DNA of 64,000 bases from contig NZ_CH672420.1 in the NCBI RefSeq assembly GCF_000152905.1, forward strand, positions 1 through 64,000, written 5' to 3'. The first letter of the stretch is position 1; each line of letters starts with the position of its first letter. A program made the position numbers and the translations under genes. The notes beneath the pieces were generated by a model. It worked only from the letters and a program-made list of their open reading frames with translations. It ran no database searches and was not told where the DNA came from. Positions 1 to 64,000 of this stretch are shown one piece after another. This DNA is from Nitrobacter sp. Nb-311A (GTDB lineage Bacteria > Pseudomonadota > Alphaproteobacteria > Rhizobiales > Xanthobacteraceae).

Positions 1-7
1 CCTTCTT

Positions 8-36
8 TGTCATTCGGCATGCAAAATTGACCCCGT
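8..36 (+). repeat. IS21 left terminal inverted repeat
   Basis: Twenty-nine bases starting TGTCATTCGG and ending TTGACCCCGT. They match the reverse complement of 2457-2485 at 25 positions, so they define the left end of the insertion sequence. Confidence 0.88.
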
Positions 37-120
37 AAGCCGGGGGATCGGCGTCCAAAATTGACCCCCTACAGGTTGGCTGTTGCGCTGCCTGCTTTGT
101 CATGAAGCAGGTGGTCGGGG

Positions 121-1620
121 ATGCTGATCGTGGAGACGATTGCGCGGATACGGCGCGAACACTTCATCAAGGGCAAGACGATCAAGGAGATCGCCCGTGA
201 CCTGAAGGTGTCGCGGAACACGGTCCGGAAGGTGCTGAGGTCGGGCAAGACCTTGTTCGAGTATGAGCGTTCGATCCAGCCGCGCCCCAAACTCGGGCGT
301 TGGGCGGCGGAGCTTGATGAACTGCTGGCGGCGAACGCGGCCAAATCGGCTCGCGAACAGCTGACGCTGATCCGGATCTTCGAAGAGTTGCGCGGACGCG
401 GCTATGACGGCGGCTACGATGCCGTACGGCGTTACGCCAGGCGTTGGAGCAAGGAGCGCGGGCAATCGACCGCGGCGGCCTATGTTCCGTTGAGCTTTGC
501 GGCGGGCGAAGCCTACCAGTTCGACTGGAGCCATGAGATCGTTCTCCTCAACGGCGTGACGGCGATCGTGAAGGTCGCTCATGTCCGGCTGTGCCACAGC
601 CGCATGCTGTTCGTGCGGGCCTATCCGCGGGAGACGCAGGAGATGGTATTCGACGCCCACGACCGGGCGTTCGCACTGTTCAAGGGTACCTGCAGCCGCG
701 GCATCTACGACAACATGAAGACGGCGGTAGAGACGATCTTCGTCGGCAAGGATCGCCGCTACAATCGCCGCTTCCTGCAGATGTGCAGCCACTATCTGAT
801 CGATCCGGTCGCCTGCACGCCGGCGTCGGGCTGGGAGAAGGGTCAGGTCGAGAACCAGGTCGGGCTGGTCCGGGAACGGTTCTTCACGCCACGGCTGCGG
901 TTCAAAACCCTGGACGAGTTGAACGCGTGGCTTCTGGATAAGTGCATCGCCTACGCCAAGGCGCACCGACATCCAGAACTGGCCGAACAGACGGTCTGGG
1001 AGGTGTTCGAAGCCGAGCGGCCCAAGCTCGTTCCCTATGCTGGCCGGTTCGACGGATTCCACGCGGTGCCGGCATCGGTCTCGAAGACCTGCCTGGTGCG
1101 CTTCGACAACAACAAATACTCGGTCGCTGCCAGCGCCGTCGGGCGCCCGGTCGAAGTTCAAGCCTATGCCGATCGCATCGTGATCCGTCAGGACGGGCGC
1201 ATCGTTGCGGAGCATCCGCGATCGTTCGGACGCGGCGAGACGACCTACAATCCCTGGCACTACGTGCCGGTGCTCGCGCGCAAACCCGGGGCCTTACGTA
1301 ACGGCGCACCCTTCAAGGACTGGGTGTTGCCGGCCGCGATCGAACGGATCCGGCGCAGGCTCGCCAGCACCGACGACGGCAATCCACAGATGGTCGACAT
1401 CCTCAATGCAGTGCTGACGGACGGTTTGTCGGCGGTCGAAGCCGCCTGCGCCGAGGCGATCGCTCATGGCGTTCATTCCGCTGACGTCGTTCTCAACATC
1501 CTGGCTCGCCAACGCGAACCCGCTGCACCGGCCAACATTATGACGCCGGCGGCACTGACGCTCCGCCATGCGCCGATCGCCGATTGCGCCCGTTACGACA
1601 ACCTCCGGAGGACCATCTGA
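121..1620 (+). CDS. istA: IS21 family transposase IstA
   Basis: A 499-residue transposase that cuts and joins the ends of this insertion sequence together with IstB. The N-terminus has a helix-turn-helix ([17 protein letters not shown], about residues 20-38) for binding the terminal repeats. The central rve-type catalytic core shows the DDE triad: D135 in QFDWSHE, D197 in IYDNMK and E244 in KGQVENQ. The C-terminal region matches the usual IstA beta-rich tail and the length is typical for the family. The ATG at 121 lies shortly after the inner left repeat. The stop overlaps the istB start by one base (TGATG), so the two are probably translationally coupled. No frameshift is seen, so the gene looks functional. 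Confidence 0.95.
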
Positions 1621-2483
1621 TGGAACGAACCCAAATCTTCGACCTCATGGGTGAGCTCAAACTCTACGGAATGAGGGCTGCCTTCGACGAGATCATGGCG
1701 ACGGCCGTCAAGCGCCAGCACGAACCTCAGCACATCGTCGGCGACCTGCTCAGCGCCGAGATCAACGAGAAGCAGGCGCGGTCGATCAAGTACCAGCTCA
1801 CCATCGCCAAGCTGCCATTGGCCAAGGATCTCGATGACTTCCAGTTCGAAGGCACGCCGATCAATCAGACGCTCGTCAATGATCTCGCCGGCGGCGGCTT
1901 CATCGCCCAGCAGCGCAACGTCGTGCTCGTCGGCGGCACCGGCACAGGCAAAACCCACCTGGCCATCGCAATCGCCAGAAGCTGCATCCGATCCGGCGCC
2001 CGCGGTCGCTTCTACAACGTGGTCGACCTCGTCAATCGCCTCGAGATCGAGACCCGTAACGGACGTCAGGGCCGGCTTGCCGAACATCTGACCCGGATGG
2101 ACTTCATCGTGCTCGACGAACTCGGATATCTGCCCTTTGCCCAATCCGGCGGCCAGTTGCTGTTCCATCTCGTCAGCCGGCTCTACGAGCGTGCTTCCGT
2201 CATCGTCACCACCAATCTCGCCTTCGGCGAATGGCCCAGCGTGTTCGGCGACGCCAAGATGACCACCGCGCTGCTCGACCGGTTGACCCACCACTGCGAC
2301 ATCGTCGAAACCGGTAACGACAGCTGGCGCTTCAAAAGCCGCGACGACGATCACGCCACCCGCGCTCGTCTCGTCTCCGCAATCCCGGCCAGCTCCGACG
2401 AGTCGAGCGCTACCCTCAAACCACGCCGCGCGAAGGGGTCAAAATTGAACGCCGATACGGGGTCAAATTTGCGAGCCGATTGA
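1620..2483 (+). CDS. istB: IS21 family helper ATPase IstB
   Basis: The AAA+ ATPase that assists IstA in target capture and strand transfer. The chosen ATG at 1620 overlaps the istA stop (TGATG) and gives 287 residues; an in-frame start 36 bases upstream would lie inside istA and is not needed. Walker A is GGTGTGKTH (Lys111) and Walker B is [12 protein letters not shown], followed by a sensor-type [10 protein letters not shown] segment, all characteristic of IstB. The C-terminal 40 residues are basic and low in conservation. The stop codon lies inside the right terminal inverted repeat, so the last codons double as transposase-binding DNA. Confidence 0.95.
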
Positions 2484-2485
2484 CA
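2457..2485 (-). repeat. IS21 right terminal inverted repeat
   Basis: The reverse complement begins TGTCAATCGG and ends TTGACCCCGT, pairing with 8-36. It contains the istB stop codon (2481-2483). Confidence 0.88.
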
Positions 2486-2752
2486 CAACGCAATTGATGC
2501 GCTCGTCCGCCTGCGAAAAACGACGAAATGGGTGCCGATCGGCCTACTGAAACGATCCAGAATCGGCGCTTCGCGTCGGTGCACCGTCGACCACTCAACG
2601 GCTCCAAACAGCAAGAGCCCGAGACCGACGACCACGCCGGGCGGAAACGCACCGCCGGCAGCCGCGACGATGATTACCGGTCCGGCCGCAGTTACGACCT
2701 TCCACCAGGCATCGAGACTGAAGTCCTTCATGTCCGTGCCATCGCCAGACAT
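2486..2752 (-). pseudogene. Small membrane-protein gene cut by the IS21 element
   Basis: The 5' part of a minus-strand gene. It starts at 2752 with a good ribosome-binding site (AAAGGAG) and encodes 89 residues before the insertion sequence begins; beyond that the frame runs into IS sequence (the IS end supplies Cys-Gln). Visible protein: an acidic, Trp-containing N-terminus (DFSLDAWWKVV), then two hydrophobic stretches (VTAAGPVIIVAAAGGA and VVVGLGLLLFGAVEW) that could form a transmembrane hairpin, then a basic C-terminal part. I do not recognise the family. It probably belonged to the same integrative element as the downstream small genes, from which it is divergently transcribed. The original 3' end is not present next to position 1. 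Confidence 0.6.
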
Positions 2753-2913
2753 CGAACGAGTCTCCTTTGCTGTCCTCAGAGGGGATTCCAGACCCGTCGC
2801 CGACGGCGAATCGGCGGCGGGTCGCTTTTGGCAACCTACCCAAAACCGCACTGCCGCATCCCGCAGATTTCACACCTATCCACGCCGGATCACACCGACA
2901 TCAGGAGATACAC

Positions 2914-3165
2914 ATGCGCTCCGCTGACGTAGGCAACGTCGTTCCCCTGCCACGCTCGCGCTCGAACGACACCAGCGGCGACGTAGTCGATCGCATGGTC
3001 GCCGATCTCATCCGCTTCGAAGCAACCGGCACCGAGACCGACGCGATCCGCTCGCTGATGGCAACCCGACGCTACAGCTACGGCGATATCGCAACACTCC
3101 TTGACGATGCCCTGACCGCAGCGCGTCAGCGGATCGTGGCCGCTGAAATGGCGAGGGCGTCATGA
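2914..3165 (+). CDS. Hypothetical 83-residue protein, first gene of integrase chain
   Basis: An unrecognised small, probably helical protein. The ATG at 2914 follows AGGAGA at a good distance, whereas longer in-frame starts reach back into the divergent gene. The N-terminal 25 residues look disordered (rich in Ser, Arg, Asp). Residues 27-80 form likely amphipathic helices (VDRMVADLIRFEATGTETD, then SYGDIATLLDDALTAARQR). It opens a chain of five genes on the plus strand, each overlapping the next by one to four bases, that ends with the site-specific recombinase. Context therefore suggests a mobile-element accessory or regulatory function, but nothing in the sequence identifies it. Confidence 0.6.
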   Translation: MRSADVGNVVPLPRSRSNDTSGDVVDRMVADLIRFEATGTETDAIRSLMATRRYSYGDIATLLDDALTAARQRIVAAEMARAS

Positions 3166-3254
3166 GCAGGATCGCCACCAACATTCTGCTCTGGCTCTAC
3201 ATCGGAGTGTTGCTCGCCGGGACCGTCATGGACACATGGCAGGTACCCCGATGA
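3162..3254 (+). CDS. 30-residue putative membrane micro-protein
   Basis: A very short ORF whose ATG overlaps the preceding stop by four bases (ATGA) and whose stop overlaps the next start in the same way. The product is a 30-residue peptide with one hydrophobic stretch (NILLWLYIGVLLAGTVM), long enough for a single membrane span, followed by a short polar tail. The exact ATGA overlaps on both sides are the main reason to believe it is translated. No family recognised. Single-span micro-proteins of this type occur in phage and integrative-element modules, but function here is unknown. Confidence 0.5.
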   Translation: MSRIATNILLWLYIGVLLAGTVMDTWQVPR

Positions 3255-3535
3255 GAAACCGCCCCTCACCCGCATTCACCGCGAAGGTTCTCGGCGCGCT
3301 GCCGGAGGACGGCAGTCCGATCACCTCACGAGGCGTTTTCATCGCCATCGGCGAGATCTCGACGCCGGCTTATGTCCGCATCGTGCTGCGCCAGCTGGCG
3401 ATCAACGGCCACCTCATCGCGACCGGCCCGGGCGGCCAGCGCGTTTATCGGAGACCGCCGGCGCAACAGAAAGTCGCCGGCCGCCTGCTCGACGCCGTCA
3501 CCCATGACGCCATGCCGGAGGCGACGCCGCTATGA
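3251..3535 (+). CDS. Small winged-helix-like DNA-binding protein (putative)
   Basis: A 94-residue protein starting at the ATG that overlaps the preceding micro-gene (ATGA). Residues 13-65 read like a winged helix: a first helix (AFTAKVLGALP), a helix-turn-helix (TSRGVFIAIGEISTPAYVRIVLRQL), a following segment (INGHLIATG), and a beta wing with GGQRVYRR. This arrangement suits a repressor or recombination-directionality factor next to an integrase, which is my inference; no catalytic motif is present. The stop overlaps the next gene by four bases. The C-terminal 25 residues are variable and helical. Confidence 0.6.
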   Translation: MRNRPSPAFTAKVLGALPEDGSPITSRGVFIAIGEISTPAYVRIVLRQLAINGHLIATGPGGQRVYRRPPAQQKVAGRLLDAVTHDAMPEATPL

Positions 3536-3726
3536 GCAGGACGCCCGCGCGCATCACCCAGGCTGACGTTTCCCGCGCTCTGCGTGCAGCAAAGCAGGCC
3601 GGCGCCGGCTACGTTGAAGTTATGCCGGACGGGACAATCAGGATCAGCTTTTCCCCGCAATCCACTGTTCCAACAAGCAGAACCCCAGAAACTCAGCTTG
3701 AACGGCCGCCGGATGTCATCCTGTGA
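3532..3726 (+). CDS. Small prophage/island protein preceding integrase
   Basis: A 64-residue protein whose ATG overlaps the previous stop (ATGA) and whose TGA overlaps the integrase ATG (TGATG). Residues 8-40 contain ITQADVSRALRAAKQAGAG then a short strand pair YVEVMPDGTIRISF. From memory, short proteins with the pattern of a helix followed by a PDGTI turn commonly sit directly upstream of tyrosine recombinases in rhizobial prophages and islands; no function has been established that I know of. The C-terminal 20 residues are Pro/Thr rich and probably disordered. Confidence 0.6.
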   Translation: MSRTPARITQADVSRALRAAKQAGAGYVEVMPDGTIRISFSPQSTVPTSRTPETQLERPPDVIL

Positions 3727-4811
3727 TGGCCGACATGGCAAGGCCCCGCCCTCCTTATCTGCTAAGTGAACGAACCCGCCACGGCAAGCGGGTCTGGTAC
3801 GTCCGTATCGGGACCGGCCCGAGGATTCGGATTAAGGGCGAGTACGGCAGTGCAGAGTTTATGGAAGCGTACCATGCCGCCTTGGCAGGCGAGCGCCCCC
3901 AGCCCAAGAGTGAGGCGGCGCGCGGTACGTTGGAATGGCTTTGGACGCTCTATCGCCAATCGTCGGCCTGGGCCGACCTATCGGCAGCGACCCGAAAGCA
4001 GCGCGAGAACATCATGAAGCATGTTCTCAAAAGCGCCGGTCATCAGCCCTTGTCCCATATCACCCGCGCGTCGATCGTCGCCGGGCGTGACCGCAGAGCA
4101 AAAACGCCGTCCCAGGCGAAGAACTTCATCAGCACGGTTCGCGGCCTCTTCGGCTGGGCGCTCGATGCGAACCTGGTCAACTCCGATCCGACAGCCGGCG
4201 TGAAGCGGCCGAAGCGGAAACGCTCGGAAGGATTCCAGGTCTGGACAGAGGATGACATCGAGAAATTTCAGAAGCGATGGAATCGAGGAACGCGGGAGCG
4301 CGTGATGTTCGATTTGTTCCTCTTCACTGGACTGCGACGGGGCGACGCTGCCCAAGTTGGCAAGCAGCATGTCAAAGACGGCTCCATTTCCATCAACACG
4401 GAAAAGACCGGCATCCGCGTCACCATCCCGATTCAGCCAGAACTCCAAGCCACGTTGGATGCCGGCCCGGTCGGCGATCTGGCGTTCATTGCAACTGCCG
4501 CAGGCGTTCCGATGACGAAGGAGTCGCTTGGCAATGCATTCCGTGATGCCTGTCGATCCGCCGGCATTACAAAATCGGCGCATGGCCTTCGCAAAGCTGC
4601 GGCGACCAACGCGGCGAACCGCGGAGCAACTGAGCGCGAATTGGAGGCCCTGTTCGGATGGGTTGGTGGCCAGATGGCATCGCTCTACACGCGATCGGTA
4701 AACCGGGAGGCTCTATCAAAAGGAGCCGCCGCCAAGATGTCGAGGGACGAAACGGAAACTTCTATCCCCGCACCTTTGGACGAGGTGCGGGTTTCAGGAC
4801 GAAAACCTTAG
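3726..4811 (+). CDS. Tyrosine recombinase / site-specific integrase
   Basis: A 361-residue phage-type integrase that would insert and excise the element at the neighbouring tRNA gene. N-terminal arm-type domain (GKRVWYVRIGTG), a core-binding SAM-like domain (about residues 65-165), then the catalytic domain with the full set: R204 (FTGLRRGD), H286 and R289 (HGLRKAAAT), W312 (FGWVGG) and nucleophile Y321 (SLYTR). Start chosen at the ATG overlapping the upstream stop; a GTG one codon earlier and an ATG three codons later are alternatives. It ends 25 bases from the 3' end of tRNA-Leu, the usual position of an integrase next to its attachment site. It appears intact. Confidence 0.93.
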   Translation: MADMARPRPPYLLSERTRHGKRVWYVRIGTGPRIRIKGEYGSAEFMEAYHAALAGERPQPKSEAARGTLEWLWTLYRQSSAWADLSAATRKQRENIMKHVLKSAGHQPLSHITRASIVAGRDRRAKTPSQAKNFISTVRGLFGWALDANLVNSDPTAGVKRPKRKRSEGFQVWTEDDIEKFQKRWNRGTRERVMFDLFLFTGLRRGDAAQVGKQHVKDGSISINTEKTGIRVTIPIQPELQATLDAGPVGDLAFIATAAGVPMTKESLGNAFRDACRSAGITKSAHGLRKAAATNAANRGATERELEALFGWVGGQMASLYTRSVNREALSKGAAAKMSRDETETSIPAPLDEVRVSGRKP

Positions 4812-4836
4812 TGATATCAAAGAGAGTTTCGAGGTG

Positions 4837-4921
4837 TGGTGCGCTCGAAAGGACTCGAACCTTCACGATGTTACTCACTGCCACCTCAAGGCAGCGCGTC
4901 TACCAATTCCGCCACGAGCGC
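4837..4921 (-). tRNA. tRNA-Leu (anticodon GAG), probable att site
   Basis: An 85-nt tRNA on the minus strand. Acceptor arm GCGCTCG pairs with CGAGCGC, CCA is encoded (4837-4839), the anticodon stem CTGCC/GGCAG closes the loop TTGAGGT giving anticodon GAG, and the T-arm contains GGTTCGAGTCC. A long variable arm fits class II leucine tRNA. The 3' end faces the integrase gene, so the T-arm/acceptor half is the likely attB/attL core; the partner copy would lie left of this window. Confidence 0.95.
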
Positions 4922-4978
4922 TAGAACTGGTCAGGCTTTTGCCCAACCAGTCGACGGCACCGATGTAACAAAACAATG

Positions 4979-5011
4979 ATGGAGGGACAAGGCCCCGCGA
5001 GACCTCCCTCC
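4979..5011 (-). terminator. Possible terminator of fliN-like gene
   Basis: GGAGGGA (4981-4987) pairs with TCCCTCC (5005-5011). Read on the minus strand it lies about 40 bases after the fliN-like stop and is followed by a T-rich stretch (TTGTTTTGTT), consistent with intrinsic termination. The long loop makes this tentative. Confidence 0.4.
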
Positions 5012-5049
5012 TCCCGACCGGTGGATCGGAAAAGGGCCGGGAGAAAACG

Positions 5050-5307
5050 TTACCGGCGGTCCGGCGCGCGCGGCAGCATCTGTTTGACTTCGACCGTGAT
5101 GCGGTTCCGGTTGACCATCACGACGCCGCTGGCGATCGGCAGGTTGTTGACCAGGATCTTGACCTCGTCCTGCTCGGTGGCGTCAAGCTCGATGATGGCG
5201 CCACGGCTGAGCCGCATGACCTGATGAACAGGCATGGACGTGGTGCCCAGAACCACCATCAGATCGACCGATACTTTATCGAGCGTCGCCACGAAATACA
5301 GACTCAC
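5050..5307 (-). CDS. fliN: FliN/FliM-type flagellar switch (SpoA-domain) protein
   Basis: An 85-residue protein consisting almost only of the surface-presentation-of-antigens (SpoA) domain of FliN: VSVDLMVVLGTTSMPVHQVM, LSRGAIIELD, then VKILVNNLPIASGVVMVNRN and a final ITVEV strand. In flagellar motors FliN forms the lower C-ring where CheY-P and the export ATPase dock. It is shorter than the usual 110-140 residues because the N-terminal helix is absent. No other flagellar gene is in the window, so it is an orphan copy. It is divergently transcribed from lipB, 49 bases apart. Identity as a SpoA protein is clear; its role in a flagellum is inferred. Confidence 0.8.
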   Translation of the reverse strand: MSLYFVATLDKVSVDLMVVLGTTSMPVHQVMRLSRGAIIELDATEQDEVKILVNNLPIASGVVMVNRNRITVEVKQMLPRAPDRR

Positions 5308-5356
5308 GAACCGTGCAAATTGCTACGGTTCCAGACCACCACATGATGGTTAGCCA

Positions 5357-6052
5357 ATGATTAACAGCCGCCAGACCCTCGATTTGAAGCTGTTCGCGGC
5401 CTCGCCCGGCGAGCCGGTGGACTGGCGTCGGTCGGATCATCCCGTGCCCTATCCGGAAGCGGTAGAGGCGATGGAAAGGCGCGCCGCGGCAATCGCCTCG
5501 GGCGAAGCCGCGGAGCAGGTCTGGCTGCTGGAGCACCCGCCGCTTTACACCTCCGGCACCAGCGGACGCGAAGCCGATCTGGTGAAGGCCCGCTTTCCGC
5601 TATTTGAGACCGGCCGTGGCGGCCAGATCACCTATCATGGCCCCGGCCAGCGCATCGCCTACGTCATGCTGGATTTGAAGCGCCGCCGTCCCGACGTGCG
5701 GGAGTTCATTGTCTGCCTGGAGGAATGGATCATCCGCACGCTCGACGCCTTCGGCGTCAGGGGAGAAAGGCGCGAGGAACGGGTCGGCGTCTGGGTGGAG
5801 CGCCCGGACAAGGGGCCGGGCCATGAGGACAAGATCGCGGCGATCGGCGTGCGGCTGCGCCGCTGGGTCTCGTTTCACGGCGTCTCGCTCAATGTCGATC
5901 CCGATCTCAGCCATTTCGCCGACATCGTGCCCTGCGGCGTCACCGACCCGCGTTACGGCGTGACGAGCCTCGCGGACCTTGGTCAGCGTGTCGGGCTGAC
6001 CGATGTCGATGACGCCATGAAGCGCACCTTCGGCGAGGTCTTCGGCTGCTGA
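5357..6052 (+). CDS. lipB: Octanoyl-[acyl-carrier-protein]:protein octanoyltransferase LipB
   Basis: Transfers octanoate from acyl-ACP to lipoyl domains, the first step of protein lipoylation for 2-oxoacid dehydrogenases and the glycine cleavage system. 231 residues, normal for the family. Conserved motifs: [11 protein letters not shown], the glycine-rich [13 protein letters not shown], the catalytic Lys159 in DKIAAIGVR and the acyl-accepting Cys193 in [14 protein letters not shown] at 5357. It stands alone, divergent from the fliN-like gene and convergent with the receptor remnant at 6121-6894, with a 9-bp hairpin between. Confidence 0.96.
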
Positions 6053-6073
6053 AATCCCCCGCATTTATTTGAC

Positions 6074-6097
6074 GGGATCGATGGCTGTATCGATCCC
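6074..6097. other. Perfect 9-bp hairpin between convergent genes
   Basis: GGGATCGAT (6074-6082) and ATCGATCCC (6089-6097) form a perfect stem around a six-base loop, 22 bases after the lipB stop and before the end of the receptor remnant. There is no T-run on either side, so it may be a bidirectional factor-dependent terminator or simply an mRNA end-protecting stem. Confidence 0.4.
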
Positions 6098-6120
6098 ATG
6101 GGCAACCATCAAAGCGTAGC

Positions 6121-6894
6121 CTAAAACCTCGCCCGCGCGGTCAGCATGAAATTGCGCGGCGTGCCGTAGAAATTTCCACCCCAGGGATTGCTCTCCGTCA
6201 CGTAATAATACTTCTTGTCGAAGACGTTGTTGACATTGAGAGCCAGCGACCAGTTCTTGCTGATGTCGTATTGTACAAGAAGATCAACCACCGCGCGGCC
6301 CGGCTCGGTGAAATCAAAGGGCGTCTCTGGGCCATCGTAAACCCCGTTGTTGAATGTTCTTATGAAACCTCTCTGATAGTAAGAGCTTTGTGCCGTCACG
6401 CCGCCGCCGACTTTAAGACCTTCAAGCTGGCCCGGAAACGCATAGGTTGTCCATAGTTTGAAAAGGTGTTTTGGCGTGATGGTGCTGTATGCGCCTCCCT
6501 CCGCCTGGTTCTCGTTGTCGTTGAAGGTATAGCCGGCATGAACCCGCCAGCGATCGACGATCTCGCCGCTGACCTCGACATCCACACCCTGACTCATGAT
6601 GCGGCCGCTTCCGAGATAACAGCAGTCGGTGCCGAAATTACCGGGAGTGGGCGGATACGCCATATCCCGTATTGCCTGGCCGAAGGCGGCGAGCGCTTGA
6701 TTCAAGGGTCCGGCAGGAATGTTGAAACTGGTCTGGGCCTGCGCGAGCGCCTGGCTTTGCGGGACCGCGCTGCCGCCAATCACCGCCGTGGTCGCCAGCA
6801 GCGCCGCGATCAGCGCCTTGCGAATGCCTTCGCAAAAGTCGTTCCCGCGAAACCCATAACCTAGAAACTCTTGCCCCAAAGTCCCCTGCCACAT
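6121..6894 (-). pseudogene. TonB-dependent siderophore receptor remnant (in-frame internal deletion)
   Basis: The two ends of a ferric-siderophore receptor joined in frame. Residues about 28-50 are a signal peptide (ALIAALLATTAVIGGSAV); about 55-72 start the STN signalling domain (TSFNIPAGPLNQALAAFGQA). Near base 6675 the reading jumps straight into the last part of the beta-barrel (GVDVEVSGEIVDRWRVHAGY, LNVNNVFDKKYYYV) and ends with the usual C-terminal aromatic (ARARF). The TonB box-to-plug region and most of the barrel, around 500 residues, are missing from a family of 700-800. It cannot form a normal channel. Divergence from the expected start is also seen: an ATG exists only 27 codons upstream of the signal peptide. 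It follows fecR, the normal fecI-fecR-receptor order. Confidence 0.8.
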
Positions 6895-7003
6895 GTCCGA
6901 ACCACCCCGAGCGTCATTCGGGACTGGCAGCTCGCTGTTCGATGCAGTCCCTAAGGGCTTTACGAACGGACCGTCGAATTTTCCTGTTTTTCGTGCGGAT
7001 TTT

Positions 7004-7999
7004 TCAGACAGGCGAAATGATGGTCATGAAAGGCGTGACGGTGCGCACCTTCGCGCCGAACGGCCGAACCACGGCTTCGAGCGCCCCAAGCGGATCGGCA
7101 AGATCGAAAACGCCGCTCACCACGCGGGAGCCGAGAGAAGGATCGGCCATGACCACGCTCCCCCGCTGCCATCGCGCGACTTTAGCAACCATTGCCGAGA
7201 CGGTCTCCCGCTCCGCTACGATCATTCCCTCCCGCCATGCCGCGATCTGGGAGGCTTCGCGCGTCCCGCGGGCGATCGCGTGCGAGGAATTGTTGAAGGT
7301 GATCCAGTCGCCGGGATTCAATCGTTCCGCGAGGCGGAGTTCGGAATCGGCCGCTCTCGCCTCGACCGCGCCATGGTCCACGGAGACCGAAACGAATCCC
7401 GCGTCGTTGGACACGTCAAAAGCGGTGCCCAGCGCCGTGGCCGTGAGATCGCCGGACAGGACCGAAAACGGCCGCGACGCATCGCGCGACACATCGAAAT
7501 AAGCCATTCCCGCCAGAAGCCCGATGGTCCTTCGCGCATCGGTAAAATCGATCGCGACCGCGCTATCGGGGCCCAGGGTGAGTTCGCTGCCGTCGGACAA
7601 GGTAATGCGCCTGATTTCAGCGGTGGACGTCATGTGGTCCGCCCGCGCGCGCAGGAGAGCGCCCGGCACCGTCAACGATCCAGCCGCGGCAACGCCCGCG
7701 CCGATCAGGCCGCCGACGACCAGCGTGCGCCGCGAAATGCCGGCAACCCCGTTTTCAGCGGTCTTGCGCTCAGTCTTGCGCTCGGTCTTGCGCTGCTCGG
7801 TCAGAACCTTTCCGGTCATGCCGTGGATCGCGGCGACCCTGGCCCAGGCCGCCTCGTGCCGGGGACTGCGCGCCACCCATCTCCGCGCCATGTCGATGGA
7901 AACCGGGTTGGCCGGGTCGTTCTGAAGGCGGATGGCGAGGTCCGCCGCTTCGCGAAACAATCGGCGGTCCTCTGCTTGCGCCTCGGTCATGGTCTGCAT
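7004..7999 (-). CDS. fecR: FecR-family anti-sigma/sigma-regulator protein
   Basis: A 331-residue inner-membrane regulator that passes the signal from an outer-membrane siderophore receptor to its ECF sigma factor. The cytoplasmic N-terminus has the DUF4880-type helix bundle (FREAADLAIRLQNDP, ARRWVARSPRHEAAW), then a membrane span (TLVVGGLIGAGVAAAGSL, about 109-126) and the periplasmic FecR domain (GSELTLGPDSAVAIDFTDA, GDLTATALGTAFDVS, WREGMIVAERETVSAMV). A short repeat of ERKT occurs before the membrane segment. Its start may be the first ATG (7999) or three codons later. It sits 96 bases downstream of fecI. Its cognate receptor appears to be the truncated gene at 6121-6894, so the signal input may be lost. 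Confidence 0.9.
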   Translation of the reverse strand: MQTMTEAQAEDRRLFREAADLAIRLQNDPANPVSIDMARRWVARSPRHEAAWARVAAIHGMTGKVLTEQRKTERKTERKTAENGVAGISRRTLVVGGLIGAGVAAAGSLTVPGALLRARADHMTSTAEIRRITLSDGSELTLGPDSAVAIDFTDARRTIGLLAGMAYFDVSRDASRPFSVLSGDLTATALGTAFDVSNDAGFVSVSVDHGAVEARAADSELRLAERLNPGDWITFNNSSHAIARGTREASQIAAWREGMIVAERETVSAMVAKVARWQRGSVVMADPSLGSRVVSGVFDLADPLGALEAVVRPFGAKVRTVTPFMTIISPV

Positions 8000-8095
8000 C
8001 CATCATCCCGCGCTAGATTAGCGCGCGAAGCCTTCCTTCTTATCGAAGAATACGAATTGCAGGCCGAAATTTTCAGTTTTTCGAATAGCAGCCTA

Positions 8096-8599
8096 TCAGA
8101 GGCCGGTCAGCCGGGCATCAATATGATCGTAGGCGTCCCGGATGAGCGACCAGACCCGGGACGTCGAGAGACCGAGTTCAGCCGCGACCTCGGCAATCGT
8201 CATTTCATCGAGCCGGTGCATTTCGAAGGCGATGCGGGTGCGCTCGGGCAGCTCAGCGAGCGCGGCTCTGGTCAGCGCCAGCTTCTGACGGTCGTAGACG
8301 GCGACTTCCGCAGATGGCGTGGGGTCGATGATGGCAGCAAAATCCTCGGCCGACAGATCGACGCGACGCAACACCCGCTCGCGGCGCTGGTGATCGATGC
8401 CCAGATTTCGCGCTACCCGAAACAAATAAGCTGCCGGGTTATGAACCGTCACGGCATTGCCGGGCGGCGAAACAAGAATCTTTACGAAAGTGTCCTGGGT
8501 AATATCCGCCGCCGTTTCCTCACTCAATCCCCGACGCCGCAGCGCTGCGGTAATGTCGCGTGCATGGCGTACAAACAGTCTGTGAAGGTCCCATTTCAT
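8096..8599 (-). CDS. fecI: ECF sigma factor, FecI type
   Basis: An extracytoplasmic-function sigma factor that would direct RNA polymerase to iron-uptake genes. Using the ATG at 8599 (MKWDLHRLFV) it has 167 residues, typical of FecI. Region 2 is seen as DITQDTFVKIL then PAAYLFRVARNLGIDHQRRE; region 4 as LAELPERTRIAFEMHRLDEMT followed by helix-turn-helix IAEVAAELGLSTSRVWSLI. A longer in-frame start at 8677 adds 26 poorly conserved residues. First gene of the fecI-fecR-receptor unit. No Fur or Irr box could be convincingly read upstream. Confidence 0.9.
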   Translation of the reverse strand: MKWDLHRLFVRHARDITAALRRRGLSEETAADITQDTFVKILVSPPGNAVTVHNPAAYLFRVARNLGIDHQRRERVLRRVDLSAEDFAAIIDPTPSAEVAVYDRQKLALTRAALAELPERTRIAFEMHRLDEMTIAEVAAELGLSTSRVWSLIRDAYDHIDARLTGL

Positions 8600-8853
8600 G
8601 AACGTCTCACTGGGCGCTTGCCCGAAGCCATCCTTTGCCCGCACACGGATTCGACCAGCGAAAGGCGCCGCAGCCAAAGAGAAATGGAAGACAAAAGAAC
8701 CATATTGCTAACGTGAAACAGCCAAGGTTGAAGAGACGCCGACGGATTGCCCCTCGCGCGATCGACTTTCAATCGTTTATGGCGTCCAAAATTCTTCCGC
8801 AACCGCAATGATTTGGATTGATTCTAGAAAGCGCCCTGGAAAAGACTTTCTAC

Positions 8854-9153
8854 CTACACCGTCGGAAGTTGTGAGAAGCGTTCGCCGGTCCGGATCATCT
8901 TCAACGCGTTCTCCGCCCCTGGCTGATCCTCAATGCCGTCCACACGCGCGAACTCCGGCCCGTTCCGGCATCGCACCGCCATCTCCGCGACGGCTTCGGC
9001 CGGTCCCACAAACAACGCCTCGACGCTCCCGTCACGCCGGTTTCGCACCCAGCCGCCAACGCCGAGACGGATGGCTTCGCGCATCGTCCAATAGCGGTAA
9101 CCAACGCCCTGAACGCGACCGCGGATCACAACCTGACGAACGACCTCATGCAT
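8854..9153 (-). CDS. acyP: Acylphosphatase
   Basis: Hydrolyses carboxyl-phosphate bonds in small acylphosphates such as acetyl phosphate or carbamoyl phosphate. Start set at 9153 (MHEVVRQVVIRG) giving 99 residues, the normal acylphosphatase size; the ATG at 9204 would add 17 unrelated residues. The signature GRVQGVGYRYWTMREA holds the catalytic Arg and the phosphate-binding loop, and GGWVRNRRDGSVEALF carries the second signature with the catalytic Asn. The gene follows the carboxylase subunit gene on the same strand after 75 bases. Confidence 0.93.
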   Translation of the reverse strand: MHEVVRQVVIRGRVQGVGYRYWTMREAIRLGVGGWVRNRRDGSVEALFVGPAEAVAEMAVRCRNGPEFARVDGIEDQPGAENALKMIRTGERFSQLPTV

Positions 9154-9228
9154 CCGGTGCTCCGATCGGTTGCCGCCCAGCGAAAGCACGGTACGCAGTT
9201 TCAATACTTGGAGACGCCATGGAAGGAT

Positions 9229-11244
9229 TCAAGCGAATTCGAGGATGAGCGCATCCACCGCCAGCGTCGCTCCAGGTACGGCTGCAATCGTCTTGATCGT
9301 TCCGTCTTGCTCCGCACGCAGTACGTTCTGCATCTTCATGGCCTCGATGACCGCCAGTGTCTCGCCGGCTTTGACCTCCTGTCCTTCGGTAACAGCGATC
9401 GAGACGACGAGGCCGGGCATTGGGCATAGCAGCTTCTTGCCGTTGTCAGTGGCGGTCGCCACCGGCATGAGCCGCGCAGCAGCCGCCTCGGTTTGGGTAA
9501 ACACATAGACCGCGACATCGAAACCCTGATGCGCAAGCCGGAATCCGTTTATGATCGGTCTCACCTGTAGTGCGACCGGATGCCCGTCGAGCGTGCCCTG
9601 CCAGATCGGCTGGCCGGGTACCCATTGCGAGAGCAATCGATGGGCTTTGCAGACACTTTCGTCCGCATTTATAAAGCGAACCGCCATGGCGTCGCCATCG
9701 CGCGCGACATCGAGCAGGATTTCATCGTGATCGAGCCACACCGCGCGGCGGCCTTCCCTCGTTACCGGACGACCGTTCATCTGGCCGGAAATCCGCCGCT
9801 TGCGCTCGCCGAGCACATGATCGATTGCAGCCGCTACCGCCGCAAGCCTGCGCGCGGTCTCGTCTTCCGGCGCGCGCGCGGTGAACCCTCTCGGAAATTC
9901 CTCTGCGATGAACCCGGTCGAGAGATTGCCAGCGCGCCAGCGCGGGTGACGCATCAAAGCTGACAGAAACGGAATGTTGTGCCGGATTCCGTCGATATAG
10001 AATTCGTCGAGCGCACGAGCGTGCGCTTCAATGGCAGCGACGCGAGACGGCCCATGGGTCACGAGCTTGGCGATCAGCGGATCGTAATGAATTGAAATCT
10101 CGCTGCCCTCGTACACGCCTGTATCGTTGCGCACGGTGACATCATCTCGGTTCAATTCCGCCGGCGGCCGATATTTGACAAGGCGTCCGATTGAAGGAAG
10201 AAAATTTCGGAAAGGGTCTTCTGCATAGACGCGCGACTCGATTGCCCAGCCCGTCAGCGTCACGTCTTCCTGCACTATCGGCAGCTTTTCTCCTGCGGCG
10301 ATACGGATCATCTGTTCGACCACATCGATGCCGGTAATCAGTTCGGTGACCGGATGCTCGACCTGTAGCCGCGTGTTCATCTCGAGGAAGTAAAAGCTCT
10401 TGTCCTGCCCGACAACAAACTCGACCGTGCCTGCCGAGTCGTAGTTCACCGCCTTGGCTAGCGCCACGGCCTGCTCGCCCATCTTGCGCCGGGTGATCTC
10501 GTCGAGCAGCGGCGACGGCGCCTCCTCGATGATTTTTTGATTTCGCCGCTGAATCGAGCACTCTCGCTCGCCAAGATGGATCACGGCGCCGTGCTTATCG
10601 CCGAGCACCTGGATTTCGATATGCCGGGGATCGACAATAAACTTCTCGATGAAGACGCGATCGTCGCCGAACGAGGCTTTCGCTTCTGCTTTCGCAAGAT
10701 TGAACCCCTCGACCACCCCGGCGCTGGAATGCGCAACGCGCATGCCCTTGCCGCCGCCGCCCGCGGATGCCTTGATCATCACCGGATAGCCGATCTTCTC
10801 GGCGATCTCCGTCGCGTGCTTGTCGTCCTCGATCACGCCGATGAAGCCCGGCACCGTCGAGACTCCCGCTTCCGCCGCCACCTTTTTGGATTCGATCTTG
10901 TCGCCCATCGCGGCGATTGCGTTGGGATTGGGTCCGATGAAAACAACGCCGGCATCCGCGAGCGCTCGCGGGAATCCCTCGCGTTCGGACAGGAACCCAT
11001 AGCCGGGATGGACGGCTTCGGCGCCGCTCTTGCGGCAGGCCTCCACGATTTTCTCGATGACGAGATAGCTTTCAGCGGCCGGCGGGGAACCGATCGGCAC
11101 GGCCTCGTCGGCCATATTAACGTGAAGCGCATCGCGATCCACCTCCGAGTACACGGCGACGGTTTCGATGCCCATCCGGCGGGCGGATCTGATGATCCGG
11201 CAGGCGATCTCGCCGCGGTTGGCGATCAGAATTCGTTTGAACAT
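9229..11244 (-). CDS. pccA: Acetyl/propionyl-CoA carboxylase alpha subunit (biotin carboxylase + BCCP)
   Basis: A 671-residue subunit that carboxylates its own biotin with ATP and bicarbonate and passes the carboxyl to the beta subunit, most likely making methylmalonyl-CoA from propionyl-CoA. Order: biotin carboxylase N-domain ([20 protein letters not shown]), ATP-grasp with GGGGKGMRV and [14 protein letters not shown], biotin-carboxylase C-domain, a linker (BT-like) region, and a C-terminal biotinyl domain with AMKM, biotin on Lys637, 35 residues from the end. ATG at 11244 chosen because the family begins MFKRILIANRG; the open frame extends 50 codons further. The beta subunit is not in this window. 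The substrate is inferred from domain layout and could be another acyl-CoA. Confidence 0.93.
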   Translation of the reverse strand: MFKRILIANRGEIACRIIRSARRMGIETVAVYSEVDRDALHVNMADEAVPIGSPPAAESYLVIEKIVEACRKSGAEAVHPGYGFLSEREGFPRALADAGVVFIGPNPNAIAAMGDKIESKKVAAEAGVSTVPGFIGVIEDDKHATEIAEKIGYPVMIKASAGGGGKGMRVAHSSAGVVEGFNLAKAEAKASFGDDRVFIEKFIVDPRHIEIQVLGDKHGAVIHLGERECSIQRRNQKIIEEAPSPLLDEITRRKMGEQAVALAKAVNYDSAGTVEFVVGQDKSFYFLEMNTRLQVEHPVTELITGIDVVEQMIRIAAGEKLPIVQEDVTLTGWAIESRVYAEDPFRNFLPSIGRLVKYRPPAELNRDDVTVRNDTGVYEGSEISIHYDPLIAKLVTHGPSRVAAIEAHARALDEFYIDGIRHNIPFLSALMRHPRWRAGNLSTGFIAEEFPRGFTARAPEDETARRLAAVAAAIDHVLGERKRRISGQMNGRPVTREGRRAVWLDHDEILLDVARDGDAMAVRFINADESVCKAHRLLSQWVPGQPIWQGTLDGHPVALQVRPIINGFRLAHQGFDVAVYVFTQTEAAAARLMPVATATDNGKKLLCPMPGLVVSIAVTEGQEVKAGETLAVIEAMKMQNVLRAEQDGTIKTIAAVPGATLAVDALILEFA

Positions 11245-11639
11245 GCCTGGCGACCTGCAACCTTCAGGCGCGGTCCAATCTTCAGCACGGTGTACGCGGT
11301 CCGGCCTACGACGCTGTAATGTTTCCTCGTACAGAAAAACCAAACAGCCGCAAAGGCTTTTCAGCAGGAACGAGCGTCGAAAGAGCCTCGACACGCCGCC
11401 CGGTTACAGAGGAATTTTCCCGCTCATTGCCCGTGACCTCGCCAAGTCGCGTCAATTGCGGCCGCGTGGTCCGGAACCCGACAAAAAACGGCAGGAGAAT
11501 AACCCGCCGTTCGTTGGCTTAGAGACTTTCACCGCTTCATGGAAACGGTGAAAGTCTCTATCTTTATGTTTTGACGCGTTTTCTTCACGCGAACCGGATT
11601 CCACTTCGCTCAAAAACGCTATAGTGCGTTCCGCGCGCC
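11245..11639. other. Intergenic region with repeat copy
   Basis: No gene recognised. The region contains the bipartite repeat copy at 11521-11619; the remainder (11245-11520) is upstream of pccA and should carry its promoter, but no clear -35/-10 pair can be read. Confidence 0.5.
11521..11619 (-). repeat. Bipartite palindromic repeat, copy 1
   Basis: Read on the minus strand: a core imperfect palindrome (11619-11576) starting GCGTTTTTGAGCGAAGTGGA and ending GAAGAAAACGC, a linker GTCAAAACATAAAGAT, then a perfect 14-bp hairpin (11546-11559 with 11521-11534) around an 11-base loop. Same architecture as the copies listed at 43480, 58814, 61882, 62853 and 23991. Confidence 0.85.
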
Positions 11640-12212
11640 TTACATGCCGAGATCGAGGATGCCTGGAAAGTGCGCCAGCGGCAGGGTCGCCGCGCCGATC
11701 AGGCTGGCGACCAGCGCCATCAGTTGGCGATTGCTGCGGCGTTTGCCACGCATCTGGCTTGCAATCCACTCCAGCACTTCGATGTTGACGCCCACTGCCC
11801 GGGTCGGCGCCCAGCTTTCGATAGCGGTATCAGGAGCCAGAGCGACGCTGCGCGCCGGCACCGGAAGCCCTGAGGCGGATGCTGCGTGGTGCACAATAGC
11901 TTTGGCAAACAGATCGTCGAACCGTCCGCCATCGCTTCGTTCGGTGGCGGCATCATTGATCTCGAATAGCGCTTCAGCCTCTTCCCGGCTTACCGGCTGG
12001 TTGTCCACCGCATCGGCCGTCAGAAGACGCGCGCACCAGGACGTATCGGTGGAATCGAGCACTCGGGAGAAATGAACCCGGCCCTTGGCAGTCGGCCCCT
12101 CCCCGGTGATGACGCCGTTACGAACGGTTGCAAGAGCGGCCGCCACGTCGTTATGGCTCGCAATAGCGGAAATATCGATAGGGCCGACGGTGGGGGACAT
12201 GTCGGAAAACAT
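11640..12212 (-). CDS. Conserved hypothetical protein with C-terminal membrane segment
   Basis: A 190-residue protein of unknown function. The N-terminus (SPTVGPIDISAIASHNDV) and middle (SREEAEALFEINDAATE, FDDLFAKAIVHHAASA) look like a globular helical domain with repeated acidic residues; the C-terminal 30 residues hold a hydrophobic stretch (LMALVASLIGAATLPL) that is probably a tail anchor. The LFEIND and KAIVHHA strings resemble a conserved hypothetical family I have met in Bradyrhizobium relatives, without a function. It begins at the ATG at 12212 (a second ATG four codons later is possible) and its stop adjoins repeat copy 1, whose second hairpin or core could end its transcript. Confidence 0.75.
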   Translation of the reverse strand: MFSDMSPTVGPIDISAIASHNDVAAALATVRNGVITGEGPTAKGRVHFSRVLDSTDTSWCARLLTADAVDNQPVSREEAEALFEINDAATERSDGGRFDDLFAKAIVHHAASASGLPVPARSVALAPDTAIESWAPTRAVGVNIEVLEWIASQMRGKRRSNRQLMALVASLIGAATLPLAHFPGILDLGM

Positions 12213-12585
12213 GGGAATGCTTCTCTCTTCTGGATCAAATCAGCAATTTCACGCGGGCGTGAATCGTTCGTTAAAATCGGACAATCCGCTGCCACGCTTT
12301 TGAAACGGCACGCAGATGATTTAGTGGTCGCCTCGATGGCGATCCCGGTTCATGGCACCACCTTTCGGCACGCGTGGGGCGACGGCGGGGCAACTTCGGG
12401 ACATCTCCGATCACAATCCCGTAGGCGTTAATTCGCCACAACTGCCCGACGCCGAAAGGAAGATGCTCCACGACCCTCGCGCGGGAAAAAGATATTGTCT
12501 TTTTCGGAACAGGTTCCGTTTCGCGAAGCTGGAGCCTATAGTCCCGCCACCCCACGGCTAACAGTGTGACACGAGGACGTGACTT
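12213..12585. other. Divergent intergenic region with A/T-rich hairpin
   Basis: Separates the minus-strand hypothetical gene from the peroxiredoxin gene and must hold both promoters. No ORF convinces. A perfect hairpin GAAAAAGA/TCTTTTTC with a five-base loop lies at 12485-12505, followed by GGAAC/GTTCC (12507-12518). The order resembles a decayed member of the bipartite repeat family, with CTATAG-like sequence near 12537. Confidence 0.4.
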
Positions 12586-13245
12586 ATGACTCTATCGATT
12601 GGTTCGACCGCCCCTGATTTCGAAGCCGAAAGTACTGAAGGCGCCATCAGCTTTCACAAGTGGCTCGGCGATAGCTGGGGGCTATTCTTCTCGCACCCCA
12701 AGGACTTCACGCCCGTCTGCACCACCGAACTCGGCGCCGTCGCCCGGCTCAAGCCGGAGTTTGACAAGCGGGGCGTCAAGCTGATCGGCATCAGCGTCGA
12801 CCCGACCGATAAGCATCACCTTTGGTCCAAGGATATCGAGGAGACGCAGGGCGTCGCGCCGAACTATCCGCTGATCGCGGATGTCGATTTCAAGGTCGCC
12901 AAGCTTTACGGCATGTTGCCGGCCAGCACGTCCGGCGACGTTAACAAGCGAACGCCTGCCGACAATCAGACCGTGCGCAACATCTTCGTGATCGGTCCCG
13001 ACAAGCAGATCAAGATTGTTCTCATTTATCCGATGAGCACCGGCCGCAACTGGCAGGAGGTGCTGCGCGTGATCGACTCCTTACAGCTCACGGCCAAGCA
13101 CGGCGTCTCGACTCCGTCGGACTGGAAGCAAGGCGACGATGTGTTCCTGTCCGCCGCGGTTCCGGAGGAAGAGGCCCGCAAGAAGTTCCCGAAGGGCTGG
13201 AAATCGCCGAAGCCGTATTTCCGGATTGTCGAGCAGCCGAAGTAA
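12586..13245 (+). CDS. 1-Cys peroxiredoxin (Prx6 type)
   Basis: A 219-residue thiol peroxidase that reduces hydrogen peroxide, organic hydroperoxides or peroxynitrite in the cytoplasm. The thioredoxin-fold N-terminus has FSHPKDFTPVCTTE with the peroxidatic Cys at residue 45 (Thr and Arg partners as expected), and the C-terminal Prx6 extension contains VLRVIDSLQLTA and the FPKGW/KPYFR motif. No resolving Cys is present, as normal for this class. ATG at 12586 preceded by GAGGACG. A strong intrinsic terminator follows 29 bases after the stop, so it is a single-gene unit. Confidence 0.95.
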   Translation: MTLSIGSTAPDFEAESTEGAISFHKWLGDSWGLFFSHPKDFTPVCTTELGAVARLKPEFDKRGVKLIGISVDPTDKHHLWSKDIEETQGVAPNYPLIADVDFKVAKLYGMLPASTSGDVNKRTPADNQTVRNIFVIGPDKQIKIVLIYPMSTGRNWQEVLRVIDSLQLTAKHGVSTPSDWKQGDDVFLSAAVPEEEARKKFPKGWKSPKPYFRIVEQPK

Positions 13246-13273
13246 CGCCGGCAGGCTTCAATCGAGAACGCGC

Positions 13274-13312
13274 AAGTCAAGGGACGCCTCCGGGCGTCCC
13301 TTGACTTTTTTG
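13274..13312 (+). terminator. Rho-independent terminator of peroxiredoxin gene
   Basis: A perfect 15-bp stem (13274-13288 with 13293-13307), a four-base loop TCCG and a run of six T residues, 29 bases after the stop. It is a near-ideal intrinsic terminator. Confidence 0.92.
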
Positions 13313-13460
13313 GTCCCGCGGAAAGCCGGCCGACGCTCAAAAGCAGACTGTCGTCGCCCCGCCGTTGCGGCTTTGAGGACACGACCTTATCCTGGGCTGC
13401 AATAAGCATTCCCGTGCAATCCCTCTGCAATTGCAGAACACCCGCCGAAGAGAAGTCTCC

Positions 13461-14588
13461 ATGCATATTCGCGCCGCAGTCGCCCTTGCCGCCGGCAAGC
13501 CGCTTGAAGTCACGACCGTGGAGCTCGATGGCCCGCGCGAAGGTGAGGTCATGGTCGAGATCAAGGCAACCGGCGTCTGCCACACCGACGAGTTCACCTT
13601 GTCCGGCGCGGATCCGGAAGGGTTGTTTCCGGCGATCCTCGGTCACGAGGGCGCCGGCGTTGTCGTCGATATCGGCAAGGGCGTGACTTCGGTGAAGAAA
13701 GGCGATCACGTTATCCCGCTTTACACGCCCGAATGCCGGCAATGTCCGTCATGCCTGTCACGCAAGACCAATCTCTGCACGGCAATCCGCGCCACGCAGG
13801 GCCAAGGACTGATGCCGGACGGCACGTCGCGCTTCTCTTTCGACGGCAAGCCGCTTCATCACTACATGGGCACGTCGACCTTCGCCAATTACACGGTGCT
13901 GCCGGAGATCGCGGTCGCCAGGATCCGCGAAGACGCCCCTTTCGACAAGGTCTGCTACATCGGCTGCGGCGTCACCACCGGCATAGGCGCGGTCATTAAT
14001 ACCGCGAAGGTCGAACCCGGAGCCAAGGCGATCGTGTTCGGTCTCGGCGGCATCGGTCTGAACGTCCTGCAAGGGTTGAGGCTCGCCGGCGCCGACATGA
14101 TCATCGGCGTGGACATCAACGATGATCGCAAGGCATGGGGCGAGCGCTTCGGCATGACGCACTTCGTCAACCCGACTGACGTGGGAAAAGATCTTGTCCC
14201 TCACCTGGTCGATATGACGAAGTCCGGCGCCGATCAGATCGGCGGCGCGGATTATACGTTCGACTGCACCGGCAACGTAAAGGTGATGCGCCAGGCGCTG
14301 GAAGCCTGTCACCGCGGATGGGGACAATCGATCGTCATCGGCGTCGCGCCCGCCGGCGCGGAGATTGCGACGCGGCCGTTCCAGCTCGTCACGGGTCGTG
14401 TATGGAAGGGCACGGCATTTGGCGGCGCGCGCGGCCGCACCGATGTGCCGAGGATCGTCGACTGGTACATGCAGGGCAAAATCCAGATCGATCCGATGAT
14501 CACCCACGTCATGCCGCTCGACGACATCAACCGAGCCTTCGACCTGATGCGCAAAGGCGAGTCGATCCGCAGCGTTGTGATGTTCTGA
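13461..14588 (+). CDS. adhC: S-(hydroxymethyl)glutathione dehydrogenase (class III alcohol dehydrogenase)
   Basis: Oxidises the glutathione-formaldehyde adduct with NAD, and can reduce S-nitrosoglutathione; it detoxifies formaldehyde. 375 residues. Catalytic zinc ligands: Cys in GVCHTDEF, His in GHEGAGVV and the Cys in YIGCGVTTG; the structural zinc is held by [16 protein letters not shown]. The Rossmann motif is [13 protein letters not shown] followed by the NAD-selecting Asp in IIGVDIN. ATG at 13461 follows GAAGAGAAG; ten further codons upstream are open. Formaldehyde-activating partners (e.g. S-formylglutathione hydrolase) are not beside it here. Confidence 0.95.
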
Positions 14589-14589
14589 A

Positions 14590-14667
14590 AGCCCCTCTGC
14601 TATGCCGGAATCAAAAGCGGATTTTTATGATTTCTGAATTGACGCGTTGTCTTCACGTCGCGTGGAG
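14590..14667 (-). repeat. Bipartite palindromic repeat, copy 2 (partial)
   Basis: On the minus strand, CGTGAAGACAACGCGTCAATTC (bases 14656-14635 approximately) matches the core end and linker of the family, but the first half of the palindrome is replaced by the end of the adenylate cyclase gene. The cyclase stop codon (14653-14655) is the TGA of the repeat's CGTGAAGA string. The distal hairpin is degenerate. Confidence 0.6.
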
Positions 14668-16914
14668 CGGTACGATCCGTTCGGCCAGGCGGTGATAGAA
14701 ATCCTGCATGTCTTCGCCGGCGAACTCTTGGCACCGGGCCAGGGCGACCGTCGCCTCAAGCGCATGGCCGGATTCGATCGCGGTCAACAGCACGCCGTGC
14801 TGTCCCTTCCATTCGGTGAACTCCGGCGATGCCGCCACCGAACCGTCGCCGACGATCGCGTAAATTTTTGTGGGCCGTGACTTTCCTTTCAACAGGATCT
14901 CGCCCGCCTCGAGAAGCGCAATTCCTTTGACCCGTCTGGCCACGTCTTCCGAAACCAGAAGGTCCACATCAAGCACCTTGCTTGCCGACTCGATTCGTGC
15001 CGCCACATTCACAACATCGCCCATGGCCGAATAATTGAATCGCCTTTGCGATCCCATATTGCCGACGCAAGCCAGTCCGGCATTGATGCCGATCCCGATC
15101 CTCACACGGGAGTCTTCAAACCCACGCGCAGAGAATCCAAAGACGTCCGCATCGTTGAGCGCGCGGAGCGCCTCACGCATCTTGAGAGCGGCTTGGCAGG
15201 CCCGGGTCGCGTGATCGGGTACGTCGGCCGGCGCATTCCAGAATGCCATGATCGAATCGCCGATGTACTTGTCGATGGTCCCCAGTTCATCCTGTATCGC
15301 ATCCGACAACGGCGCCAGCAGCGTATTGATGAACTCGACAAGTTCGGTCGCGGTCAGAGCTTCAGAGATCGGAGTAAACCCGCGAACATCCATGAACATC
15401 ACGGAAATATCTCGGGACTCGCCACCGAGGCGCATCCCTTGCGGCGAATTTTCAAGCTGGGTGAGCAATTCCGGCGCGAGATACTGACCGAAGGCCTGCC
15501 GCACGAATTTCTTCTCTCGATCGGATGCAACGTGAAGCACGCGCTCTACGGCGATATAGACTGCCAGCGCCGCCAGCGACGGGAAGATGGGATCAATCAA
15601 CAGTCGAAAATGCGAGAAGGCGATCCACGATCCCGCAAGCCCCGCGACAAATCCCACCACACCAGCATAGAACGAGAACCGGGCGCCGAATATCAGGACG
15701 AGGCCGGCGACCAATGCGCCAAATAATACGGTCAGAACGATTTCCAGTCCGTCGGTCCAATCCGGACGCTCGATGAAGTCCTGTGCGAGGATCTGCTCGA
15801 TCAACTGCGCCTGGATCGCGACGCCCGGAACCGGGCCGCCCAGAGGCGTTGCGCGCGAATCCATCAAACCGGCAGCCGATGCGCCGACGAGGACAATCGC
15901 GCCGTCGATCAGCGGCTTCACCGCGACCTCCTTTGCGGGATCGAGAATGTCCTTTACCGATACGTAACGTTGTGGCCGGTCGCGACTGAAATAGATCCGG
16001 GATTCGCCGTTGCTTGTTAACGGCAACTTGAACGCGCCGACCCGCATATCGATTAGCGCGTCGCTGCCCGTATCAGTGTCGCCGCTCGCTCCCGTCCCTC
16101 GCACGACGATGCTTTTCTGGTTCTGAGCGACACGCAACGCCTCGATCGCAAGGCTGGGATAGATGCTCACGCCGTCGGAAAACAGCATAGGAACCCGGCG
16201 CACGATGCCGCCACGGTCGTGCGAGCTTAGATTGATGCCTCCGATGCCTGACGCCTTTTCGTTGAGTGCCGGCAGGCTCGACACCGTGCCATGGAACGGC
16301 GCAAGCACCTTTGTCGGATTGACGCCGACAAAGGCCAGTCCGGCCCGGACCGGCGGGCGCTTGTCATTGGCGGTGCCGAGGGCGGCAAAGCCGAGTACGA
16401 CCCCTGTCTTGCCTATAGCATCGGCGAACGCCTGATCGTGGTCAGGCAGATTCGCGAGCAGCTTCACGGTCTGATCGATATCCGGTGCGCCGGAATCCTT
16501 CAAATCGTCGGCGAGCCGGCGCGGCGTCGTACGATCCGGTTCGGAAAAGATGACATCGTAGGCGACCACGCCGGCACCGAGATCGGCAAGCCGACGGGTT
16601 AGCGCGGCAAGACGTGTCCTCGGCCAGGGCCACTGGCCGTATTCCGAAATCGAGGCTTCATCGATATCGACGATCCGCACAGGCAGATCGGTATAGGCGC
16701 GTGGCTTGAGCCGCTGATAGGTGTCGAACGTACGTTCCTTCAGTTCGGTGACGATGCGCGGGTCATAAGCGCGTAGCGAAGTGAGAAGCACAAGGGTCAA
16801 CACCGCCGCACCGACCGCACGAAGATTCTTGTTGCGCGTCAGTCTGCGCAGGCGCGCCCACGCCAGCATCATCCGTACGCGCAAGGTGCTGCGCAAACGC
16901 GTCGCAGCCTTCAT
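14653..16914 (-). CDS. CHASE2-domain class III adenylate/guanylate cyclase
   Basis: A 753-residue membrane cyclase that would turn an extracellular signal into a cyclic nucleotide, most likely cAMP. One N-terminal membrane span (AVGAAVLTLVLLTSLRAY, about 33-51), a periplasmic CHASE2 sensor (TFDTYQRLKPR, VRIVDIDEASISEYGQWPWPR), three consecutive spans (about 390-465, starting LEIVLTVLFGALVAGLVLIF), then the catalytic domain. Metal-binding aspartates are in MDVRGFT (about residue 508) and KYIGDSIMAF (about 548); GINAGLACVGNMGS and NYSAMGDVVNVAARI are also present. The final residues and stop come from repeat sequence, a probable 3' rearrangement. Upstream on the same strand is the Slam-like gene. 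Confidence 0.92.
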   Translation of the reverse strand: MKAATRLRSTLRVRMMLAWARLRRLTRNKNLRAVGAAVLTLVLLTSLRAYDPRIVTELKERTFDTYQRLKPRAYTDLPVRIVDIDEASISEYGQWPWPRTRLAALTRRLADLGAGVVAYDVIFSEPDRTTPRRLADDLKDSGAPDIDQTVKLLANLPDHDQAFADAIGKTGVVLGFAALGTANDKRPPVRAGLAFVGVNPTKVLAPFHGTVSSLPALNEKASGIGGINLSSHDRGGIVRRVPMLFSDGVSIYPSLAIEALRVAQNQKSIVVRGTGASGDTDTGSDALIDMRVGAFKLPLTSNGESRIYFSRDRPQRYVSVKDILDPAKEVAVKPLIDGAIVLVGASAAGLMDSRATPLGGPVPGVAIQAQLIEQILAQDFIERPDWTDGLEIVLTVLFGALVAGLVLIFGARFSFYAGVVGFVAGLAGSWIAFSHFRLLIDPIFPSLAALAVYIAVERVLHVASDREKKFVRQAFGQYLAPELLTQLENSPQGMRLGGESRDISVMFMDVRGFTPISEALTATELVEFINTLLAPLSDAIQDELGTIDKYIGDSIMAFWNAPADVPDHATRACQAALKMREALRALNDADVFGFSARGFEDSRVRIGIGINAGLACVGNMGSQRRFNYSAMGDVVNVAARIESASKVLDVDLLVSEDVARRVKGIALLEAGEILLKGKSRPTKIYAIVGDGSVAASPEFTEWKGQHGVLLTAIESGHALEATVALARCQEFAGEDMQDFYHRLAERIVPLHAT

Positions 16915-17281
16915 CGGTCCGTCTCGGCAGATGTGAACAGACGAACATGATGGCCGATACAGTCTGAAAATCTTGTCGGCTCGCGACCCGCTTCCGCGGA
17001 CCTTCTGCGCAAGCCTGACTCAGCGCAATCAAGGGACGACAAAGGGTCTGGATCCCGGTTTAATGATTCTATGATCGGCTCAACACTCGCGGACACAACG
17101 ACACCGCGAATATAACCGGCACATTAGCCGAATCCGATCCGTTTGGCGCACAAAAACAAAATCGATCAGACTCATTTCAGATGACCGCTGATGCATCGGC
17201 GAAGGACGCGGTCGTACCTGGCGGTTCACTGTCGGCTTCGCCGCCCGGTTTTGACGTCAGGCGTATCGGCGCAGGCTAGGC
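16915..17281. other. Intergenic, no gene seen
   Basis: Lies between the Slam-like gene and the cyclase. A 32-codon plus-strand ORF at 17181-17279 has no supporting features. No terminator or repeat was recognised; part of it should be the cyclase promoter or leader. Confidence 0.4.
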
Positions 17282-18667
17282 TCAGAACCGCGCGGTCGGT
17301 CCGATCGAGACTGAGAAGTTGTCGGTCGTGTAGTTCGGCAGCGACGAGTCGATCTTGGTGTACAGGATCTGAGTCCGCAGGCCGACGTTCCGGTACACTT
17401 GAGCATCGAAGATCGCGCCGTACCGTTGCTCCCTATCGTTCCGCACCTGAAAAGGATCGACGATCGGATTGGGCGCATCAAAATTGGCCCAGCTAAAGCC
17501 AATCGTCGGCGCGATCACGAATCGGTGCGGCGTGCCGAACACCGGCAAGATGAACCCATACGGGAAAGCCATGTCGATGGAATAGCGCTTGTAGGAATAA
17601 TAATCGAAGATAGCACGATTTTGCTCGAATCCGGCGCGCGCCGTCCAGTGCAGCGGCCCGAAGCGTAAATCCGAGGTCACCACCGCCGATAGCAGGTCTC
17701 CGGTCTGTTGGCCGGCCGTCGGAAAGTTGGACGAGTTCGAAAAATCGCGGTGCCGCTGCTCAACGAACGCTTCCAGAATACCGCGATCGCCGAGCGCCGT
17801 GCGCGCGGACACGCCGCCGCCGCCGGCCGAAAAGTAAGTGGCGTCCCCAAGCCACGCCTGGTCGCCGATGCCGTAAAGTTTGAACGATGCGTTCTGTCCA
17901 ATAGCAATGCGCGGGCCGACCACGAGCTCGACCAGGCCAAGGTTGAACTGATTGAGTCTGTATTGGCGCGAATTGACGCCCAGGAAACTAGCTTCGATGG
18001 CGTCCCCCCGCGTGCCGATCTTATAGGCATAGTTGGCGGTAAGTGTCTGGAACATATTCCAGTCTGGATTCTTGCCGTACGCACTGTTGAGAATCGCGTC
18101 CTGACCGAGCGCGCGCACCATGAGGCTTGAGGGACCGAGGTTGGCGTTGGTCTGATAGCGCAGGCCGGCGGTGGTAAATACGCTGAACTCGTACCGCGCA
18201 AGCCGGCGATCGATCTCGGTCAGATAGGCGCGGACCTGAGCGCGAATGTCGTCAGGGGCGTCAGCCGCCTTGATCGCTTCCTGAAAATAGCTGCGTGCCA
18301 GTTCGTATGAGCCGAGCTTGAAATACAGCACGCCCAGTTCGAGTTTGACCCGCGGCAAATTGGGATTGAAGAACAGCATCCGTTCAAGGGCGCCGATAGC
18401 GGCTTCATAATCGCCGCGTTTGACGGCTTGCTCTGCGAACTTGAAACTGACCTCCAGGTCGGAGGGGTTTTTGTACATCTGCTGGAACAGCGCATCGTAA
18501 TCCTGCTGAACGGCGGAAGCCGCTGAAATAGGAGATGATGTCGTCGATTGCGCCGCGGCCCCCGAGCAACAAGCAGTCATCGTCAACAAGACGGACGCGA
18601 CTTTCGCGGTCTGAATAAATTTCACGCCACTACCCAAAACTAACTTCGATGCGAGGCTCCTTTCCAT
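17282..18667 (-). CDS. TPR plus outer-membrane beta-barrel protein, Slam-like
   Basis: A 461-residue outer-membrane protein. N-terminal signal peptide (VASVLLTMTACCSGAAAQ, near residues 23-40), then tetratricopeptide repeats (LFQQMYKNPSDLEVSFKFAE; GDYEAAIGALERMLFFNPN; RVKLELGVLYFKLGSYELAR, about 58-150), then a C-terminal region of alternating amphipathic strands from about residue 165 (FSVFTTAGLRYQTNANLGP) ending with the typical aromatic (GPTARF). TPR domain plus a barrel of about 300 residues opening with AGLRYQTNAN is the plan of surface lipoprotein assembly modulators (Slam, DUF560), which move TbpB-type proteins to the cell surface. That role is inferred, not shown. It neighbours a CHASE2 cyclase on the same strand. 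Confidence 0.75.
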   Translation of the reverse strand: MERSLASKLVLGSGVKFIQTAKVASVLLTMTACCSGAAAQSTTSSPISAASAVQQDYDALFQQMYKNPSDLEVSFKFAEQAVKRGDYEAAIGALERMLFFNPNLPRVKLELGVLYFKLGSYELARSYFQEAIKAADAPDDIRAQVRAYLTEIDRRLARYEFSVFTTAGLRYQTNANLGPSSLMVRALGQDAILNSAYGKNPDWNMFQTLTANYAYKIGTRGDAIEASFLGVNSRQYRLNQFNLGLVELVVGPRIAIGQNASFKLYGIGDQAWLGDATYFSAGGGGVSARTALGDRGILEAFVEQRHRDFSNSSNFPTAGQQTGDLLSAVVTSDLRFGPLHWTARAGFEQNRAIFDYYSYKRYSIDMAFPYGFILPVFGTPHRFVIAPTIGFSWANFDAPNPIVDPFQVRNDREQRYGAIFDAQVYRNVGLRTQILYTKIDSSLPNYTTDNFSVSIGPTARF

Positions 18668-18971
18668 CTCCGTGGAACTAAATATGGAGCAAATTCACAG
18701 CGTTATGACGGCCAGATTAGCGACAGGCTCTCCGATTGGAACAACGATAGCCACACGTTGGCACGATTTTAGATCGGCGTCACCTTTTTACCACACATTG
18801 GTTCAGTAAAATCAATAACTTGGCGGAGGCAGCTCCAACCTGCGGCGAGAACGACCTGAGCTTCACCCAAGGATTGAGGCAGTCTGAGCTGAAGTCGCCT
18901 GATCCATGCTGAAAGTTGGGCCTTGCAAATCGCGTGACATCGGGACCCCGCAGTTCCTATAAGGAGGCCGT
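18668..18971. other. Intergenic, no gene seen
   Basis: Upstream of the Slam-like gene (minus) and of tRNA-Arg (plus), so it should contain both promoters. No convincing ORF or repeat was found. Confidence 0.4.
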
Positions 18972-19048
18972 GCGCTCGTAGCTCAGCTGGATAGAGCATC
19001 GGATTTCGATTCCGAGGGCCGGGAGTTCGAATCTCTCCGAGCGCACCA
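18972..19048 (+). tRNA. tRNA-Arg (anticodon TCG)
   Basis: A 77-nt gene with encoded CCA. Acceptor GCGCTCG pairs with CGAGCGC, D-arm GCTCAGCTGGATAGAGC, anticodon stem TCGGA/TCCGA enclosing TTTCGAT (anticodon TCG), T-arm GGAGTTCGAATCTCT. It marks the left border of a gene-poor accessory stretch, but no integrase is adjacent. Confidence 0.96.
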
Positions 19049-19281
19049 CTTAACTCCGAGTAAAATAAACACTTTCCGGATCTTGGTTTGCATCATCGCG
19101 ATCGTTCGCGCGCACGCTGCCAGCATCTCTTCTCTGTTGGCTCGAGGTTCGCTGAGCCCTCCCCCTCCCACGCTGAGGCTAAGGAATCATCCTCACACGG
19201 AGCGCTTTCGCGCGGGTGTGATCCAGATTACGGTCCGCTGATTCTGAGGACGTTATCCGGCTTTCATGAAGAGAATTGCCG

Positions 19282-19416
19282 ATGCGAAAAACGTTGATTG
19301 CTGCGGCCCTGTTCGGGTTCACTGCTTGGGCGATCGTCACGTTTGCTATGATGGTAGCGAAGTGGACCAGCCAAGTGGGGAGTGAGTCTGGATCCAACGT
19401 CACCAGCCATAGGTGA
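19282..19416 (+). CDS. Possible 44-residue membrane or secreted micro-protein
   Basis: Starts MRKTLIAAALFGFTAWAIVT, a basic N-terminus followed by a hydrophobic stretch of about 22 residues, then a short polar tail rich in Ser and Gly. This could be a single membrane span or an uncleaved signal. GAAGAGAA lies about 12 bases upstream of the ATG and could serve as ribosome-binding site. No family recognised; the short length keeps confidence low. Confidence 0.4.
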   Translation: MRKTLIAAALFGFTAWAIVTFAMMVAKWTSQVGSESGSNVTSHR

Positions 19417-19687
19417 CGCCAACGATCGGCAATCTGATTCTAAGCGTCCGGCTTACCCGAGAGACCGTATGGTGCTCTATTAAGAGCGCGTTCTCACGTC
19501 GCAAATAGAAACCTCACGAGAGTTACAAGCGACGGCGCGCGGCCGACAGCCGCGCGCGAGCCATAGCTCATCCCAAATTCAATGCCCGGCCCCATGCCAG
19601 CATGACGGGCCTGCCATGCTCGGCGATCGGGAGCGAACCACGGCTGCAGGTGTATGTTCAGCAGGAGGGCGGACACACACATGGAGC

Positions 19688-19852
19688 GTGACGTTGGAAC
19701 AACACAAGGATGATGCCCGAACCAAGGCAAGTCGAACTGATCGGAAACGTAGGGAAATAACGCCGCTCGAAAAATACGTGATGGCGGTTGTCGTGCTTAG
19801 TGTCCTCGTTCCGATGGTGGCGTTATACTTTCTGCCACTCGCGTCCGGATAG
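19688..19852 (+). CDS. Possible small tail-anchored protein
   Basis: The frame from a GTG at 19688 encodes 54 residues: a very polar, Lys/Arg-rich first half (EQHKDDARTKASRTDRKRR) and a C-terminal membrane span (VMAVVVLSVLVPMVALYFLP). The pattern is that of a small tail-anchored protein. The start is uncertain because the nearest ribosome-binding-like bases are too close; the frame is open back to 19616. No family recognised. Confidence 0.4.
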   Translation: MTLEQHKDDARTKASRTDRKRREITPLEKYVMAVVVLSVLVPMVALYFLPLASG

Positions 19853-19960
19853 AAAAGCCCCGTCGAAACGGAGCGGGCGGGCTGCTGCTCCGAAGGTAGC
19901 CAACTCGACCTTTCCCTAAAATCATTTCTCGCTGCTCGTGGCGTATCGAAACGTCACATA

Positions 19961-20037
19961 CGAGATCTCGGTCACAAGCTGCCCGATCTCCTGCATCCTT
20001 GCATGGAAGCAGGAGATGCCGACTGTACGAGATCTCG
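19961..20037. repeat. Palindromic direct repeats flanking a hairpin
   Basis: The 12-base string TACGAGATCTCG occurs at 19959-19970 and again at 20026-20037; CGAGATCTCG is itself a perfect palindrome. Between them ATCTCCTGC (19986-19994) pairs perfectly with GCAGGAGAT (20009-20017). The symmetrical layout could be a regulator-binding region or the footprint of a small mobile element. Confidence 0.5.
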
Positions 20038-20519
20038 AATAAAACATGCCTCGTTACGCAATAGGTAACAGGCCATTCCTGCTGTGAAAAGGGAACCGAC
20101 CTATCCGGGTCAGAACGTCAACCCAAGCAGTTCACTTGCAGCACCGATCGGCGGAACCCTCCCAAGCGGGTCGCTGTTGGCAAAGAGTGAGAGAACCCGT
20201 TTACACCGTCGGACATTCCACTCGAACCATTTCACAAGTTTACCCGAGCCTTGATTGCTGCGGAAATTCGTACTGTGGTTGACACCCTCTGCGGAACACC
20301 GAGGAGCGGTCATTGGCTATCCTGACTAAACCTTCCACCCGGTAGAAGATTTTCCGCGCGCTCCTTGCAAACAGGTCATTAAGCGGCGTGGACATCTAGA
20401 CCATTGGGCCATTAGGCTCCGTAAATGAACTCGAGCATGGAAATCCGGCTTTCGGCGCCGCCAGAGCGGAGGGCAAGGTTCCCTTATTATTTCTTTGCCG
20501 GTTCGAGGAGGAGAGGCTC

Positions 20520-22076
20520 ATGCTTCTGTTGAAGGCGCCGCATGCGCGATCGCTCGGGCATGACATTTTCGCATCCGTCGTGGTTTTCCTTGTGGCGCTG
20601 CCGCTGTCGATGGGCATAGCGATCGCCTCCGGGGTGCCGATGGAAAAGGCGGCCTCCGTGGGCTTGGTGACGGCGATCATTGGCGGCCTTGTCGTCGGAC
20701 CGCTCTCGGGCAGTCCCTTGCAGGTGAGCGGCCCCGCCGCGGGCCTCACGGTAATGGTCGTCGATTTCATTCAGAAATATGGCTTCGAGACGCTTGGGAT
20801 CATCGTGACGATCGGCGGACTCGTTCAGATTGTCGCGGGGCTCTTTCGGCTGGGTCCCGTATTCCGCGCCGTGTCGCCGTCGCTCATTCAGGGAATGCTC
20901 GCGGGCATCGGCGTGCTGATCTTCGCCTCGCAGTTTCACGTCATGGTCGACGACATCCCGCCCGGCACGGGTAGGGAGTTTGGCGGCGTCATCAATCTGT
21001 GGCTCATTCCGAAAGCAGTTTTCAAAGGCATCACCGAACCAGCGCATCGGCCCGCGGCCGTCATCGGTCTCCTGACGATCACGATCCTCTTCCTATGGGC
21101 GGCCCTCGCCCCAAAAGCGCTAAAGCTCGTGCCGGCCGCGCTGCTCGGCGTCGTCGCCGCCACGGCGGCGGCATCCTCATTCGATCTCGACGTGAGGTGC
21201 GTGCCTGTGCCGGAGCGTCTGCTCGACGCGGCGCGCGCGCCACGCCTTGCCGATCTTGACGCACTGCGCGACATCGGCGTGTGGTTCGCCGGTCTGTCCC
21301 TCGCCTTCGTCGCCAGCGCGGAATCCCTGCTTACCGCCACGGCCGCGGACTCCCTCCAGCGCCACGCAGAGCGCACGGGTTACAACCGCGAACTTATCGC
21401 GCAGGGAACTGGCAACATCCTGTGCGGTCTCCTGAACGTCCTGCCGATCACCGGCGTGATCGTGCGCACCTCCGCCAATATCATGGCGGGCGCGCGCACA
21501 CGCCTCTCGAGTTTTCTGCATGGCGCCTGGATGCTGCTCTTCGTGCTGCTGTTGCCGCAACTCCTCAGCATGATTCCCATCGCCGCTCTCGCCGCCATCC
21601 TCGTCTACACCGGGGTGAAGCTCATAAAAGTGGATTTCGCCAAAAACCTCTGGCGGCAGGATCGTATCGAAGTCCTCGTCTTCGGCGTCACCTTCGCAGG
21701 CGTCATCGGATTTGATCTCCTCACAGGCATCTTGCTCGGCATCGGCGTGTCGCTGGCCAGGCTTGTTTACACTTTCACCCATCTCGCCATCAGGATCGAA
21801 AAGGATGACGATTCACGCTTCGTGCATATGTTCCTGGACGGCGCCGCGACGTTCATCCGCCTGCCGAGGTTCGCGAGTGCTTTGGAAGAGATTCCGCCAG
21901 GCTATCACGCGCATATCCATCTGGGCCGACTTACCTATATTGATCACGCTTGTCTGACGATGCTCATAGACTGGGGGAAGAATTTCGAAGCAGCGGGCGG
22001 TCGTCTCCATCTCGACCGGGACATATTGCACCGCCTCTTCGACGAACAGGCATCGCGCTCGGCGAATGCGACCTGA
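20520..22076 (+). CDS. SulP-family anion transporter with STAS domain (putative bicarbonate uptake)
   Basis: A 518-residue inner-membrane transporter of the SulP/SLC26 family. About ten to fourteen hydrophobic segments from residue 15 (DIFASVVVFLVALPLSMGIAIA) to 425, with the family hallmark GSPLQVSGPAAGLTVMV, then a C-terminal cytoplasmic STAS domain (HIHLGRLTYIDHACLTMLIDW). ATG at 20520 follows a strong GGAGGAGAG. SulP proteins carry sulfate, bicarbonate or other anions; the beta-carbonic anhydrase gene 360 bases downstream on the same strand favours bicarbonate (BicA-like), but this is inference. A decayed SRAP gene lies between the two. Confidence 0.9.
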   Translation: MLLLKAPHARSLGHDIFASVVVFLVALPLSMGIAIASGVPMEKAASVGLVTAIIGGLVVGPLSGSPLQVSGPAAGLTVMVVDFIQKYGFETLGIIVTIGGLVQIVAGLFRLGPVFRAVSPSLIQGMLAGIGVLIFASQFHVMVDDIPPGTGREFGGVINLWLIPKAVFKGITEPAHRPAAVIGLLTITILFLWAALAPKALKLVPAALLGVVAATAAASSFDLDVRCVPVPERLLDAARAPRLADLDALRDIGVWFAGLSLAFVASAESLLTATAADSLQRHAERTGYNRELIAQGTGNILCGLLNVLPITGVIVRTSANIMAGARTRLSSFLHGAWMLLFVLLLPQLLSMIPIAALAAILVYTGVKLIKVDFAKNLWRQDRIEVLVFGVTFAGVIGFDLLTGILLGIGVSLARLVYTFTHLAIRIEKDDDSRFVHMFLDGAATFIRLPRFASALEEIPPGYHAHIHLGRLTYIDHACLTMLIDWGKNFEAAGGRLHLDRDILHRLFDEQASRSANAT

Positions 22077-22143
22077 GCGTGGTGCGCTTTCCGATGCAGT
22101 GCGCCACGCTTTCGGCCGGTGGTGCGGCCCTGGCCCGGTAGGA

Positions 22144-22290
22144 ATGTGCAATCTCTATTCGATGACGAAGAACATCGACGCGATCGTCGACTATCCGGGG
22201 CGATCAATACCAGGTCGGCAATCTGCCATCCCTGCCCGGCATCTGATTACCCTGCCCCGATCGTGCGTAATGCGGTCGGCGCTAGACTAG
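22144..22290 (+). pseudogene. Decayed SRAP (SOS response-associated peptidase, YedK/HMCES) gene
   Basis: The start MCNLYSMTKNIDAI is the hallmark N-terminus of SRAP proteins, including the catalytic Cys2 that links to abasic sites. The following frame is lost, but other frames still read VGNLPSLPGI (about 22212-22241) and DYPAPIVRNAVGAR (about 22245-22287), the next conserved SRAP segments in the right order. Deletions between these blocks and at least one frame change are therefore present, and the remaining two thirds of the gene are absent. This is a short non-functional relic between the SulP and carbonic anhydrase genes. The family repairs abasic sites in single-stranded DNA. Confidence 0.8.
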
Positions 22291-22439
22291 TATTGTGAAC
22301 GACGTATAATAGGTGGACTGCTCCGGATGGTCAGCGCAACAATGGCATTTGTTTTTTTAAATTTTCGCCAAGGCGCGGTTACTCGTGAAAACCATATCGC
22401 GATCCTTGTTTTGTCCGGTGCCGCTTTTCCCGGTGCGAC

Positions 22440-23090
22440 ATGAGCGCTTTCCCACAACGCCTGATCGACGGCTATCGCGCCTTCACCACACAACGGCTAC
22501 CGATCGAGCAATCACGCTATCGCGCGCTGTCCGAACGCGGGCAGTCGCCTGAAACGATGGTGGTCGGCTGCTGCGATTCGCGCGTTTCCCCGGAGGTGAT
22601 TTTCGATGCCAGGCCCGGCGAACTGTTCGTCGTGCGCAACATCGCCAACCTGGTGCCGGTCTATCAGCCCGACGCCAGCGCTCATGGTATCTCGGCCGCG
22701 CTGGAATTTGGGGTGGAAGTCCTCAAGGTGAAGCACATCGTGATTCTCGGTCACGCGCAATGCAGCGGCATCAGCGCCATCATCAACAAGGCTGCGCCGC
22801 TATCGTCCGGCGATTTCATCGGCCGGTGGATGGCGATGGTCATCAAGCCCGGCGAGGTCATCGAGCAGCGCGAAGGGGAGACGAGGAAAGAATTCGCTAC
22901 TCGCATCGAAAAGACGGCGGTGTTCCGCAGCATCGAGAACCTGATGACCTTTCCGTTCGTGCAGAGATCCGTCGAGAGCGGGCATCTTCGCCTGCATGGC
23001 GCCTATTTTGGCATCGCCGAGGGTTCGCTCTATGCGCTCGATCGGGAGAGCAAGGAGTTCCGCAGAGTCGAGGGCAACAGCCTCGTCTGA
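22440..23090 (+). CDS. Beta-class carbonic anhydrase
   Basis: A 216-residue zinc enzyme interconverting carbon dioxide and bicarbonate. Zinc ligands are Cys44 in CCDSR (with the Asp46-Arg48 dyad), His105 and Cys108 in GHAQCSG. The N-terminal helix and the C-terminal strand (VESGHLRLHGAYFGIAEGSLYAL) match the family, and length is normal. ATG at 22440; no strong ribosome-binding site. Same direction as the SulP gene upstream; together they would supply inorganic carbon for carboxylases such as PccA and AccC, or for carbon fixation if the organism is autotrophic. Confidence 0.95.
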   Translation: MSAFPQRLIDGYRAFTTQRLPIEQSRYRALSERGQSPETMVVGCCDSRVSPEVIFDARPGELFVVRNIANLVPVYQPDASAHGISAALEFGVEVLKVKHIVILGHAQCSGISAIINKAAPLSSGDFIGRWMAMVIKPGEVIEQREGETRKEFATRIEKTAVFRSIENLMTFPFVQRSVESGHLRLHGAYFGIAEGSLYALDRESKEFRRVEGNSLV

Positions 23091-23477
23091 CTGGTTTCGG
23101 GGCCCTCGAGCATCGAGCGCGTCGGTCCAATGCTGGACATTGCCGATTATCGTCAGTTTCCGCTCGCAGCGCCGCTGTTTCCGCGCCGGCATCCGGCGAC
23201 GAATGCCTGCCGATCCAGGGCCATTGCCGCCGCGCGGCTCCAGCTACTTTAACGGTGATGGTACGCCCGCGGATGGCGACGCTTTGCTCTTGCGGGTGCG
23301 ATTATGCGTCGCGCAGGCTGGAGCGCGGCGCAGGCTGGCGTAGTTGGCACACAGTGACCGTGACACCACCCAACTAATAGGAGGTCGGTCCGAGCGTTGC
23401 CGCATTGACGCGCTCGCGTCCTCTTTGACATAATGACACCGGGACAAGATAAAATTTGCGGCTGCGAGCGGATCACC
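23091..23477. other. Intergenic with probable promoter
   Basis: No gene recognised. Contains a sigma70-like promoter at 23425-23453 for the downstream GrlR-like gene. Confidence 0.5.
23425..23453 (+). promoter_or_regulatory. Probable sigma70 promoter of GrlR-like gene
   Basis: TTGACA at 23425-23430, a 17-base spacer and GATAAA at 23448-23453, 25 bases upstream of the start codon at 23478. Confidence 0.5.
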
Positions 23478-23828
23478 ATGAAAAATGGGTTGTATTCGGT
23501 TCATATCGCCTTGCTTGACGGGCGTGTGGGCAAGGGCAGTGGCGTAGTGATGTTCCGCAATGGCAAAATTCTCGGCGGCGACGCCTATCTATTCTACACG
23601 GGCAGCTATTTCACAAAAGAGGATGGTACGTTCAGGGGTGAAGTTCTGGTTCAACGCCATACGCCAAGTCGTGACGTGAACCTGCTGTTTGGCAATTCGG
23701 AGTCGGTGGGAATCGGTGTTACCGGGACATTCACGGATACGACCGGCACGATGAACGGCACGGCGCTTGTCGGAAAGGCGAGTCAGATTTTCGAGGCCAC
23801 GCTGCGAAAGCTGGCGGAAACGGATTGA
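23478..23828 (+). CDS. GrlR-like regulatory protein
   Basis: A 116-residue protein starting MKNGLYSVHIALLDGRVGKG, matching the GrlR family (lipocalin-like barrel), then GVVMFRNGKILGGDAYLFYTGSY and VTGTFTDTTGTMNGTALVGKA. In enteropathogenic E. coli GrlR binds and inhibits the type III secretion activator GrlA; relatives in rhizobia and kin have unknown targets. Starts 15 codons earlier in the same frame are possible but lack the family N-terminus. No type III secretion or GrlA-like gene is in the window, so the role here is open. It stands alone, with a probable promoter directly upstream. Confidence 0.7.
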   Translation: MKNGLYSVHIALLDGRVGKGSGVVMFRNGKILGGDAYLFYTGSYFTKEDGTFRGEVLVQRHTPSRDVNLLFGNSESVGIGVTGTFTDTTGTMNGTALVGKASQIFEATLRKLAETD

Positions 23829-23990
23829 CCGCTATCCTTCCCACCGTTTGCGAGGGCGTCGGGCCCCGGCAATCCAATTCCCTGGAAACTCTCGGCCTGG
23901 TGTAACGCTCAGGTTCCAACTTTTCCCGAACTCACGATGCTGGAATGAACCGGACGTTTTGTTCCGAGGTAATCGCCAGCAGGCGATCCA

Positions 23991-24086
23991 GAGTCTGTTT
24001 CAACCTGCGTTGAACCAGACTCGTCGCTTATCTTTTTATTTGACCATGATCTTTTCCGAAAACCGGTTTCCACTTTTCGGGATCAT
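23991..24086 (-). repeat. Bipartite palindromic repeat, copy 3 (divergent core)
   Basis: Read on the minus strand: a 41-bp palindrome (24086-24046) starting ATGATCCCGAAAAGTGGAAA and ending GGAAAAGATCAT, linker GGTCAAATAAAAAGATAA, then a 13-bp hairpin (24010-24022 with 23991-24003, one G-T pair). The order and the GTCAAA/AAAGAT linker match the other copies, although the core differs in its outer arms. It sits seven bases after the sensor kinase stop (24093) and may terminate it. Confidence 0.75.
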
Positions 24087-24092
24087 GCTCTG

Positions 24093-26774
24093 TCATTCCG
24101 CGGCGAGTTCCATCGGGGCGACCCGCGGTAAAATGATCCTTATCCGCGTGCCCTGCCCGGTATCAGAATCAAGCTCGAGACGCCCTCCCAGGCGGTTCGT
24201 CACGATGTTGAAGACGATGTGCAAACCAAGACCGGTGCCGCCTTGATCACGCCGCGTCGTGAAGAACGGATCGAATGCCTTGCGCCGCACGTCCAGGCTC
24301 ATGCCGCAGCCGTTGTCGGAGAACAAAATCTCGACATTGTCCGCGCCAAGTCCCCTCACGTTGATATCGACCGCCCCGCCCTTGCCGTCCGGAAAGGCGT
24401 GCGCCACCGAATTAAGGAAAAGGTTGGTCAGCACCTGACCGTAAGGTCCTGGATAGCTGCTCATCGTGAGATCCGGCTCGCAATCGACCGTCAGCGTCAC
24501 ATTGTGCTTGCGCAGACCGGGGCGCAGACTCATCACGACCTGTTCGGTGAGTTCGCCGAGATCGAAAGTTCGCTTGTCCGAATAGTTGCGGTCAGCGGCA
24601 ACCTGCTTGAACGACTGAATCAGTTCGGCAGCGCGATTGAGGTTTGCAACAAGTTGAGACGCAGCATTACGATTGGCCGCGATGAAATCGCTGAGGCTTG
24701 AGCGCCGCAACTGACCACGCTCGACCTCCTCGGCGAACAGGGCAATTTTGCGTTCCAGCGAAGAGGCCACCGTCAGGCTGATGCCGACCGGATTGTTGAC
24801 CTCGTGAGCAACGCCCGCCACCAGACGACCGAGCGCCGCAAGTTTTTCCGCCTCGATCAGCGAGTTCTGTGTTTCGCGCAGATTACGCAGCGCCGCCTCG
24901 GCCGCGTCCTTAGCGCGTCGCATCTCCTGTTCGCTTCGCTTGCGGTCGCCGATATCGAGCGCGACCGTCACGATGTTCTCGACGTGGCCGTCGGCGCTGA
25001 GGATCGGCAGCTTGTTGACCAGCCATTGCCGCATCTCGCCCGACGCATCCTTATACTCTTCTTCGTAGAAGCCAAGTTCCTTACCACTTTCAAGGACCCG
25101 CCTGTCGGTTTCATCCGTCTTCGCCGCATCGTGACGCGACATGACCTCGTTCGCCGTCAGTCCGATCGCGTCCGCGGGTTCGATCCCGAAGATGCCCGCC
25201 ATGTAGCGATTCATCAGCACGTAACGCAGTTCGGCATTCTTGACGTTGATCACCGCGGGCACGGTGTCGATCACCAGTTGCAGCAGGCGCCGTCCTTCGG
25301 CAATCGTCTCTTCAGCTCTCCGCTGATCTGTGATGTCGCGAACCACGCCTTCATAACGGACAATGCGGCCGTTCTCGTCGCGTATCGCGGTGGCGCTATC
25401 GGAGAGCCAGAGGATGTCGCCATTGCTCTGACGCACCTGGTATTCGAACCCGCGGACGGTTCCGTCGCGCTCCATTCGTAACTGATATTTGGCGCGCGCA
25501 TCGGCATCGACGTAAACCGTCTGCGCGCTGTCACCGATGCCACGGATGAGATCGTCGGGGGTATCATATCCCATTATCCGCGCCAGCGCCGGATTGGCAT
25601 CGAGCAGCTGACCGGCCGGCGTCGTAACATAAATTCCGTCGACCGAACCTTCGAAGAGCTTACGATAGCTCTCCTCGGCGAGGCGTTGCTCGGCAAGCGC
25701 TCGAACGGCTGCTTCACGCGCGGAGTCCGCTTCAACGAGCGTTCTGCGAAACACCTCGGCGGCCCGTGCGATATCCCCGATTTCGTTTTTGACATCGGTT
25801 GACGGGATCGATTTTTCCTTCTGGCCGCCAGCTAGCTTCCGGATCGCCCTCGCGATCGCTTTCAGCGGACGGACCGTCCGGCGGACCACGAACGCCGCCG
25901 CAAGCAACCCGATCACGATTCCAACGCTGCCAAGAACGATGCTCTGCCATTTGGTTTCAGCAAGCGTCCGGGCAAAATCGCCCGACAGCACCCGCTCACG
26001 TTCCGCGCTGAGTTCGCGCAACAGCTCCGTTACTCGCCCGATCAGCCGCCCTTCCGCGCCCAGCACATCCCTGTCGAGATTTGCTATCTTCCGCTCCCTC
26101 AAGGATATCGCAATGACGGCATTGGCGTACGCCTCAACGGCTGCGCGCACCTTGGGTTCGCCGACATGAATGGCGCGCATCTTTTCGGCTGCCTGCTCCG
26201 CGGTCGTGGGATCATGCCCAAGCAGCGCGGCAGCGACATCGCTTTGTGCACGAAACAGTGTCCTTGATGTAGACTGATCGGCGGACTGTTCGATGACGCG
26301 TTCGAGCTTCTCGCGAAGCGGCGGCAGCGTTTCGATCAGATTCGCACGGTCCGCAATCAGGTTCGCCGCCTGCTCTATCCCCTTGCGATAATTCTCCAGC
26401 CGTGGTGTGACGCCATCGATCATCTCCTGCTGTTCCGGAGCGAGCTTGATGCGCGTCTTTTTAAGCAGTTCGTTAAACGACGACGTGGCGCCCCACACTC
26501 GGCTGGATTGAGCGGTCGGATCGGTGACGTAGTCTCGCGCCGCCAGCCGCAATTCGTTCATGCGGCGGTCGAGTTCCTCGGCGAGGTCGACGACACTATC
26601 CAGCCGCTGTAATTCGGCGAAGGTATTGTCGAGATGACGCGTCGCAACGACACTGGCTGCACTGGTTATCACGATGATCGCCAGCACCAGAAAGAAGCCG
26701 CCGAAGGTAATCTGGCCGATCGACAGCGAAGACGATCGTATCCGCTTAAAAAATACTCCGAACCCAGATGGCAT
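24093..26774 (-). CDS. Hybrid membrane sensor histidine kinase with HAMP and two PAS domains
   Basis: An 893-residue sensor. Membrane span 1 at about residues 20-42 (ITFGGFFLVLAIIVITSAAS), a long helical periplasmic region to about 270, span 2 (IVLGSVGIVIGLLAAAFVV), HAMP linker, PAS1 starting near 370 (LFEGSVDGIYVTTPAG), PAS2 near 500 (VIDTVPAVINVKNAELRYV), a coiled segment, then the kinase core: phosphoacceptor His in GVAHEVNNPVG (about 656), N box in TNLFLNSVAHAF and G boxes in FSDNGCGM and GGTGLGLHI. No receiver domain is attached and no response regulator is adjacent, so the partner is unknown. Ligand unknown. The gene ends beside repeat copy 3. Confidence 0.9.
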   Translation of the reverse strand: MPSGFGVFFKRIRSSSLSIGQITFGGFFLVLAIIVITSAASVVATRHLDNTFAELQRLDSVVDLAEELDRRMNELRLAARDYVTDPTAQSSRVWGATSSFNELLKKTRIKLAPEQQEMIDGVTPRLENYRKGIEQAANLIADRANLIETLPPLREKLERVIEQSADQSTSRTLFRAQSDVAAALLGHDPTTAEQAAEKMRAIHVGEPKVRAAVEAYANAVIAISLRERKIANLDRDVLGAEGRLIGRVTELLRELSAERERVLSGDFARTLAETKWQSIVLGSVGIVIGLLAAAFVVRRTVRPLKAIARAIRKLAGGQKEKSIPSTDVKNEIGDIARAAEVFRRTLVEADSAREAAVRALAEQRLAEESYRKLFEGSVDGIYVTTPAGQLLDANPALARIMGYDTPDDLIRGIGDSAQTVYVDADARAKYQLRMERDGTVRGFEYQVRQSNGDILWLSDSATAIRDENGRIVRYEGVVRDITDQRRAEETIAEGRRLLQLVIDTVPAVINVKNAELRYVLMNRYMAGIFGIEPADAIGLTANEVMSRHDAAKTDETDRRVLESGKELGFYEEEYKDASGEMRQWLVNKLPILSADGHVENIVTVALDIGDRKRSEQEMRRAKDAAEAALRNLRETQNSLIEAEKLAALGRLVAGVAHEVNNPVGISLTVASSLERKIALFAEEVERGQLRRSSLSDFIAANRNAASQLVANLNRAAELIQSFKQVAADRNYSDKRTFDLGELTEQVVMSLRPGLRKHNVTLTVDCEPDLTMSSYPGPYGQVLTNLFLNSVAHAFPDGKGGAVDINVRGLGADNVEILFSDNGCGMSLDVRRKAFDPFFTTRRDQGGTGLGLHIVFNIVTNRLGGRLELDSDTGQGTRIRIILPRVAPMELAAE

Positions 26775-26908
26775 GATGTTTGGACCGGCTTCCGATGGCC
26801 CTATATAGGACGGATCGCCGCTTCGGGGAACACAAGGATCGACCCCGCGGGGAGCATCGCTGGGTTACGGGAAAGCGTCCATTGGCCCCGGATCGCCGAT
26901 GCAGCCCC

Positions 26909-29900
26909 CTATTCCGCCGCCATCTGCCGCGGCACCGGAGGAGGACTCGCCAGGTCGCGCAGCAACTCCGCATGCCGGATCTTGGCGTCAGCCGCCGCCT
27001 GCTCCTTGACCGGACCGTAACCCCGGATGCGATCAGGCAGCGACAGCAGTTCGATCGCGGTTTCGACATTGGCCGGCGAAAGCTTGTCGAGCACAGCGGC
27101 CACATCGGTTTCGTATTGCGCTATCAGGCTTCGTTCAAGCCGGCGCTCCGCGCTATATCCGAAAACGTCGAAGGCGGTGCCGCGCAAGCCCTTCAGTTTC
27201 GCCAGCAAACTAAATACCGGCATCATCAGCGGCTTGCCATAGGACCTCTTGGCAGGCCGGCCGAGCGCGTCTTTCTTGCCGTCGAACAGTGGCGGCGCAA
27301 GATGGAAGCGGATCTTGTAGTCGCCTTCGAACTGATCGCTGACCTGCTTCCTGAAGCGGCCATCGGTATAGAGCCGAGCCACCTCGTATTCGTCCTTGTA
27401 GGCGAGTAATTTGGCGTAGTTGATCGCAACCGCGCGCGGCAGGGCATCGCCGTAGCCACCCTCCTTTGCTGCCCGCCGGACCCGGCTCACTGTCGCCCGA
27501 TATTTGTCCGCAAGCTTCGCATTCTGATATCCGGCAAGGTGAGCCGAGCGATGCACAATGATCTCGTCCAGCGACATGTCTTCAAGCGCCTTCGGCGGGG
27601 CCGCTTCATCGGTCCCTTTCATCATTGCGACCAGACGAGCCGGATCAACCACAGCAAGCCGTCCAAGCCGGAAGGCCTCGACATTCATTTTCACGGCAAC
27701 ACCGTTCACTTCGATCGCCTGCTCGATTGCGGCCGCGGTCAGCGGCAGCAAGCCCTTCTGATAGGCATAACCCATCATCATCATATTAGTGGCGATGGAA
27801 TCTCCGAGGAGAGTCTCTGCCGGTCTGGTAAAATTAAAGAAGGTGGAATCCTTGCGTAGCGCGGTTTCGAGGACGCGGCCAACCTTGGCGCTCTGGAAAT
27901 TGAAATCCCGATCAAGCACGAAACCGGCGGTCGGAATGAGATGAGTATTGATAAGACCGTAGGTACGGTTCGACTCGCAGAGCGTGATCGTTTCCTTGGC
28001 GGCCGCGACCACTTCGTCGGCAGCAATGACGAGATCGGCCGTGCCGGTGACAATGCGCGAACATGTCACCTCTGCGGGGTGCTGTGACAGCCGGACATGA
28101 CTCAAGACCGCGCCGCCCTTCTGGGCGAGACCGGACATGTCGAGGATCATGCTGGCCTTGCCCTCGATATGCGCCGCCATGCCGAGCAGCGCGCCGATGG
28201 TCAGCACGCCGGTGCCGCCTACCCCTCCGACACCAATATTGTAGGGCCGGTGCAGCGAAGGCCGCGAAACCGGTTCGGGCAGGTCGCCTATCTCGCCGAG
28301 ATCCGCCGGCGCGCGCTTTCGCAAGCGTCCGCCGTCGATCGTGACGAACGACGGGCAGAACCCTTTGAGGCAGGAGTAATCCTTGTTGCAGGACGACTGA
28401 TTGATGGTGCGCTTGCGCCCCATCTCGGTCTCCAGCGGCTCCACCGAAATGCAGTTCGATTGCACCGAACAATCGCCGCAGCCTTCGCAAACCGCGGGAT
28501 TGATAAGCACCCGGCGCGGCGGATCTTCCAAGATGCCGCGCTTGCGCCGACGCCGCTTCTCGGCGGCGCACGTCTGCACGAACACAATGGCCGAAGCTCC
28601 CTTGGTCTCGCGGCAGGTTTTCATGACCGCATCGAGGTCATCGCGATGCGCGGTCCGGGTGCCCGGCGCGATATCGGCAGCCGGATAGCTGTCCGGATTC
28701 TCCGACACCAGATAAATGTCGCGGATGCCTTCGGCGTAAAGCTGAGAGGTGATCCGCTGCGGCGACAACTCGCCGTCGATATGCTGCCCGCCGGTCATGG
28801 CAACCGCGTCATTGTAGAGAATCTTGTAGGTAATGTTCGCGCCGGAAGCGGCCGCCTGCCGGATCGCCAGACTCCCGGAATGGAAATAGGTGCCGTCGCC
28901 AAGGTTGGCGAAAATGTGCTTCTCATCGGTGAACGGCGCGGTACCGACCCAGGGCACGCCCTCGCCGCCCATATGGGTATATGTTTCAGTGTTGCGATCC
29001 ATCCATATCGCCATGAAGTGGCAGCCGATGCCGGCCATGGCGCGGCTGCCGGCTGGCACCTTGGTCGACGTGTTGTGGGGGCACCCCGAGCAGAAATACG
29101 GCACACGCGCGATCGTGGTCGCCGGCTGCATTTGCGACGCCTGGCGACCGTTGAACCAATCAGCCTTGGCGCGAAGCATTTCGGCGATTTCGGGATTAAG
29201 GTTCAAGCGCAGTAATCGCTCGGTCAGGAACGTCGCCAGGGAGGCGACGCCCAGTTCCTGCGCGAACGGCAGGAAGCGCCTGTCGTGATCGTCCATCTTT
29301 CCGATGATGCGTGGCCGTACGTCGTCGCGCCAGTTGAACAGCTCCTGCTTGACCTGGTTCTCGACGATTTCGCGGCGCTCCTCGACGATGAATATCTCCT
29401 CCAGGCCGACGGCGAATTCGCGCACGCCCTGCGGCTCCAGCGGCCATGGCATTCCGATCTTGTAAAGCCGCAAGCCAATTTTTGCCGCGACCTGTTCGGT
29501 AACACCCAGCTCACGCAACGCCTGGCGAATGTCCTCGTAGCTTTTTCCCGACGCCATGATTCCGAACCGCGCGTTCGGCGAATCCATGGTCACGCGATTG
29601 ATCTTGTTGGCGCGCGCGAACGCGACGGCGGCAAAACCCTTGTGATCCTGCAAGCGTCGGTCCTGATCGTAACGGTCGTCGGGCCAGCGCAGATTCAGTC
29701 CGCCCGGCGGCATTTCAAAATCGGGCGGAAGAATGAACTGCTTCATCTCATCGGTCAGATCAATCTCGGCTGTCGTTTCCACCGTCTCGGTGATGACTTT
29801 CATCCCGACCCAGCAGCCGGAGTAGCGCGACATCGCGATGCCGAGCAGCCCCATCTCAATCATTTCGTGGATGCTGGATGGATAGAGATACGGCATCAGC

Positions 29901-30403
29901 GCAGCGATGAACGCATGGTCGGACTGATGCGGCAGGGTCGAGGATTTGGCGCCATGATCATCGCCCGCCAGGCACAGCACGCCGCCGTTCTTCGCCGAAC
30001 CCGCAGCGTTGCCATGGCGAAACACGTCGCCGCAGCGGTCGACGCCGGGCCCCTTGCCGTACCAGAGCCCGACGACGCCGTCATAGCGCGCACCCGGCGA
30101 AAGATTGAGTTGTTGCGAACCCCAGACCGCTGTCGCGGCCAGATCCTCGTTCACGCCGGGCTGGAATTTGATGTCGTGCCGGTCGAGATGATGACGGGCC
30201 GCAAAGAGCTGCTGATCGTAGCCACCGAGGGGCGAACCGCGATAACCGGAAATGAAGCCTGCGGTGTGGAGGCCAGCGGCTCGGTCGCGGCGGATCTGCG
30301 CCATGGGCAGCCTGACCAGCGCCTGAATGCCGGTCATGAAGACGTGACCTGATCCCTGGGTGTATTTCTGATCGAGGCTGATAGGACCCTGATTGATACC
30401 CAT
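26909..30403 (-). CDS. Indolepyruvate:ferredoxin oxidoreductase (fused alpha-beta)
   Basis: A 1164-residue enzyme that oxidatively decarboxylates aryl-pyruvates (from Trp, Phe, Tyr) to acyl-CoA with ferredoxin or a related acceptor. Start at 30403 (MGINQGPISLDQKYTQG) has a clear GAAGAGGG ribosome-binding site; the open frame runs 126 codons further upstream without homology. Order: thiamine-enzyme halves (FISGYRGSPLGGYDQQL; PGVNEDLAATAVWGSQQ), the TPP-binding region (YFCSGCPHNTSTKVP, HMGGEGVPWVG), a ferredoxin-like segment (PAVCEGCGDCSVQSNC, then SCNKDYSCLKGFCPSF) and the gamma-type domain (GVGGVGGTGVLTIGALLG). Length is normal for the proteobacterial fused form. Monocistronic as far as can be seen. 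Confidence 0.95.
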   Translation of the reverse strand: MGINQGPISLDQKYTQGSGHVFMTGIQALVRLPMAQIRRDRAAGLHTAGFISGYRGSPLGGYDQQLFAARHHLDRHDIKFQPGVNEDLAATAVWGSQQLNLSPGARYDGVVGLWYGKGPGVDRCGDVFRHGNAAGSAKNGGVLCLAGDDHGAKSSTLPHQSDHAFIAALMPYLYPSSIHEMIEMGLLGIAMSRYSGCWVGMKVITETVETTAEIDLTDEMKQFILPPDFEMPPGGLNLRWPDDRYDQDRRLQDHKGFAAVAFARANKINRVTMDSPNARFGIMASGKSYEDIRQALRELGVTEQVAAKIGLRLYKIGMPWPLEPQGVREFAVGLEEIFIVEERREIVENQVKQELFNWRDDVRPRIIGKMDDHDRRFLPFAQELGVASLATFLTERLLRLNLNPEIAEMLRAKADWFNGRQASQMQPATTIARVPYFCSGCPHNTSTKVPAGSRAMAGIGCHFMAIWMDRNTETYTHMGGEGVPWVGTAPFTDEKHIFANLGDGTYFHSGSLAIRQAAASGANITYKILYNDAVAMTGGQHIDGELSPQRITSQLYAEGIRDIYLVSENPDSYPAADIAPGTRTAHRDDLDAVMKTCRETKGASAIVFVQTCAAEKRRRRKRGILEDPPRRVLINPAVCEGCGDCSVQSNCISVEPLETEMGRKRTINQSSCNKDYSCLKGFCPSFVTIDGGRLRKRAPADLGEIGDLPEPVSRPSLHRPYNIGVGGVGGTGVLTIGALLGMAAHIEGKASMILDMSGLAQKGGAVLSHVRLSQHPAEVTCSRIVTGTADLVIAADEVVAAAKETITLCESNRTYGLINTHLIPTAGFVLDRDFNFQSAKVGRVLETALRKDSTFFNFTRPAETLLGDSIATNMMMMGYAYQKGLLPLTAAAIEQAIEVNGVAVKMNVEAFRLGRLAVVDPARLVAMMKGTDEAAPPKALEDMSLDEIIVHRSAHLAGYQNAKLADKYRATVSRVRRAAKEGGYGDALPRAVAINYAKLLAYKDEYEVARLYTDGRFRKQVSDQFEGDYKIRFHLAPPLFDGKKDALGRPAKRSYGKPLMMPVFSLLAKLKGLRGTAFDVFGYSAERRLERSLIAQYETDVAAVLDKLSPANVETAIELLSLPDRIRGYGPVKEQAAADAKIRHAELLRDLASPPPVPRQMAAE

Positions 30404-30893
30404 TGCGCCCTCTTCGTGCTTGGCCGCCCTCTTAAAGTAGTGATGCAAATCCTCCAGAACCAGTCTCGTCGCCTCATGAACCAAGTACATTAAAAAATCA
30501 GGTCGCTGGGAATTAGCCTCTCTACTGAGCGTAATTTCGTTACGATAAATTGCGCGGCGATTTCGGCTTGTGTCGTTGCAAGCCTGTCTTGGGAAACGAC
30601 GTGTTATGCTAGGTAGAAGTTCGACTGAAACCCGCCGCACTCTCCGGACCTCCGGGTCCAGCGCGCGGTTAGGCATGACAAAATCAGCCGCCCGCCCACG
30701 CCGTGCGCGCCAATGCACCGAAGACACTGAGACGCCGCCCGCCGTAAAATCAGCGCTTCGGTAACGCCGAGACCCGCTCAACTTTTCAGCGAATTGACCC
30801 GGTTTGCCAGATTGTGGACAGAGTCATGGCCGACTTTCCCACGGCGAGTCGCTAAAGTCGCCGCGATGTCGCGGCCGAACCAGAGGACGATTA
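30404..30893. other. Intergenic, no gene seen
   Basis: Divergent region between the oxidoreductase (minus) and the small GCG-CRPN-type gene (plus). It should hold both promoters. The open frame extending from the oxidoreductase has no conserved content. Confidence 0.4.
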
Positions 30894-31154
30894 ATGAAAT
30901 CGATTTTTGCAGCAGCCCTTCTAGTTGCCACCGTCTCGACCTTCGGTATCGCCGACGCCATGCCATTGGCGCCGCCAGCCTCTGGAGCGAATGCGGATGT
31001 CATTCAGATCACCGGCGGCTGCGGTCGTGGCTTCCATCGCGGCCCATATGGCCGCTGCCGCGCGAACCGTGGTGCGCCTCCGGTTGTGGTTCGCCCGGGT
31101 CGTCGGTGCCGTTACTGGGGCCCTGGCCGACGCGTCTGCCGCACCTGGTGGTGA
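30894..31154 (+). CDS. Small secreted GCG-CRPN-type protein
   Basis: An 86-residue exported protein of unknown function. Signal peptide MKSIFAAALLVATVSTFGIADA, then the short motif GGCGRGFHRGPYGRCRANRG, which matches the Gly-Cys-Gly ... Cys-Arg-Pro-Asn pattern of a family of small secreted proteins (here Ala replaces Pro), and a C-terminal RCRYWGPGRRVCRTWW. Four Cys residues in the mature part could form two disulfides. The ATG at 30894 follows GAGGACG. An intrinsic terminator lies 54 bases after the stop, so this is a one-gene unit. Confidence 0.75.
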   Translation: MKSIFAAALLVATVSTFGIADAMPLAPPASGANADVIQITGGCGRGFHRGPYGRCRANRGAPPVVVRPGRRCRYWGPGRRVCRTWW

Positions 31155-31207
31155 GCGAGGCATAAGAATCCCACATTCAGCGGATTCGTGTTCCATATTT
31201 GCGCAGA

Positions 31208-31233
31208 GGGCGGGATTGATCCCGCCCTTTTTT
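31208..31233 (+). terminator. Rho-independent terminator
   Basis: GGGCGGGA (31208-31215) pairs with TCCCGCCC (31220-31227), four-base loop TTGA, followed by six T residues. It ends the small secreted-protein gene. Confidence 0.9.
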
Positions 31234-31418
31234 ATTTCAATCTTTTGGGAGCGTCTTAACGGCAGCGCTCACAACCGCATCGAACTCGGGGCTACCGGCC
31301 TGACGTTTCGGTGCATCGACTTTCTGCCTTCGCGGTTTGATGTTTCTGCGGCTTTATCGCTTGCTGTGGCCAGTTTACGAGCGACCTCCATCGGTCGTAT
31401 GCATGCCCGGATGCAAGA

Positions 31419-31444
31419 AGACCCGCGGCTCGCGCCGCGGGTCT
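31419..31444 (-). terminator. Terminator hairpin downstream of hppA
   Basis: AGACCCGCGGC (31419-31429) and GCCGCGGGTCT (31434-31444) form a perfect 11-bp stem with loop TCGC, 24 bases after the hppA stop. The minus-strand tail (TCTTCTTGC) is moderately T-rich; the plus-strand tail is CTCTTT, so it could act in both directions. Confidence 0.65.
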
Positions 31445-31468
31445 CTCTTTGAATCGCATCGTGATGGC

Positions 31469-33589
31469 TCAGCGCGCCAGGACCGCCAGCAGCAACAACG
31501 CCACGATATTGGTGATCTTGATCATCGGATTGACCGCCGGGCCAGCCGTATCCTTGTAGGGATCGCCTACCGTGTCGCCGGTGACCGCCGATTTGTGGGC
31601 GTCGGAGCCCTTTCCGCCATGATTGCCATCCTCGATATACTTCTTGGCATTGTCCCATGCGCCGCCGCCCGAGGTCATCGATATCGCAACGAACAGGCCC
31701 GTCACGATCACGCCAAGCAGCATGGCGCCTACTGCTGAGAATGCGGCGGATTTGCCGGCAGCACCGCCGCCGGCGATCGTGTAGATCAGGAAGTAGACAA
31801 TGATCGGCGACAACACCGGTAATAGCGACGGAATGATCATTTCCTTGATCGCCGCTTTCGTCAGCAGGTCCACCGCCTTGCCGTAGTCGGGCTTATCGGT
31901 GCCTTGCATAATCCCCGGCTTCTCCCGGAACTGACGACGCACCTCCTCGACGATCGCGCCCGCCGCACGTCCCACCGCAGTCATGCCCATCGCGCCGAAC
32001 AGATAAGGCAGCAAACCGCCGAACAGCAAGCCGACCACGACATAGGGATTGTTCAGCGAGAAATCCGGGTTGACGCCCTGGAAGTAAGGGTGTTGCGCGG
32101 CGTCGCTGATGAAGAACTTGAGGTCCTGGTTATAGGCCGCGAACAGCACCAGCGCGCCCAGACCGGCCGAGCCGATCGCATAGCCCTTGGTGACGGCCTT
32201 TGTGGTGTTGCCAACCGCATCCAGCGCGTCGGTTGACTTGCGCACTTCCTTCGGAAGACCGGCCATTTCGGCGATGCCGCCGGCGTTGTCGGTCACCGGA
32301 CCGAAAGCATCGAGCGCAACAACCATGCCGGCCAGCGCCAGCATGGTGGTGGTGGCGATCGCGATGCCGAACAGGCCGGCAAGGCTATAGGTTACCAATA
32401 TGCCCGCAATGATGACAATCGCCGGAAGCGCCGTGGCTTCCATCGAAATCGCGAGGCCCTGAATAACATTGGTGCCGTGCCCGGTCACCGAGGCCAAGGC
32501 GATCGACTTCACCGGACGATAGTCGGTGCCGGTGTAGTATTCGGTAATCCAGATGATCAGACCGGTGACGACCAGACCGGCAACGCCGCACGCGAACAGC
32601 GCAAGTCCGGTATAGCGGACGCCCTCCAGCGGACCGAAGCCGACCAGCCAATAAATGGCGGCGCCGACGCCGATCAGCGACAGGACGCCGGTGGTGATCA
32701 GGCCTTTGTACAGCGCACCCATGATCGACTCGCTAGTACCGAGTTTGACGAAAAACGTACCGACGATCGAGGTGATGATGCAAATGCCGCCGATGGCGAG
32801 CGGCAGCGTCATCATATTTACCAGCAACGGCGAGGTCGCAAAAAAGATCGCGGCGAGCACCATGGTGGCGACCGCGGTCACTGCGTAAGTTTCGAACAGG
32901 TCGGCGGCCATGCCCGCGCAGTCGCCGACGTTGTCGCCGACGTTGTCGGCAATCGTCGCCGGGTTGCGCGGATCGTCTTCCGGAATGCCGGCTTCCACTT
33001 TGCCGACGAGATCGCCGCCGACGTCGGCGCCTTTGGTGAAGATGCCGCCGCCGAGACGGGCGAAAATTGAAATCAGCGATGCGCCGAAGCCGAGCGCAAC
33101 CATCGCATCGACAACCGTGCGGCTGTTCGCGGCGTAACCACTAAAGTGTGTCAGATAGGCGAAATAGATCGTCACACCGAGCAGCGCCAGACCGGCAACC
33201 AGCATCCCCGTGATCGCGCCCGCCTTGAAGGCGAGTTCAAGTCCGCCGGCCAGCGACTTGGTAGCAGCCTGCGCGGTTCGAACGTTGGCCCGGACCGAGA
33301 CGTTCATACCGATGAAACCGGCTGCACCGGACAGGATCGCGCCGATGGCGAAACCGACTGCCACGAGCACCCCAAGGAAGTAGGCAAGCAGTCCGAAGAT
33401 CACGATGCCGACTATTCCGATCGTCGTGTACTGTCGGCGCAGATAGGCTTGCGCACCCTCGCGCACGGCCGCGGCGATTTCCTGCATCCGCGGATTTCCC
33501 GCATCAGCTCCCAATACGGACGAAGTCGCCCAGATGGCATAAACGATCGAGAGCGCTCCGCAGAGCACAATCACCCATAGTGCTGTCAT
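31469..33589 (-). CDS. hppA: K+-insensitive membrane proton-pumping pyrophosphatase
   Basis: A 706-residue integral membrane enzyme that pumps protons with energy from pyrophosphate hydrolysis. About 16 membrane segments. Substrate/metal motifs: [18 protein letters not shown], then [19 protein letters not shown], and near the C-terminus [15 protein letters not shown]. The segment [10 protein letters not shown] has Lys where potassium-dependent enzymes have Ala and Thr where they have Gly, marking the potassium-independent H+ pump. ATG at 33589. It stands alone, with a hairpin terminator after its stop. Consistent with a free-living alphaproteobacterium saving energy from biosynthetic pyrophosphate. 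Confidence 0.96.
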
Positions 33590-33836
33590 TGAATTTGCCT
33601 CAGAATTCCGGAAGTTGCCCCGACAATGCCGCGAGCCCGCGAACGGTCGTAGTTAAGGGAAGTCCGCTTTGTCGCAAGGCGACGTCAAATCGGCGGGACC
33701 ATGCCAAAATCGAACCCCCTGCGCAACGTCGGCTTATGGCTAAACGACCGAATTTTCGTCAGGAATTGCAATAAAATGGCAAGACTTGCGGAAGACTCCA
33801 AGCGCCGGACGGGGTAAGCCGGACGACCGCGGAGGC

Positions 33837-35024
33837 TTAAGTCAGCCACCGCCTGATGCGGGCGACCGCGTCGTGCATCTCAACGCTCGAACGGGCGTAG
33901 GAGAATCGCAAGAATGAGCGGCCGCGCACCGGATCGAAATCGACGCCGGGGGTCGCGGCAACGTGCGCCTGCTCAAGCATCTTGCGCGCGAAATCATGGC
34001 TGTCCGTCGTGAACTTTGAAACGTCTGCATAGAGGTAGAACGCGCCATCCGCGGGCAGGAATTCGCTCAAGCCGGCCTGCGGCAGACCTGCAATCAGGAT
34101 CTGACGATTTTCCTCATAGCCGCGCTTTACGATCTCCATCTCGTCGCGACCTGCAAAGGCTGCCTCGGCGGCGATTTGTGACAGCGTCGGCACCGAAATC
34201 GACAGGTTCTGCTGCAACCGCTCGATCGGCCGCGTCAGTTCTTCAGGAACCACCATCCAGCCGACGCGCCAGCCGGTCATGCAGAAATATTTCGAGAACG
34301 AGTTTATCACCACGGCGCGAGGCGCAAGCTCTGCGGCGGTTACGGCGGGAAACGCATAGTCGAGACCGTGATAGATCTCATCGGAAATAAAGCGGATGCC
34401 TTCGCTTTCGGCGGCCGCCATCAAATGCGCCAGCGCCCCGCGCGACATCATCGTACCCGTGGGATTAGCCGGGCTTGCGACCAGCACGCCTTTCAACGGC
34501 GCCTTGCGGTGCGCCGACAGCAGCGCGTCGCCGGTCAGGGCATGGCGGGTTTCGCTTGATGTCTCGATCAGCACCGGCTCGCAGCCCAGTGCAGTCAGAA
34601 TGTGCCGGTACGGCGGATAGCCCGGCACCGTCACTGCCACGCGGTCGCCGGGCTCGAACATCGAAAGAAACGCGAGAATGAAGCCGCCCGATGATCCCGT
34701 CGTCACGACGATACGCTCCGGGCCAACCTTGCAGCCGTAAACCTCGCGGTAGTGTCGCGCGATCCGTTCTCGCAGCGAGGAGATACCGAGCGCGGGCGTG
34801 TAATCGATTCGGCCGCGTTCCAGCGCGGCACGGGCGGCGTTCAGCGCGATACGAGGCGCCGGCGCCGAGGGTTGCCCGACCTCCATGTGAATGACGTGTC
34901 CGCCCCCGGCCTCGATCCGCGCCGCCGCCGCCATGACGTCCATGACCATGAAGGGTGGAACCTGGCTGCGGCTAGATGCCGCCAACACGCCGGCGGCCCG
35001 CTGTCTCGATGTCGCATCGACCAT
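33837..35024 (-). CDS. PLP-dependent class I/II aminotransferase
   Basis: A 395-residue fold-type I aminotransferase, likely acting on aspartate or aromatic/branched amino acids. The PLP lysine is in SFSKYFCMTGWRVGW (about residue 243); upstream are VTTGSSGGFILAF (phosphate-binding), SPANPTGTM (the Asn ligand) and SDEIYHGLDY (the Asp-x-x-Tyr pair); the substrate-carboxylate Arg lies in FLRFSYARS. The specificity cannot be fixed by eye. ATG at 35024. It is divergent from the M48 peptidase gene and on the same strand as hppA, 247 bases upstream of it. Confidence 0.9.
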   Translation of the reverse strand: MVDATSRQRAAGVLAASSRSQVPPFMVMDVMAAAARIEAGGGHVIHMEVGQPSAPAPRIALNAARAALERGRIDYTPALGISSLRERIARHYREVYGCKVGPERIVVTTGSSGGFILAFLSMFEPGDRVAVTVPGYPPYRHILTALGCEPVLIETSSETRHALTGDALLSAHRKAPLKGVLVASPANPTGTMMSRGALAHLMAAAESEGIRFISDEIYHGLDYAFPAVTAAELAPRAVVINSFSKYFCMTGWRVGWMVVPEELTRPIERLQQNLSISVPTLSQIAAEAAFAGRDEMEIVKRGYEENRQILIAGLPQAGLSEFLPADGAFYLYADVSKFTTDSHDFARKMLEQAHVAATPGVDFDPVRGRSFLRFSYARSSVEMHDAVARIRRWLT

Positions 35025-35248
35025 GGAAATCTGCTAATGCGCTTTCGCCTAGTGTCCCGAATACCGAGGGGATACTAGCAACCTTGTAGTATCCAGCGTG
35101 GATTGGGTTCGGAAGCTCGTTTGTCGGATTCGCCGGAACAACGAAGCAAACTTCTGAAACCGCCACACTCAAGACAAACCGCTTGAGGCCGCGTTACCGC
35201 CGTATTCGGCAGGTTACTAGGACATACAATGTATTCGAACCAGCGCCA

Positions 35249-36688
35249 ATGATTCCGAAGGCATTGACCAGAGAACAGGTGATCCGGCGGCCCCTCGCCT
35301 CCGCACGTCGTATTGTCTCGAATCTGATTACGCTTGTCACCGTCTGCGCACTCGCCAGCGCCTCTTTACCGGTCCATGCCCAGCAAGCCCAAGGATTGCC
35401 GGTGTTGCGCGACAGCGAGACCGAGCAACTGCTGCGCGACTATACGCAGCCGATCCTGCGCGTGGCGGGGCTGCAGAAGCACAACATTCAGATGGTCATC
35501 ATCAATGACAAGTCCTTCAATGCCTTCGTCGCCGACGGTCGCCGCATCTTTGTGAACTACGGCGCAATCATGCGATCGACCACGCCGAACCAGCTGATCG
35601 GCGTGCTCGCGCACGAGACCGGACATCTCGCCGGCGGACATCTGTCCAAATTTCGCGAGCAACTCGCCCGAACCCAGACCCAGCTCATCATCGCCATGCT
35701 GCTCGGCGCCGGCGCTATCGCCGCCGGAGCCGGCCGCGGCGGAAGCAACAGCGCCGGGAGCAATATCGGCGCGGCCGCAATCAGCGCACCGCAGGAGATC
35801 GCGCGCCGAAGCCTGTTGGCCTACCAGCGCCAGCAGGAGGAAAATGCCGACCGGGCCGGCGTGAAATTTCTCAACGCCACCGGGCAATCCGCCCGGGGGA
35901 TGTACGAAACTTTCAAGCGCTTTACCGACGAAAGCCTGTTTGCCTCACATGGCGCTGACCCCTATGTGCAGTCGCACCCGATGCCGGCCGACCGTGTCGC
36001 CGCACTCGCGGAACTCGTCAAGACCAGCCCCAACTGGAACAAGAAGGACGATCCAGCCCTGCAAATGCGCCATGATATGGTACGCGCCAAGATATCGGCG
36101 TTCATGGAACGTGAGGATACGGTATACCGGCGCTATCCGCGCTCCGACACCAGCCTGCCCGCCCGATACGCGCATGCCATCAGCACGTACCTGCATGGCG
36201 ATCTTCGCTCGGCCGTTGAACAAATCGATGCGCTGATCAAGCTGCAACCCCGAAATCCCTATTTCCACGAAGTGCGCGGACAGGCTCTGCTCGAGGGAGG
36301 CCGTCCCGCCGAGGCCATCGCGCCGCTCCGGCAGGCCGTCAAGCTCTCACATAACGCTCCGCTCATCGAGATGTTGCTGGGTCAGGCGCTTGTGGCCTCG
36401 AACAACAAGACCAATGCCGACGAAGCTATTGCAATTTTGCGGGCGGCGCTGGCGCGGGAGCCGGAGGCCCCGCTCGGTTATATGCAGCTTGCAATAGCTT
36501 ACGGCCGCAAGGGCGATTATGCACAAGCCGATCTGGCATCGGCTCAAGCCGCGTTTCTGCGAGGCGATAACAAGACAGCGCGAGAACTCGCATCGCGCGC
36601 AAAAACCCGTTTCGCCATCGGCACACCCGGATGGGTCAAGGCCGACGATATCGTCTCGACCAAGATGCCGGACAAGAAGCACCATTAG
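35249..36688 (+). CDS. Periplasmic M48-family metalloprotease with TPR repeats (BepA-like)
   Basis: A 479-residue exported zinc protease/chaperone that in relatives supports outer-membrane protein assembly. Signal peptide around residues 20-45 (LITLVTVCALASASLPVHAQ). The zinc motif is HETGH at 122-126 with the third ligand Glu in QQEENADRAGV (about 197). The C-terminal 180 residues are TPR-like (LRSAVEQIDALIKLQPRNPY, GRPAEAIAPLRQAVKLS, ANNKTNADEAIAILRAAL, AREPEAPLGYMQLAIAYGRKG). The ATG at 35249 is preferred; 22 codons upstream are open with another ATG at 35183. The DsbA-like gene follows 38 bases later, so they probably share a transcript and a periplasmic folding role. Confidence 0.92.
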   Translation: MIPKALTREQVIRRPLASARRIVSNLITLVTVCALASASLPVHAQQAQGLPVLRDSETEQLLRDYTQPILRVAGLQKHNIQMVIINDKSFNAFVADGRRIFVNYGAIMRSTTPNQLIGVLAHETGHLAGGHLSKFREQLARTQTQLIIAMLLGAGAIAAGAGRGGSNSAGSNIGAAAISAPQEIARRSLLAYQRQQEENADRAGVKFLNATGQSARGMYETFKRFTDESLFASHGADPYVQSHPMPADRVAALAELVKTSPNWNKKDDPALQMRHDMVRAKISAFMEREDTVYRRYPRSDTSLPARYAHAISTYLHGDLRSAVEQIDALIKLQPRNPYFHEVRGQALLEGGRPAEAIAPLRQAVKLSHNAPLIEMLLGQALVASNNKTNADEAIAILRAALAREPEAPLGYMQLAIAYGRKGDYAQADLASAQAAFLRGDNKTARELASRAKTRFAIGTPGWVKADDIVSTKMPDKKHH

Positions 36689-36726
36689 ACAGCTCCGCCA
36701 CGCTGCCCCTTTCAAAGGATTTGAAA

Positions 36727-37494
36727 ATGCCCTCTCTCCGTTTTCTCGCTCCGGCCCTTCTTACGCTCGCATTCGGCGCAGCGCCCGTTACCGCATCGGC
36801 GCAGAGTTTCTCCGACAGCCAGCGCGGCGAGATCGAACAGATCGTCAAGCACTACCTGCTCGCCCATCCTGAAATCCTGGAAGAGGTTTCGACCGAACTC
36901 AGCAAGCGCCAGGCAACAGCCGAAGCACTCAAGCACGAGACTGCGGTCACGGAGAACGCGAACTCTATTTTCAACTCACCGCGCGGCGTAACGCTCGGCA
37001 ATAAAAACGGCGACGTCACTTTCGTCGAGTTCTTCGATTACAACTGCGGCTACTGCAAGCGCGCGATGGCCGACATGCTTGAGCTTTTGAAGTCGGATCA
37101 CAAGCTCAAGGTCGTGCTGAAGGAGTTTCCCGTGCTTGGCCAGAGTTCAGTCGAGGCCGCGCAGGTGGCGGTGGCGGCGCGAATGCAGGATCCCACCGGC
37201 AAGAAATACCTCGACTTTCATCAGAAACTTCTGGGCGGCCGCGGTCAGGCTGACAGGGCGCGAGCGCTGGCCGCGGCCAAGGAAGCCGGATTCGACATCG
37301 CCAAGATCCAGAAGGATATGACAAGCCCCGAGGTGCGCGCCACGCTCGAGGAAAACTTCAAGCTTGCCGAATCCATGGGGATGAACGGAACGCCAAGCTA
37401 CGTCATCGGCAAGCAAGTTGTCGTGGGAGCCGTGGGTCTCGAAACTCTCAAGGAGAAAATAAACACGGCGCGCTGCGGCAAAGCCTCCTGCTGA
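36727..37494 (+). CDS. Periplasmic DsbA-family thiol:disulfide protein
   Basis: A 255-residue exported thioredoxin-fold protein. Signal peptide MPSLRFLAPALLTLAFGAAP ending near ASA; an N-terminal helical extension (IEQIVKHYLLAHPEILEEV, the pattern of the Com1/ScsC-type N-domain); then the DsbA domain with FFDYNCGYCKRA, active site Cys107-Gly-Tyr-Cys110, and the cis-Pro loop NGTPSYVIG. Two more cysteines occur at the C-terminus (ARCGKASC). CGYC and the N-terminal extension suggest an isomerase-like or ScsC/Com1-like enzyme rather than classical DsbA (CPHC). Follows the M48 peptidase gene by 38 bases. Confidence 0.92.
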   Translation: MPSLRFLAPALLTLAFGAAPVTASAQSFSDSQRGEIEQIVKHYLLAHPEILEEVSTELSKRQATAEALKHETAVTENANSIFNSPRGVTLGNKNGDVTFVEFFDYNCGYCKRAMADMLELLKSDHKLKVVLKEFPVLGQSSVEAAQVAVAARMQDPTGKKYLDFHQKLLGGRGQADRARALAAAKEAGFDIAKIQKDMTSPEVRATLEENFKLAESMGMNGTPSYVIGKQVVVGAVGLETLKEKINTARCGKASC

Positions 37495-37870
37495 CTGGGC
37501 GAGTCCCTGTTTCAAGGCAGCGCTCGAGGCACGAGATTGTTGTCGCCGACCCGCATACCCTGGAGATCATAGCGGTTCTGGAGTCCTGATCGAGGTTCCC
37601 CATGGGCGGCGCGGGTCTTCCATCCTGGACTGCCCTTGGGGCTAAGGAATGGTACTTAGGATCGGTCCGAGTGGCGGACACTCAATCTAGCAATGGCGCT
37701 TACGGTTAGTTAACAAAATATTTCATTATCTTATACGAAGATCCTCACAAACCGAGTGAGACATTTGAGGTTTGAATCGGGAAGTGTTCAGGCTTCCCCT
37801 TGGCTCCCTTGTTACATATAACGACCCGAAACCCGGCGCTCAGCGGCGGATGACCGTTTCGGGAATTCTG
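37495..37870. other. Intergenic before aroQ, possible coding relic
   Basis: No complete gene. On the minus strand one frame is open from about 37655 to a stop at 37512-37514 and reads QNRYDLQGMRVGDNNLV near its end, but it has no start codon; it may be a relic or chance. The AT-rich part 37700-37760 directly precedes the aroQ transcript and probably contains its promoter. Confidence 0.35.
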
Positions 37871-38341
37871 ATGGCCAAAACAATTTACGTGCTCAACGGC
37901 CCGAACCTTAACATGCTAGGGACGAGAGAGCCGGATACCTATGGCCACGCCACCCTTGCCGACGTCGAAAAGCTTTGCGCCGAAACAGCCTCGGATTTTG
38001 GACTGACTGCGGACTGCCGCCAGTCAAATAGCGAGGGTGAATTGATCGATTTTATCCACGAAGCTCATGCAAAGAAGGCTGTGGGTATCATTATCAACGC
38101 CGGCGGCTACTCGCACACATCCATCGCGCTTCACGACGCGCTTGCTGCGGTCAAAATTCCGACCGTCGAAGTTCATATCAGCAACATCCACGCCCGCGAG
38201 GATTTCCGTCATCATTCCTTCACGGCAAAAGCCGCGTTCGCCACCCTGTCCGGGTTCGGGATTGATGGCTACCGGCTCGCGATCACTGGCCTTGCCGCCA
38301 GGATCGGCGCGGTGAGCCTGTCGAAAAAAGTTAAACCCTGA
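37871..38341 (+). CDS. aroQ: 3-dehydroquinate dehydratase, type II
   Basis: Third step of the shikimate pathway (3-dehydroquinate to 3-dehydroshikimate). ATG at 37871 ([16 protein letters not shown]) gives 156 residues, normal for the dodecameric type II enzyme; 33 codons upstream are open but unrelated. Motifs: [18 protein letters not shown] with the catalytic Tyr and Arg in the flexible loop, [17 protein letters not shown] with the catalytic His-binding region, and [18 protein letters not shown]. First gene of aroQ-accB-accC, a gene order widespread in alphaproteobacteria. Confidence 0.96.
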
Positions 38342-38382
38342 CGTCTCAGTGTCATTTTCACAGAAAGTTTCGGATCGAGATC

Positions 38383-38865
38383 ATGTCCCGCCAGCCCGGA
38401 GAACCTGCAAAAATCAAAGCCGGCAACGAACTGCGCGAGGAGAGCGACGTGATCCGCGAACTCGCTGCGCTGCTCGACGAGACCAGGCTTTCGGAAATCG
38501 AAATCGAGCGCGATGGACTTCGCATACGTGTCGCACGCAATATCACCGTCGGGGCCGCAATGCCGGCTACCTATCAGGCTGCGCCAGCGCCTGCCGCCGC
38601 GCCTACCGCGAGCGCCGACATCAGCAAACATCCGGGCATGGTTCCCTCGCCGATGGTCGGAACGGCCTATTGGGCATCGGAGCCCGGCGCCAAGCCCTTC
38701 ATCGAGGTCGGCTCCAAGGTCGCCGCAGGCCAGACGCTGCTGATTATCGAGGCCATGAAGACCATGAACCAGATACCGTCGCCGCGTTCCGGCACCATCA
38801 TGCAGATTCTCGTCGAGGACGGCCAGCCCGTCGAGTTCGGCGAGCCGCTGGTCATCATTGAATGA
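38383..38865 (+). CDS. accB: Acetyl-CoA carboxylase biotin carboxyl carrier protein
   Basis: The biotin-carrying subunit of acetyl-CoA carboxylase, which starts fatty acid synthesis. 160 residues: N-terminal helical part ([20 protein letters not shown]), an Ala/Pro-rich hinge (about 65-80) and the biotinyl domain with EAMKTMNQI, biotin on Lys126. It begins at 38383, 41 bases after aroQ, and accC starts 25 bases after its stop. AccA and AccD are not in this window. Confidence 0.96.
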
Positions 38866-38890
38866 CGCCGTTCGAACCGCGGACGCACTG

Positions 38891-40246
<1,356 letters not shown>

Positions 40247-40327
40247 GCCGCTCGGTCAGGACCAGGATTATGTTAAAGGGTCTGGAACCGATGGCGCACG
40301 AGGACGTTCGGTAGAGTAGCCAGCAAC

Positions 40328-41905
40328 GTGCGGGGACCAAGCCTGTTTCGACCCGAACATGATGCGATCAGGGTGCCACCCACCGGATCGTCGCGGACTG
40401 CGCTTGGCCAGCTGATTCTGCTGACGGCAGGTCTGGTGGTTTTGACGCTGATCAGCGCAATCTCCATTTATTTCGTCAACAAGGCACGCCACGACGCTCG
40501 CTGGGTTCTGCACAGCATGAAAGTCGAGAATGAAATCTCGCTAACCCAGTTGCAGATGCAGCGGGCGGAAACAGCGCAGCGCAGCTTTCTGCTGACGCAG
40601 CATCCGGAATTCCGCGCCGCGTTCGAGGAAGCAGCCGGTCAGATTCTGCCGGGTTTCGAACGGCTGGAGAAACTGACGATCGACAACTCCTACCAACGAC
40701 AGCGCCTCCAGCAAATTGTTCCACTAAACAATCAGCGGATCGAGCGATTGAGGCGGGGTATTGATCTTGCGCTGACGAACCAGCTCGATGAGGCTGTCGA
40801 GAACGCACGACGAGAGGCCGGCCGGGACGAGATGCGACACATCCGTGACCTCGGGAACGAGATGCGAGCTGAGGAAAGCCGCTTGCTCGCTGCACGAACG
40901 GCGTCAGCCGATGCCAGCCAATCGTTTTCAGCATTGATTACCGCCATTGGTTCGGGGCTGATTGTGCTGTTTGCGGGACTTTCAATCTACCTCGTGCGGC
41001 GCTCCAGCCGGGAGCGCGACCTGGCTAATGCCCAGTTGCGCGATATCAATCTGAACCTGGAATCGACCGTAGAGAAGCGCACCAGCGATCTCCGAGAAGC
41101 CAACGATGAAATCCAGCGTTTTGCCTATATCGTCAGTCACGATTTGCGCTCGCCGCTGGTCAACATCATGGGCTTCACCAGTGAACTTGAGGACCTGCGC
41201 GGCAACATTTTTCGACGGATCGCGGAGCTGAGCCGGCCGGACGGCCTTCCGCCTCCGGCAATGGACGATTCAGCCCGTGTGGCCAAGCCGACTCTCGAAG
41301 GACCGGACGAGCAGTTGTCGCAGGACTTCACCGAGGCTCTAGGCTTCATCAAGTCGTCTATCGCCAAAATGGATCGGTTGATCGGCGCGATCCTCAGTCT
41401 CACCCGCGAGGGCCGACGCGAATTTCACCCCTCTGCGATCGCCACGCGGGATCTGATCGAGAGCATCGTATCCACCGTGGCTCATCAAGCCGCCGAGGCC
41501 AATGCCCAGATCCGGGTCGAGCCGTTGCCGGATATCGTCAGCGACCGCATCGCAATCGAACAGATTTTCTCCAATTTGATCGACAATGCCTTGAAATACC
41601 TCAAATCTGATGGTCCTGGAGATATCGCCATTCGCGGCCAGCGCAAGCTCGGTTTTGTGATCTTTGAGATCACCGATAATGGCCGCGGCATCGATCCGAA
41701 GGACCACCAGCGCATTTTCGATTTGTTTCGCCGGGCGGGACCTCAGGATCGGCCGGGCCAGGGTATCGGCCTCGCACACGTCCGTGCATTGGTGCGAAGG
41801 CTCGGAGGCACCATATCGGTCTCGTCAGAGCTCAATAAAGGCACCACATTTACCGTTACGCTTCCTGCCGCATGGATGGGCACCAACCGGGACGAACAGA
41901 CATGA
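40328..41905 (+). CDS. CHASE3-type membrane sensor histidine kinase
   Basis: A 525-residue kinase, first of three coupled signalling genes. GTG start at 40328: no in-frame ATG precedes residue 65, and starting there would remove the first span. Span 1 (about 28-50, LILLTAGLVVLTLISAISIY), a CHASE3-like helical periplasmic domain (to about 195), span 2 (ALITAIGSGLIVLFAGLSIY), a coiled coil, and the kinase core with His271 in IVSHDLRSPLVN. N box (IFSNLIDNALKY) and G boxes (ITDNGRGID, GQGIGLAHV) are present. The C-terminal layout resembles kinases paired with small receivers of the Rcp1 type. Its stop overlaps the next start (ATGA). Confidence 0.9.
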   Translation: MRGPSLFRPEHDAIRVPPTGSSRTALGQLILLTAGLVVLTLISAISIYFVNKARHDARWVLHSMKVENEISLTQLQMQRAETAQRSFLLTQHPEFRAAFEEAAGQILPGFERLEKLTIDNSYQRQRLQQIVPLNNQRIERLRRGIDLALTNQLDEAVENARREAGRDEMRHIRDLGNEMRAEESRLLAARTASADASQSFSALITAIGSGLIVLFAGLSIYLVRRSSRERDLANAQLRDINLNLESTVEKRTSDLREANDEIQRFAYIVSHDLRSPLVNIMGFTSELEDLRGNIFRRIAELSRPDGLPPPAMDDSARVAKPTLEGPDEQLSQDFTEALGFIKSSIAKMDRLIGAILSLTREGRREFHPSAIATRDLIESIVSTVAHQAAEANAQIRVEPLPDIVSDRIAIEQIFSNLIDNALKYLKSDGPGDIAIRGQRKLGFVIFEITDNGRGIDPKDHQRIFDLFRRAGPQDRPGQGIGLAHVRALVRRLGGTISVSSELNKGTTFTVTLPAAWMGTNRDEQT

Positions 41906-42342
41906 GCGCGCCAGTCACCATCATCATGATCGAAGACGATGAGGGTCATGCCAAGCTGATTGAGCGCAATATCCGGCGTTCCGGTGTCAACAATGAGATC
42001 AAGCCGTTCACCACCGGTACGGAGGCCGTCAATTATCTGTTCGGCGCGGATGGTAACGGCCTGCCTCATAAGGGAGAGTCGCTGCTGATCCTGCTCGATC
42101 TCAATCTACCTGACATGACCGGCATCGATATCCTCCGGCGCATGAAGGAAAACAGGATTCTAAAGTGCGCACCCGTGGTCGTGCTGACGACAACGGACGA
42201 TTCACAGGAGATCAAGCGTTGCTACGACCTCGGATGCAGCGTCTACATCACGAAGCCAGTAAATTATGACAGTTTCGCCAACGCGATCCGGCAACTCGGT
42301 CTGTTTTTCTCCATCATCCAGGTGCCCCAGGCCACTCCATGA
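41902..42342 (+). CDS. Single-domain response regulator (Rcp1-like)
   Basis: A 146-residue receiver with no output domain. Acidic pair in MIEDDEGHAKLIERN, phosphoacceptor Asp in LLDLNLPDMTG, Thr in VVLTTTDD and Lys in YITKPVNYD. Insertions such as LFGADGNGLPHKGES are typical of receivers that serve CHASE3 or phytochrome-type kinases. The ATG overlaps the upstream kinase stop and its own stop overlaps the next gene, both by ATGA, so the three proteins are almost surely co-translated and form one phosphorelay. Confidence 0.92.
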   Translation: MSAPVTIIMIEDDEGHAKLIERNIRRSGVNNEIKPFTTGTEAVNYLFGADGNGLPHKGESLLILLDLNLPDMTGIDILRRMKENRILKCAPVVVLTTTDDSQEIKRCYDLGCSVYITKPVNYDSFANAIRQLGLFFSIIQVPQATP

Positions 42343-43427
42343 AAATCAAGCCTACCCTTTTGTACGTGGATGATGACAAGGCGCTGGCTCGTCTGGTGGA
42401 GCGCGGCCTGACGCGCCACGGATTTTGCGTGGAATACGCGCCCGACGGCGAGGCCGGCCTCGCGCGCATCGCGCTCGGCGGCATCGATGTGATCGCGCTC
42501 GATCAATACATGCCCGGCCTGGACGGGTTGGAGACACTGGGACGGATTCAGGCAATTCCCGGTGCGCCTCCCGTGGTATTCGTCACCGCCTCGCAAGATT
42601 CAAAGATCGCGGTGACCGCGCTTAAAGCGGGCGCCGCCGACTATCTTGTCAAAGATACGCTCGGTGAGTTCGTTCCGCTGTTGCATGTCGCGGCGGAAGT
42701 AGCGATCCGGCAGGCGCTCATTCAAAAAGCGCGCGACGAAGCTGAAGCCGAAGTCCGCGCCTCGCGCGACCGCTATGCGGCGCTGGCCGCCGAGCGCGAG
42801 ATGCTGCTGCGCGAGGTCAATCATCGCATCGGCAACAGTCTCCAGATCATCGCGTCGCTGCTGCACCTGCAAGCCAATTCAAGCCCCGAGGAGGACATCA
42901 AGGCCGCCCTTACAAATGCAATGGGACGGGTGGCGGCGGTCGCACAAGTGCATCGTCGGCTCTACACCTCACACGACCTGAAAAGCGTCCTGCTGAACCA
43001 GTATCTTGAAGCACTGCTCGAAGACCTCCGACGCTCCGCCGAAGGCAACCGGATGTCGCGCCTCGACCTGAAGGCTCAACCCATCGAGATCGATCCCGAT
43101 CGCGCCGTGGCTATCGGAATCATCGTCAATGAGCTGGTGATGAATTCGGTCAAATATGCCTATCCCGACGGCCCCGGCCCCATCCACGTCGAACTCGTGA
43201 CCAATGGGGATGACGTCGTACTGTCAATCGCCGACGACGGCGTTGGCCTCAATGCAAAAGCCGATCCGCGCTCGACCGGAATGGGCCAGCGGATTGTTTC
43301 CGCAATGGCGCAGAAACTCGATGCTCAGGCCGAACGCGATCCCACCCATGCGGGCACGCGTATCGTACTGCGGTTCCGTCGCGGAATGCCAGACGTCACG
43401 GACCCCTTATCGGCGACCGCAGCCTGA
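42339..43427 (+). CDS. Receiver plus HisKA_2-type histidine kinase
   Basis: A 362-residue cytoplasmic hybrid: an N-terminal receiver (YVDDDKALARLVERG, phospho-Asp in VIALDQYMPG, TASQDSK) joined through a coiled segment (about 125-150) to a HisKA_2-family kinase whose phosphoacceptor His is in LLREVNHRIGNSLQII. N box GIIVNELVMNSVKYAYP and G box SIADDGVGL follow. Proteins of this order, receiver first and HisKA_2 kinase second, often relay signals to PhyR-type general stress systems in alphaproteobacteria; that link is inferred. Overlaps the previous gene by four bases. Confidence 0.9.
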   Translation: MKIKPTLLYVDDDKALARLVERGLTRHGFCVEYAPDGEAGLARIALGGIDVIALDQYMPGLDGLETLGRIQAIPGAPPVVFVTASQDSKIAVTALKAGAADYLVKDTLGEFVPLLHVAAEVAIRQALIQKARDEAEAEVRASRDRYAALAAEREMLLREVNHRIGNSLQIIASLLHLQANSSPEEDIKAALTNAMGRVAAVAQVHRRLYTSHDLKSVLLNQYLEALLEDLRRSAEGNRMSRLDLKAQPIEIDPDRAVAIGIIVNELVMNSVKYAYPDGPGPIHVELVTNGDDVVLSIADDGVGLNAKADPRSTGMGQRIVSAMAQKLDAQAERDPTHAGTRIVLRFRRGMPDVTDPLSATAA

Positions 43428-43479
43428 GCCCCGGTCGCGGTAAACGCCAACAACGCCGCGAACGGTCTCAACTTTTTGA

Positions 43480-43560
43480 GCGTTTCGAGCGAAGTGGATA
43501 CCGCTTCGCGTGAAGAAAACGCATCAATTCAGAATCACAGAGCTTTAGCAGATTATCGGC
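43480..43560 (+). repeat. Bipartite palindromic repeat, copy 4
   Basis: Core 43480-43522 (GCGTTTCGAGCGAAGTGGAT ... GTGAAGAAAACGC), linker ATCAATTCAGAATCACAGAGC, and a weaker second stem-loop running towards the aat gene (GGCGC/GCGCC near 43558-43577). It lies between the phosphorelay operon and aat. Confidence 0.8.
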
Positions 43561-43594
43561 GCAGAAGCCTTGCGCCTCTGCTATAAGATACGGG

Positions 43595-44272
43595 ATGTCC
43601 CGCGAGACCGCCTCGTCCGAGATCACGCCTGAGTTGCTGCTGCGCGCCTATGCCTGCGGTATTTTTCCGATGGCGGAAAGCGTCGATGATCCGACGCTCT
43701 TCTGGGTCGAGCCGAAGATGCGCGGTGTCATTCCACTCGAAAGCTTTCGAGTCCCGTCGCGGCTCGCGCGCACCGTCCGATCCGACAGTTTCACCGTGAC
43801 GATCGATACAGCCTTCGACGAGGTAATCAACGGTTGCGCCGCGCCACAACCAGGACGCGACAATACCTGGATCAATCATCGTATTCGCGAACTCTATATC
43901 GGCCTGCACGAACTTGGCCACTGTCACAGTGTCGAGGTCTGGCAAAATGATGAACTCGCGGGGGGCCTCTATGGCGTCAGGCTCGGTCGCGCGTTTTTTG
44001 GGGAGAGCATGTTCCATGTCGTGCGGGACGCATCGAAGGTCGCGCTCGTGCATCTGGTCGCCCGATTGATCGCGGGAGGCTTCGTCTTGCTCGACACGCA
44101 GTTCGTGACCGACCATCTGCGGGGGTTCGGCGCAATCGAAATCCCGCGCCGGCGTTACCGGGCGTTATTGGACGTTGCGCTGGAAGGCCACGCCGATTTC
44201 GGGGCGTTGCCGCTTGACCGGCCGGTGCCGGGCGCGGAAGCGCTCAGGTCCATCGCCCGCGGCCATTCTTAA
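43595..44272 (+). CDS. aat: Leucyl/phenylalanyl-tRNA--protein transferase
   Basis: Adds Leu or Phe from tRNA to proteins with N-terminal Arg or Lys, creating N-degrons for ClpS/ClpAP. 225 residues. Motifs: [80 protein letters not shown] and [18 protein letters not shown] at 43595. It converges with the DUF2155 gene (44310); aat beside DUF2155 and NDUFA12 genes is a common order in alphaproteobacteria. Confidence 0.96.
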
Positions 44273-44309
44273 AGTCCTGAAGCGCGAGCAGAGAGGCGAA
44301 ACACACCCG

Positions 44310-45230
44310 CTACCTTTGGAAGGGCGGAAAGAAAGGATTGCTCTGCGGCTGCCGCTGCGGCGGAGGTGATGGCGCCGGTTGCGCCGACGGCGCCGCCTGA
44401 CGCGGCTGACGGGTGGATTGCCGCGATCGCCTGGCTGGCGGCGGCGGTTTCGGCTGATCCGGCTGCGCGGCGATAACGGTCGTCTCCGGATCCTTGCAGT
44501 CGGTCAACCAGACGTCATAGATCGGATGCTCAACGCCATGCAGGCCAGGGCTCGCCGCGAACATCCAGCCGGAGAAAATCCGCTTCACCTCGCCCTGAAG
44601 CGTGATCTCATCGACCTCGACGAAGGCGTCTGTATTAGCGGCTTCGGTCGCGGGACGCGTGTAGCAAGCGTCGGTCTTTACCCGCAGCGCGCCGAACTGC
44701 ACGGTTTCTCCGATATCCTCATCGAAATGGATGATGCGGCCGGTGATCTTGTCGAGGCCGGAAAATACAGCCTTCTTGTTGATGACCTTTTCGGCCGGTG
44801 CCTCGGTGACGACCTCGTCGCCGGGTTGCAGCGTGGCCGGCGTCGGCGGAGCCGGTCGCGCGGAGTTATGATCGGAAGTCTGAGGGGGTGAAAGCGGCGC
44901 AACGGCCACGCCACCTGGAGCATTCTGCGGAACCATGGTTGTTCCGGGCGGCGGCGGCAACGGCTGGGATTGAACCGGACCAGGCGGCGGAGCACCCTGA
45001 CCCGGCGCTGGATGCATCGGCGCCGGAAGCACCCGTCCCTGCGGCAAGTCGGGCACCTCTTCCTCATCGTCCTCGGGCGCGACCTGCCCATGTGGAATGG
45101 AGCCCGGCGGACGCGGCGGAGAGTCCGAAAAAATATTGCCAATTTGAGCACGCGCTGAAGGCGCGGCAATAACGAGTGCGACGCCCGCAAAAACCGCACA
45201 ACCGGCTATAACAATAATTCGAAACATCAT
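44310..45230 (-). CDS. DUF2155 domain-containing exported protein
   Basis: A 306-residue exported protein of unknown function. Signal peptide (IIVIAGCAVFAGVALVIAAPSARA), a long Pro-rich low-complexity region (about 35-135), the DUF2155 domain (about 155-255: GLDKITGRIIHFDEDIGE, RVKTDACYTRP, GEVKRIFSGWMFAASPGL, HPIYDVWLTDCK) with two Cys likely paired, and a second Pro/Gln-rich tail. The composition of the tails suggests periplasmic spanning or cell-wall contact. Start could be either of two adjacent Met codons at 45230. Confidence 0.88.
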   Translation of the reverse strand: MMFRIIVIAGCAVFAGVALVIAAPSARAQIGNIFSDSPPRPPGSIPHGQVAPEDDEEEVPDLPQGRVLPAPMHPAPGQGAPPPGPVQSQPLPPPPGTTMVPQNAPGGVAVAPLSPPQTSDHNSARPAPPTPATLQPGDEVVTEAPAEKVINKKAVFSGLDKITGRIIHFDEDIGETVQFGALRVKTDACYTRPATEAANTDAFVEVDEITLQGEVKRIFSGWMFAASPGLHGVEHPIYDVWLTDCKDPETTVIAAQPDQPKPPPPARRSRQSTRQPRQAAPSAQPAPSPPPQRQPQSNPFFPPFQR

Positions 45231-45537
45231 GCGCGGCTTTGTAGGGCTCGAATCAGGGCCGGACCATTGTACAGGGATTTAAGGCTCCAAGCCGCTCGCA
45301 ACATCCGGTTAACACGTCGATTGCGGCGGGGAAAGGGCGGCCTGCTCCGCGTCCACTGACCGCTGCGGCAATGCTTTCTTCGACCCAGTGACGTCATGCG
45401 TGGCGTGGATTTACAGCAACAGATATGATCAATCGCTCACGGACGGCGTTTTGGTGGACGATCTGGGGTTGGCGCATACGGACTATTCAAGCGTATACTT
45501 ATCCTGGATTTGTCAGTTTTGAGTATCGGGAATTGCC
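45231..45537. other. Divergent intergenic region, no gene seen
   Basis: Lies between the DUF2155 gene (minus) and the FecR-domain gene (plus); must contain both promoters. No repeat or small ORF of note. Confidence 0.4.
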
Positions 45538-47289
45538 ATGAGCCGGGCGGGGGGCCTTTGTATCGCGATGTCGGGGGCTGCGCTGGCGCTGGGGGGCGCG
45601 GCGGCGCAGGCTCAGCAGGTCGGCACCGCATCGGCCGTGAATCCTGCCGCAACCGCCAACCTGAAAACCATCGTCATCGGCCAGTCGATCGCCCACAAGG
45701 AGCGCATCCAGACCAAGTCCAGCGGCTCGGTGCAGCTGTTGTTCCTCGACAAGACCTCGATGACGATCGGTCCGAACAGCGACCTCACAATCGATGAATA
45801 CGTCTATGACCCGAACGCCAACACCGGCAAGCTGGCGGCAACTCTCGGCAAGGGCGCGCTGCGTTTCGTAGGTGGCCAGATCAGCCATAACGGAGATGCG
45901 GAGATTAAATCCGCGTCGGCCTTGATCGGCATTCGTGGCGGCGTGATGATGACGGATGGCAAGGGCGGCATCTATTCCGGCTATGGCACAATGACCGTCA
46001 CATCCGGCGGCCGGACCGTCACGCTGGGCGCCGGCGAATTCACCCAGACGCAAACAGGCGCCCCCCCAACGCTACCCGGCCTGCCGCCACCAGGGTTCGT
46101 GCAGCAGCAGATCGCGATCTTCCAAAGCGCCGCCGGTCAAACGGGGGGCGTGCGCGCAAGCGCGGCATCCGCAAAGAATATTGCGGCGGCCGCGCAAAGA
46201 GCGACGGGATCATCCAGTGGGCTGGTGACCGGATCTGGCGCTCCTCCCGCACCCGCTCCGCCCCCTATTGTCGAGCAACTCAGCGCAATCACGTCAGCCT
46301 TCACGCAGTCGATCCAGATTTCCAATCAGGCAGAGGCGGTGGAGCAGATCGCGCAAGACCGGTCGCCCGGTAACGACCACCCTCCGCCGACAAATAATAT
46401 CCCCCTGCCCGAAGCACGGCCGTCGGTGACGCTGAGCGGATATGTCGGCGGACTGGACGTCATCCCTGATAACGATAATCCAATCAGACCGGTAAGCGGT
46501 ACATCTGAAATCACGCTCGACGCCGCCAACAATCGCGTCGAGGGAAAGCTGGACATATACGCATACGACAAGAGCAATCCATTCACGCAGCTTGCCGGTA
46601 CGATTCATGCGCTGTTCCAGTTCGGCTCGAAAGGATCGAGCGGCCCGGCCAACAGCGCCTATGTGGATTACAACAATTTCTATGCGAACACGCCCGACAA
46701 CTCCGTCGTCAACGGCGTACCGATCAAAGGCGTGATGGTGTCAGCCAACGGCGTCGCCTCCGACCAGATCGTCACCGACGCAATTCCGAACCTGACGCCC
46801 TGTCAGTGTGACTATACGCGCTGGGGTTTCTGGCAGATCGAAGCGACAAGCGCTGACACGAACACCACGGAGCAAACTCCGCGCGAATTCCTCGTTGGCA
46901 CCTGGGTCGCCGGCCGGCCCGTGGGCAGTATCGGCGATGTACCCACGACAGGCACTGCAACCTATACCGGCCATGTCATCGCCAATGTGAATAATGCGGG
47001 TTTCGTCGCGGGCGGCTTCTCCAACGCGGTCGATTTCGGAGCGCGAACAGGTGCGGTGAACGTGACCAATCTCGACAACACCAACTATTCCGGCACCGTG
47101 AACTTCAACACCGACCCGCGCAATTTCGGCGGCACGCTCAATGGCGATACTGGCAGCCGTCAAATGGCCATCGACGGCAGTTTCTTCCAGGGCGTTCACA
47201 GCCCGGTCGGAGAGATGGGCGGACGCGTCGGAATCTCCGGCGCCGGCGGCTATCTCGGCAGCGGAATCTTCGCGGCCACCAAACAGTGA
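45538..47289 (+). CDS. FecR-domain exported protein with C-terminal TbpB-like barrel
   Basis: A 583-residue exported protein. Signal peptide (CIAMSGAALALGGAAAQAQ), FecR domain (about 40-165: TIVIGQSIAHKERIQTKSSG, LFLDKTSMTIGPNSDLTIDE, LGKGALRFVGGQIS, SALIGIRGGVMM), an Ala/Pro-rich spacer (about 170-300), and a C-terminal region ending in a small antiparallel barrel (NYSGTVNFNTDPRNFGGTLN, MAIDGSFFQGVHSP, GEMGGRVGISGAGGYLGSGIF). That final pattern resembles the C-terminal barrels of TbpB-type Slam substrates. No lipobox is visible. It interrupts the usual DUF2155-NDUFA12 neighbourhood. Role inferred: surface or periplasmic structural protein. Confidence 0.75.
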   Translation: MSRAGGLCIAMSGAALALGGAAAQAQQVGTASAVNPAATANLKTIVIGQSIAHKERIQTKSSGSVQLLFLDKTSMTIGPNSDLTIDEYVYDPNANTGKLAATLGKGALRFVGGQISHNGDAEIKSASALIGIRGGVMMTDGKGGIYSGYGTMTVTSGGRTVTLGAGEFTQTQTGAPPTLPGLPPPGFVQQQIAIFQSAAGQTGGVRASAASAKNIAAAAQRATGSSSGLVTGSGAPPAPAPPPIVEQLSAITSAFTQSIQISNQAEAVEQIAQDRSPGNDHPPPTNNIPLPEARPSVTLSGYVGGLDVIPDNDNPIRPVSGTSEITLDAANNRVEGKLDIYAYDKSNPFTQLAGTIHALFQFGSKGSSGPANSAYVDYNNFYANTPDNSVVNGVPIKGVMVSANGVASDQIVTDAIPNLTPCQCDYTRWGFWQIEATSADTNTTEQTPREFLVGTWVAGRPVGSIGDVPTTGTATYTGHVIANVNNAGFVAGGFSNAVDFGARTGAVNVTNLDNTNYSGTVNFNTDPRNFGGTLNGDTGSRQMAIDGSFFQGVHSPVGEMGGRVGISGAGGYLGSGIFAATKQ

Positions 47290-47343
47290 CACCGCCTGCT
47301 CGCACGTTCGTGCAGCGCCCCGCGTAACCTGATACGGATGTTT

Positions 47344-47754
47344 CTACTGTCCCGGTGTCCAGGGCTGGTAATCGCCGGTTGCCTTCGGACGACGGCCGCT
47401 CGCCAGCGTCGAGCCGGCGGGCCGATAAGCTACCGGCGTCCCGGTCATGTTCGGTACATGGGGCTTCTGCCATTCGCGCGGCTGATAGTTCTCTTTGGTG
47501 GGTGGAACATCCACGACGTGGTGAATCCAGCCATGCCATTCAGGCGGAATGCGGCTGGCTTCCGTATAGCCATTGTAGACCACCCAGCGCCGCTCGAAAC
47601 CAAGCGTCGGGTCGATCTTTCCACCGCGTGTCCGGTAATAGGAGTTGCCCTCGCCGTCTTTGCCGACCAGTTCGCCAAATCGCCAGGTCCAAAGCTGCGT
47701 GCCAAAGGTCTGGCTATTCCACCAGGTAAAGAGTTTGAGGAAAAACTGCTTCAT
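47344..47754 (-). CDS. NADH:ubiquinone oxidoreductase accessory subunit, NDUFA12 family
   Basis: A 136-residue homologue of the mitochondrial complex I subunit NDUFA12/B17.2, found in alphaproteobacterial complex I. Motifs: WWNSQTFGTQLWTWRFGELVG, GNSYYRTRGGKIDPTLGFERRWVVYNG, ASRIPPEWHGWIHHVVD and the C-terminal HVPNMTGTPVAYRPAGS. Start at 47754. It converges with the FecR-domain gene, 54 bases apart. Core complex I (nuo) genes are not in this window. Confidence 0.95.
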   Translation of the reverse strand: MKQFFLKLFTWWNSQTFGTQLWTWRFGELVGKDGEGNSYYRTRGGKIDPTLGFERRWVVYNGYTEASRIPPEWHGWIHHVVDVPPTKENYQPREWQKPHVPNMTGTPVAYRPAGSTLASGRRPKATGDYQPWTPGQ

Positions 47755-48020
47755 TGCCGCAAATCCGCCACAGGAGCTTCACGGACACCCTCCGCTAGGG
47801 TCGCACCCCGTCAAGGTTTGATGCCATCCCGCTGAGGGCTTGTCCAGCCAACCGCGGCCAAATAGTGCGACCTGGCCGCACCCGGAGCAGCGCCGGACGG
47901 GCGTCATTCCCGATGCCAATGGGCGCAGCGATGACAAAGCCGTAAGGATTCTACGGCGGTTGACTGGCCCACGAAAACTTTGAATGTTGCCTTTCAGGCA
48001 AAGAGAACAAAGGCTGCGAA

Positions 48021-48302
48021 ATGTCCGAAGTCGTCAACAACATGGCAAAACATCGCTACGAACTCGAAGTAGACGGGCACGTTGCCGCAACCTACTACCG
48101 ATTTCTTGACGGGGTCCTTGTCTTCACACACACCCAGGTGCCGCCCGAACTTGAGGGTAAGGGCATCGGCTCAGAACTGGTGAAGGGAGCGTTGGATCAG
48201 GTGCGCGCGGATAAATTCCGCGCCAGCGCTCAATGCCCCTTCGTGAAAGCGTGGCTCGACAAGCACCCGGATTATGCCGACCTGCTGAGGCCGAATTTGT
48301 GA
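48021..48302 (+). CDS. Small GNAT-type N-acetyltransferase
   Basis: A 93-residue minimal acetyltransferase of the YjdJ class. The acetyl-CoA loop is VPPELEGKGIGSELVKGAL, preceded by strand GVLVFTHTQV and followed by CPFVKAWLDKHPDYADLL, the family's C-terminal signature. Substrate unknown. A second in-frame Met is seven codons in (MAKHRYELE). Stands alone between the NDUFA12 and DUF3597 genes. Confidence 0.88.
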   Translation: MSEVVNNMAKHRYELEVDGHVAATYYRFLDGVLVFTHTQVPPELEGKGIGSELVKGALDQVRADKFRASAQCPFVKAWLDKHPDYADLLRPNL

Positions 48303-48626
48303 AAAGGCGCAAAGCCTCGTTTTGAAGAACGGTGCTCAAGTCGGTTCCGGATCTCGTGATCCGGCGACTTGCGAGAATGCGGCCGTTAGCCGTTTTGAAC
48401 TGGAGTCGCAGGTGGCGTCGCTTTTGCGAACCATCGCGTTGCGCCAGGCGCAGCCCGCTGCGGATTCGTAGCCGCTTATCTCGACAGGCATCCGAAAGAA
48501 GCAGACAGTAGCGTGAGACCGCATCAAACATTGCGTTCGCGGCCTCATTCAAACTACAAACGCCTTGCTTCATCGAGACAGCGTGTGTCGTCGCGGAACT
48601 TCCCGAACGCGTGCTCTTTTATCACA
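48303..48626. other. Intergenic, no gene seen
   Basis: Convergent region between the GNAT and DUF3597 genes. No hairpin terminator or ORF that can be defended. Confidence 0.4.
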
Positions 48627-49001
48627 TCAGGGCTTCATGTCGGGCGGTAGCTTACCCCCGTTGGCTGCGAGTTGAGCCATCATTTGTTTATGCAACCAGA
48701 CGTTCATCGCCGCGGAATCATTGATGTCGCCGGGGTATTTCAAGTCCTTCGCCAGCTCCTTGCGAGCGCTCAAACTGGAGTCCACATCAAGCGCCTTCAT
48801 CAGATCAACGATCGAGGTCCGCCATGCTAGCTTTTCCTTCTTGGCGGCGACGGCCTTGTCGAGAATGGCCGCGACATCGACGCTCTTCGTCGTCGAACCG
48901 TCCGACGAAGGCGCAGCACCACTACCTGCCTCGCCTGCTGGTGTTGCCGCTTCGGCGTGAGTGCCGAAGATGGCGCCCATGATCTTTCCGAATATGCTCA
49001 T
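48627..49001 (-). CDS. DUF3597 domain-containing protein
   Basis: A 124-residue protein of unknown function. The N-terminus MSIFGKIMGAIFGTHAEA is typical of the family, followed by an Ala/Gly/Ser linker (about 18-42) and the conserved C-terminal helical domain (VDVAAILDKAVAAKKEKLAW, SIVDLMKALDVDSSLSARK, ELAKDLKYPGD). The domain resembles a LysM-associated or peptidoglycan-protein-like small helical fold in other annotations, but no activity is known. Single gene. Confidence 0.85.
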   Translation of the reverse strand: MSIFGKIMGAIFGTHAEAATPAGEAGSGAAPSSDGSTTKSVDVAAILDKAVAAKKEKLAWRTSIVDLMKALDVDSSLSARKELAKDLKYPGDINDSAAMNVWLHKQMMAQLAANGGKLPPDMKP

Positions 49002-49416
49002 CGTGCCGCTCCCATTTATTCAGATCTCGTCCCGGATCCGGAGTGGAACTTTCGCGTCCGTGTCCGCCGATAACTTCAAAGAGTAACCGCCTCGCCGCGG
49101 CTTGCCAATGCAGCCAACGGCCCGCCGCCGGCGAAGTATTCAGCCGCCCGCTTGTACCCGAGCCTTTACATTTCGCGGCAACCGCAAACTTCACCTAAGC
49201 GGTCGAACCAACGCGCGGCATACCGATGGCGCAAAAAAAATTCACTCAACCGTGAGCAACCAAAATCCCTGATCTGAATTAGAATGACCTTACAGGTCGC
49301 GGCAAGACCAGGTTGGTTGCCCTCGCGTCTGGTCTTGATCGTGATCGTTTCCGAAGGGGCGAACTCGCGCCTTCCGGCGGTCAGAGATCGGACCCCGCGA
49401 AAGGGAGACAACGAAC
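49002..49416. other. Divergent intergenic region, no gene seen
   Basis: Between the DUF3597 gene (minus) and the DUF2189 gene (plus). A GAAAGGGAGA ribosome-binding region lies just before 49417. A run of A residues at about 49234-49241 is the only low-complexity feature. Confidence 0.4.
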
Positions 49417-50346
49417 ATGGCCACCTCTTATCCCGTTGACGTCACGTCACACTCGGGAATGGCCGGCGCAGACAGACCAGTGGTCCGTCACATCGGCCTA
49501 CCCGACCTGCTCGATGCATTGCGGCTGGGCTGGGAAGACTTCAAGGCTGTCCCCAGCCACGCCATCGTCCTTTGCGTTATCTATCCCATAATCGGAATTC
49601 TGCTGTGGAGAATGGTCCTTGGCTATTCGGTCTTGCCGATGCTGGTTCCGATCGCCGCCGGCTTTGCTCTCATCGGGCCGTTTGCGGCACTTGGACTTTA
49701 TGAACTGAGCTATCGCCGCGAACTCGGCATGGAAGCGTCCGCCTGGCACGCATTCCGCGTGTTGCGGGCGCCATCGTTTGGCTCGATGCTTGGACTGGGC
49801 GCGCTGTTGTTTGTTATTTTTGTCGCTTGGGTGGCAACGGCGCACGCGATCTACGTGTCCACCTACGGCAACACTCCGGCATCGGCAATTCCTGACTTCC
49901 TTACGCAGGTCTTCACCACGTCCGAGGGCTGGCGTATGATCATGACCGGCGTCGGCGTCGGATTCCTGTTCGCAGCCGTTGCCTTGTGCATCAGCTTTGT
50001 TTCATTCCCGCTGATGCTTCATCAACACGCCGACATGAGCGATGCGATGCTGACGTCCATGCGCGTGGTGGCGAAGAATCCAATTGCGGCTGCGGAATGG
50101 GGTCTGATCGTCGCTATCCTGCTGACGCTCGGGTCGATTCCCTTCTTCCTCGGTCTCACGATCATCATGCCGCTGCTCGGTCATGCGACGTGGCATCTCT
50201 ATCGCAAGGCGATCGAGAGTCCTTTGACGTCGTCAGCGCATGAGCCTCCGGAAACGGAGAAGGAAAAACGCTACGCGGCCGATTTCCCGTCCGTCTTGTT
50301 CCCGCCTTACGGGCGCAAGCACCGGTTCTTCGATAGTTCGGATTGA
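49417..50346 (+). CDS. DUF2189 integral membrane protein
   Basis: A 309-residue inner-membrane protein with about six membrane spans: VLCVIYPIIGILLWRMVLG, MLVPIAAGFALIGPFAALGLY, GLGALLFVIFVAWVATAHAIY, GVGVGFLFAAVALCISFVSFP and GLIVAILLTLGSIPFFLGLTI, plus a terminal hydrophobic stretch. The N-terminal GLPDLLDALRLGWEDFKAVP is the DUF2189 signature. Function unknown; some relatives lie near cytochrome oxidase genes, which is not the case here. A long hairpin lies 24 bases after the stop. Confidence 0.88.
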   Translation: MATSYPVDVTSHSGMAGADRPVVRHIGLPDLLDALRLGWEDFKAVPSHAIVLCVIYPIIGILLWRMVLGYSVLPMLVPIAAGFALIGPFAALGLYELSYRRELGMEASAWHAFRVLRAPSFGSMLGLGALLFVIFVAWVATAHAIYVSTYGNTPASAIPDFLTQVFTTSEGWRMIMTGVGVGFLFAAVALCISFVSFPLMLHQHADMSDAMLTSMRVVAKNPIAAAEWGLIVAILLTLGSIPFFLGLTIIMPLLGHATWHLYRKAIESPLTSSAHEPPETEKEKRYAADFPSVLFPPYGRKHRFFDSSD

Positions 50347-50369
50347 TGAAAGACGCTCGTTCTCGCAAA

Positions 50370-50422
50370 GGCTGTCCCGGTATCAGGAGCTTTGAACTCT
50401 CTCTCTGCTAACCGGGACAGCC
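50370..50422 (+). terminator. Long hairpin after DUF2189 gene
   Basis: GGCTGTCCCGGT (50370-50381) pairs perfectly with ACCGGGACAGCC (50411-50422) around a 29-base loop. No T-run follows, so it may protect the mRNA end or act with Rho rather than being a standard intrinsic terminator. Confidence 0.4.
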
Positions 50423-50621
50423 ACGGCGTCTCCAATCCTTCAAGCCCGGTTCCCCGCAAGCGGAGGTCCGGACTTGAATGCGGATGCGGGTCATCAACCA
50501 TAGCAAGCGTCGGACCAGCAGGAATCCCGGATTGGGGAGGCGGATCGGAACGAGAATGCCGTCGCCATTACTCGCGCTAACGCGTTCCTTTTGACTGAAA
50601 AACGCGCTACCCCTCCGTTCC

Positions 50622-52055
50622 ATGACTCACTTTGAACCTTCCCGCGCTACCGTCCATATCATCGGCGCCGGCCTGGCCGGCTCGGAAGCAGCCTGGCAGG
50701 TCGCAGGTCGGGGCGTTCGAGTGATTCTGCACGAAATGCGTCCGCACCGGATGACTGAGGCGCACCGGACCAGCGGCCTGGCGGAGCTGGTCTGTTCGAA
50801 TTCGTTCCGATCCGACGATGCTTCCAACAATGCGGTCGGACTCTTACATGCCGAGATGCGCCGGCTGGAGTCGCTGATCATGCGTTGCGCCGATACTCAT
50901 CAGGTTCCGGCAGGCGGCGCGCTCGCAGTGGATCGCGACGGCTTTTCGGCTGCCGTCACCGAAGCTCTCGAAGATCATCCGCTGATCGAGATTGACCGGG
51001 CCGAGATCGACGGCCTGCCGCCCGCTGACTGGAGCAACGTCATCGTCGCCACGGGTCCCCTCACCTCGGCCCCCCTCGCCGCTGCGATCCGCGCCTTGAC
51101 CGACGAATCCGCGCTCGCCTTTTTCGACGCGATCGCACCCATCGTCCATCGCGACTCCATCGATATGTCGAAAGCCTGGTTTCAGTCCCGTTATGACAAG
51201 GCTGGTCCTGGCGGCAGCGGCGCCGATTACATCAATTGTCCGCTGACCGAGACGCAGTATCACGCTTTCGTGGACGCGCTGCTTGAGGGCGAGAAGGTCG
51301 ACTTCAAAGACTGGGAGACCGATACCCCGTATTTCAACGGCTGCCTACCGATCGAGGTCATGGCTGAACGCGGCCGCGAAACTCTGCGCTACGGTCCGAT
51401 GAAACCGGTGGGTCTTACCAATCCGCACGATCCCACCACCAAGCCCTACGCCGTCGTCCAGTTACGCCAGGACAACAAGCTGGGAACGCTTTACAATATC
51501 GTGGGCTTTCAGACCAAACTGAAGCATAGCGCGCAGACGCGTATCTTCCGCACCATTCCGGGCCTTGAGAACGCGGAATTCGCCCGCCTCGGCGGTTTGC
51601 ATCGCAACACATTCCTGAACTCGCCAAAACTCCTCGACAACCGGTTGCGACTGCGTGCCGAGCCGCGGCTGCGCTTTGCGGGACAGATGACCGGATGCGA
51701 AGGTTACGTGGAATCCGCCGCAATCGGCTTGATCGCCGGACTTTATGCCGCGGCTGATGCACGGACCCACACGCTTGAAGTCCCGCCGCAGACGACGGCG
51801 CTGGGGGCGCTGCTCGGCCACATCACGGGCGGCCACATCGAAACTATTGATGCGGGACCCCGCTCGTTCCAGCCGATGAACATCAATTTCGGATTGTTTC
51901 CGCCGCTCGCCAATCCACCCAACAAGGCGCCTGACGGCACGCGCCTGCGCGGCAACGAAAAGGCAATCGCAAAAAAGCAGGTAATCTGCGCGCGCGCGCT
52001 GTCGGATCTCGATCGCTGGATCGCCGATGCACTTCATCCGGCAGTTGCGGCATAG
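50622..52055 (+). CDS. trmFO: Methylenetetrahydrofolate--tRNA-(uracil-5-)-methyltransferase TrmFO
   Basis: FAD- and folate-dependent enzyme that makes 5-methyluridine at position 54 of tRNA. 477 residues. Motifs: [18 protein letters not shown] (FAD binding), [26 protein letters not shown] with the conserved Cys, [15 protein letters not shown], and [19 protein letters not shown]. Start at 50622. It begins a plus-strand pair with the kinase-like gene (28 bases later). Confidence 0.96.
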
Positions 52056-52083
52056 GTTCAACACACCATCTCCAGGATCATTC

Positions 52084-53184
52084 ATGCCCCTTCCGACGCA
52101 GGATGCAGCATTCCTGTCCACGAGCTGGACCGAAGGAGTCTTGCTGAAGCGCGACGTGTTTTCGACCGTGGAGCGCGGGCGTCTTCGGATGACGTCCGGC
52201 GAGATCAACGCGGTGTTGCGGCGGCTGGATCAGGTGCCCTGGTGGTCATATCCCGTGGCGAGGCATTTGTTCGAGCGGGAACGCAAGGCGCTGACGCTCG
52301 CTCGTGGTCTCGACGTCGGTCCAGAACTTTTGTGGAGCGGGCGCAGCGCATTGGTGCGAGGCTTCATCGATGGTGTGGCGCTGCATCTCGCCAGGCCCCA
52401 TGGCGACCTATCCTATTTTCGGTCAGCCAAGGCAGCGCTTCGCAAGCTGCATCGCGCGGGCATCTGCCACAACGATCTTGCCAAGGAACAGAACTGGCTG
52501 CGCGGCAGCGACGGCAATGCCTACCTGACGGACTTCCAACTCGCCGCGTGCTTCAAACGGCGATCGCGTCTGTTTCGTATCGCAGCTTACGAAGACCTGC
52601 GGCATCTTCTCAAACACAAGCGCACTTATGCGTCCGACGCCCTGACGCCACGCGAGCGCAAGTTACTTGAGCGCAAGTCGGTCATCGCGCGCGCGTGGCT
52701 GATGACCGGCAAGAAAGTCTACAAGGCCATCACGCGCGGCCTGTTCAATTTCACCGACCGCGAAGGTGGCGGCCGACGTCTCGTCAACGACGCTCCTGTT
52801 CTGATCGCGCGCATCAGGGAGAATCCTGCGGTACGTGATGCCGCCATCGTTGCCTTCGCGGACCGCCGCAGCGGCGTCGGACTTTACGCCTTTGTCGAGG
52901 CAGATCTGCCCGGACTCGAAGCGCGGTTACGCTCCATTCTCGCCGCTGCAAACGAGCCGAAGCCTCCCGAGCACATCCAGGTCATTCCGCGTCTTCCACG
53001 AGGCGCCGACGGCAAGGTGCGCACTGAGATCCTGCAACTCATCGCCATGAATCAGATCGATCTGATTGAGCCATTGATCACAAGTCCGGAAGACCGTGAA
53101 TTCTTCCGCGATACCCTGGGTAGCCGGAAAAATCTTCGAGACCGCTTCAATTTTGAATCGCGCGATCAGGCGCTGCCTTCCTGA
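52084..53184 (+). CDS. RIO/Kdo-kinase-like protein fused to adenylate-forming C-terminal domain
   Basis: A 366-residue protein of two parts. Residues about 30-200 are kinase-like: HRAGICHNDLAKEQNW gives the catalytic loop His129-Asn-Asp131 ... Asn137 and LTDFQLA the metal Asp150 (DFQ in place of DFG). The glycine-rich loop is not obvious, as in lipopolysaccharide-type kinases. Residues about 236-340 match the C-terminal subdomain of acyl-CoA synthetase/AMP-binding enzymes: VRDAAIVAFADRRSGVGLYAFVE, then HIQVIPRLPRGADGKVRTE with the conserved Lys311. No AMP-binding N-domain is present. Start at 52084; an upstream in-frame ATG lies inside trmFO. Substrate unknown. Confidence 0.75.
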   Translation: MPLPTQDAAFLSTSWTEGVLLKRDVFSTVERGRLRMTSGEINAVLRRLDQVPWWSYPVARHLFERERKALTLARGLDVGPELLWSGRSALVRGFIDGVALHLARPHGDLSYFRSAKAALRKLHRAGICHNDLAKEQNWLRGSDGNAYLTDFQLAACFKRRSRLFRIAAYEDLRHLLKHKRTYASDALTPRERKLLERKSVIARAWLMTGKKVYKAITRGLFNFTDREGGGRRLVNDAPVLIARIRENPAVRDAAIVAFADRRSGVGLYAFVEADLPGLEARLRSILAAANEPKPPEHIQVIPRLPRGADGKVRTEILQLIAMNQIDLIEPLITSPEDREFFRDTLGSRKNLRDRFNFESRDQALPS

Positions 53185-53189
53185 CCCGT

Positions 53190-54047
53190 TCAAACGCTAA
53201 ACGGCCGAGTGCGCGATGCCCGCCACATCGTCCACAGGATACGCAGCCGCGATACGGGCCGCGGCACAAAGGGATTGATGTCAGTGTCGCCAGCGTTCAA
53301 TGCGCGACGCACAAGCGCGAGCGGAAGATAGACACCGCGGGACTGCGGCGGCAGGTCGGGTAGCAGACCGAACGCCACCTCCAGATGCGATCGCGCTTCA
53401 TCGGCCAGTCCGCCAATTGCAGCGCGAACTGAAGACGTGTCCTGCCCCGCGAACACCTGTTCCAGATCGGCGCTGTGCTGCTCCAGCAACTGCAGCGGCA
53501 CATACGATTGCCGCCGCGAAGCATCGAAACCGAACTTAGCGATAGTTTGAGCGATGCCGGCCGCGAGACCCGCGTGTCGCGCCAGATGATCCGTTTCTTC
53601 CGATCGCTGTCCGACCACGCGCGAGGCAAGCGAAAACAGCGCGCACGATGTATCGCCGAGATATCGTTCAAACGCTGCCATGTCCGGCATCGGATCGTTG
53701 TAAAGATCGAACTGATGCGCCTCGATCAGTCGTGACAACAGCTCGACCGGCAGACCATGCTCCTGGATCGCGAGCAAAAGTTCTGCCGCGACCGGATTAC
53801 CTTCAACGCCGCCGCGCCCGGCGCCGTCGATCATATCGATCCACCATTGCAAGCGGATTTCGCCCGGCAACGGCTGGGTGATCTGCTCTCGTATCCTGAC
53901 GATCTCCACGTTGAAAGCATAAAGCGCCAGCAGCGCACGGCGGAATCGGAGCGGTGCGAACAAAGTCGTTGCATAGTTGGCAAAGTCGTGGGTGCGCACC
54001 AGTTCCGCGCAGAACGCAGCGGACGTGTTCTCCTTGGTACCGTTCAT
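53190..54047 (-). CDS. Squalene/phytoene synthase-family protein (NDUFAF6-like)
   Basis: A 285-residue all-helical protein of the trans-isoprenyl-diphosphate synthase superfamily. Visible blocks: VRTHDFANYATTLFAPLRFR, LYAFNVEIVRIREQI, EIRLQWWIDMID, QFDLYNDPMPDMAAFERYL, GLAAGIAQTIAKF and YVPLQLLEQHSADL. The first Asp-rich motif of true phytoene synthases is degraded, and the closest pattern is the NDUFAF6/Sicily group, a complex I assembly factor. That fits an organism carrying NDUFA12. Start may be 54047 or ten codons upstream at 54077. It converges with the kinase-like gene and heads the minus-strand run with Mth938, secF, secD and yajC lying upstream of it. Confidence 0.85.
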   Translation of the reverse strand: MNGTKENTSAAFCAELVRTHDFANYATTLFAPLRFRRALLALYAFNVEIVRIREQITQPLPGEIRLQWWIDMIDGAGRGGVEGNPVAAELLLAIQEHGLPVELLSRLIEAHQFDLYNDPMPDMAAFERYLGDTSCALFSLASRVVGQRSEETDHLARHAGLAAGIAQTIAKFGFDASRRQSYVPLQLLEQHSADLEQVFAGQDTSSVRAAIGGLADEARSHLEVAFGLLPDLPPQSRGVYLPLALVRRALNAGDTDINPFVPRPVSRLRILWTMWRASRTRPFSV

Positions 54048-54140
54048 GACACCGCGATCACGCGCCCCATGGAGCATATAGACATAGCGCTTACCACCGT
54101 ACGGCGATGAGCCAGGTCAGCCAGTGCCGATGATGAGGCA

Positions 54141-54214
54141 ATCATGGAACGGCTATCAGCGCCGTCAGGCGCTGCCTCGACCTCGCGTTTATCATGGTAC
54201 GGCTATCAGCGCCG
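54141..54214. repeat. Partial tandem duplication of a gene 3' end
   Basis: ATCATGGNACGGCTATCAGC... occurs at 54141-54164 and again at 54191-54214 with one difference. The second copy is the 3' end of the Mth938 gene (coding ALIAVP and its stop); the first is a silent duplicate downstream of it, 50 bases away. Confidence 0.7.
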
Positions 54215-54578
54215 CCGCGACCCTGCGCCGCTCTCCCAGCATGATGTTGTAAGTCCGGATCGCCGGCCCCGTGAGCATGGTGTCCACTCCGATGTTAACG
54301 CGGCGCAGGGCGGCGCGCAGCTCGGGGGGAACGGGCCAGACGTCTGTTCCTGTACCGATCAGCAACGTATCAATGTCAGCTGACCCCTTGAACACGCGCG
54401 CCAGCGCATGACGATCGATGTCCTCCGCCCGCGTAATGGGCCACGCCCAGACGCCGTCCGGGAGGCAAAGCAGGGAACCGCGATGCGACATGGTATCGAA
54501 GCGAAAGCCACCGTTGCCATAGGCCTCGATTACGGCCGGCCGCGGAAGATGCGGCGCGTCCGGCGGGTCGGCACTCAC
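54192..54578 (-). CDS. Mth938-like domain protein (NDUFAF3-type)
   Basis: A 128-residue protein of the Mth938/DUF498 family. Motifs: AYGNGGFRFDTMSHRGSLLC, GVWAWP, LLIGTGTDVWPVPPELR and GVDTMLTGPAIRTYNIML. The human relative NDUFAF3 is a complex I assembly factor, and the gene next door is NDUFAF6-like, so a shared role is plausible. It starts with GTG at 54578, whose bases overlap the secF stop (GTGA), implying translational coupling. Confidence 0.9.
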   Translation of the reverse strand: MSADPPDAPHLPRPAVIEAYGNGGFRFDTMSHRGSLLCLPDGVWAWPITRAEDIDRHALARVFKGSADIDTLLIGTGTDVWPVPPELRAALRRVNIGVDTMLTGPAIRTYNIMLGERRRVAAALIAVP

Positions 54579-55615
54579 AGCTTGGCTAACTTCTGCGGCT
54601 TGGCTGGCTTCTGCGGTTTGGCCGGCTTTTCCTCAACCTCGGCGCGGTTCTCGCCGACGCCCAGATAGATCAAAATCGGGGCCGCGATAAAGATCGAGGT
54701 GTAGGTGCCGACCAGCACGACGCCGAACGTCATCACCGCAGTGAAGCTGTGTATAGCCGGTCCGCCGAACAGCAGCAAAGCGAGCAGCGCGAGGGTCACC
54801 GTGGCGTGAGTGATGATCGAGCGCGAAAGCGTCGAATTGATCGATTCATTGAGCAGGTCGGGCATCGGCATTTTCTTGTAGCGCCGCAGCATCTCGCGGA
54901 TTCGGTCATAAATGACGACGGTGTCGTTGAGCGAGTAGCCGAGAATGGTGAGAAGCGCCGCAATACTGGTGAGATCGAAGTCGACCTGCGAAATCGACAT
55001 GAAGCCGATGGTCAGCACGATGTCATGGACGTTTGCGACCATGGCGCCGAGCGCGAACTGCCACTCGAACCGGAACCAGAGATACATCAGAATGCCGAGG
55101 ATCGCCAGCATCAGTCCGACCATGCCGTAAGCAAGGAGTTCGCCAGACACGCGCGGTCCGACGACCTCGACCCGGCGGTAGTTGACGCTATCGCCCAGCG
55201 CGCCGCGCACCTTCTGCACCGCCGCCTGCTGCGCGGCGTCTCCGCCCGGCTGCTCGGCAACGCGGATCAGCACCTCGGTCGGCCCGCCGAACTGTTGAAG
55301 CTGAACCTCGCCCAGATCGAGCTTGCTCAGCGTCGTGCGCATGCTTGCGATGTCAGCCTCGCCCGACTTGGCCTGCACCTCGAGCAGCGTACCGCCCTTG
55401 AAGTCGATGCCGAAGTTCAAGCCGTGTGTGAAGAACAATGCGATCGCGACGATCGAAAGCACGGCGGAAATCGGAAAGCTGATGCGGCGGAATCGTGTGA
55501 AATCGAAATGCGTGTCATCCGGAACGATCCGCAACGAAGGCAGCAAGCCGAAACAACTGACGATGGTCAGTACGACGATGAGGGCACCGAGCCCGAGTAA
55601 AATCCATTGGGTCAC
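54575..55615 (-). CDS. secF: Protein translocase subunit SecF
   Basis: Membrane partner of SecD in the proton-driven accessory complex of the Sec translocon. The GTG at 55615 (VTQWILLGLG) follows GGAG and gives 346 residues; the open frame runs 21 codons further. Six membrane spans, the first periplasmic domain (FGIDFKGGTLLEVQ) and the C-terminal signature region (IAALLTILGYSLNDTVVIYDRIRE). The cytoplasmic tail carries a Lys/Pro-rich repeat (PAKPQKPAKPQK). secD is 16 bases upstream, and the Mth938 gene overlaps the stop. Confidence 0.95.
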   Translation of the reverse strand: MTQWILLGLGALIVVLTIVSCFGLLPSLRIVPDDTHFDFTRFRRISFPISAVLSIVAIALFFTHGLNFGIDFKGGTLLEVQAKSGEADIASMRTTLSKLDLGEVQLQQFGGPTEVLIRVAEQPGGDAAQQAAVQKVRGALGDSVNYRRVEVVGPRVSGELLAYGMVGLMLAILGILMYLWFRFEWQFALGAMVANVHDIVLTIGFMSISQVDFDLTSIAALLTILGYSLNDTVVIYDRIREMLRRYKKMPMPDLLNESINSTLSRSIITHATVTLALLALLLFGGPAIHSFTAVMTFGVVLVGTYTSIFIAAPILIYLGVGENRAEVEEKPAKPQKPAKPQKLAKL

Positions 55616-55631
55616 AGCCGGCTCCGCATCA

Positions 55632-57233
55632 TCAGATCGGCACGGTTTGCGGCCGCTTCCAGCGCACCCAGGTCGCAACGATCAGCCGGGTCACCTCGAA
55701 TGCAGTAAACACCGTCGTCATGATGCCGATGCCGAGCGTTACGGCGAAGCCGCGCACCGGGCCGGTGCCGATGTAAAACAGCACGGCGGCAGCGATGAAC
55801 GTCGTGATGTTGGAATCCAGAATTGTCGCCAGCGCCCGCTTGAAGCCGGCGTCGATGGCCGAAATGGCGGTGCGACCGGCGCGGATTTCTTCACGGATGC
55901 GTTCATAGATCAGCACGTTGGAATCGACCGCGATGCCTACCGTCAGCACGATGCCGGCGATGCCCGGCAGCGTCAGTGTTGCGTTCAGCAACGATAACAC
56001 GCCGAAGATCATGGCGACGTTGATGGCGACGGCGATGTTGGCAAACACTCCGAATAGCCGATAGGTCAGCAGCATAAACAGGATCACCATGATCGATCCG
56101 ACATAGGCTGCGAGTTCGCCTTTTTCGATAGAATCCTGCCCGAGTCCGGGGCCGACGGTTCGCTCCTCAATGATTGTCAGCGGCGCCGGCAATGCGCCGG
56201 CACGCAGCAGGATGGCAAGATCGTTGGCCTCCTGCACCGTGAAATTTCCGGAAATCTGACCAGAGCCGCCGGTGATCGGCTCGCGGATGACCGGCGCCGA
56301 AATCACCTCATTGTCGAGGATGATGGCGAACGGCTGTCCGACGTTTTCGGTCGTCGCCTGCGCGAATTTTCGTGCGCCGTTGCTGTTGAAGCGGAAAGTT
56401 ACGATCGGCTCGCTGGTGCGCGAATCGAACCCTGGCTGAGCGTCAGTCAGATCGCCGCCGGAGACAAGCACCTGCTTCCTGACGACGTACGGCGTCTTGG
56501 GCGCCTGCGAACTCATCAGCACCTCGGAATCGGCAGGCACCTGACCCTGCGCGGCCTGATCAGGAGAGACACTGGAATCGACCATGCGGAAGTCCATCTT
56601 GGCGGTCTTGCCGAGAATTTCCTTCAGCCGTGTCGGATCCTGCAATCCCGGCACCTGCACCAGAATGCGGTCGGCGCCCTGACGCTGAATCAGAGGCTCG
56701 ACGGTGCCGAGTTCGTTGACGCGCCTCTCGATGATCTGAATCGACTGTTCGACCGACTGGCGGATGCGGTCGGTGACAGCCGTCTGCGGCACGGCCATGC
56801 GAACCAGCCCGCCGTCCGCGCTGCTAACCTCAAGGCTACGCTGGCCGCTGGAGCCGAGCAGACCTCCAAGCGGCTGCGATAATTCACGCAACTTACCGAG
56901 CGCGGTCTGGAATTCCTCCTCCTTGCTGATGCGGACCTCGACCGCGCCGTTCTTTATGGCAAGACCGGTATAGGCGATCCGGGCGTCGCGCAGCGTCTTG
57001 CGGGCGTCGTCGCGAACCTGATCAAGTTTCTCCTTTTTGACGTAGTTGGAATCGACCTCAAGCAGGAGATACGAACCGCCCTGAAGATCAAGTCCGAGCA
57101 CGAGGTGACGCTGCGCCCATTTCGGCCATGTCTTGACCTGTGCCTCGGGAAAGAAGTTCGGCACGGCGCACAGGCAGATCGCGAGGGCGGTCACGATGAT
57201 CGCCAGCGCCTTCCACCGCGTAAAATACAACAT
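55632..57233 (-). CDS. secD: Protein translocase subunit SecD
   Basis: A 533-residue RND-like subunit that uses the proton gradient to help pull proteins through SecYEG. One N-terminal span, a large periplasmic P1 domain (LVLGLDLQGGSYLLLEVD; QRQGADRILVQVPGLQDP), then five spans with GIAGIVLTVGIAVDSNVLIYERIREE, including the conserved Asp. ATG at 57233. Lies between yajC and secF, the normal yajC-secD-secF order. Confidence 0.96.
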   Translation of the reverse strand: MLYFTRWKALAIIVTALAICLCAVPNFFPEAQVKTWPKWAQRHLVLGLDLQGGSYLLLEVDSNYVKKEKLDQVRDDARKTLRDARIAYTGLAIKNGAVEVRISKEEEFQTALGKLRELSQPLGGLLGSSGQRSLEVSSADGGLVRMAVPQTAVTDRIRQSVEQSIQIIERRVNELGTVEPLIQRQGADRILVQVPGLQDPTRLKEILGKTAKMDFRMVDSSVSPDQAAQGQVPADSEVLMSSQAPKTPYVVRKQVLVSGGDLTDAQPGFDSRTSEPIVTFRFNSNGARKFAQATTENVGQPFAIILDNEVISAPVIREPITGGSGQISGNFTVQEANDLAILLRAGALPAPLTIIEERTVGPGLGQDSIEKGELAAYVGSIMVILFMLLTYRLFGVFANIAVAINVAMIFGVLSLLNATLTLPGIAGIVLTVGIAVDSNVLIYERIREEIRAGRTAISAIDAGFKRALATILDSNITTFIAAAVLFYIGTGPVRGFAVTLGIGIMTTVFTAFEVTRLIVATWVRWKRPQTVPI

Positions 57234-57276
57234 CGAGGTAACTCGTCAGATTCGAGGAATGATCGTCAGGGATCAC

Positions 57277-57663
57277 CTAACTCGCTGCAGTGTCGCCCTT
57301 GGAGTTATCTCCTTTAGCGGCGCTCTTTGCCGATTCACCTTTTGTCGGCTCGCCCTTAACTCGGACGATCGAAATCATTTGTCGCATCTGTCGCACCCGG
57401 ACGCCGTCCGCGATCTCGAGCTCGATCTGGTCTTCATCCACCACTTTGGTGACCTTTCCGACGAGACCGCTTGTCGTGATGACGGTGTCACCACGGCGGA
57501 TATTCTTCACCAGTTCGTTGTGCTCTTTGACCTTCTTCTGCTGCGGCCGGATGATCAGGAAATACATGATGATGAAGATCAGCGCGAACGGCAGCAGCGA
57601 CATCAACAAGTTGTTGGTGTCGCTGGCGCCGGCGGCCTGAGCAAAGGCGGGGGTAATGAGCAT
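57277..57663 (-). CDS. yajC: Sec translocase accessory subunit YajC
   Basis: A 128-residue single-span protein that associates with SecDF. The ATG at 57663 gives MLITPAFAQAAG; 12 further codons are open upstream. Membrane span MSLLPFALIFIIMYFLIIRPQQKKVKEH is the family hallmark (split here over residues 20-47), followed by LVKNIRRGDTVITTSGLVGKV. The last 25 residues are Lys/Gly/Ser-rich. First gene of yajC-secD-secF. Confidence 0.95.
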   Translation of the reverse strand: MLITPAFAQAAGASDTNNLLMSLLPFALIFIIMYFLIIRPQQKKVKEHNELVKNIRRGDTVITTSGLVGKVTKVVDEDQIELEIADGVRVRQMRQMISIVRVKGEPTKGESAKSAAKGDNSKGDTAAS

Positions 57664-57850
57664 TCGGGCTATTCCTTGGGAGCAAACCGGCACGAGCACA
57701 GATTCGGACCGATCAAGGGCAAATTCGCGCGGACTATAACGGCCACGGTCTCAATTGCAACGGCACCAGACCCTTGATCGAGCCTCATTATTCCCCTGCT
57801 TGCGGGAGCAAGGTCACCCCGCTAAGGGTGCACGCTCAGGAAAGGCAAAG

Positions 57851-58825
57851 ATGGCAAAAAAGTCGCGGAAAACTGGCCCTCGAAAGACCCCTCCCAAAGC
57901 ACGCACCGGCCATCGGGGCGGCGTGACAAAAGGTCCAGAGGCCGCCGTGGCGTCCAAGGCCGCAGATCGAATCGCCCGCGCTCTCGAAGTGATCGCAGCC
58001 GCCATGACCGCCGCCGATGAACGGACCGACAGCCACGTTGTAATGACGCGCGCGGATGCATTCATCTGGCATCCTGACGGACGATTGATGCCGGTTTCGC
58101 AAGTCAGCCGCGTCGATCTCGGCCTGCTCAAGGGCATCGACCGGATGCGCGATATTTTGATGGAGAATACTGTCCGCTTTGCCAAGGGTTTGCCTGCAAA
58201 CAACGCCCTGCTCTGGGGAGCGCGCGGCATGGGTAAATCGTCGCTGGTGAAGGCGGCGCATGCCGCTGTAAACGCCGAGGTCGGTGGGCAGCTCAAGCTG
58301 ATCGAAATTCACCGCGAGGACATCGAGAGCCTGCCGGGCCTGATGGAACTGCTTCGCTCGTCCGAATTTCGTTTCATCGTATTTTGCGACGACCTGTCGT
58401 TCGACGGCAACGATGCCTCCTACAAATCGCTGAAGGCGGTGCTCGAAGGTGGCATTGAGGGACGCCCCGACAACGTCATCCTGTACGCGACGTCGAACCG
58501 CCGCCATCTGCTGGCGCGCGACATGATCGAGAACGAACGATCGACCGCGATCAACCCCGGCGAAGCCGTCGAGGAAAAGGTCTCACTGTCCGACCGCTTC
58601 GGCCTCTGGCTTGGCTTTCATCGCTGTAGCCAGGACGAATATCTCGCGATGGTGCGCGGCTATTGCTCATATTTCGGCATCAGGCTCGATGACGCCGAGC
58701 TTGAACGGGAAGCGCTGGAATGGTCGACCACGCGCGGTTCACGTTCCGGCCGCGTCGCCTGGCAGTTCACCCAGGAACTCGCGGGTCGGCTCGGCGTGAA
58801 GCTGGCGCAGCAACCCCGCCTCTGA
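57851..58825 (+). CDS. P-loop ATPase, DUF815 family
   Basis: A 324-residue AAA-type ATPase of unknown role. Basic N-terminal tail (about 1-35), then the DUF815 core: LKGIDRMRDILMENTVRFA, Walker A WGARGMGKSSLVKA, Walker B FRFIVFCDDLSFD, a sensor segment VILYATSNRRHL, and SLSDRFGLWLGFHRC. The start at 57851 (MAKKSRKTG) is the family-like one; 32 upstream codons are open. It is divergent from yajC, an order seen in other alphaproteobacteria. Its last codons and stop fall inside the second hairpin of a bipartite repeat (58814-58900). Confidence 0.9.
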   Translation: MAKKSRKTGPRKTPPKARTGHRGGVTKGPEAAVASKAADRIARALEVIAAAMTAADERTDSHVVMTRADAFIWHPDGRLMPVSQVSRVDLGLLKGIDRMRDILMENTVRFAKGLPANNALLWGARGMGKSSLVKAAHAAVNAEVGGQLKLIEIHREDIESLPGLMELLRSSEFRFIVFCDDLSFDGNDASYKSLKAVLEGGIEGRPDNVILYATSNRRHLLARDMIENERSTAINPGEAVEEKVSLSDRFGLWLGFHRCSQDEYLAMVRGYCSYFGIRLDDAELEREALEWSTTRGSRSGRVAWQFTQELAGRLGVKLAQQPRL

Positions 58826-58900
58826 TCGAATCAGAAGCGGGGCTCTATGATTTTGACGTGTTTTCTTGACGCGATCCGGTGTCCGCCGCGCTCGAAACGC
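58814..58900 (-). repeat. Bipartite palindromic repeat, copy 5
   Basis: Minus-strand orientation: core 58900-58858 (GCGTTTCGAGCGCGGCGGA ... AAGAAAACAC), linker GTCAAAATCATAGAG, then a 13-bp hairpin (58830-58842 with 58814-58826, one mismatch). The hairpin overlaps the last four codons of the ATPase gene, so it may also terminate it. Confidence 0.85.
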
Positions 58901-58949
58901 TGGAAGTTGGCGGCGGAGCGGTCGGTAGCGACTTGCGGACGCCGTGAGG

Positions 58950-60290
58950 TCATGCCCCGTTAAGGAAATTCAGCGGATCAACCGGCGTAGATCCTTTTCG
59001 GATCTCGAAGTGGAGCTGCGGCGACCCCGCTTCACCCGACTGACCCGACTTGGCAATGACCTGGCCGCGCTTGATGGAATCTCCGCGCTTCACCAGCAGG
59101 TTACTGGCATGGGCATACGCGGTCACATAACCGTTGGAATGCCGAACCAGCACCAGGTTGCCGTAGCCCTTGAGTTCGTTGCCGGCATAGGCAACGACGC
59201 CGTCCTCGGCAGCCTTGACGGGCGTGCCCTCGGGCACCGCGACGTTGATGCCATCATTGGATTTACCGTTGGTCCGGGCGCCGTAGGCCGTGATCACGCG
59301 GCCACGCACCGGCCAGCGGAATGTCGGCAAGGCGCCGGTCGCCTCTGCGGCTTTCGTCGAATGTTTAACCACGGCCGCTTGGGGCGTCGCCGTCGCAACC
59401 GCGAGGTTAACCTTCTGTACCGGACCTTCGGGCGCGGCAGCCGCGTGAACCGTGGGCGCAGGGGCAGGCTTGGGTGTGACGAGAGGCTTGGCCGGAGCGG
59501 CAACAGGATGCGCGGACACCGCAGCAACCTTCGTCGGCACCGTGATTTTCATGCCGACCTTCAGTTTCGCCTTCGGTTGCAACCCGTTCGCGCGAGCGAG
59601 CTCCCCGACGGAAATTTGATTGCGGCGCGCGATGCTCATCAACGTGTCGCCGCGATTGACGTAGTGGGTGCCGGACGCAGTCCTAGCGTTCGCGGGCTTC
59701 GCGGCCGGAGTGGTTTGGCTATCCGCCACTGACGCGCGCTTCGGAATGATCAGCCGCTGGCCAGGCTGCAACCGGCGAGGACCTCGGTAGCCATTAGCCT
59801 TCAGGATTTCAGCGGTGGACACGCCATATCGGCGCGACAATCCTTCCAGCGTATCGCTGGTGCCAACAATGATCGGAGTGCCGCCGCCATGGTTCCAGCC
59901 GTCCCGCGCCGCGACAGGGCTTGAGGACTCGAGCGGACGCGCGGGAGACGCATGCGAAGGGACGCTGCGTCCATTGCTCGACGCAACCGGATAGGATTTT
60001 GGCGTCGATATCGGAGGCAGCGACTGGGACTGATACTGCGGTCGGGATTGATACGGCGGGCGCGTGTACTGCGGCAACTCGCTACGTTGGATGGGAGCCA
60101 CGGGCGCGGCAGGCACCGCGCCGGTCGTGTCGCGTTGCCATCCGAAATTTGATTGCTGCGGACCACTGTCGATTTGCGCGAGGCGCGAGGACATGTCCGC
60201 GCTGCATCCGGCAAAACCAATCGACACCAGCGCCAGCACCGCGACCTGCGGTACGCGACGCGAGTAAAGCAACTCGACGACACGGGACAT
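58950..60290 (-). CDS. NlpD/EnvC-like lipoprotein: two LysM domains plus degenerate M23 domain
   Basis: A 446-residue murein-associated lipoprotein, likely an activator of cell-separation amidases. Lipobox at about residue 29 (VSIGFAGCSAD), a Pro/Ser/Gln-rich linker, LysM 1 (VGTSDTLEGLSRRYGVSTAE) and LysM 2 (VNRGDTLMSIARRNQISVGE), then an M23 domain starting FRWPVRGRVITAYGA. The zinc motif that normally reads H-x-G-x-D is NDGIN here, while HFEIRKG is kept, so hydrolase activity is probably lost, as in E. coli NlpD and EnvC. The amidase partner is not in this window. Upstream on the same strand is pcm. Confidence 0.9.
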   Translation of the reverse strand: MSRVVELLYSRRVPQVAVLALVSIGFAGCSADMSSRLAQIDSGPQQSNFGWQRDTTGAVPAAPVAPIQRSELPQYTRPPYQSRPQYQSQSLPPISTPKSYPVASSNGRSVPSHASPARPLESSSPVAARDGWNHGGGTPIIVGTSDTLEGLSRRYGVSTAEILKANGYRGPRRLQPGQRLIIPKRASVADSQTTPAAKPANARTASGTHYVNRGDTLMSIARRNQISVGELARANGLQPKAKLKVGMKITVPTKVAAVSAHPVAAPAKPLVTPKPAPAPTVHAAAAPEGPVQKVNLAVATATPQAAVVKHSTKAAEATGALPTFRWPVRGRVITAYGARTNGKSNDGINVAVPEGTPVKAAEDGVVAYAGNELKGYGNLVLVRHSNGYVTAYAHASNLLVKRGDSIKRGQVIAKSGQSGEAGSPQLHFEIRKGSTPVDPLNFLNGA

Positions 60291-60443
60291 GGTTATTTAC
60301 TCGTACGCAACGGAACTACAATTTGAGTAAACACACCGGCAGTAAACAAAGCCTTTCACCATGACACGTCTCCGCCTCCAGAATTAACGGCGGCGGACAA
60401 TTATGCTCCGACCGCAGCCGGATTTGAGGCTGGCCGGACTATA

Positions 60444-60510
60444 GCGTTTTCGAGCGAAGCACGTGCGGGCTTGACCAGGGATGGATGACCTCTTCGCGTG
60501 AAGAAAACGC
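60444..60510 (+). repeat. Bipartite palindromic repeat, copy 6 (expanded core)
   Basis: The ends GCGTTTTCGAGCGAAGC and CTTCGCGTGAAGAAAACGC are conserved, but the centre is enlarged by about 23 bases relative to the other copies. The linker GTCAAAAC follows; a clear second hairpin is not seen. Lies between the NlpD-like gene and pcm. Confidence 0.75.
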
Positions 60511-60555
60511 GTCAAAACAACTTTCAATCAATAACTTGCACGTGCTGAATACGCG

Positions 60556-61209
60556 CTAGAGTTCGCGGGCGATGCCCGGCAGCGCCGGCACGAAGCGGAC
60601 GTCGATCAGTTCCTTGCGGATAATCCCGGCGGCGGCACGGCGCAGGAGGATCAGTGTCTGCCGTCCGTTCTGCGGACCGACAGGTGCGATCAAAAGCCCG
60701 TCCGGCTCAAGCCTGGTCGTTAGTGCCTCCGGGATCCGCTCCATTGCCGCAGTCACCATGATGCGGTCGAACTGCCCTGCTCCGGCAGGAATGTTGAAGC
60801 CGTCCCCCAGCAGGACTTCCACGTTATCGTAACCGAGCTGCTCCAGCCGGGCACGCGCACGATAAGCTAGCACCCGATATCGTTCAATCGTCACGACCTT
60901 GCGGCAAAGGCGCGAGAGGATGGCGGTCTGATAGCCCGAGCCGGTGCCGATCTCCAAGACCCGGTGATCGTCGCGTAATTCCAGCCGTTCGGTCATGTAG
61001 GCCACGACGAAGGGCTGGCTGATGGTCTGCCCGCAGGCAATCCCGAGTGCAGTGTCGCACCACGCATCCGCGCGATCGGCCTGTTCGACGAAAGCATCGC
61101 GCGGGACGCTATCCATCGCACGGAGCACGCGCTGATCACTAATACCGCGTCGCCGCAGGTTGAGTTGAAACATCATCTTCTCGGGCGGCGGATGAGCGGC
61201 GGGGGACAT
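60556..61209 (-). CDS. pcm: Protein-L-isoaspartate O-methyltransferase
   Basis: Methylates isoaspartyl residues to start repair of aged proteins. 217 residues. SAM-binding motif [18 protein letters not shown], the conserved [19 protein letters not shown] upstream of it, and [24 protein letters not shown] at 61209. Usually adjacent to surE; here a receiver gene and a repeat copy lie between. Same strand as surE. Confidence 0.95.
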
Positions 61210-61490
61210 GAGCGAACTCTCGAGCGCCGGCGTTCGGCCAAGCGGTTGTCAAGACAAGTTGACGCAATCTGCGCAGATCGCCCGCCGGGTCAATCCGGCG
61301 AGGCAAGTATTTGTTCCGGCAACAATAACCGGCGACGAATTTGGGGCTGTCTCCGACGCCTCGAATTACAATATTGCGCGGCTGCACTGGCCCGGCTACA
61401 GTGTAGACACCCGGCGTGTGACAACTGCGCGGATTGCGTTGGTCCGCACAATTTGCGATCCTGTGTTGGCGAAAGATCGGGACTTCTACC

Positions 61491-61871
61491 ATGGGACCAG
61501 CAAAGCCGGCCGGCGGTTCGGTATTCCTCGTCGAAGACGAGGTTATGATCCGCATGATGGTTGCGGATATGCTGGAAGAACTCGGTTATAGCATCGCCGC
61601 CGAAGCGGGCGACATCGAGCAAGCTATCCAGCTCGCACATACCGCAAACTTCGACGTGGCGATTCTCGACGTCAACGTCAACGGAAAGCTGATTTCCCCC
61701 GTAGCCGAGGTCGTCGCGAGCCGCAACCGGCCTTTCATTTTCGCTACGGGCTATGGCACGCAAGGGCTTCCGCCCGAATATCGCAACCGTCCGTCCTTGG
61801 AGAAACCGTTTCAGATGGATGGCCTTGCCGCCGTGATCCAGCGCACGCTCAAGGGCAGCGCCGCTGCCTGA
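61491..61871 (+). CDS. Single-domain response regulator
   Basis: A 126-residue stand-alone receiver. Acidic pair in FLVEDEVMIRMMV, phosphoacceptor Asp in AILDVNVNGKLISPV, Thr in FIFATGYGTQGLP and Lys in SLEKPFQMD. The ILDVNVNGK and ATGYG patterns are typical of alphaproteobacterial receivers fed by HisKA_2/HWE kinases. ATG at 61491; the frame is open 19 codons further. On the opposite strand to pcm and surE, which it separates, and followed by a repeat copy that could terminate it. Confidence 0.92.
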   Translation: MGPAKPAGGSVFLVEDEVMIRMMVADMLEELGYSIAAEAGDIEQAIQLAHTANFDVAILDVNVNGKLISPVAEVVASRNRPFIFATGYGTQGLPPEYRNRPSLEKPFQMDGLAAVIQRTLKGSAAA

Positions 61872-61881
61872 GACAGCTATA

Positions 61882-61980
61882 GCATTTTCCAGCGAAGCGG
61901 ATACCGGTTCGCGTGAAGAAAATGTGTTAAGTCAGAAAGATGGAGTCCTTCACCCTTTCTGTGGAGCGGTGAAGGACTCC
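61882..61980 (+). repeat. Bipartite palindromic repeat, copy 7
   Basis: Core 61882-61925 (GCATTTTCCAGCGAAGCGGA ... GTGAAGAAAATGT), linker GTTAAGTCAGAAAGAT, then a perfect 13-bp hairpin (61942-61954 with 61968-61980) around a 13-base loop. Begins 11 bases after the receiver stop. Confidence 0.85.
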
Positions 61981-62052
61981 GAACAATGTGGCGAACGACC
62001 GCTTTGAAGTCGACTGTCATTTTTTCAGCAAGCGACCCGATACCAAGCAAGT

Positions 62053-62820
62053 CTACTTGAAGCGCGCCGTCAGGATTTCGGCGAAGGCGTCGTCGGTGCG
62101 GTCCAGCCGCAGCGGCGTCACTGAAACACATTGTCCCGCAATTGCAGCAAGATCGGTGCCCAACCCGGGGGTATCCGAGTCGTCGGCCTTTTCGAATCCG
62201 ATCCAGAAGTAAGGGTTGCCGCGGCCGTCGCGACGCTCATCGATCTTGAGAAAGCCGAGATTGCGCTTGCCCATCCGCGTCACCAGCACCCCGGCCACCT
62301 CCTCCGGCGCACAGGCGGGAAAATTGACGTTGACAACCGTGTTCTTCGGGATGCCGATGTCGATCACCTTGCGGAGGATCTGCGGCGCGAACGTACGCGC
62401 GGTCTCCCACACCGGTCTGTCGCCAGTTTCCAGACTGAACTCCTGCGACAGCGCGAAAGACGGCAGCCCGAGCATCGTGCCTTCGAGCGCCCCCGCGACC
62501 GTGCCGGAATACACCACATCCTCGGCGAGGTTGCGGCCGCGATTGACGCCGGACAGCACGAGATCAGGTCCTTTATCGGCGAGGATGTATCGCGAACCCA
62601 TGATCACGCAATCGGTCGGCGTGCCCTTCACCGCGAAATGGCGGGGTCCAAGTTCGCGCAGCCGCAGCGGATCGTTGAGGGTCAGCGAATGCGAGACTCC
62701 GGACTGATCGTGCTCCGGTGCGACCACCCAGACATCATCGGACAAATCCCTTGCGATCTGCTCGACGATTTCGAGCCCAGGCGCGTGGATACCATCGTCG
62801 TTAGTGCATAGAATCCGCAT
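62053..62820 (-). CDS. surE: 5'/3'-nucleotidase SurE
   Basis: A metal-dependent survival phosphatase acting on nucleoside monophosphates and polyphosphate. The ATG at 62820 ([17 protein letters not shown]) gives 255 residues; the open frame upstream translates repeat sequence and is not coding. Metal ligands Asp8-Asp9 in NDDG, Ser in [10 protein letters not shown], Asn in [22 protein letters not shown]. Usually paired with pcm, as roughly here. Confidence 0.95.
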
Positions 62821-62852
62821 TCGTGAAAGTGCCTCTTTCGGCCGCCGCGAGA

Positions 62853-62953
62853 GCGTTTCCGAGCGAAGTGGGTACCGGTTCGCGTGAAGAAAACGCGTCA
62901 AATCAAAAACCATAGAGCCCCGCTTCTAATTCTATCAGAAGCGGAAAGGCTCC
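62853..62953 (+). repeat. Bipartite palindromic repeat, copy 8
   Basis: Core 62853-62896 (GCGTTTCCGAGCGAAGTGGG ... GTGAAGAAAACGC), linker GTCAAATCAAAAACCATA, then a bulged hairpin: CCGCTTCT (62920-62927) with AGAAGCGG (62937-62944), extended by GAGCC/GGCTC across a three-A bulge. Lies upstream of surE and between it and the CLC gene. Confidence 0.85.
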
Positions 62954-63034
62954 AGCCGTTCGGGACACGTCATATCCGGCCCGGCCGAACCTGGCAAACC
63001 GGACATTCCAGATGTGCTGATGTCATTCGCGCCG

Positions 63035-64000
63035 TCACCGCATGCTCGTCGCACGAGCGTCTTCCGCGCCCACGCGCTGCAGGAATCCCTTGGCCAGCGC
63101 GTGATACACACCTTCCTGACAGATCAACCGGGAACTGCCGTGGGCGATCAGCGCCGCCGCCATCAACGGCACCACCATCGCGTGATTGTCGGTCATTTCC
63201 GTCACGATCACGAAAGCAGTGATCGGCGCCTGCACCACGCCCGCAAAATACGCCACCATGCCGAGCAATAAAATCGCACTCAGCGGAGTGCCAGGAAAGA
63301 TATGCGCCACGTTTGAGCCGATGCCGGCGCCGGCTGCCAGCGATGGCGAGAAGATGCCGCCGGGAATGCCGCTCACCGTGGAGAGCAGCGTCGCAAGCAG
63401 CTTCAATACCCCGAAGCTCTCGGGTAGCGGCGTTTCGCTTTCCAGTGCGTGTTTCACCTGCGCATAGCCGGTGCCGTAGATCATGTCGCCCGACAAGTAT
63501 CCGCATCCCGCAACGGCCAGCCCACATGCGAACGCAAACGGAAGCGGATGCTTCTTGATAAGCGCGCCGATCCGCCCCGGAAGCCCAAAGGCCATTAAAA
63601 TCACGAGCCGACTGAACAACCCGCCGGCAAGGCCGCCGACGACGCCGCAGATCGGCACCGCCATCCAGTCGATGCCATTGCCGAGCATGGTGGCGGTGTG
63701 GCCGAAGTATGCGTAATTCCCGACCAGCGCCAGCGAGGTCAGGCCGGCCGCGATCACCGCGCCGATGATCAGGCCGCTGGTGCGCACCTCGAAGGCGCGG
63801 CTCATCTCCTCGATGCCGAAGACGATTCCGGCAAGCGGCGTGTTGAAAGCCGCAGCGACGCCCGCGGCCGCCCCCGCAAGGATCAGTCCGGGCTGTCGGC
63901 GCGGCGACATCCGCCCGATCGCGAACATGATGGATGCGCCGACCTGCACCGTCGGCCCTTCACGTCCCACGGATGCGCCGCAGAGCAGGCCCAGCACCGT
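63035..64000 (-). CDS. clcA: CLC-family chloride channel/transporter (5' end beyond window)
   Basis: The C-terminal 322 or so residues of a CLC anion channel or chloride/proton antiporter; the N-terminus lies past the right edge. Selectivity motifs GREGP (in SVGREGPTVQVG) and GIPGGIFSPSLAAGAGIG are present, with NTPLAGIVFGIEEM between. About ten membrane helices remain. The helix-R Tyr region and C-terminus are short, with no CBS domains. Substrate (chloride or fluoride) cannot be settled; GREGP and GIPGGIFSP favour the chloride type. Confidence 0.92.
   Translation of the reverse strand, partial: TVLGLLCGASVGREGPTVQVGASIMFAIGRMSPRRQPGLILAGAAAGVAAAFNTPLAGIVFGIEEMSRAFEVRTSGLIIGAVIAAGLTSLALVGNYAYFGHTATMLGNGIDWMAVPICGVVGGLAGGLFSRLVILMAFGLPGRIGALIKKHPLPFAFACGLAVAGCGYLSGDMIYGTGYAQVKHALESETPLPESFGVLKLLATLLSTVSGIPGGIFSPSLAAGAGIGSNVAHIFPGTPLSAILLLGMVAYFAGVVQAPITAFVIVTEMTDNHAMVVPLMAAALIAHGSSRLICQEGVYHALAKGFLQRVGAEDARATSMR

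Follow-up and report, generated by a model that had tools for sequence, protein, structure and literature searches.

The open reading frame at 52084-53184 of the window (the whole 64,000-nucleotide stretch of Nitrobacter sp. Nb-311A DNA analysed here), described in the first-pass annotation as a kinase-like domain fused to the C-terminal subdomain of adenylate-forming (ANL) enzymes, was confirmed on the forward strand at these coordinates. The features discussed below are the following.

52084..53184, + strand: whole gene, 366 aa, member of NF006620/PRK09188 (606 bits against a curated cut-off of 490)
52084..52749, + strand: kinase half, residues 1-222, based on alignments, a tally of 105 fused rows, and a VIA Z score of 17.0 to Rio2 (1tqi)
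52756..52767, + strand: junction motif D225-x-E227-G228, present in 105/105 fused rows
52777..53148, + strand: ANL C-terminal subdomain of the acetyl-CoA synthetase (Acs) type, residues ~232-355, based on profile, structure, and alignment matches
53014..53016, + strand: Lys311 codon (AAG) at the ANL catalytic lysine position, not conserved among fused proteins
50622..52055, + strand: trmFO (tRNA m5U54 methyltransferase; NF003739, 682.8 bits), directly upstream and encoding a separate protein

The trmFO stop and the start of the kinase-Acs gene are separated by 28 bases. An earlier ATG lies in the same frame at 52027, and the alignable region of other family members begins near 52084. A gene of the squalene/phytoene synthase family faces the fusion gene. 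The genome itself contains one full-length match to the protein and four partial ones restricted to the C-terminal half (C-half), and the best named match is from N. vulgaris (93%; records of the own genome were possibly excluded).

The family is already catalogued: NF006620, named "serine/threonine protein kinase", matches residues 1-359. A second model, NF008910/PRK12274, reaches 182.9 bits and thus stays below its curated cut-off of 372. In Pfam, the protein alone gave matches below the cut-offs for both halves, namely to PF00069 (Pkinase, residues 111-162, 20.2 bits vs. 31.7) and PF13193 (AMP-binding_C, residues 244-311, 21.8 bits vs. 24.5), and the Pfam and NCBIfam scans listed no match to an AMP-binding N-domain. 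In the open-licence literature we found no mention of PRK09188 or PRK12274 and no description of the fused architecture or of a loss of catalysis in it.

The kinase half and the Acs-derived C-terminal subdomain

The full-length structural model (pLDDT 84.9) resembles A. fulgidus Rio2 (1tqi) most closely, followed by the kinase of the lanthipeptide synthetase CurKC (Z 16.8) and Rio1 (Z 16.4), although Rio2 is tied with these, as VIA rows within one Z unit of each other were counted as equal. A profile of the kinase half searched against solved structures ranked StkP first (4.4e-6) and Rio2 1tqi only at 0.001, and the Pfam scan of the window protein listed no RIO family up to an E value of 1. 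The HND and DFQ motifs on which the kinase assignment had originally been based are invariant in all 105 fused proteins of the tally, as part of a set comprising R46, E66, H129-N130-D131, K134, N137, and D150-F-Q152. The catalytic Asp and Asn, the metal-binding Asp, and the kinase fold, all features of the protein-kinase-like superfamily, are therefore present. The β3 lysine is absent and R46 takes its place in every fused protein; this position was assigned by visual comparison with remote relatives that read IIK or VIK there. No GxGxxG loop is visible in the alignment of the kinase half.

The invariant arginine and the missing canonical Gly-rich loop would fit a pseudokinase scaffold in which both halves are non-catalytic. 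Against this, no fused protein has lost the catalytic Asp and Asn or the metal Asp, which a pseudokinase could dispense with, and arginine also replaces the β3 lysine as a conserved residue in choline kinases, according to an excerpt of Kannan et al. (2007, PMC1821047). We thus regard a pseudokinase as unlikely. The small kinase half with its RIO-like fold can probably still bind ATP and transfer phosphate, as judged from its conserved residues. The same excerpt groups Rio, Bud32, and KdoK together, and we infer that the present family may belong to this cluster.

Since the VIA rows mostly spanned residues 1-204 of the full model, in which the linker residues 222-229 have a pLDDT below 50, the C-half was also modelled separately (pLDDT 77.6). 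All 50 listed Foldseek matches of this model in the PDB are ANL enzymes, with Acs first (5e-6), so that the structure prediction upheld the ANL fold, and no N-domain match was listed for the protein. A profile built from 33 C-halves likewise ranked Acs chains first among PDB sequences (best 1.1e-13), confirming what the Pfam search with the single protein had indicated below threshold. The C-half of L036/L191, a homologue belonging to a different order of the same class, matches positions 527-643 of the 649 positions of the Acs profile NF001208 (4.5e-26), and the L191 sequence exceeds the PF13193 cut-off with 71.6 bits. On the strength of this match to the end of the Acs profile, the module is derived from the C-terminal subdomain of Acs, and the window protein carries an eroded copy of it.

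Distribution, junction and genomic neighbourhood

Both halves occur together throughout the family. The fused C-half is present in 107/107 loci studied in the same class, two of them in part (L285 stops at a contig end and L295 enters undetermined bases), and in 80/80 named loci, which are the best 80 of at least 532 relatives. With a profile of the kinase half, matches were found in 91 of the 149 genomes of the window's own family (three matches at contig edges, in G1143, G1127, and G1041, were left out of the locus set), in 16/297 genomes of the order (15 fused, one remote kinase), in 11/121 genomes of a further order (that of G841), in 2/6 and 1/4 genomes of two smaller groups, and in 23/398 genomes of the phylum; these genome draws overlap one another. 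The cut-off of NF006620 itself was exceeded in 5/150 and 1/289 genomes, and most of the other listed matches to this model cover only C-half positions within long Acs-like frames. L160 and L037, two remote kinases of the same class, have no C-half; their scores against the fused family are 43 and 61 bits, and they were excluded from the member counts.

Outside the class, six genomes of the phylum draw encode close relatives consisting of the kinase only (L163-L168, 224-238 bits), and four more contain only remote kinases. The six close relatives all end 5 to 11 residues past the tail, for which five have D-N-E-G and one has D-D-D-G. Because these kinase-only proteins share it, we read the junction motif as the tail of the kinase, and the idea that its D-E-G is left over from the ANL A8 motif was rejected. 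A single origin of the fusion is not contradicted by the data. One quick tree was unresolved and required two changes of the fused label, and in another the 25 fused C-halves used all fell on one side of a branch (support 86); in a kinase tree, 29 fused rows formed one group with a support of just 48. Two separate fusions, considered for L181 and L191 with C-halves nearer to Acs, gained no firm support from these quick trees. A MAG labelled Paraburkholderia (L122) encodes a Bradyrhizobium-like copy (74% to the window protein), which is likely a binning error.

Links to phages or defence were also considered and dropped: a scan of viral contigs yielded 25 pattern matches and no confirmed relatives, and the PADLOC hits were limited to four weak ones to PD-T4-6 kinases, covering the catalytic loop with E values no better than 0.00077.

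The adjacency to trmFO is strong. Of the 91 loci of family f1, 87 have this gene immediately upstream in the same orientation, as do all 75 named loci for which 1600 or more upstream bases are available; in families f18 and f21 it is found 831-910 bp downstream on the same strand (4/4 loci). Among the four f1 exceptions, L250 has only 761 upstream bases and its genome has a trmFO match on another contig, L259 and L269 likewise have trmFO on a separate contig, and for L236 the genome (G1107) encodes the kinase with no trmFO match at an E value of 1e-60. Across the 149 family genomes, trmFO was found in 137 and the kinase in 91. An obligate pairing is weakened by G1107 and by trmFO-bearing genomes that lack the kinase. 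All six drawn genomes of the genus g570 (G1030, G1068, G1089, G1107, G1123, and G1138) had no trmFO match at 1e-60.

Other neighbourhoods differ. In f74 (L183 and L202-L211), which might at a guess be Rhodobacterales-like, an aldehyde dehydrogenase gene is located upstream on the same strand in 11/11 loci (within 157 bp in nine), a peroxiredoxin gene upstream on the opposite strand in 10/11, and an RluA-type pseudouridine synthase gene downstream on the opposite strand in 8/11. L181 has neither trmFO nor aldehyde dehydrogenase or RluA-type neighbours. A conserved frame of 281-343 aa was observed on the opposite strand between the kinase gene and trmFO at three loci (L178:6269-7114, L179:8459-9304, and L180:8876-9907); Pfam gave no match for the L178 frame, and neither NCBIfam nor Pfam gave one for the L180 copy, so that the frame may be either an as yet unnamed gene or a shadow frame. 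In three genomes, kinase-only relatives (L212-L214) precede a gene of the DUF2867 kind and are divergent from a gene for a DedA/PAP2/LssY-type membrane protein; these neighbours were grouped as clusters and only the L212 copies were named.

This setting raises the question of whether the kinase and TrmFO work together in translation or RNA modification, with the kinase acting, for example, on tRNA or a modification enzyme and the Acs module serving as an adaptor. The conserved trmFO neighbour, the RluA-type synthase near most f74 loci, and the top, if tied, fold match to Rio2 would agree with such a role. However, adjacency among relatives can be explained by shared synteny, the kinase and trmFO each occur in genomes without the other, the same-strand neighbour in f74 is an aldehyde dehydrogenase gene, and L181 lacks all of these genes. 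A search of the open-licence literature for a tRNA kinase returned nothing relevant. Overall, we consider an involvement in RNA modification or translation decidedly unlikely.

Loss of ANL chemistry and selection on the C-terminal half

The catalytic-type lysine noted in the first-pass annotation, Lys311, is indeed present in the window protein together with the loop glycine, but it is not a family feature. Position 311 is a lysine in only 19 of the 105 fused proteins (the two partial sequences, L285 and L295, were left out of this tally), where it is otherwise occupied by E (23), A (15), S (11), R (7), and other residues, compared to 50/50 lysines in a set of Acs sequences that had been retrieved because the fused-family model found them. 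Flanking residues that all 50 Acs sequences have in common are altered in the fused C-halves, and two fused rows have a gap at the loop bearing the lysine position. The lysine is kept in 21 of 26 codons of Nitrobacter/Bradyrhizobium-like rows. Two Nitrobacter-like loci (L219 and L096) have CAA (Gln) at this position. An A8/hinge-like motif, searched with a pattern made for this analysis, occurs in 0/105 fused proteins vs. 50/50 Acs; this pattern count was added because the placement of alignment gaps at the junction varied with the aligner. The Acs profile match of L036 begins at position 527, past this motif.

The scaffold of the subdomain is retained. Y268, Q299, and P305 are found in all 105 fused proteins, R348 in 104, N350 in 102, and G266 in 98. 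Other positions set the family apart from Acs: R313 is present in 99/105 fused proteins, whereas all 50 Acs have a methionine there, and D353 (103/105) and R354 (101/105) correspond to a gap in most Acs rows.

The C-half is under purifying selection, even where lysine 311 is lost. Among close pairs of lysine-less rows (57 pairs of 40 rows out of 86, with a kinase identity of at least 85%), the C-half had a median dN/dS of 0.136 and the kinase half one of 0.127, with no value above 1, and the lysine-bearing rows gave 0.080 and 0.096, respectively (35 pairs). The closeness filter was applied because an earlier set of 26 sequences (0.145 for the C-half and 0.152 for the kinase half; 203 pairs) was mostly lysine-bearing and because lysine-less pairs without this filter had medians of 0.64 and 0.49 (1913 pairs), values that we take as inflated by saturation of synonymous sites. 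Selection thus maintains the module in a family whose members mostly lack the features required for the ANL function.

Since these catalytic features are lost, the suggestion that the C-half is a repurposed binding module is favoured over the other option initially put forward, an action in trans on the N-domain of an acyl-CoA synthetase; for the latter, the ANL fold of the C-half model and the lysine and loop glycine of the window protein weigh little against the rarity of the lysine, the missing A8/hinge-like motif, and the two loop gaps across the family, and it is scarcely credible.

Proposed role and comparison with known systems

We propose, with somewhat more confidence than doubt, that the protein is a kinase whose Acs module has been exapted, without catalytic function, for recognising a partner or for regulation. 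In an ancestor within the alphaproteobacteria, the ~120 C-terminal residues of an Acs would have become attached to a small kinase of RIO-like fold. The acquired subdomain would have dispensed with the N-domain, the A8/hinge motif, and the catalytic lysine, that is, the parts serving adenylate and thioester chemistry, and kept its fold and residue scaffold, so that it may now bind a partner or regulate the kinase.

That an Acs-type C-domain can be recognised by itself is indicated by the isolated Salmonella Acs C-terminal domain, which is acetylated by S. lividans PatA in the absence of the N-domain, as described in an excerpt of Tucker and Escalante-Semerena (2014, PMC4053389). One of the Foldseek matches of the C-half model, 4u5y, is by its title a complex of an Acs C-terminal domain with an acetyltransferase of the PatA type. 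According to the same excerpt, the S. lividans Acs C-terminal domain is not acetylated by PatA, and recognition of Acs C-domains is thus not general; it also requires several regions (PMC4053389).

These findings bear on an acetylation-switched or decoy kinase, in which a Pat-type acetyltransferase would bind the Acs-like module, acetylate it where the lysine is kept, and link the acetyl-CoA status to phosphorylation. The sufficiency of an isolated C-domain as a Pat substrate and the retention of Lys311 in most Nitrobacter/Bradyrhizobium-like rows speak for such a switch, but 86 of the 105 rows have no lysine at position 311, the flanking residues are altered, and recognition depends on multiple regions, making it very improbable. 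We would give an equally small chance to a more specific form of docking, in which the module mimics Acs and brings the kinase to Acs partners such as a Pat-type acetyltransferase, a sirtuin, or Acs itself; if true, this would amount to crosstalk between phosphorylation and acetylation in alphaproteobacteria.

In the favoured reading, that of a kinase with an exapted Acs module, the mobile half of an enzyme was severed, lost its chemistry, and was retained by selection as a module of a kinase. The retained module occurs in three orders of a single class, with Bradyrhizobium and Nitrobacter among its carriers, and a kinase family that was annotated yet unexplained gains a testable architecture.

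Compared to known systems, the fused C-half has the fold and scaffold residues in common with the C-terminal subdomain of Acs (PF13193; the end of NF001208), but Acs possesses an N-domain, an A8/hinge-like motif, and a conserved catalytic lysine, all three of which the fused family lacks as conserved features. NF006620/PRK09188 includes the window protein, which matches it over the full length and above the cut-off; the name of this family covers the kinase only, and its second half is identified here as an Acs-derived C-domain. With NF008910/PRK12274 (219 aa), which is the best match for the close relatives L163, L164, and L168 and whose cut-off is exceeded by L164, the protein shares the kinase half and the acidic-Gly tail, whereas this model lacks the ANL C-domain. 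Finally, the RIO kinases (1tqi and 1zth) and the kinase of the class III lanthipeptide synthetase (7wj7) share the kinase fold (Z 16-17) at identities of 13-23% in those rows, but they carry other accessory domains, and the arginine in place of the β3 lysine is a feature of the present family.
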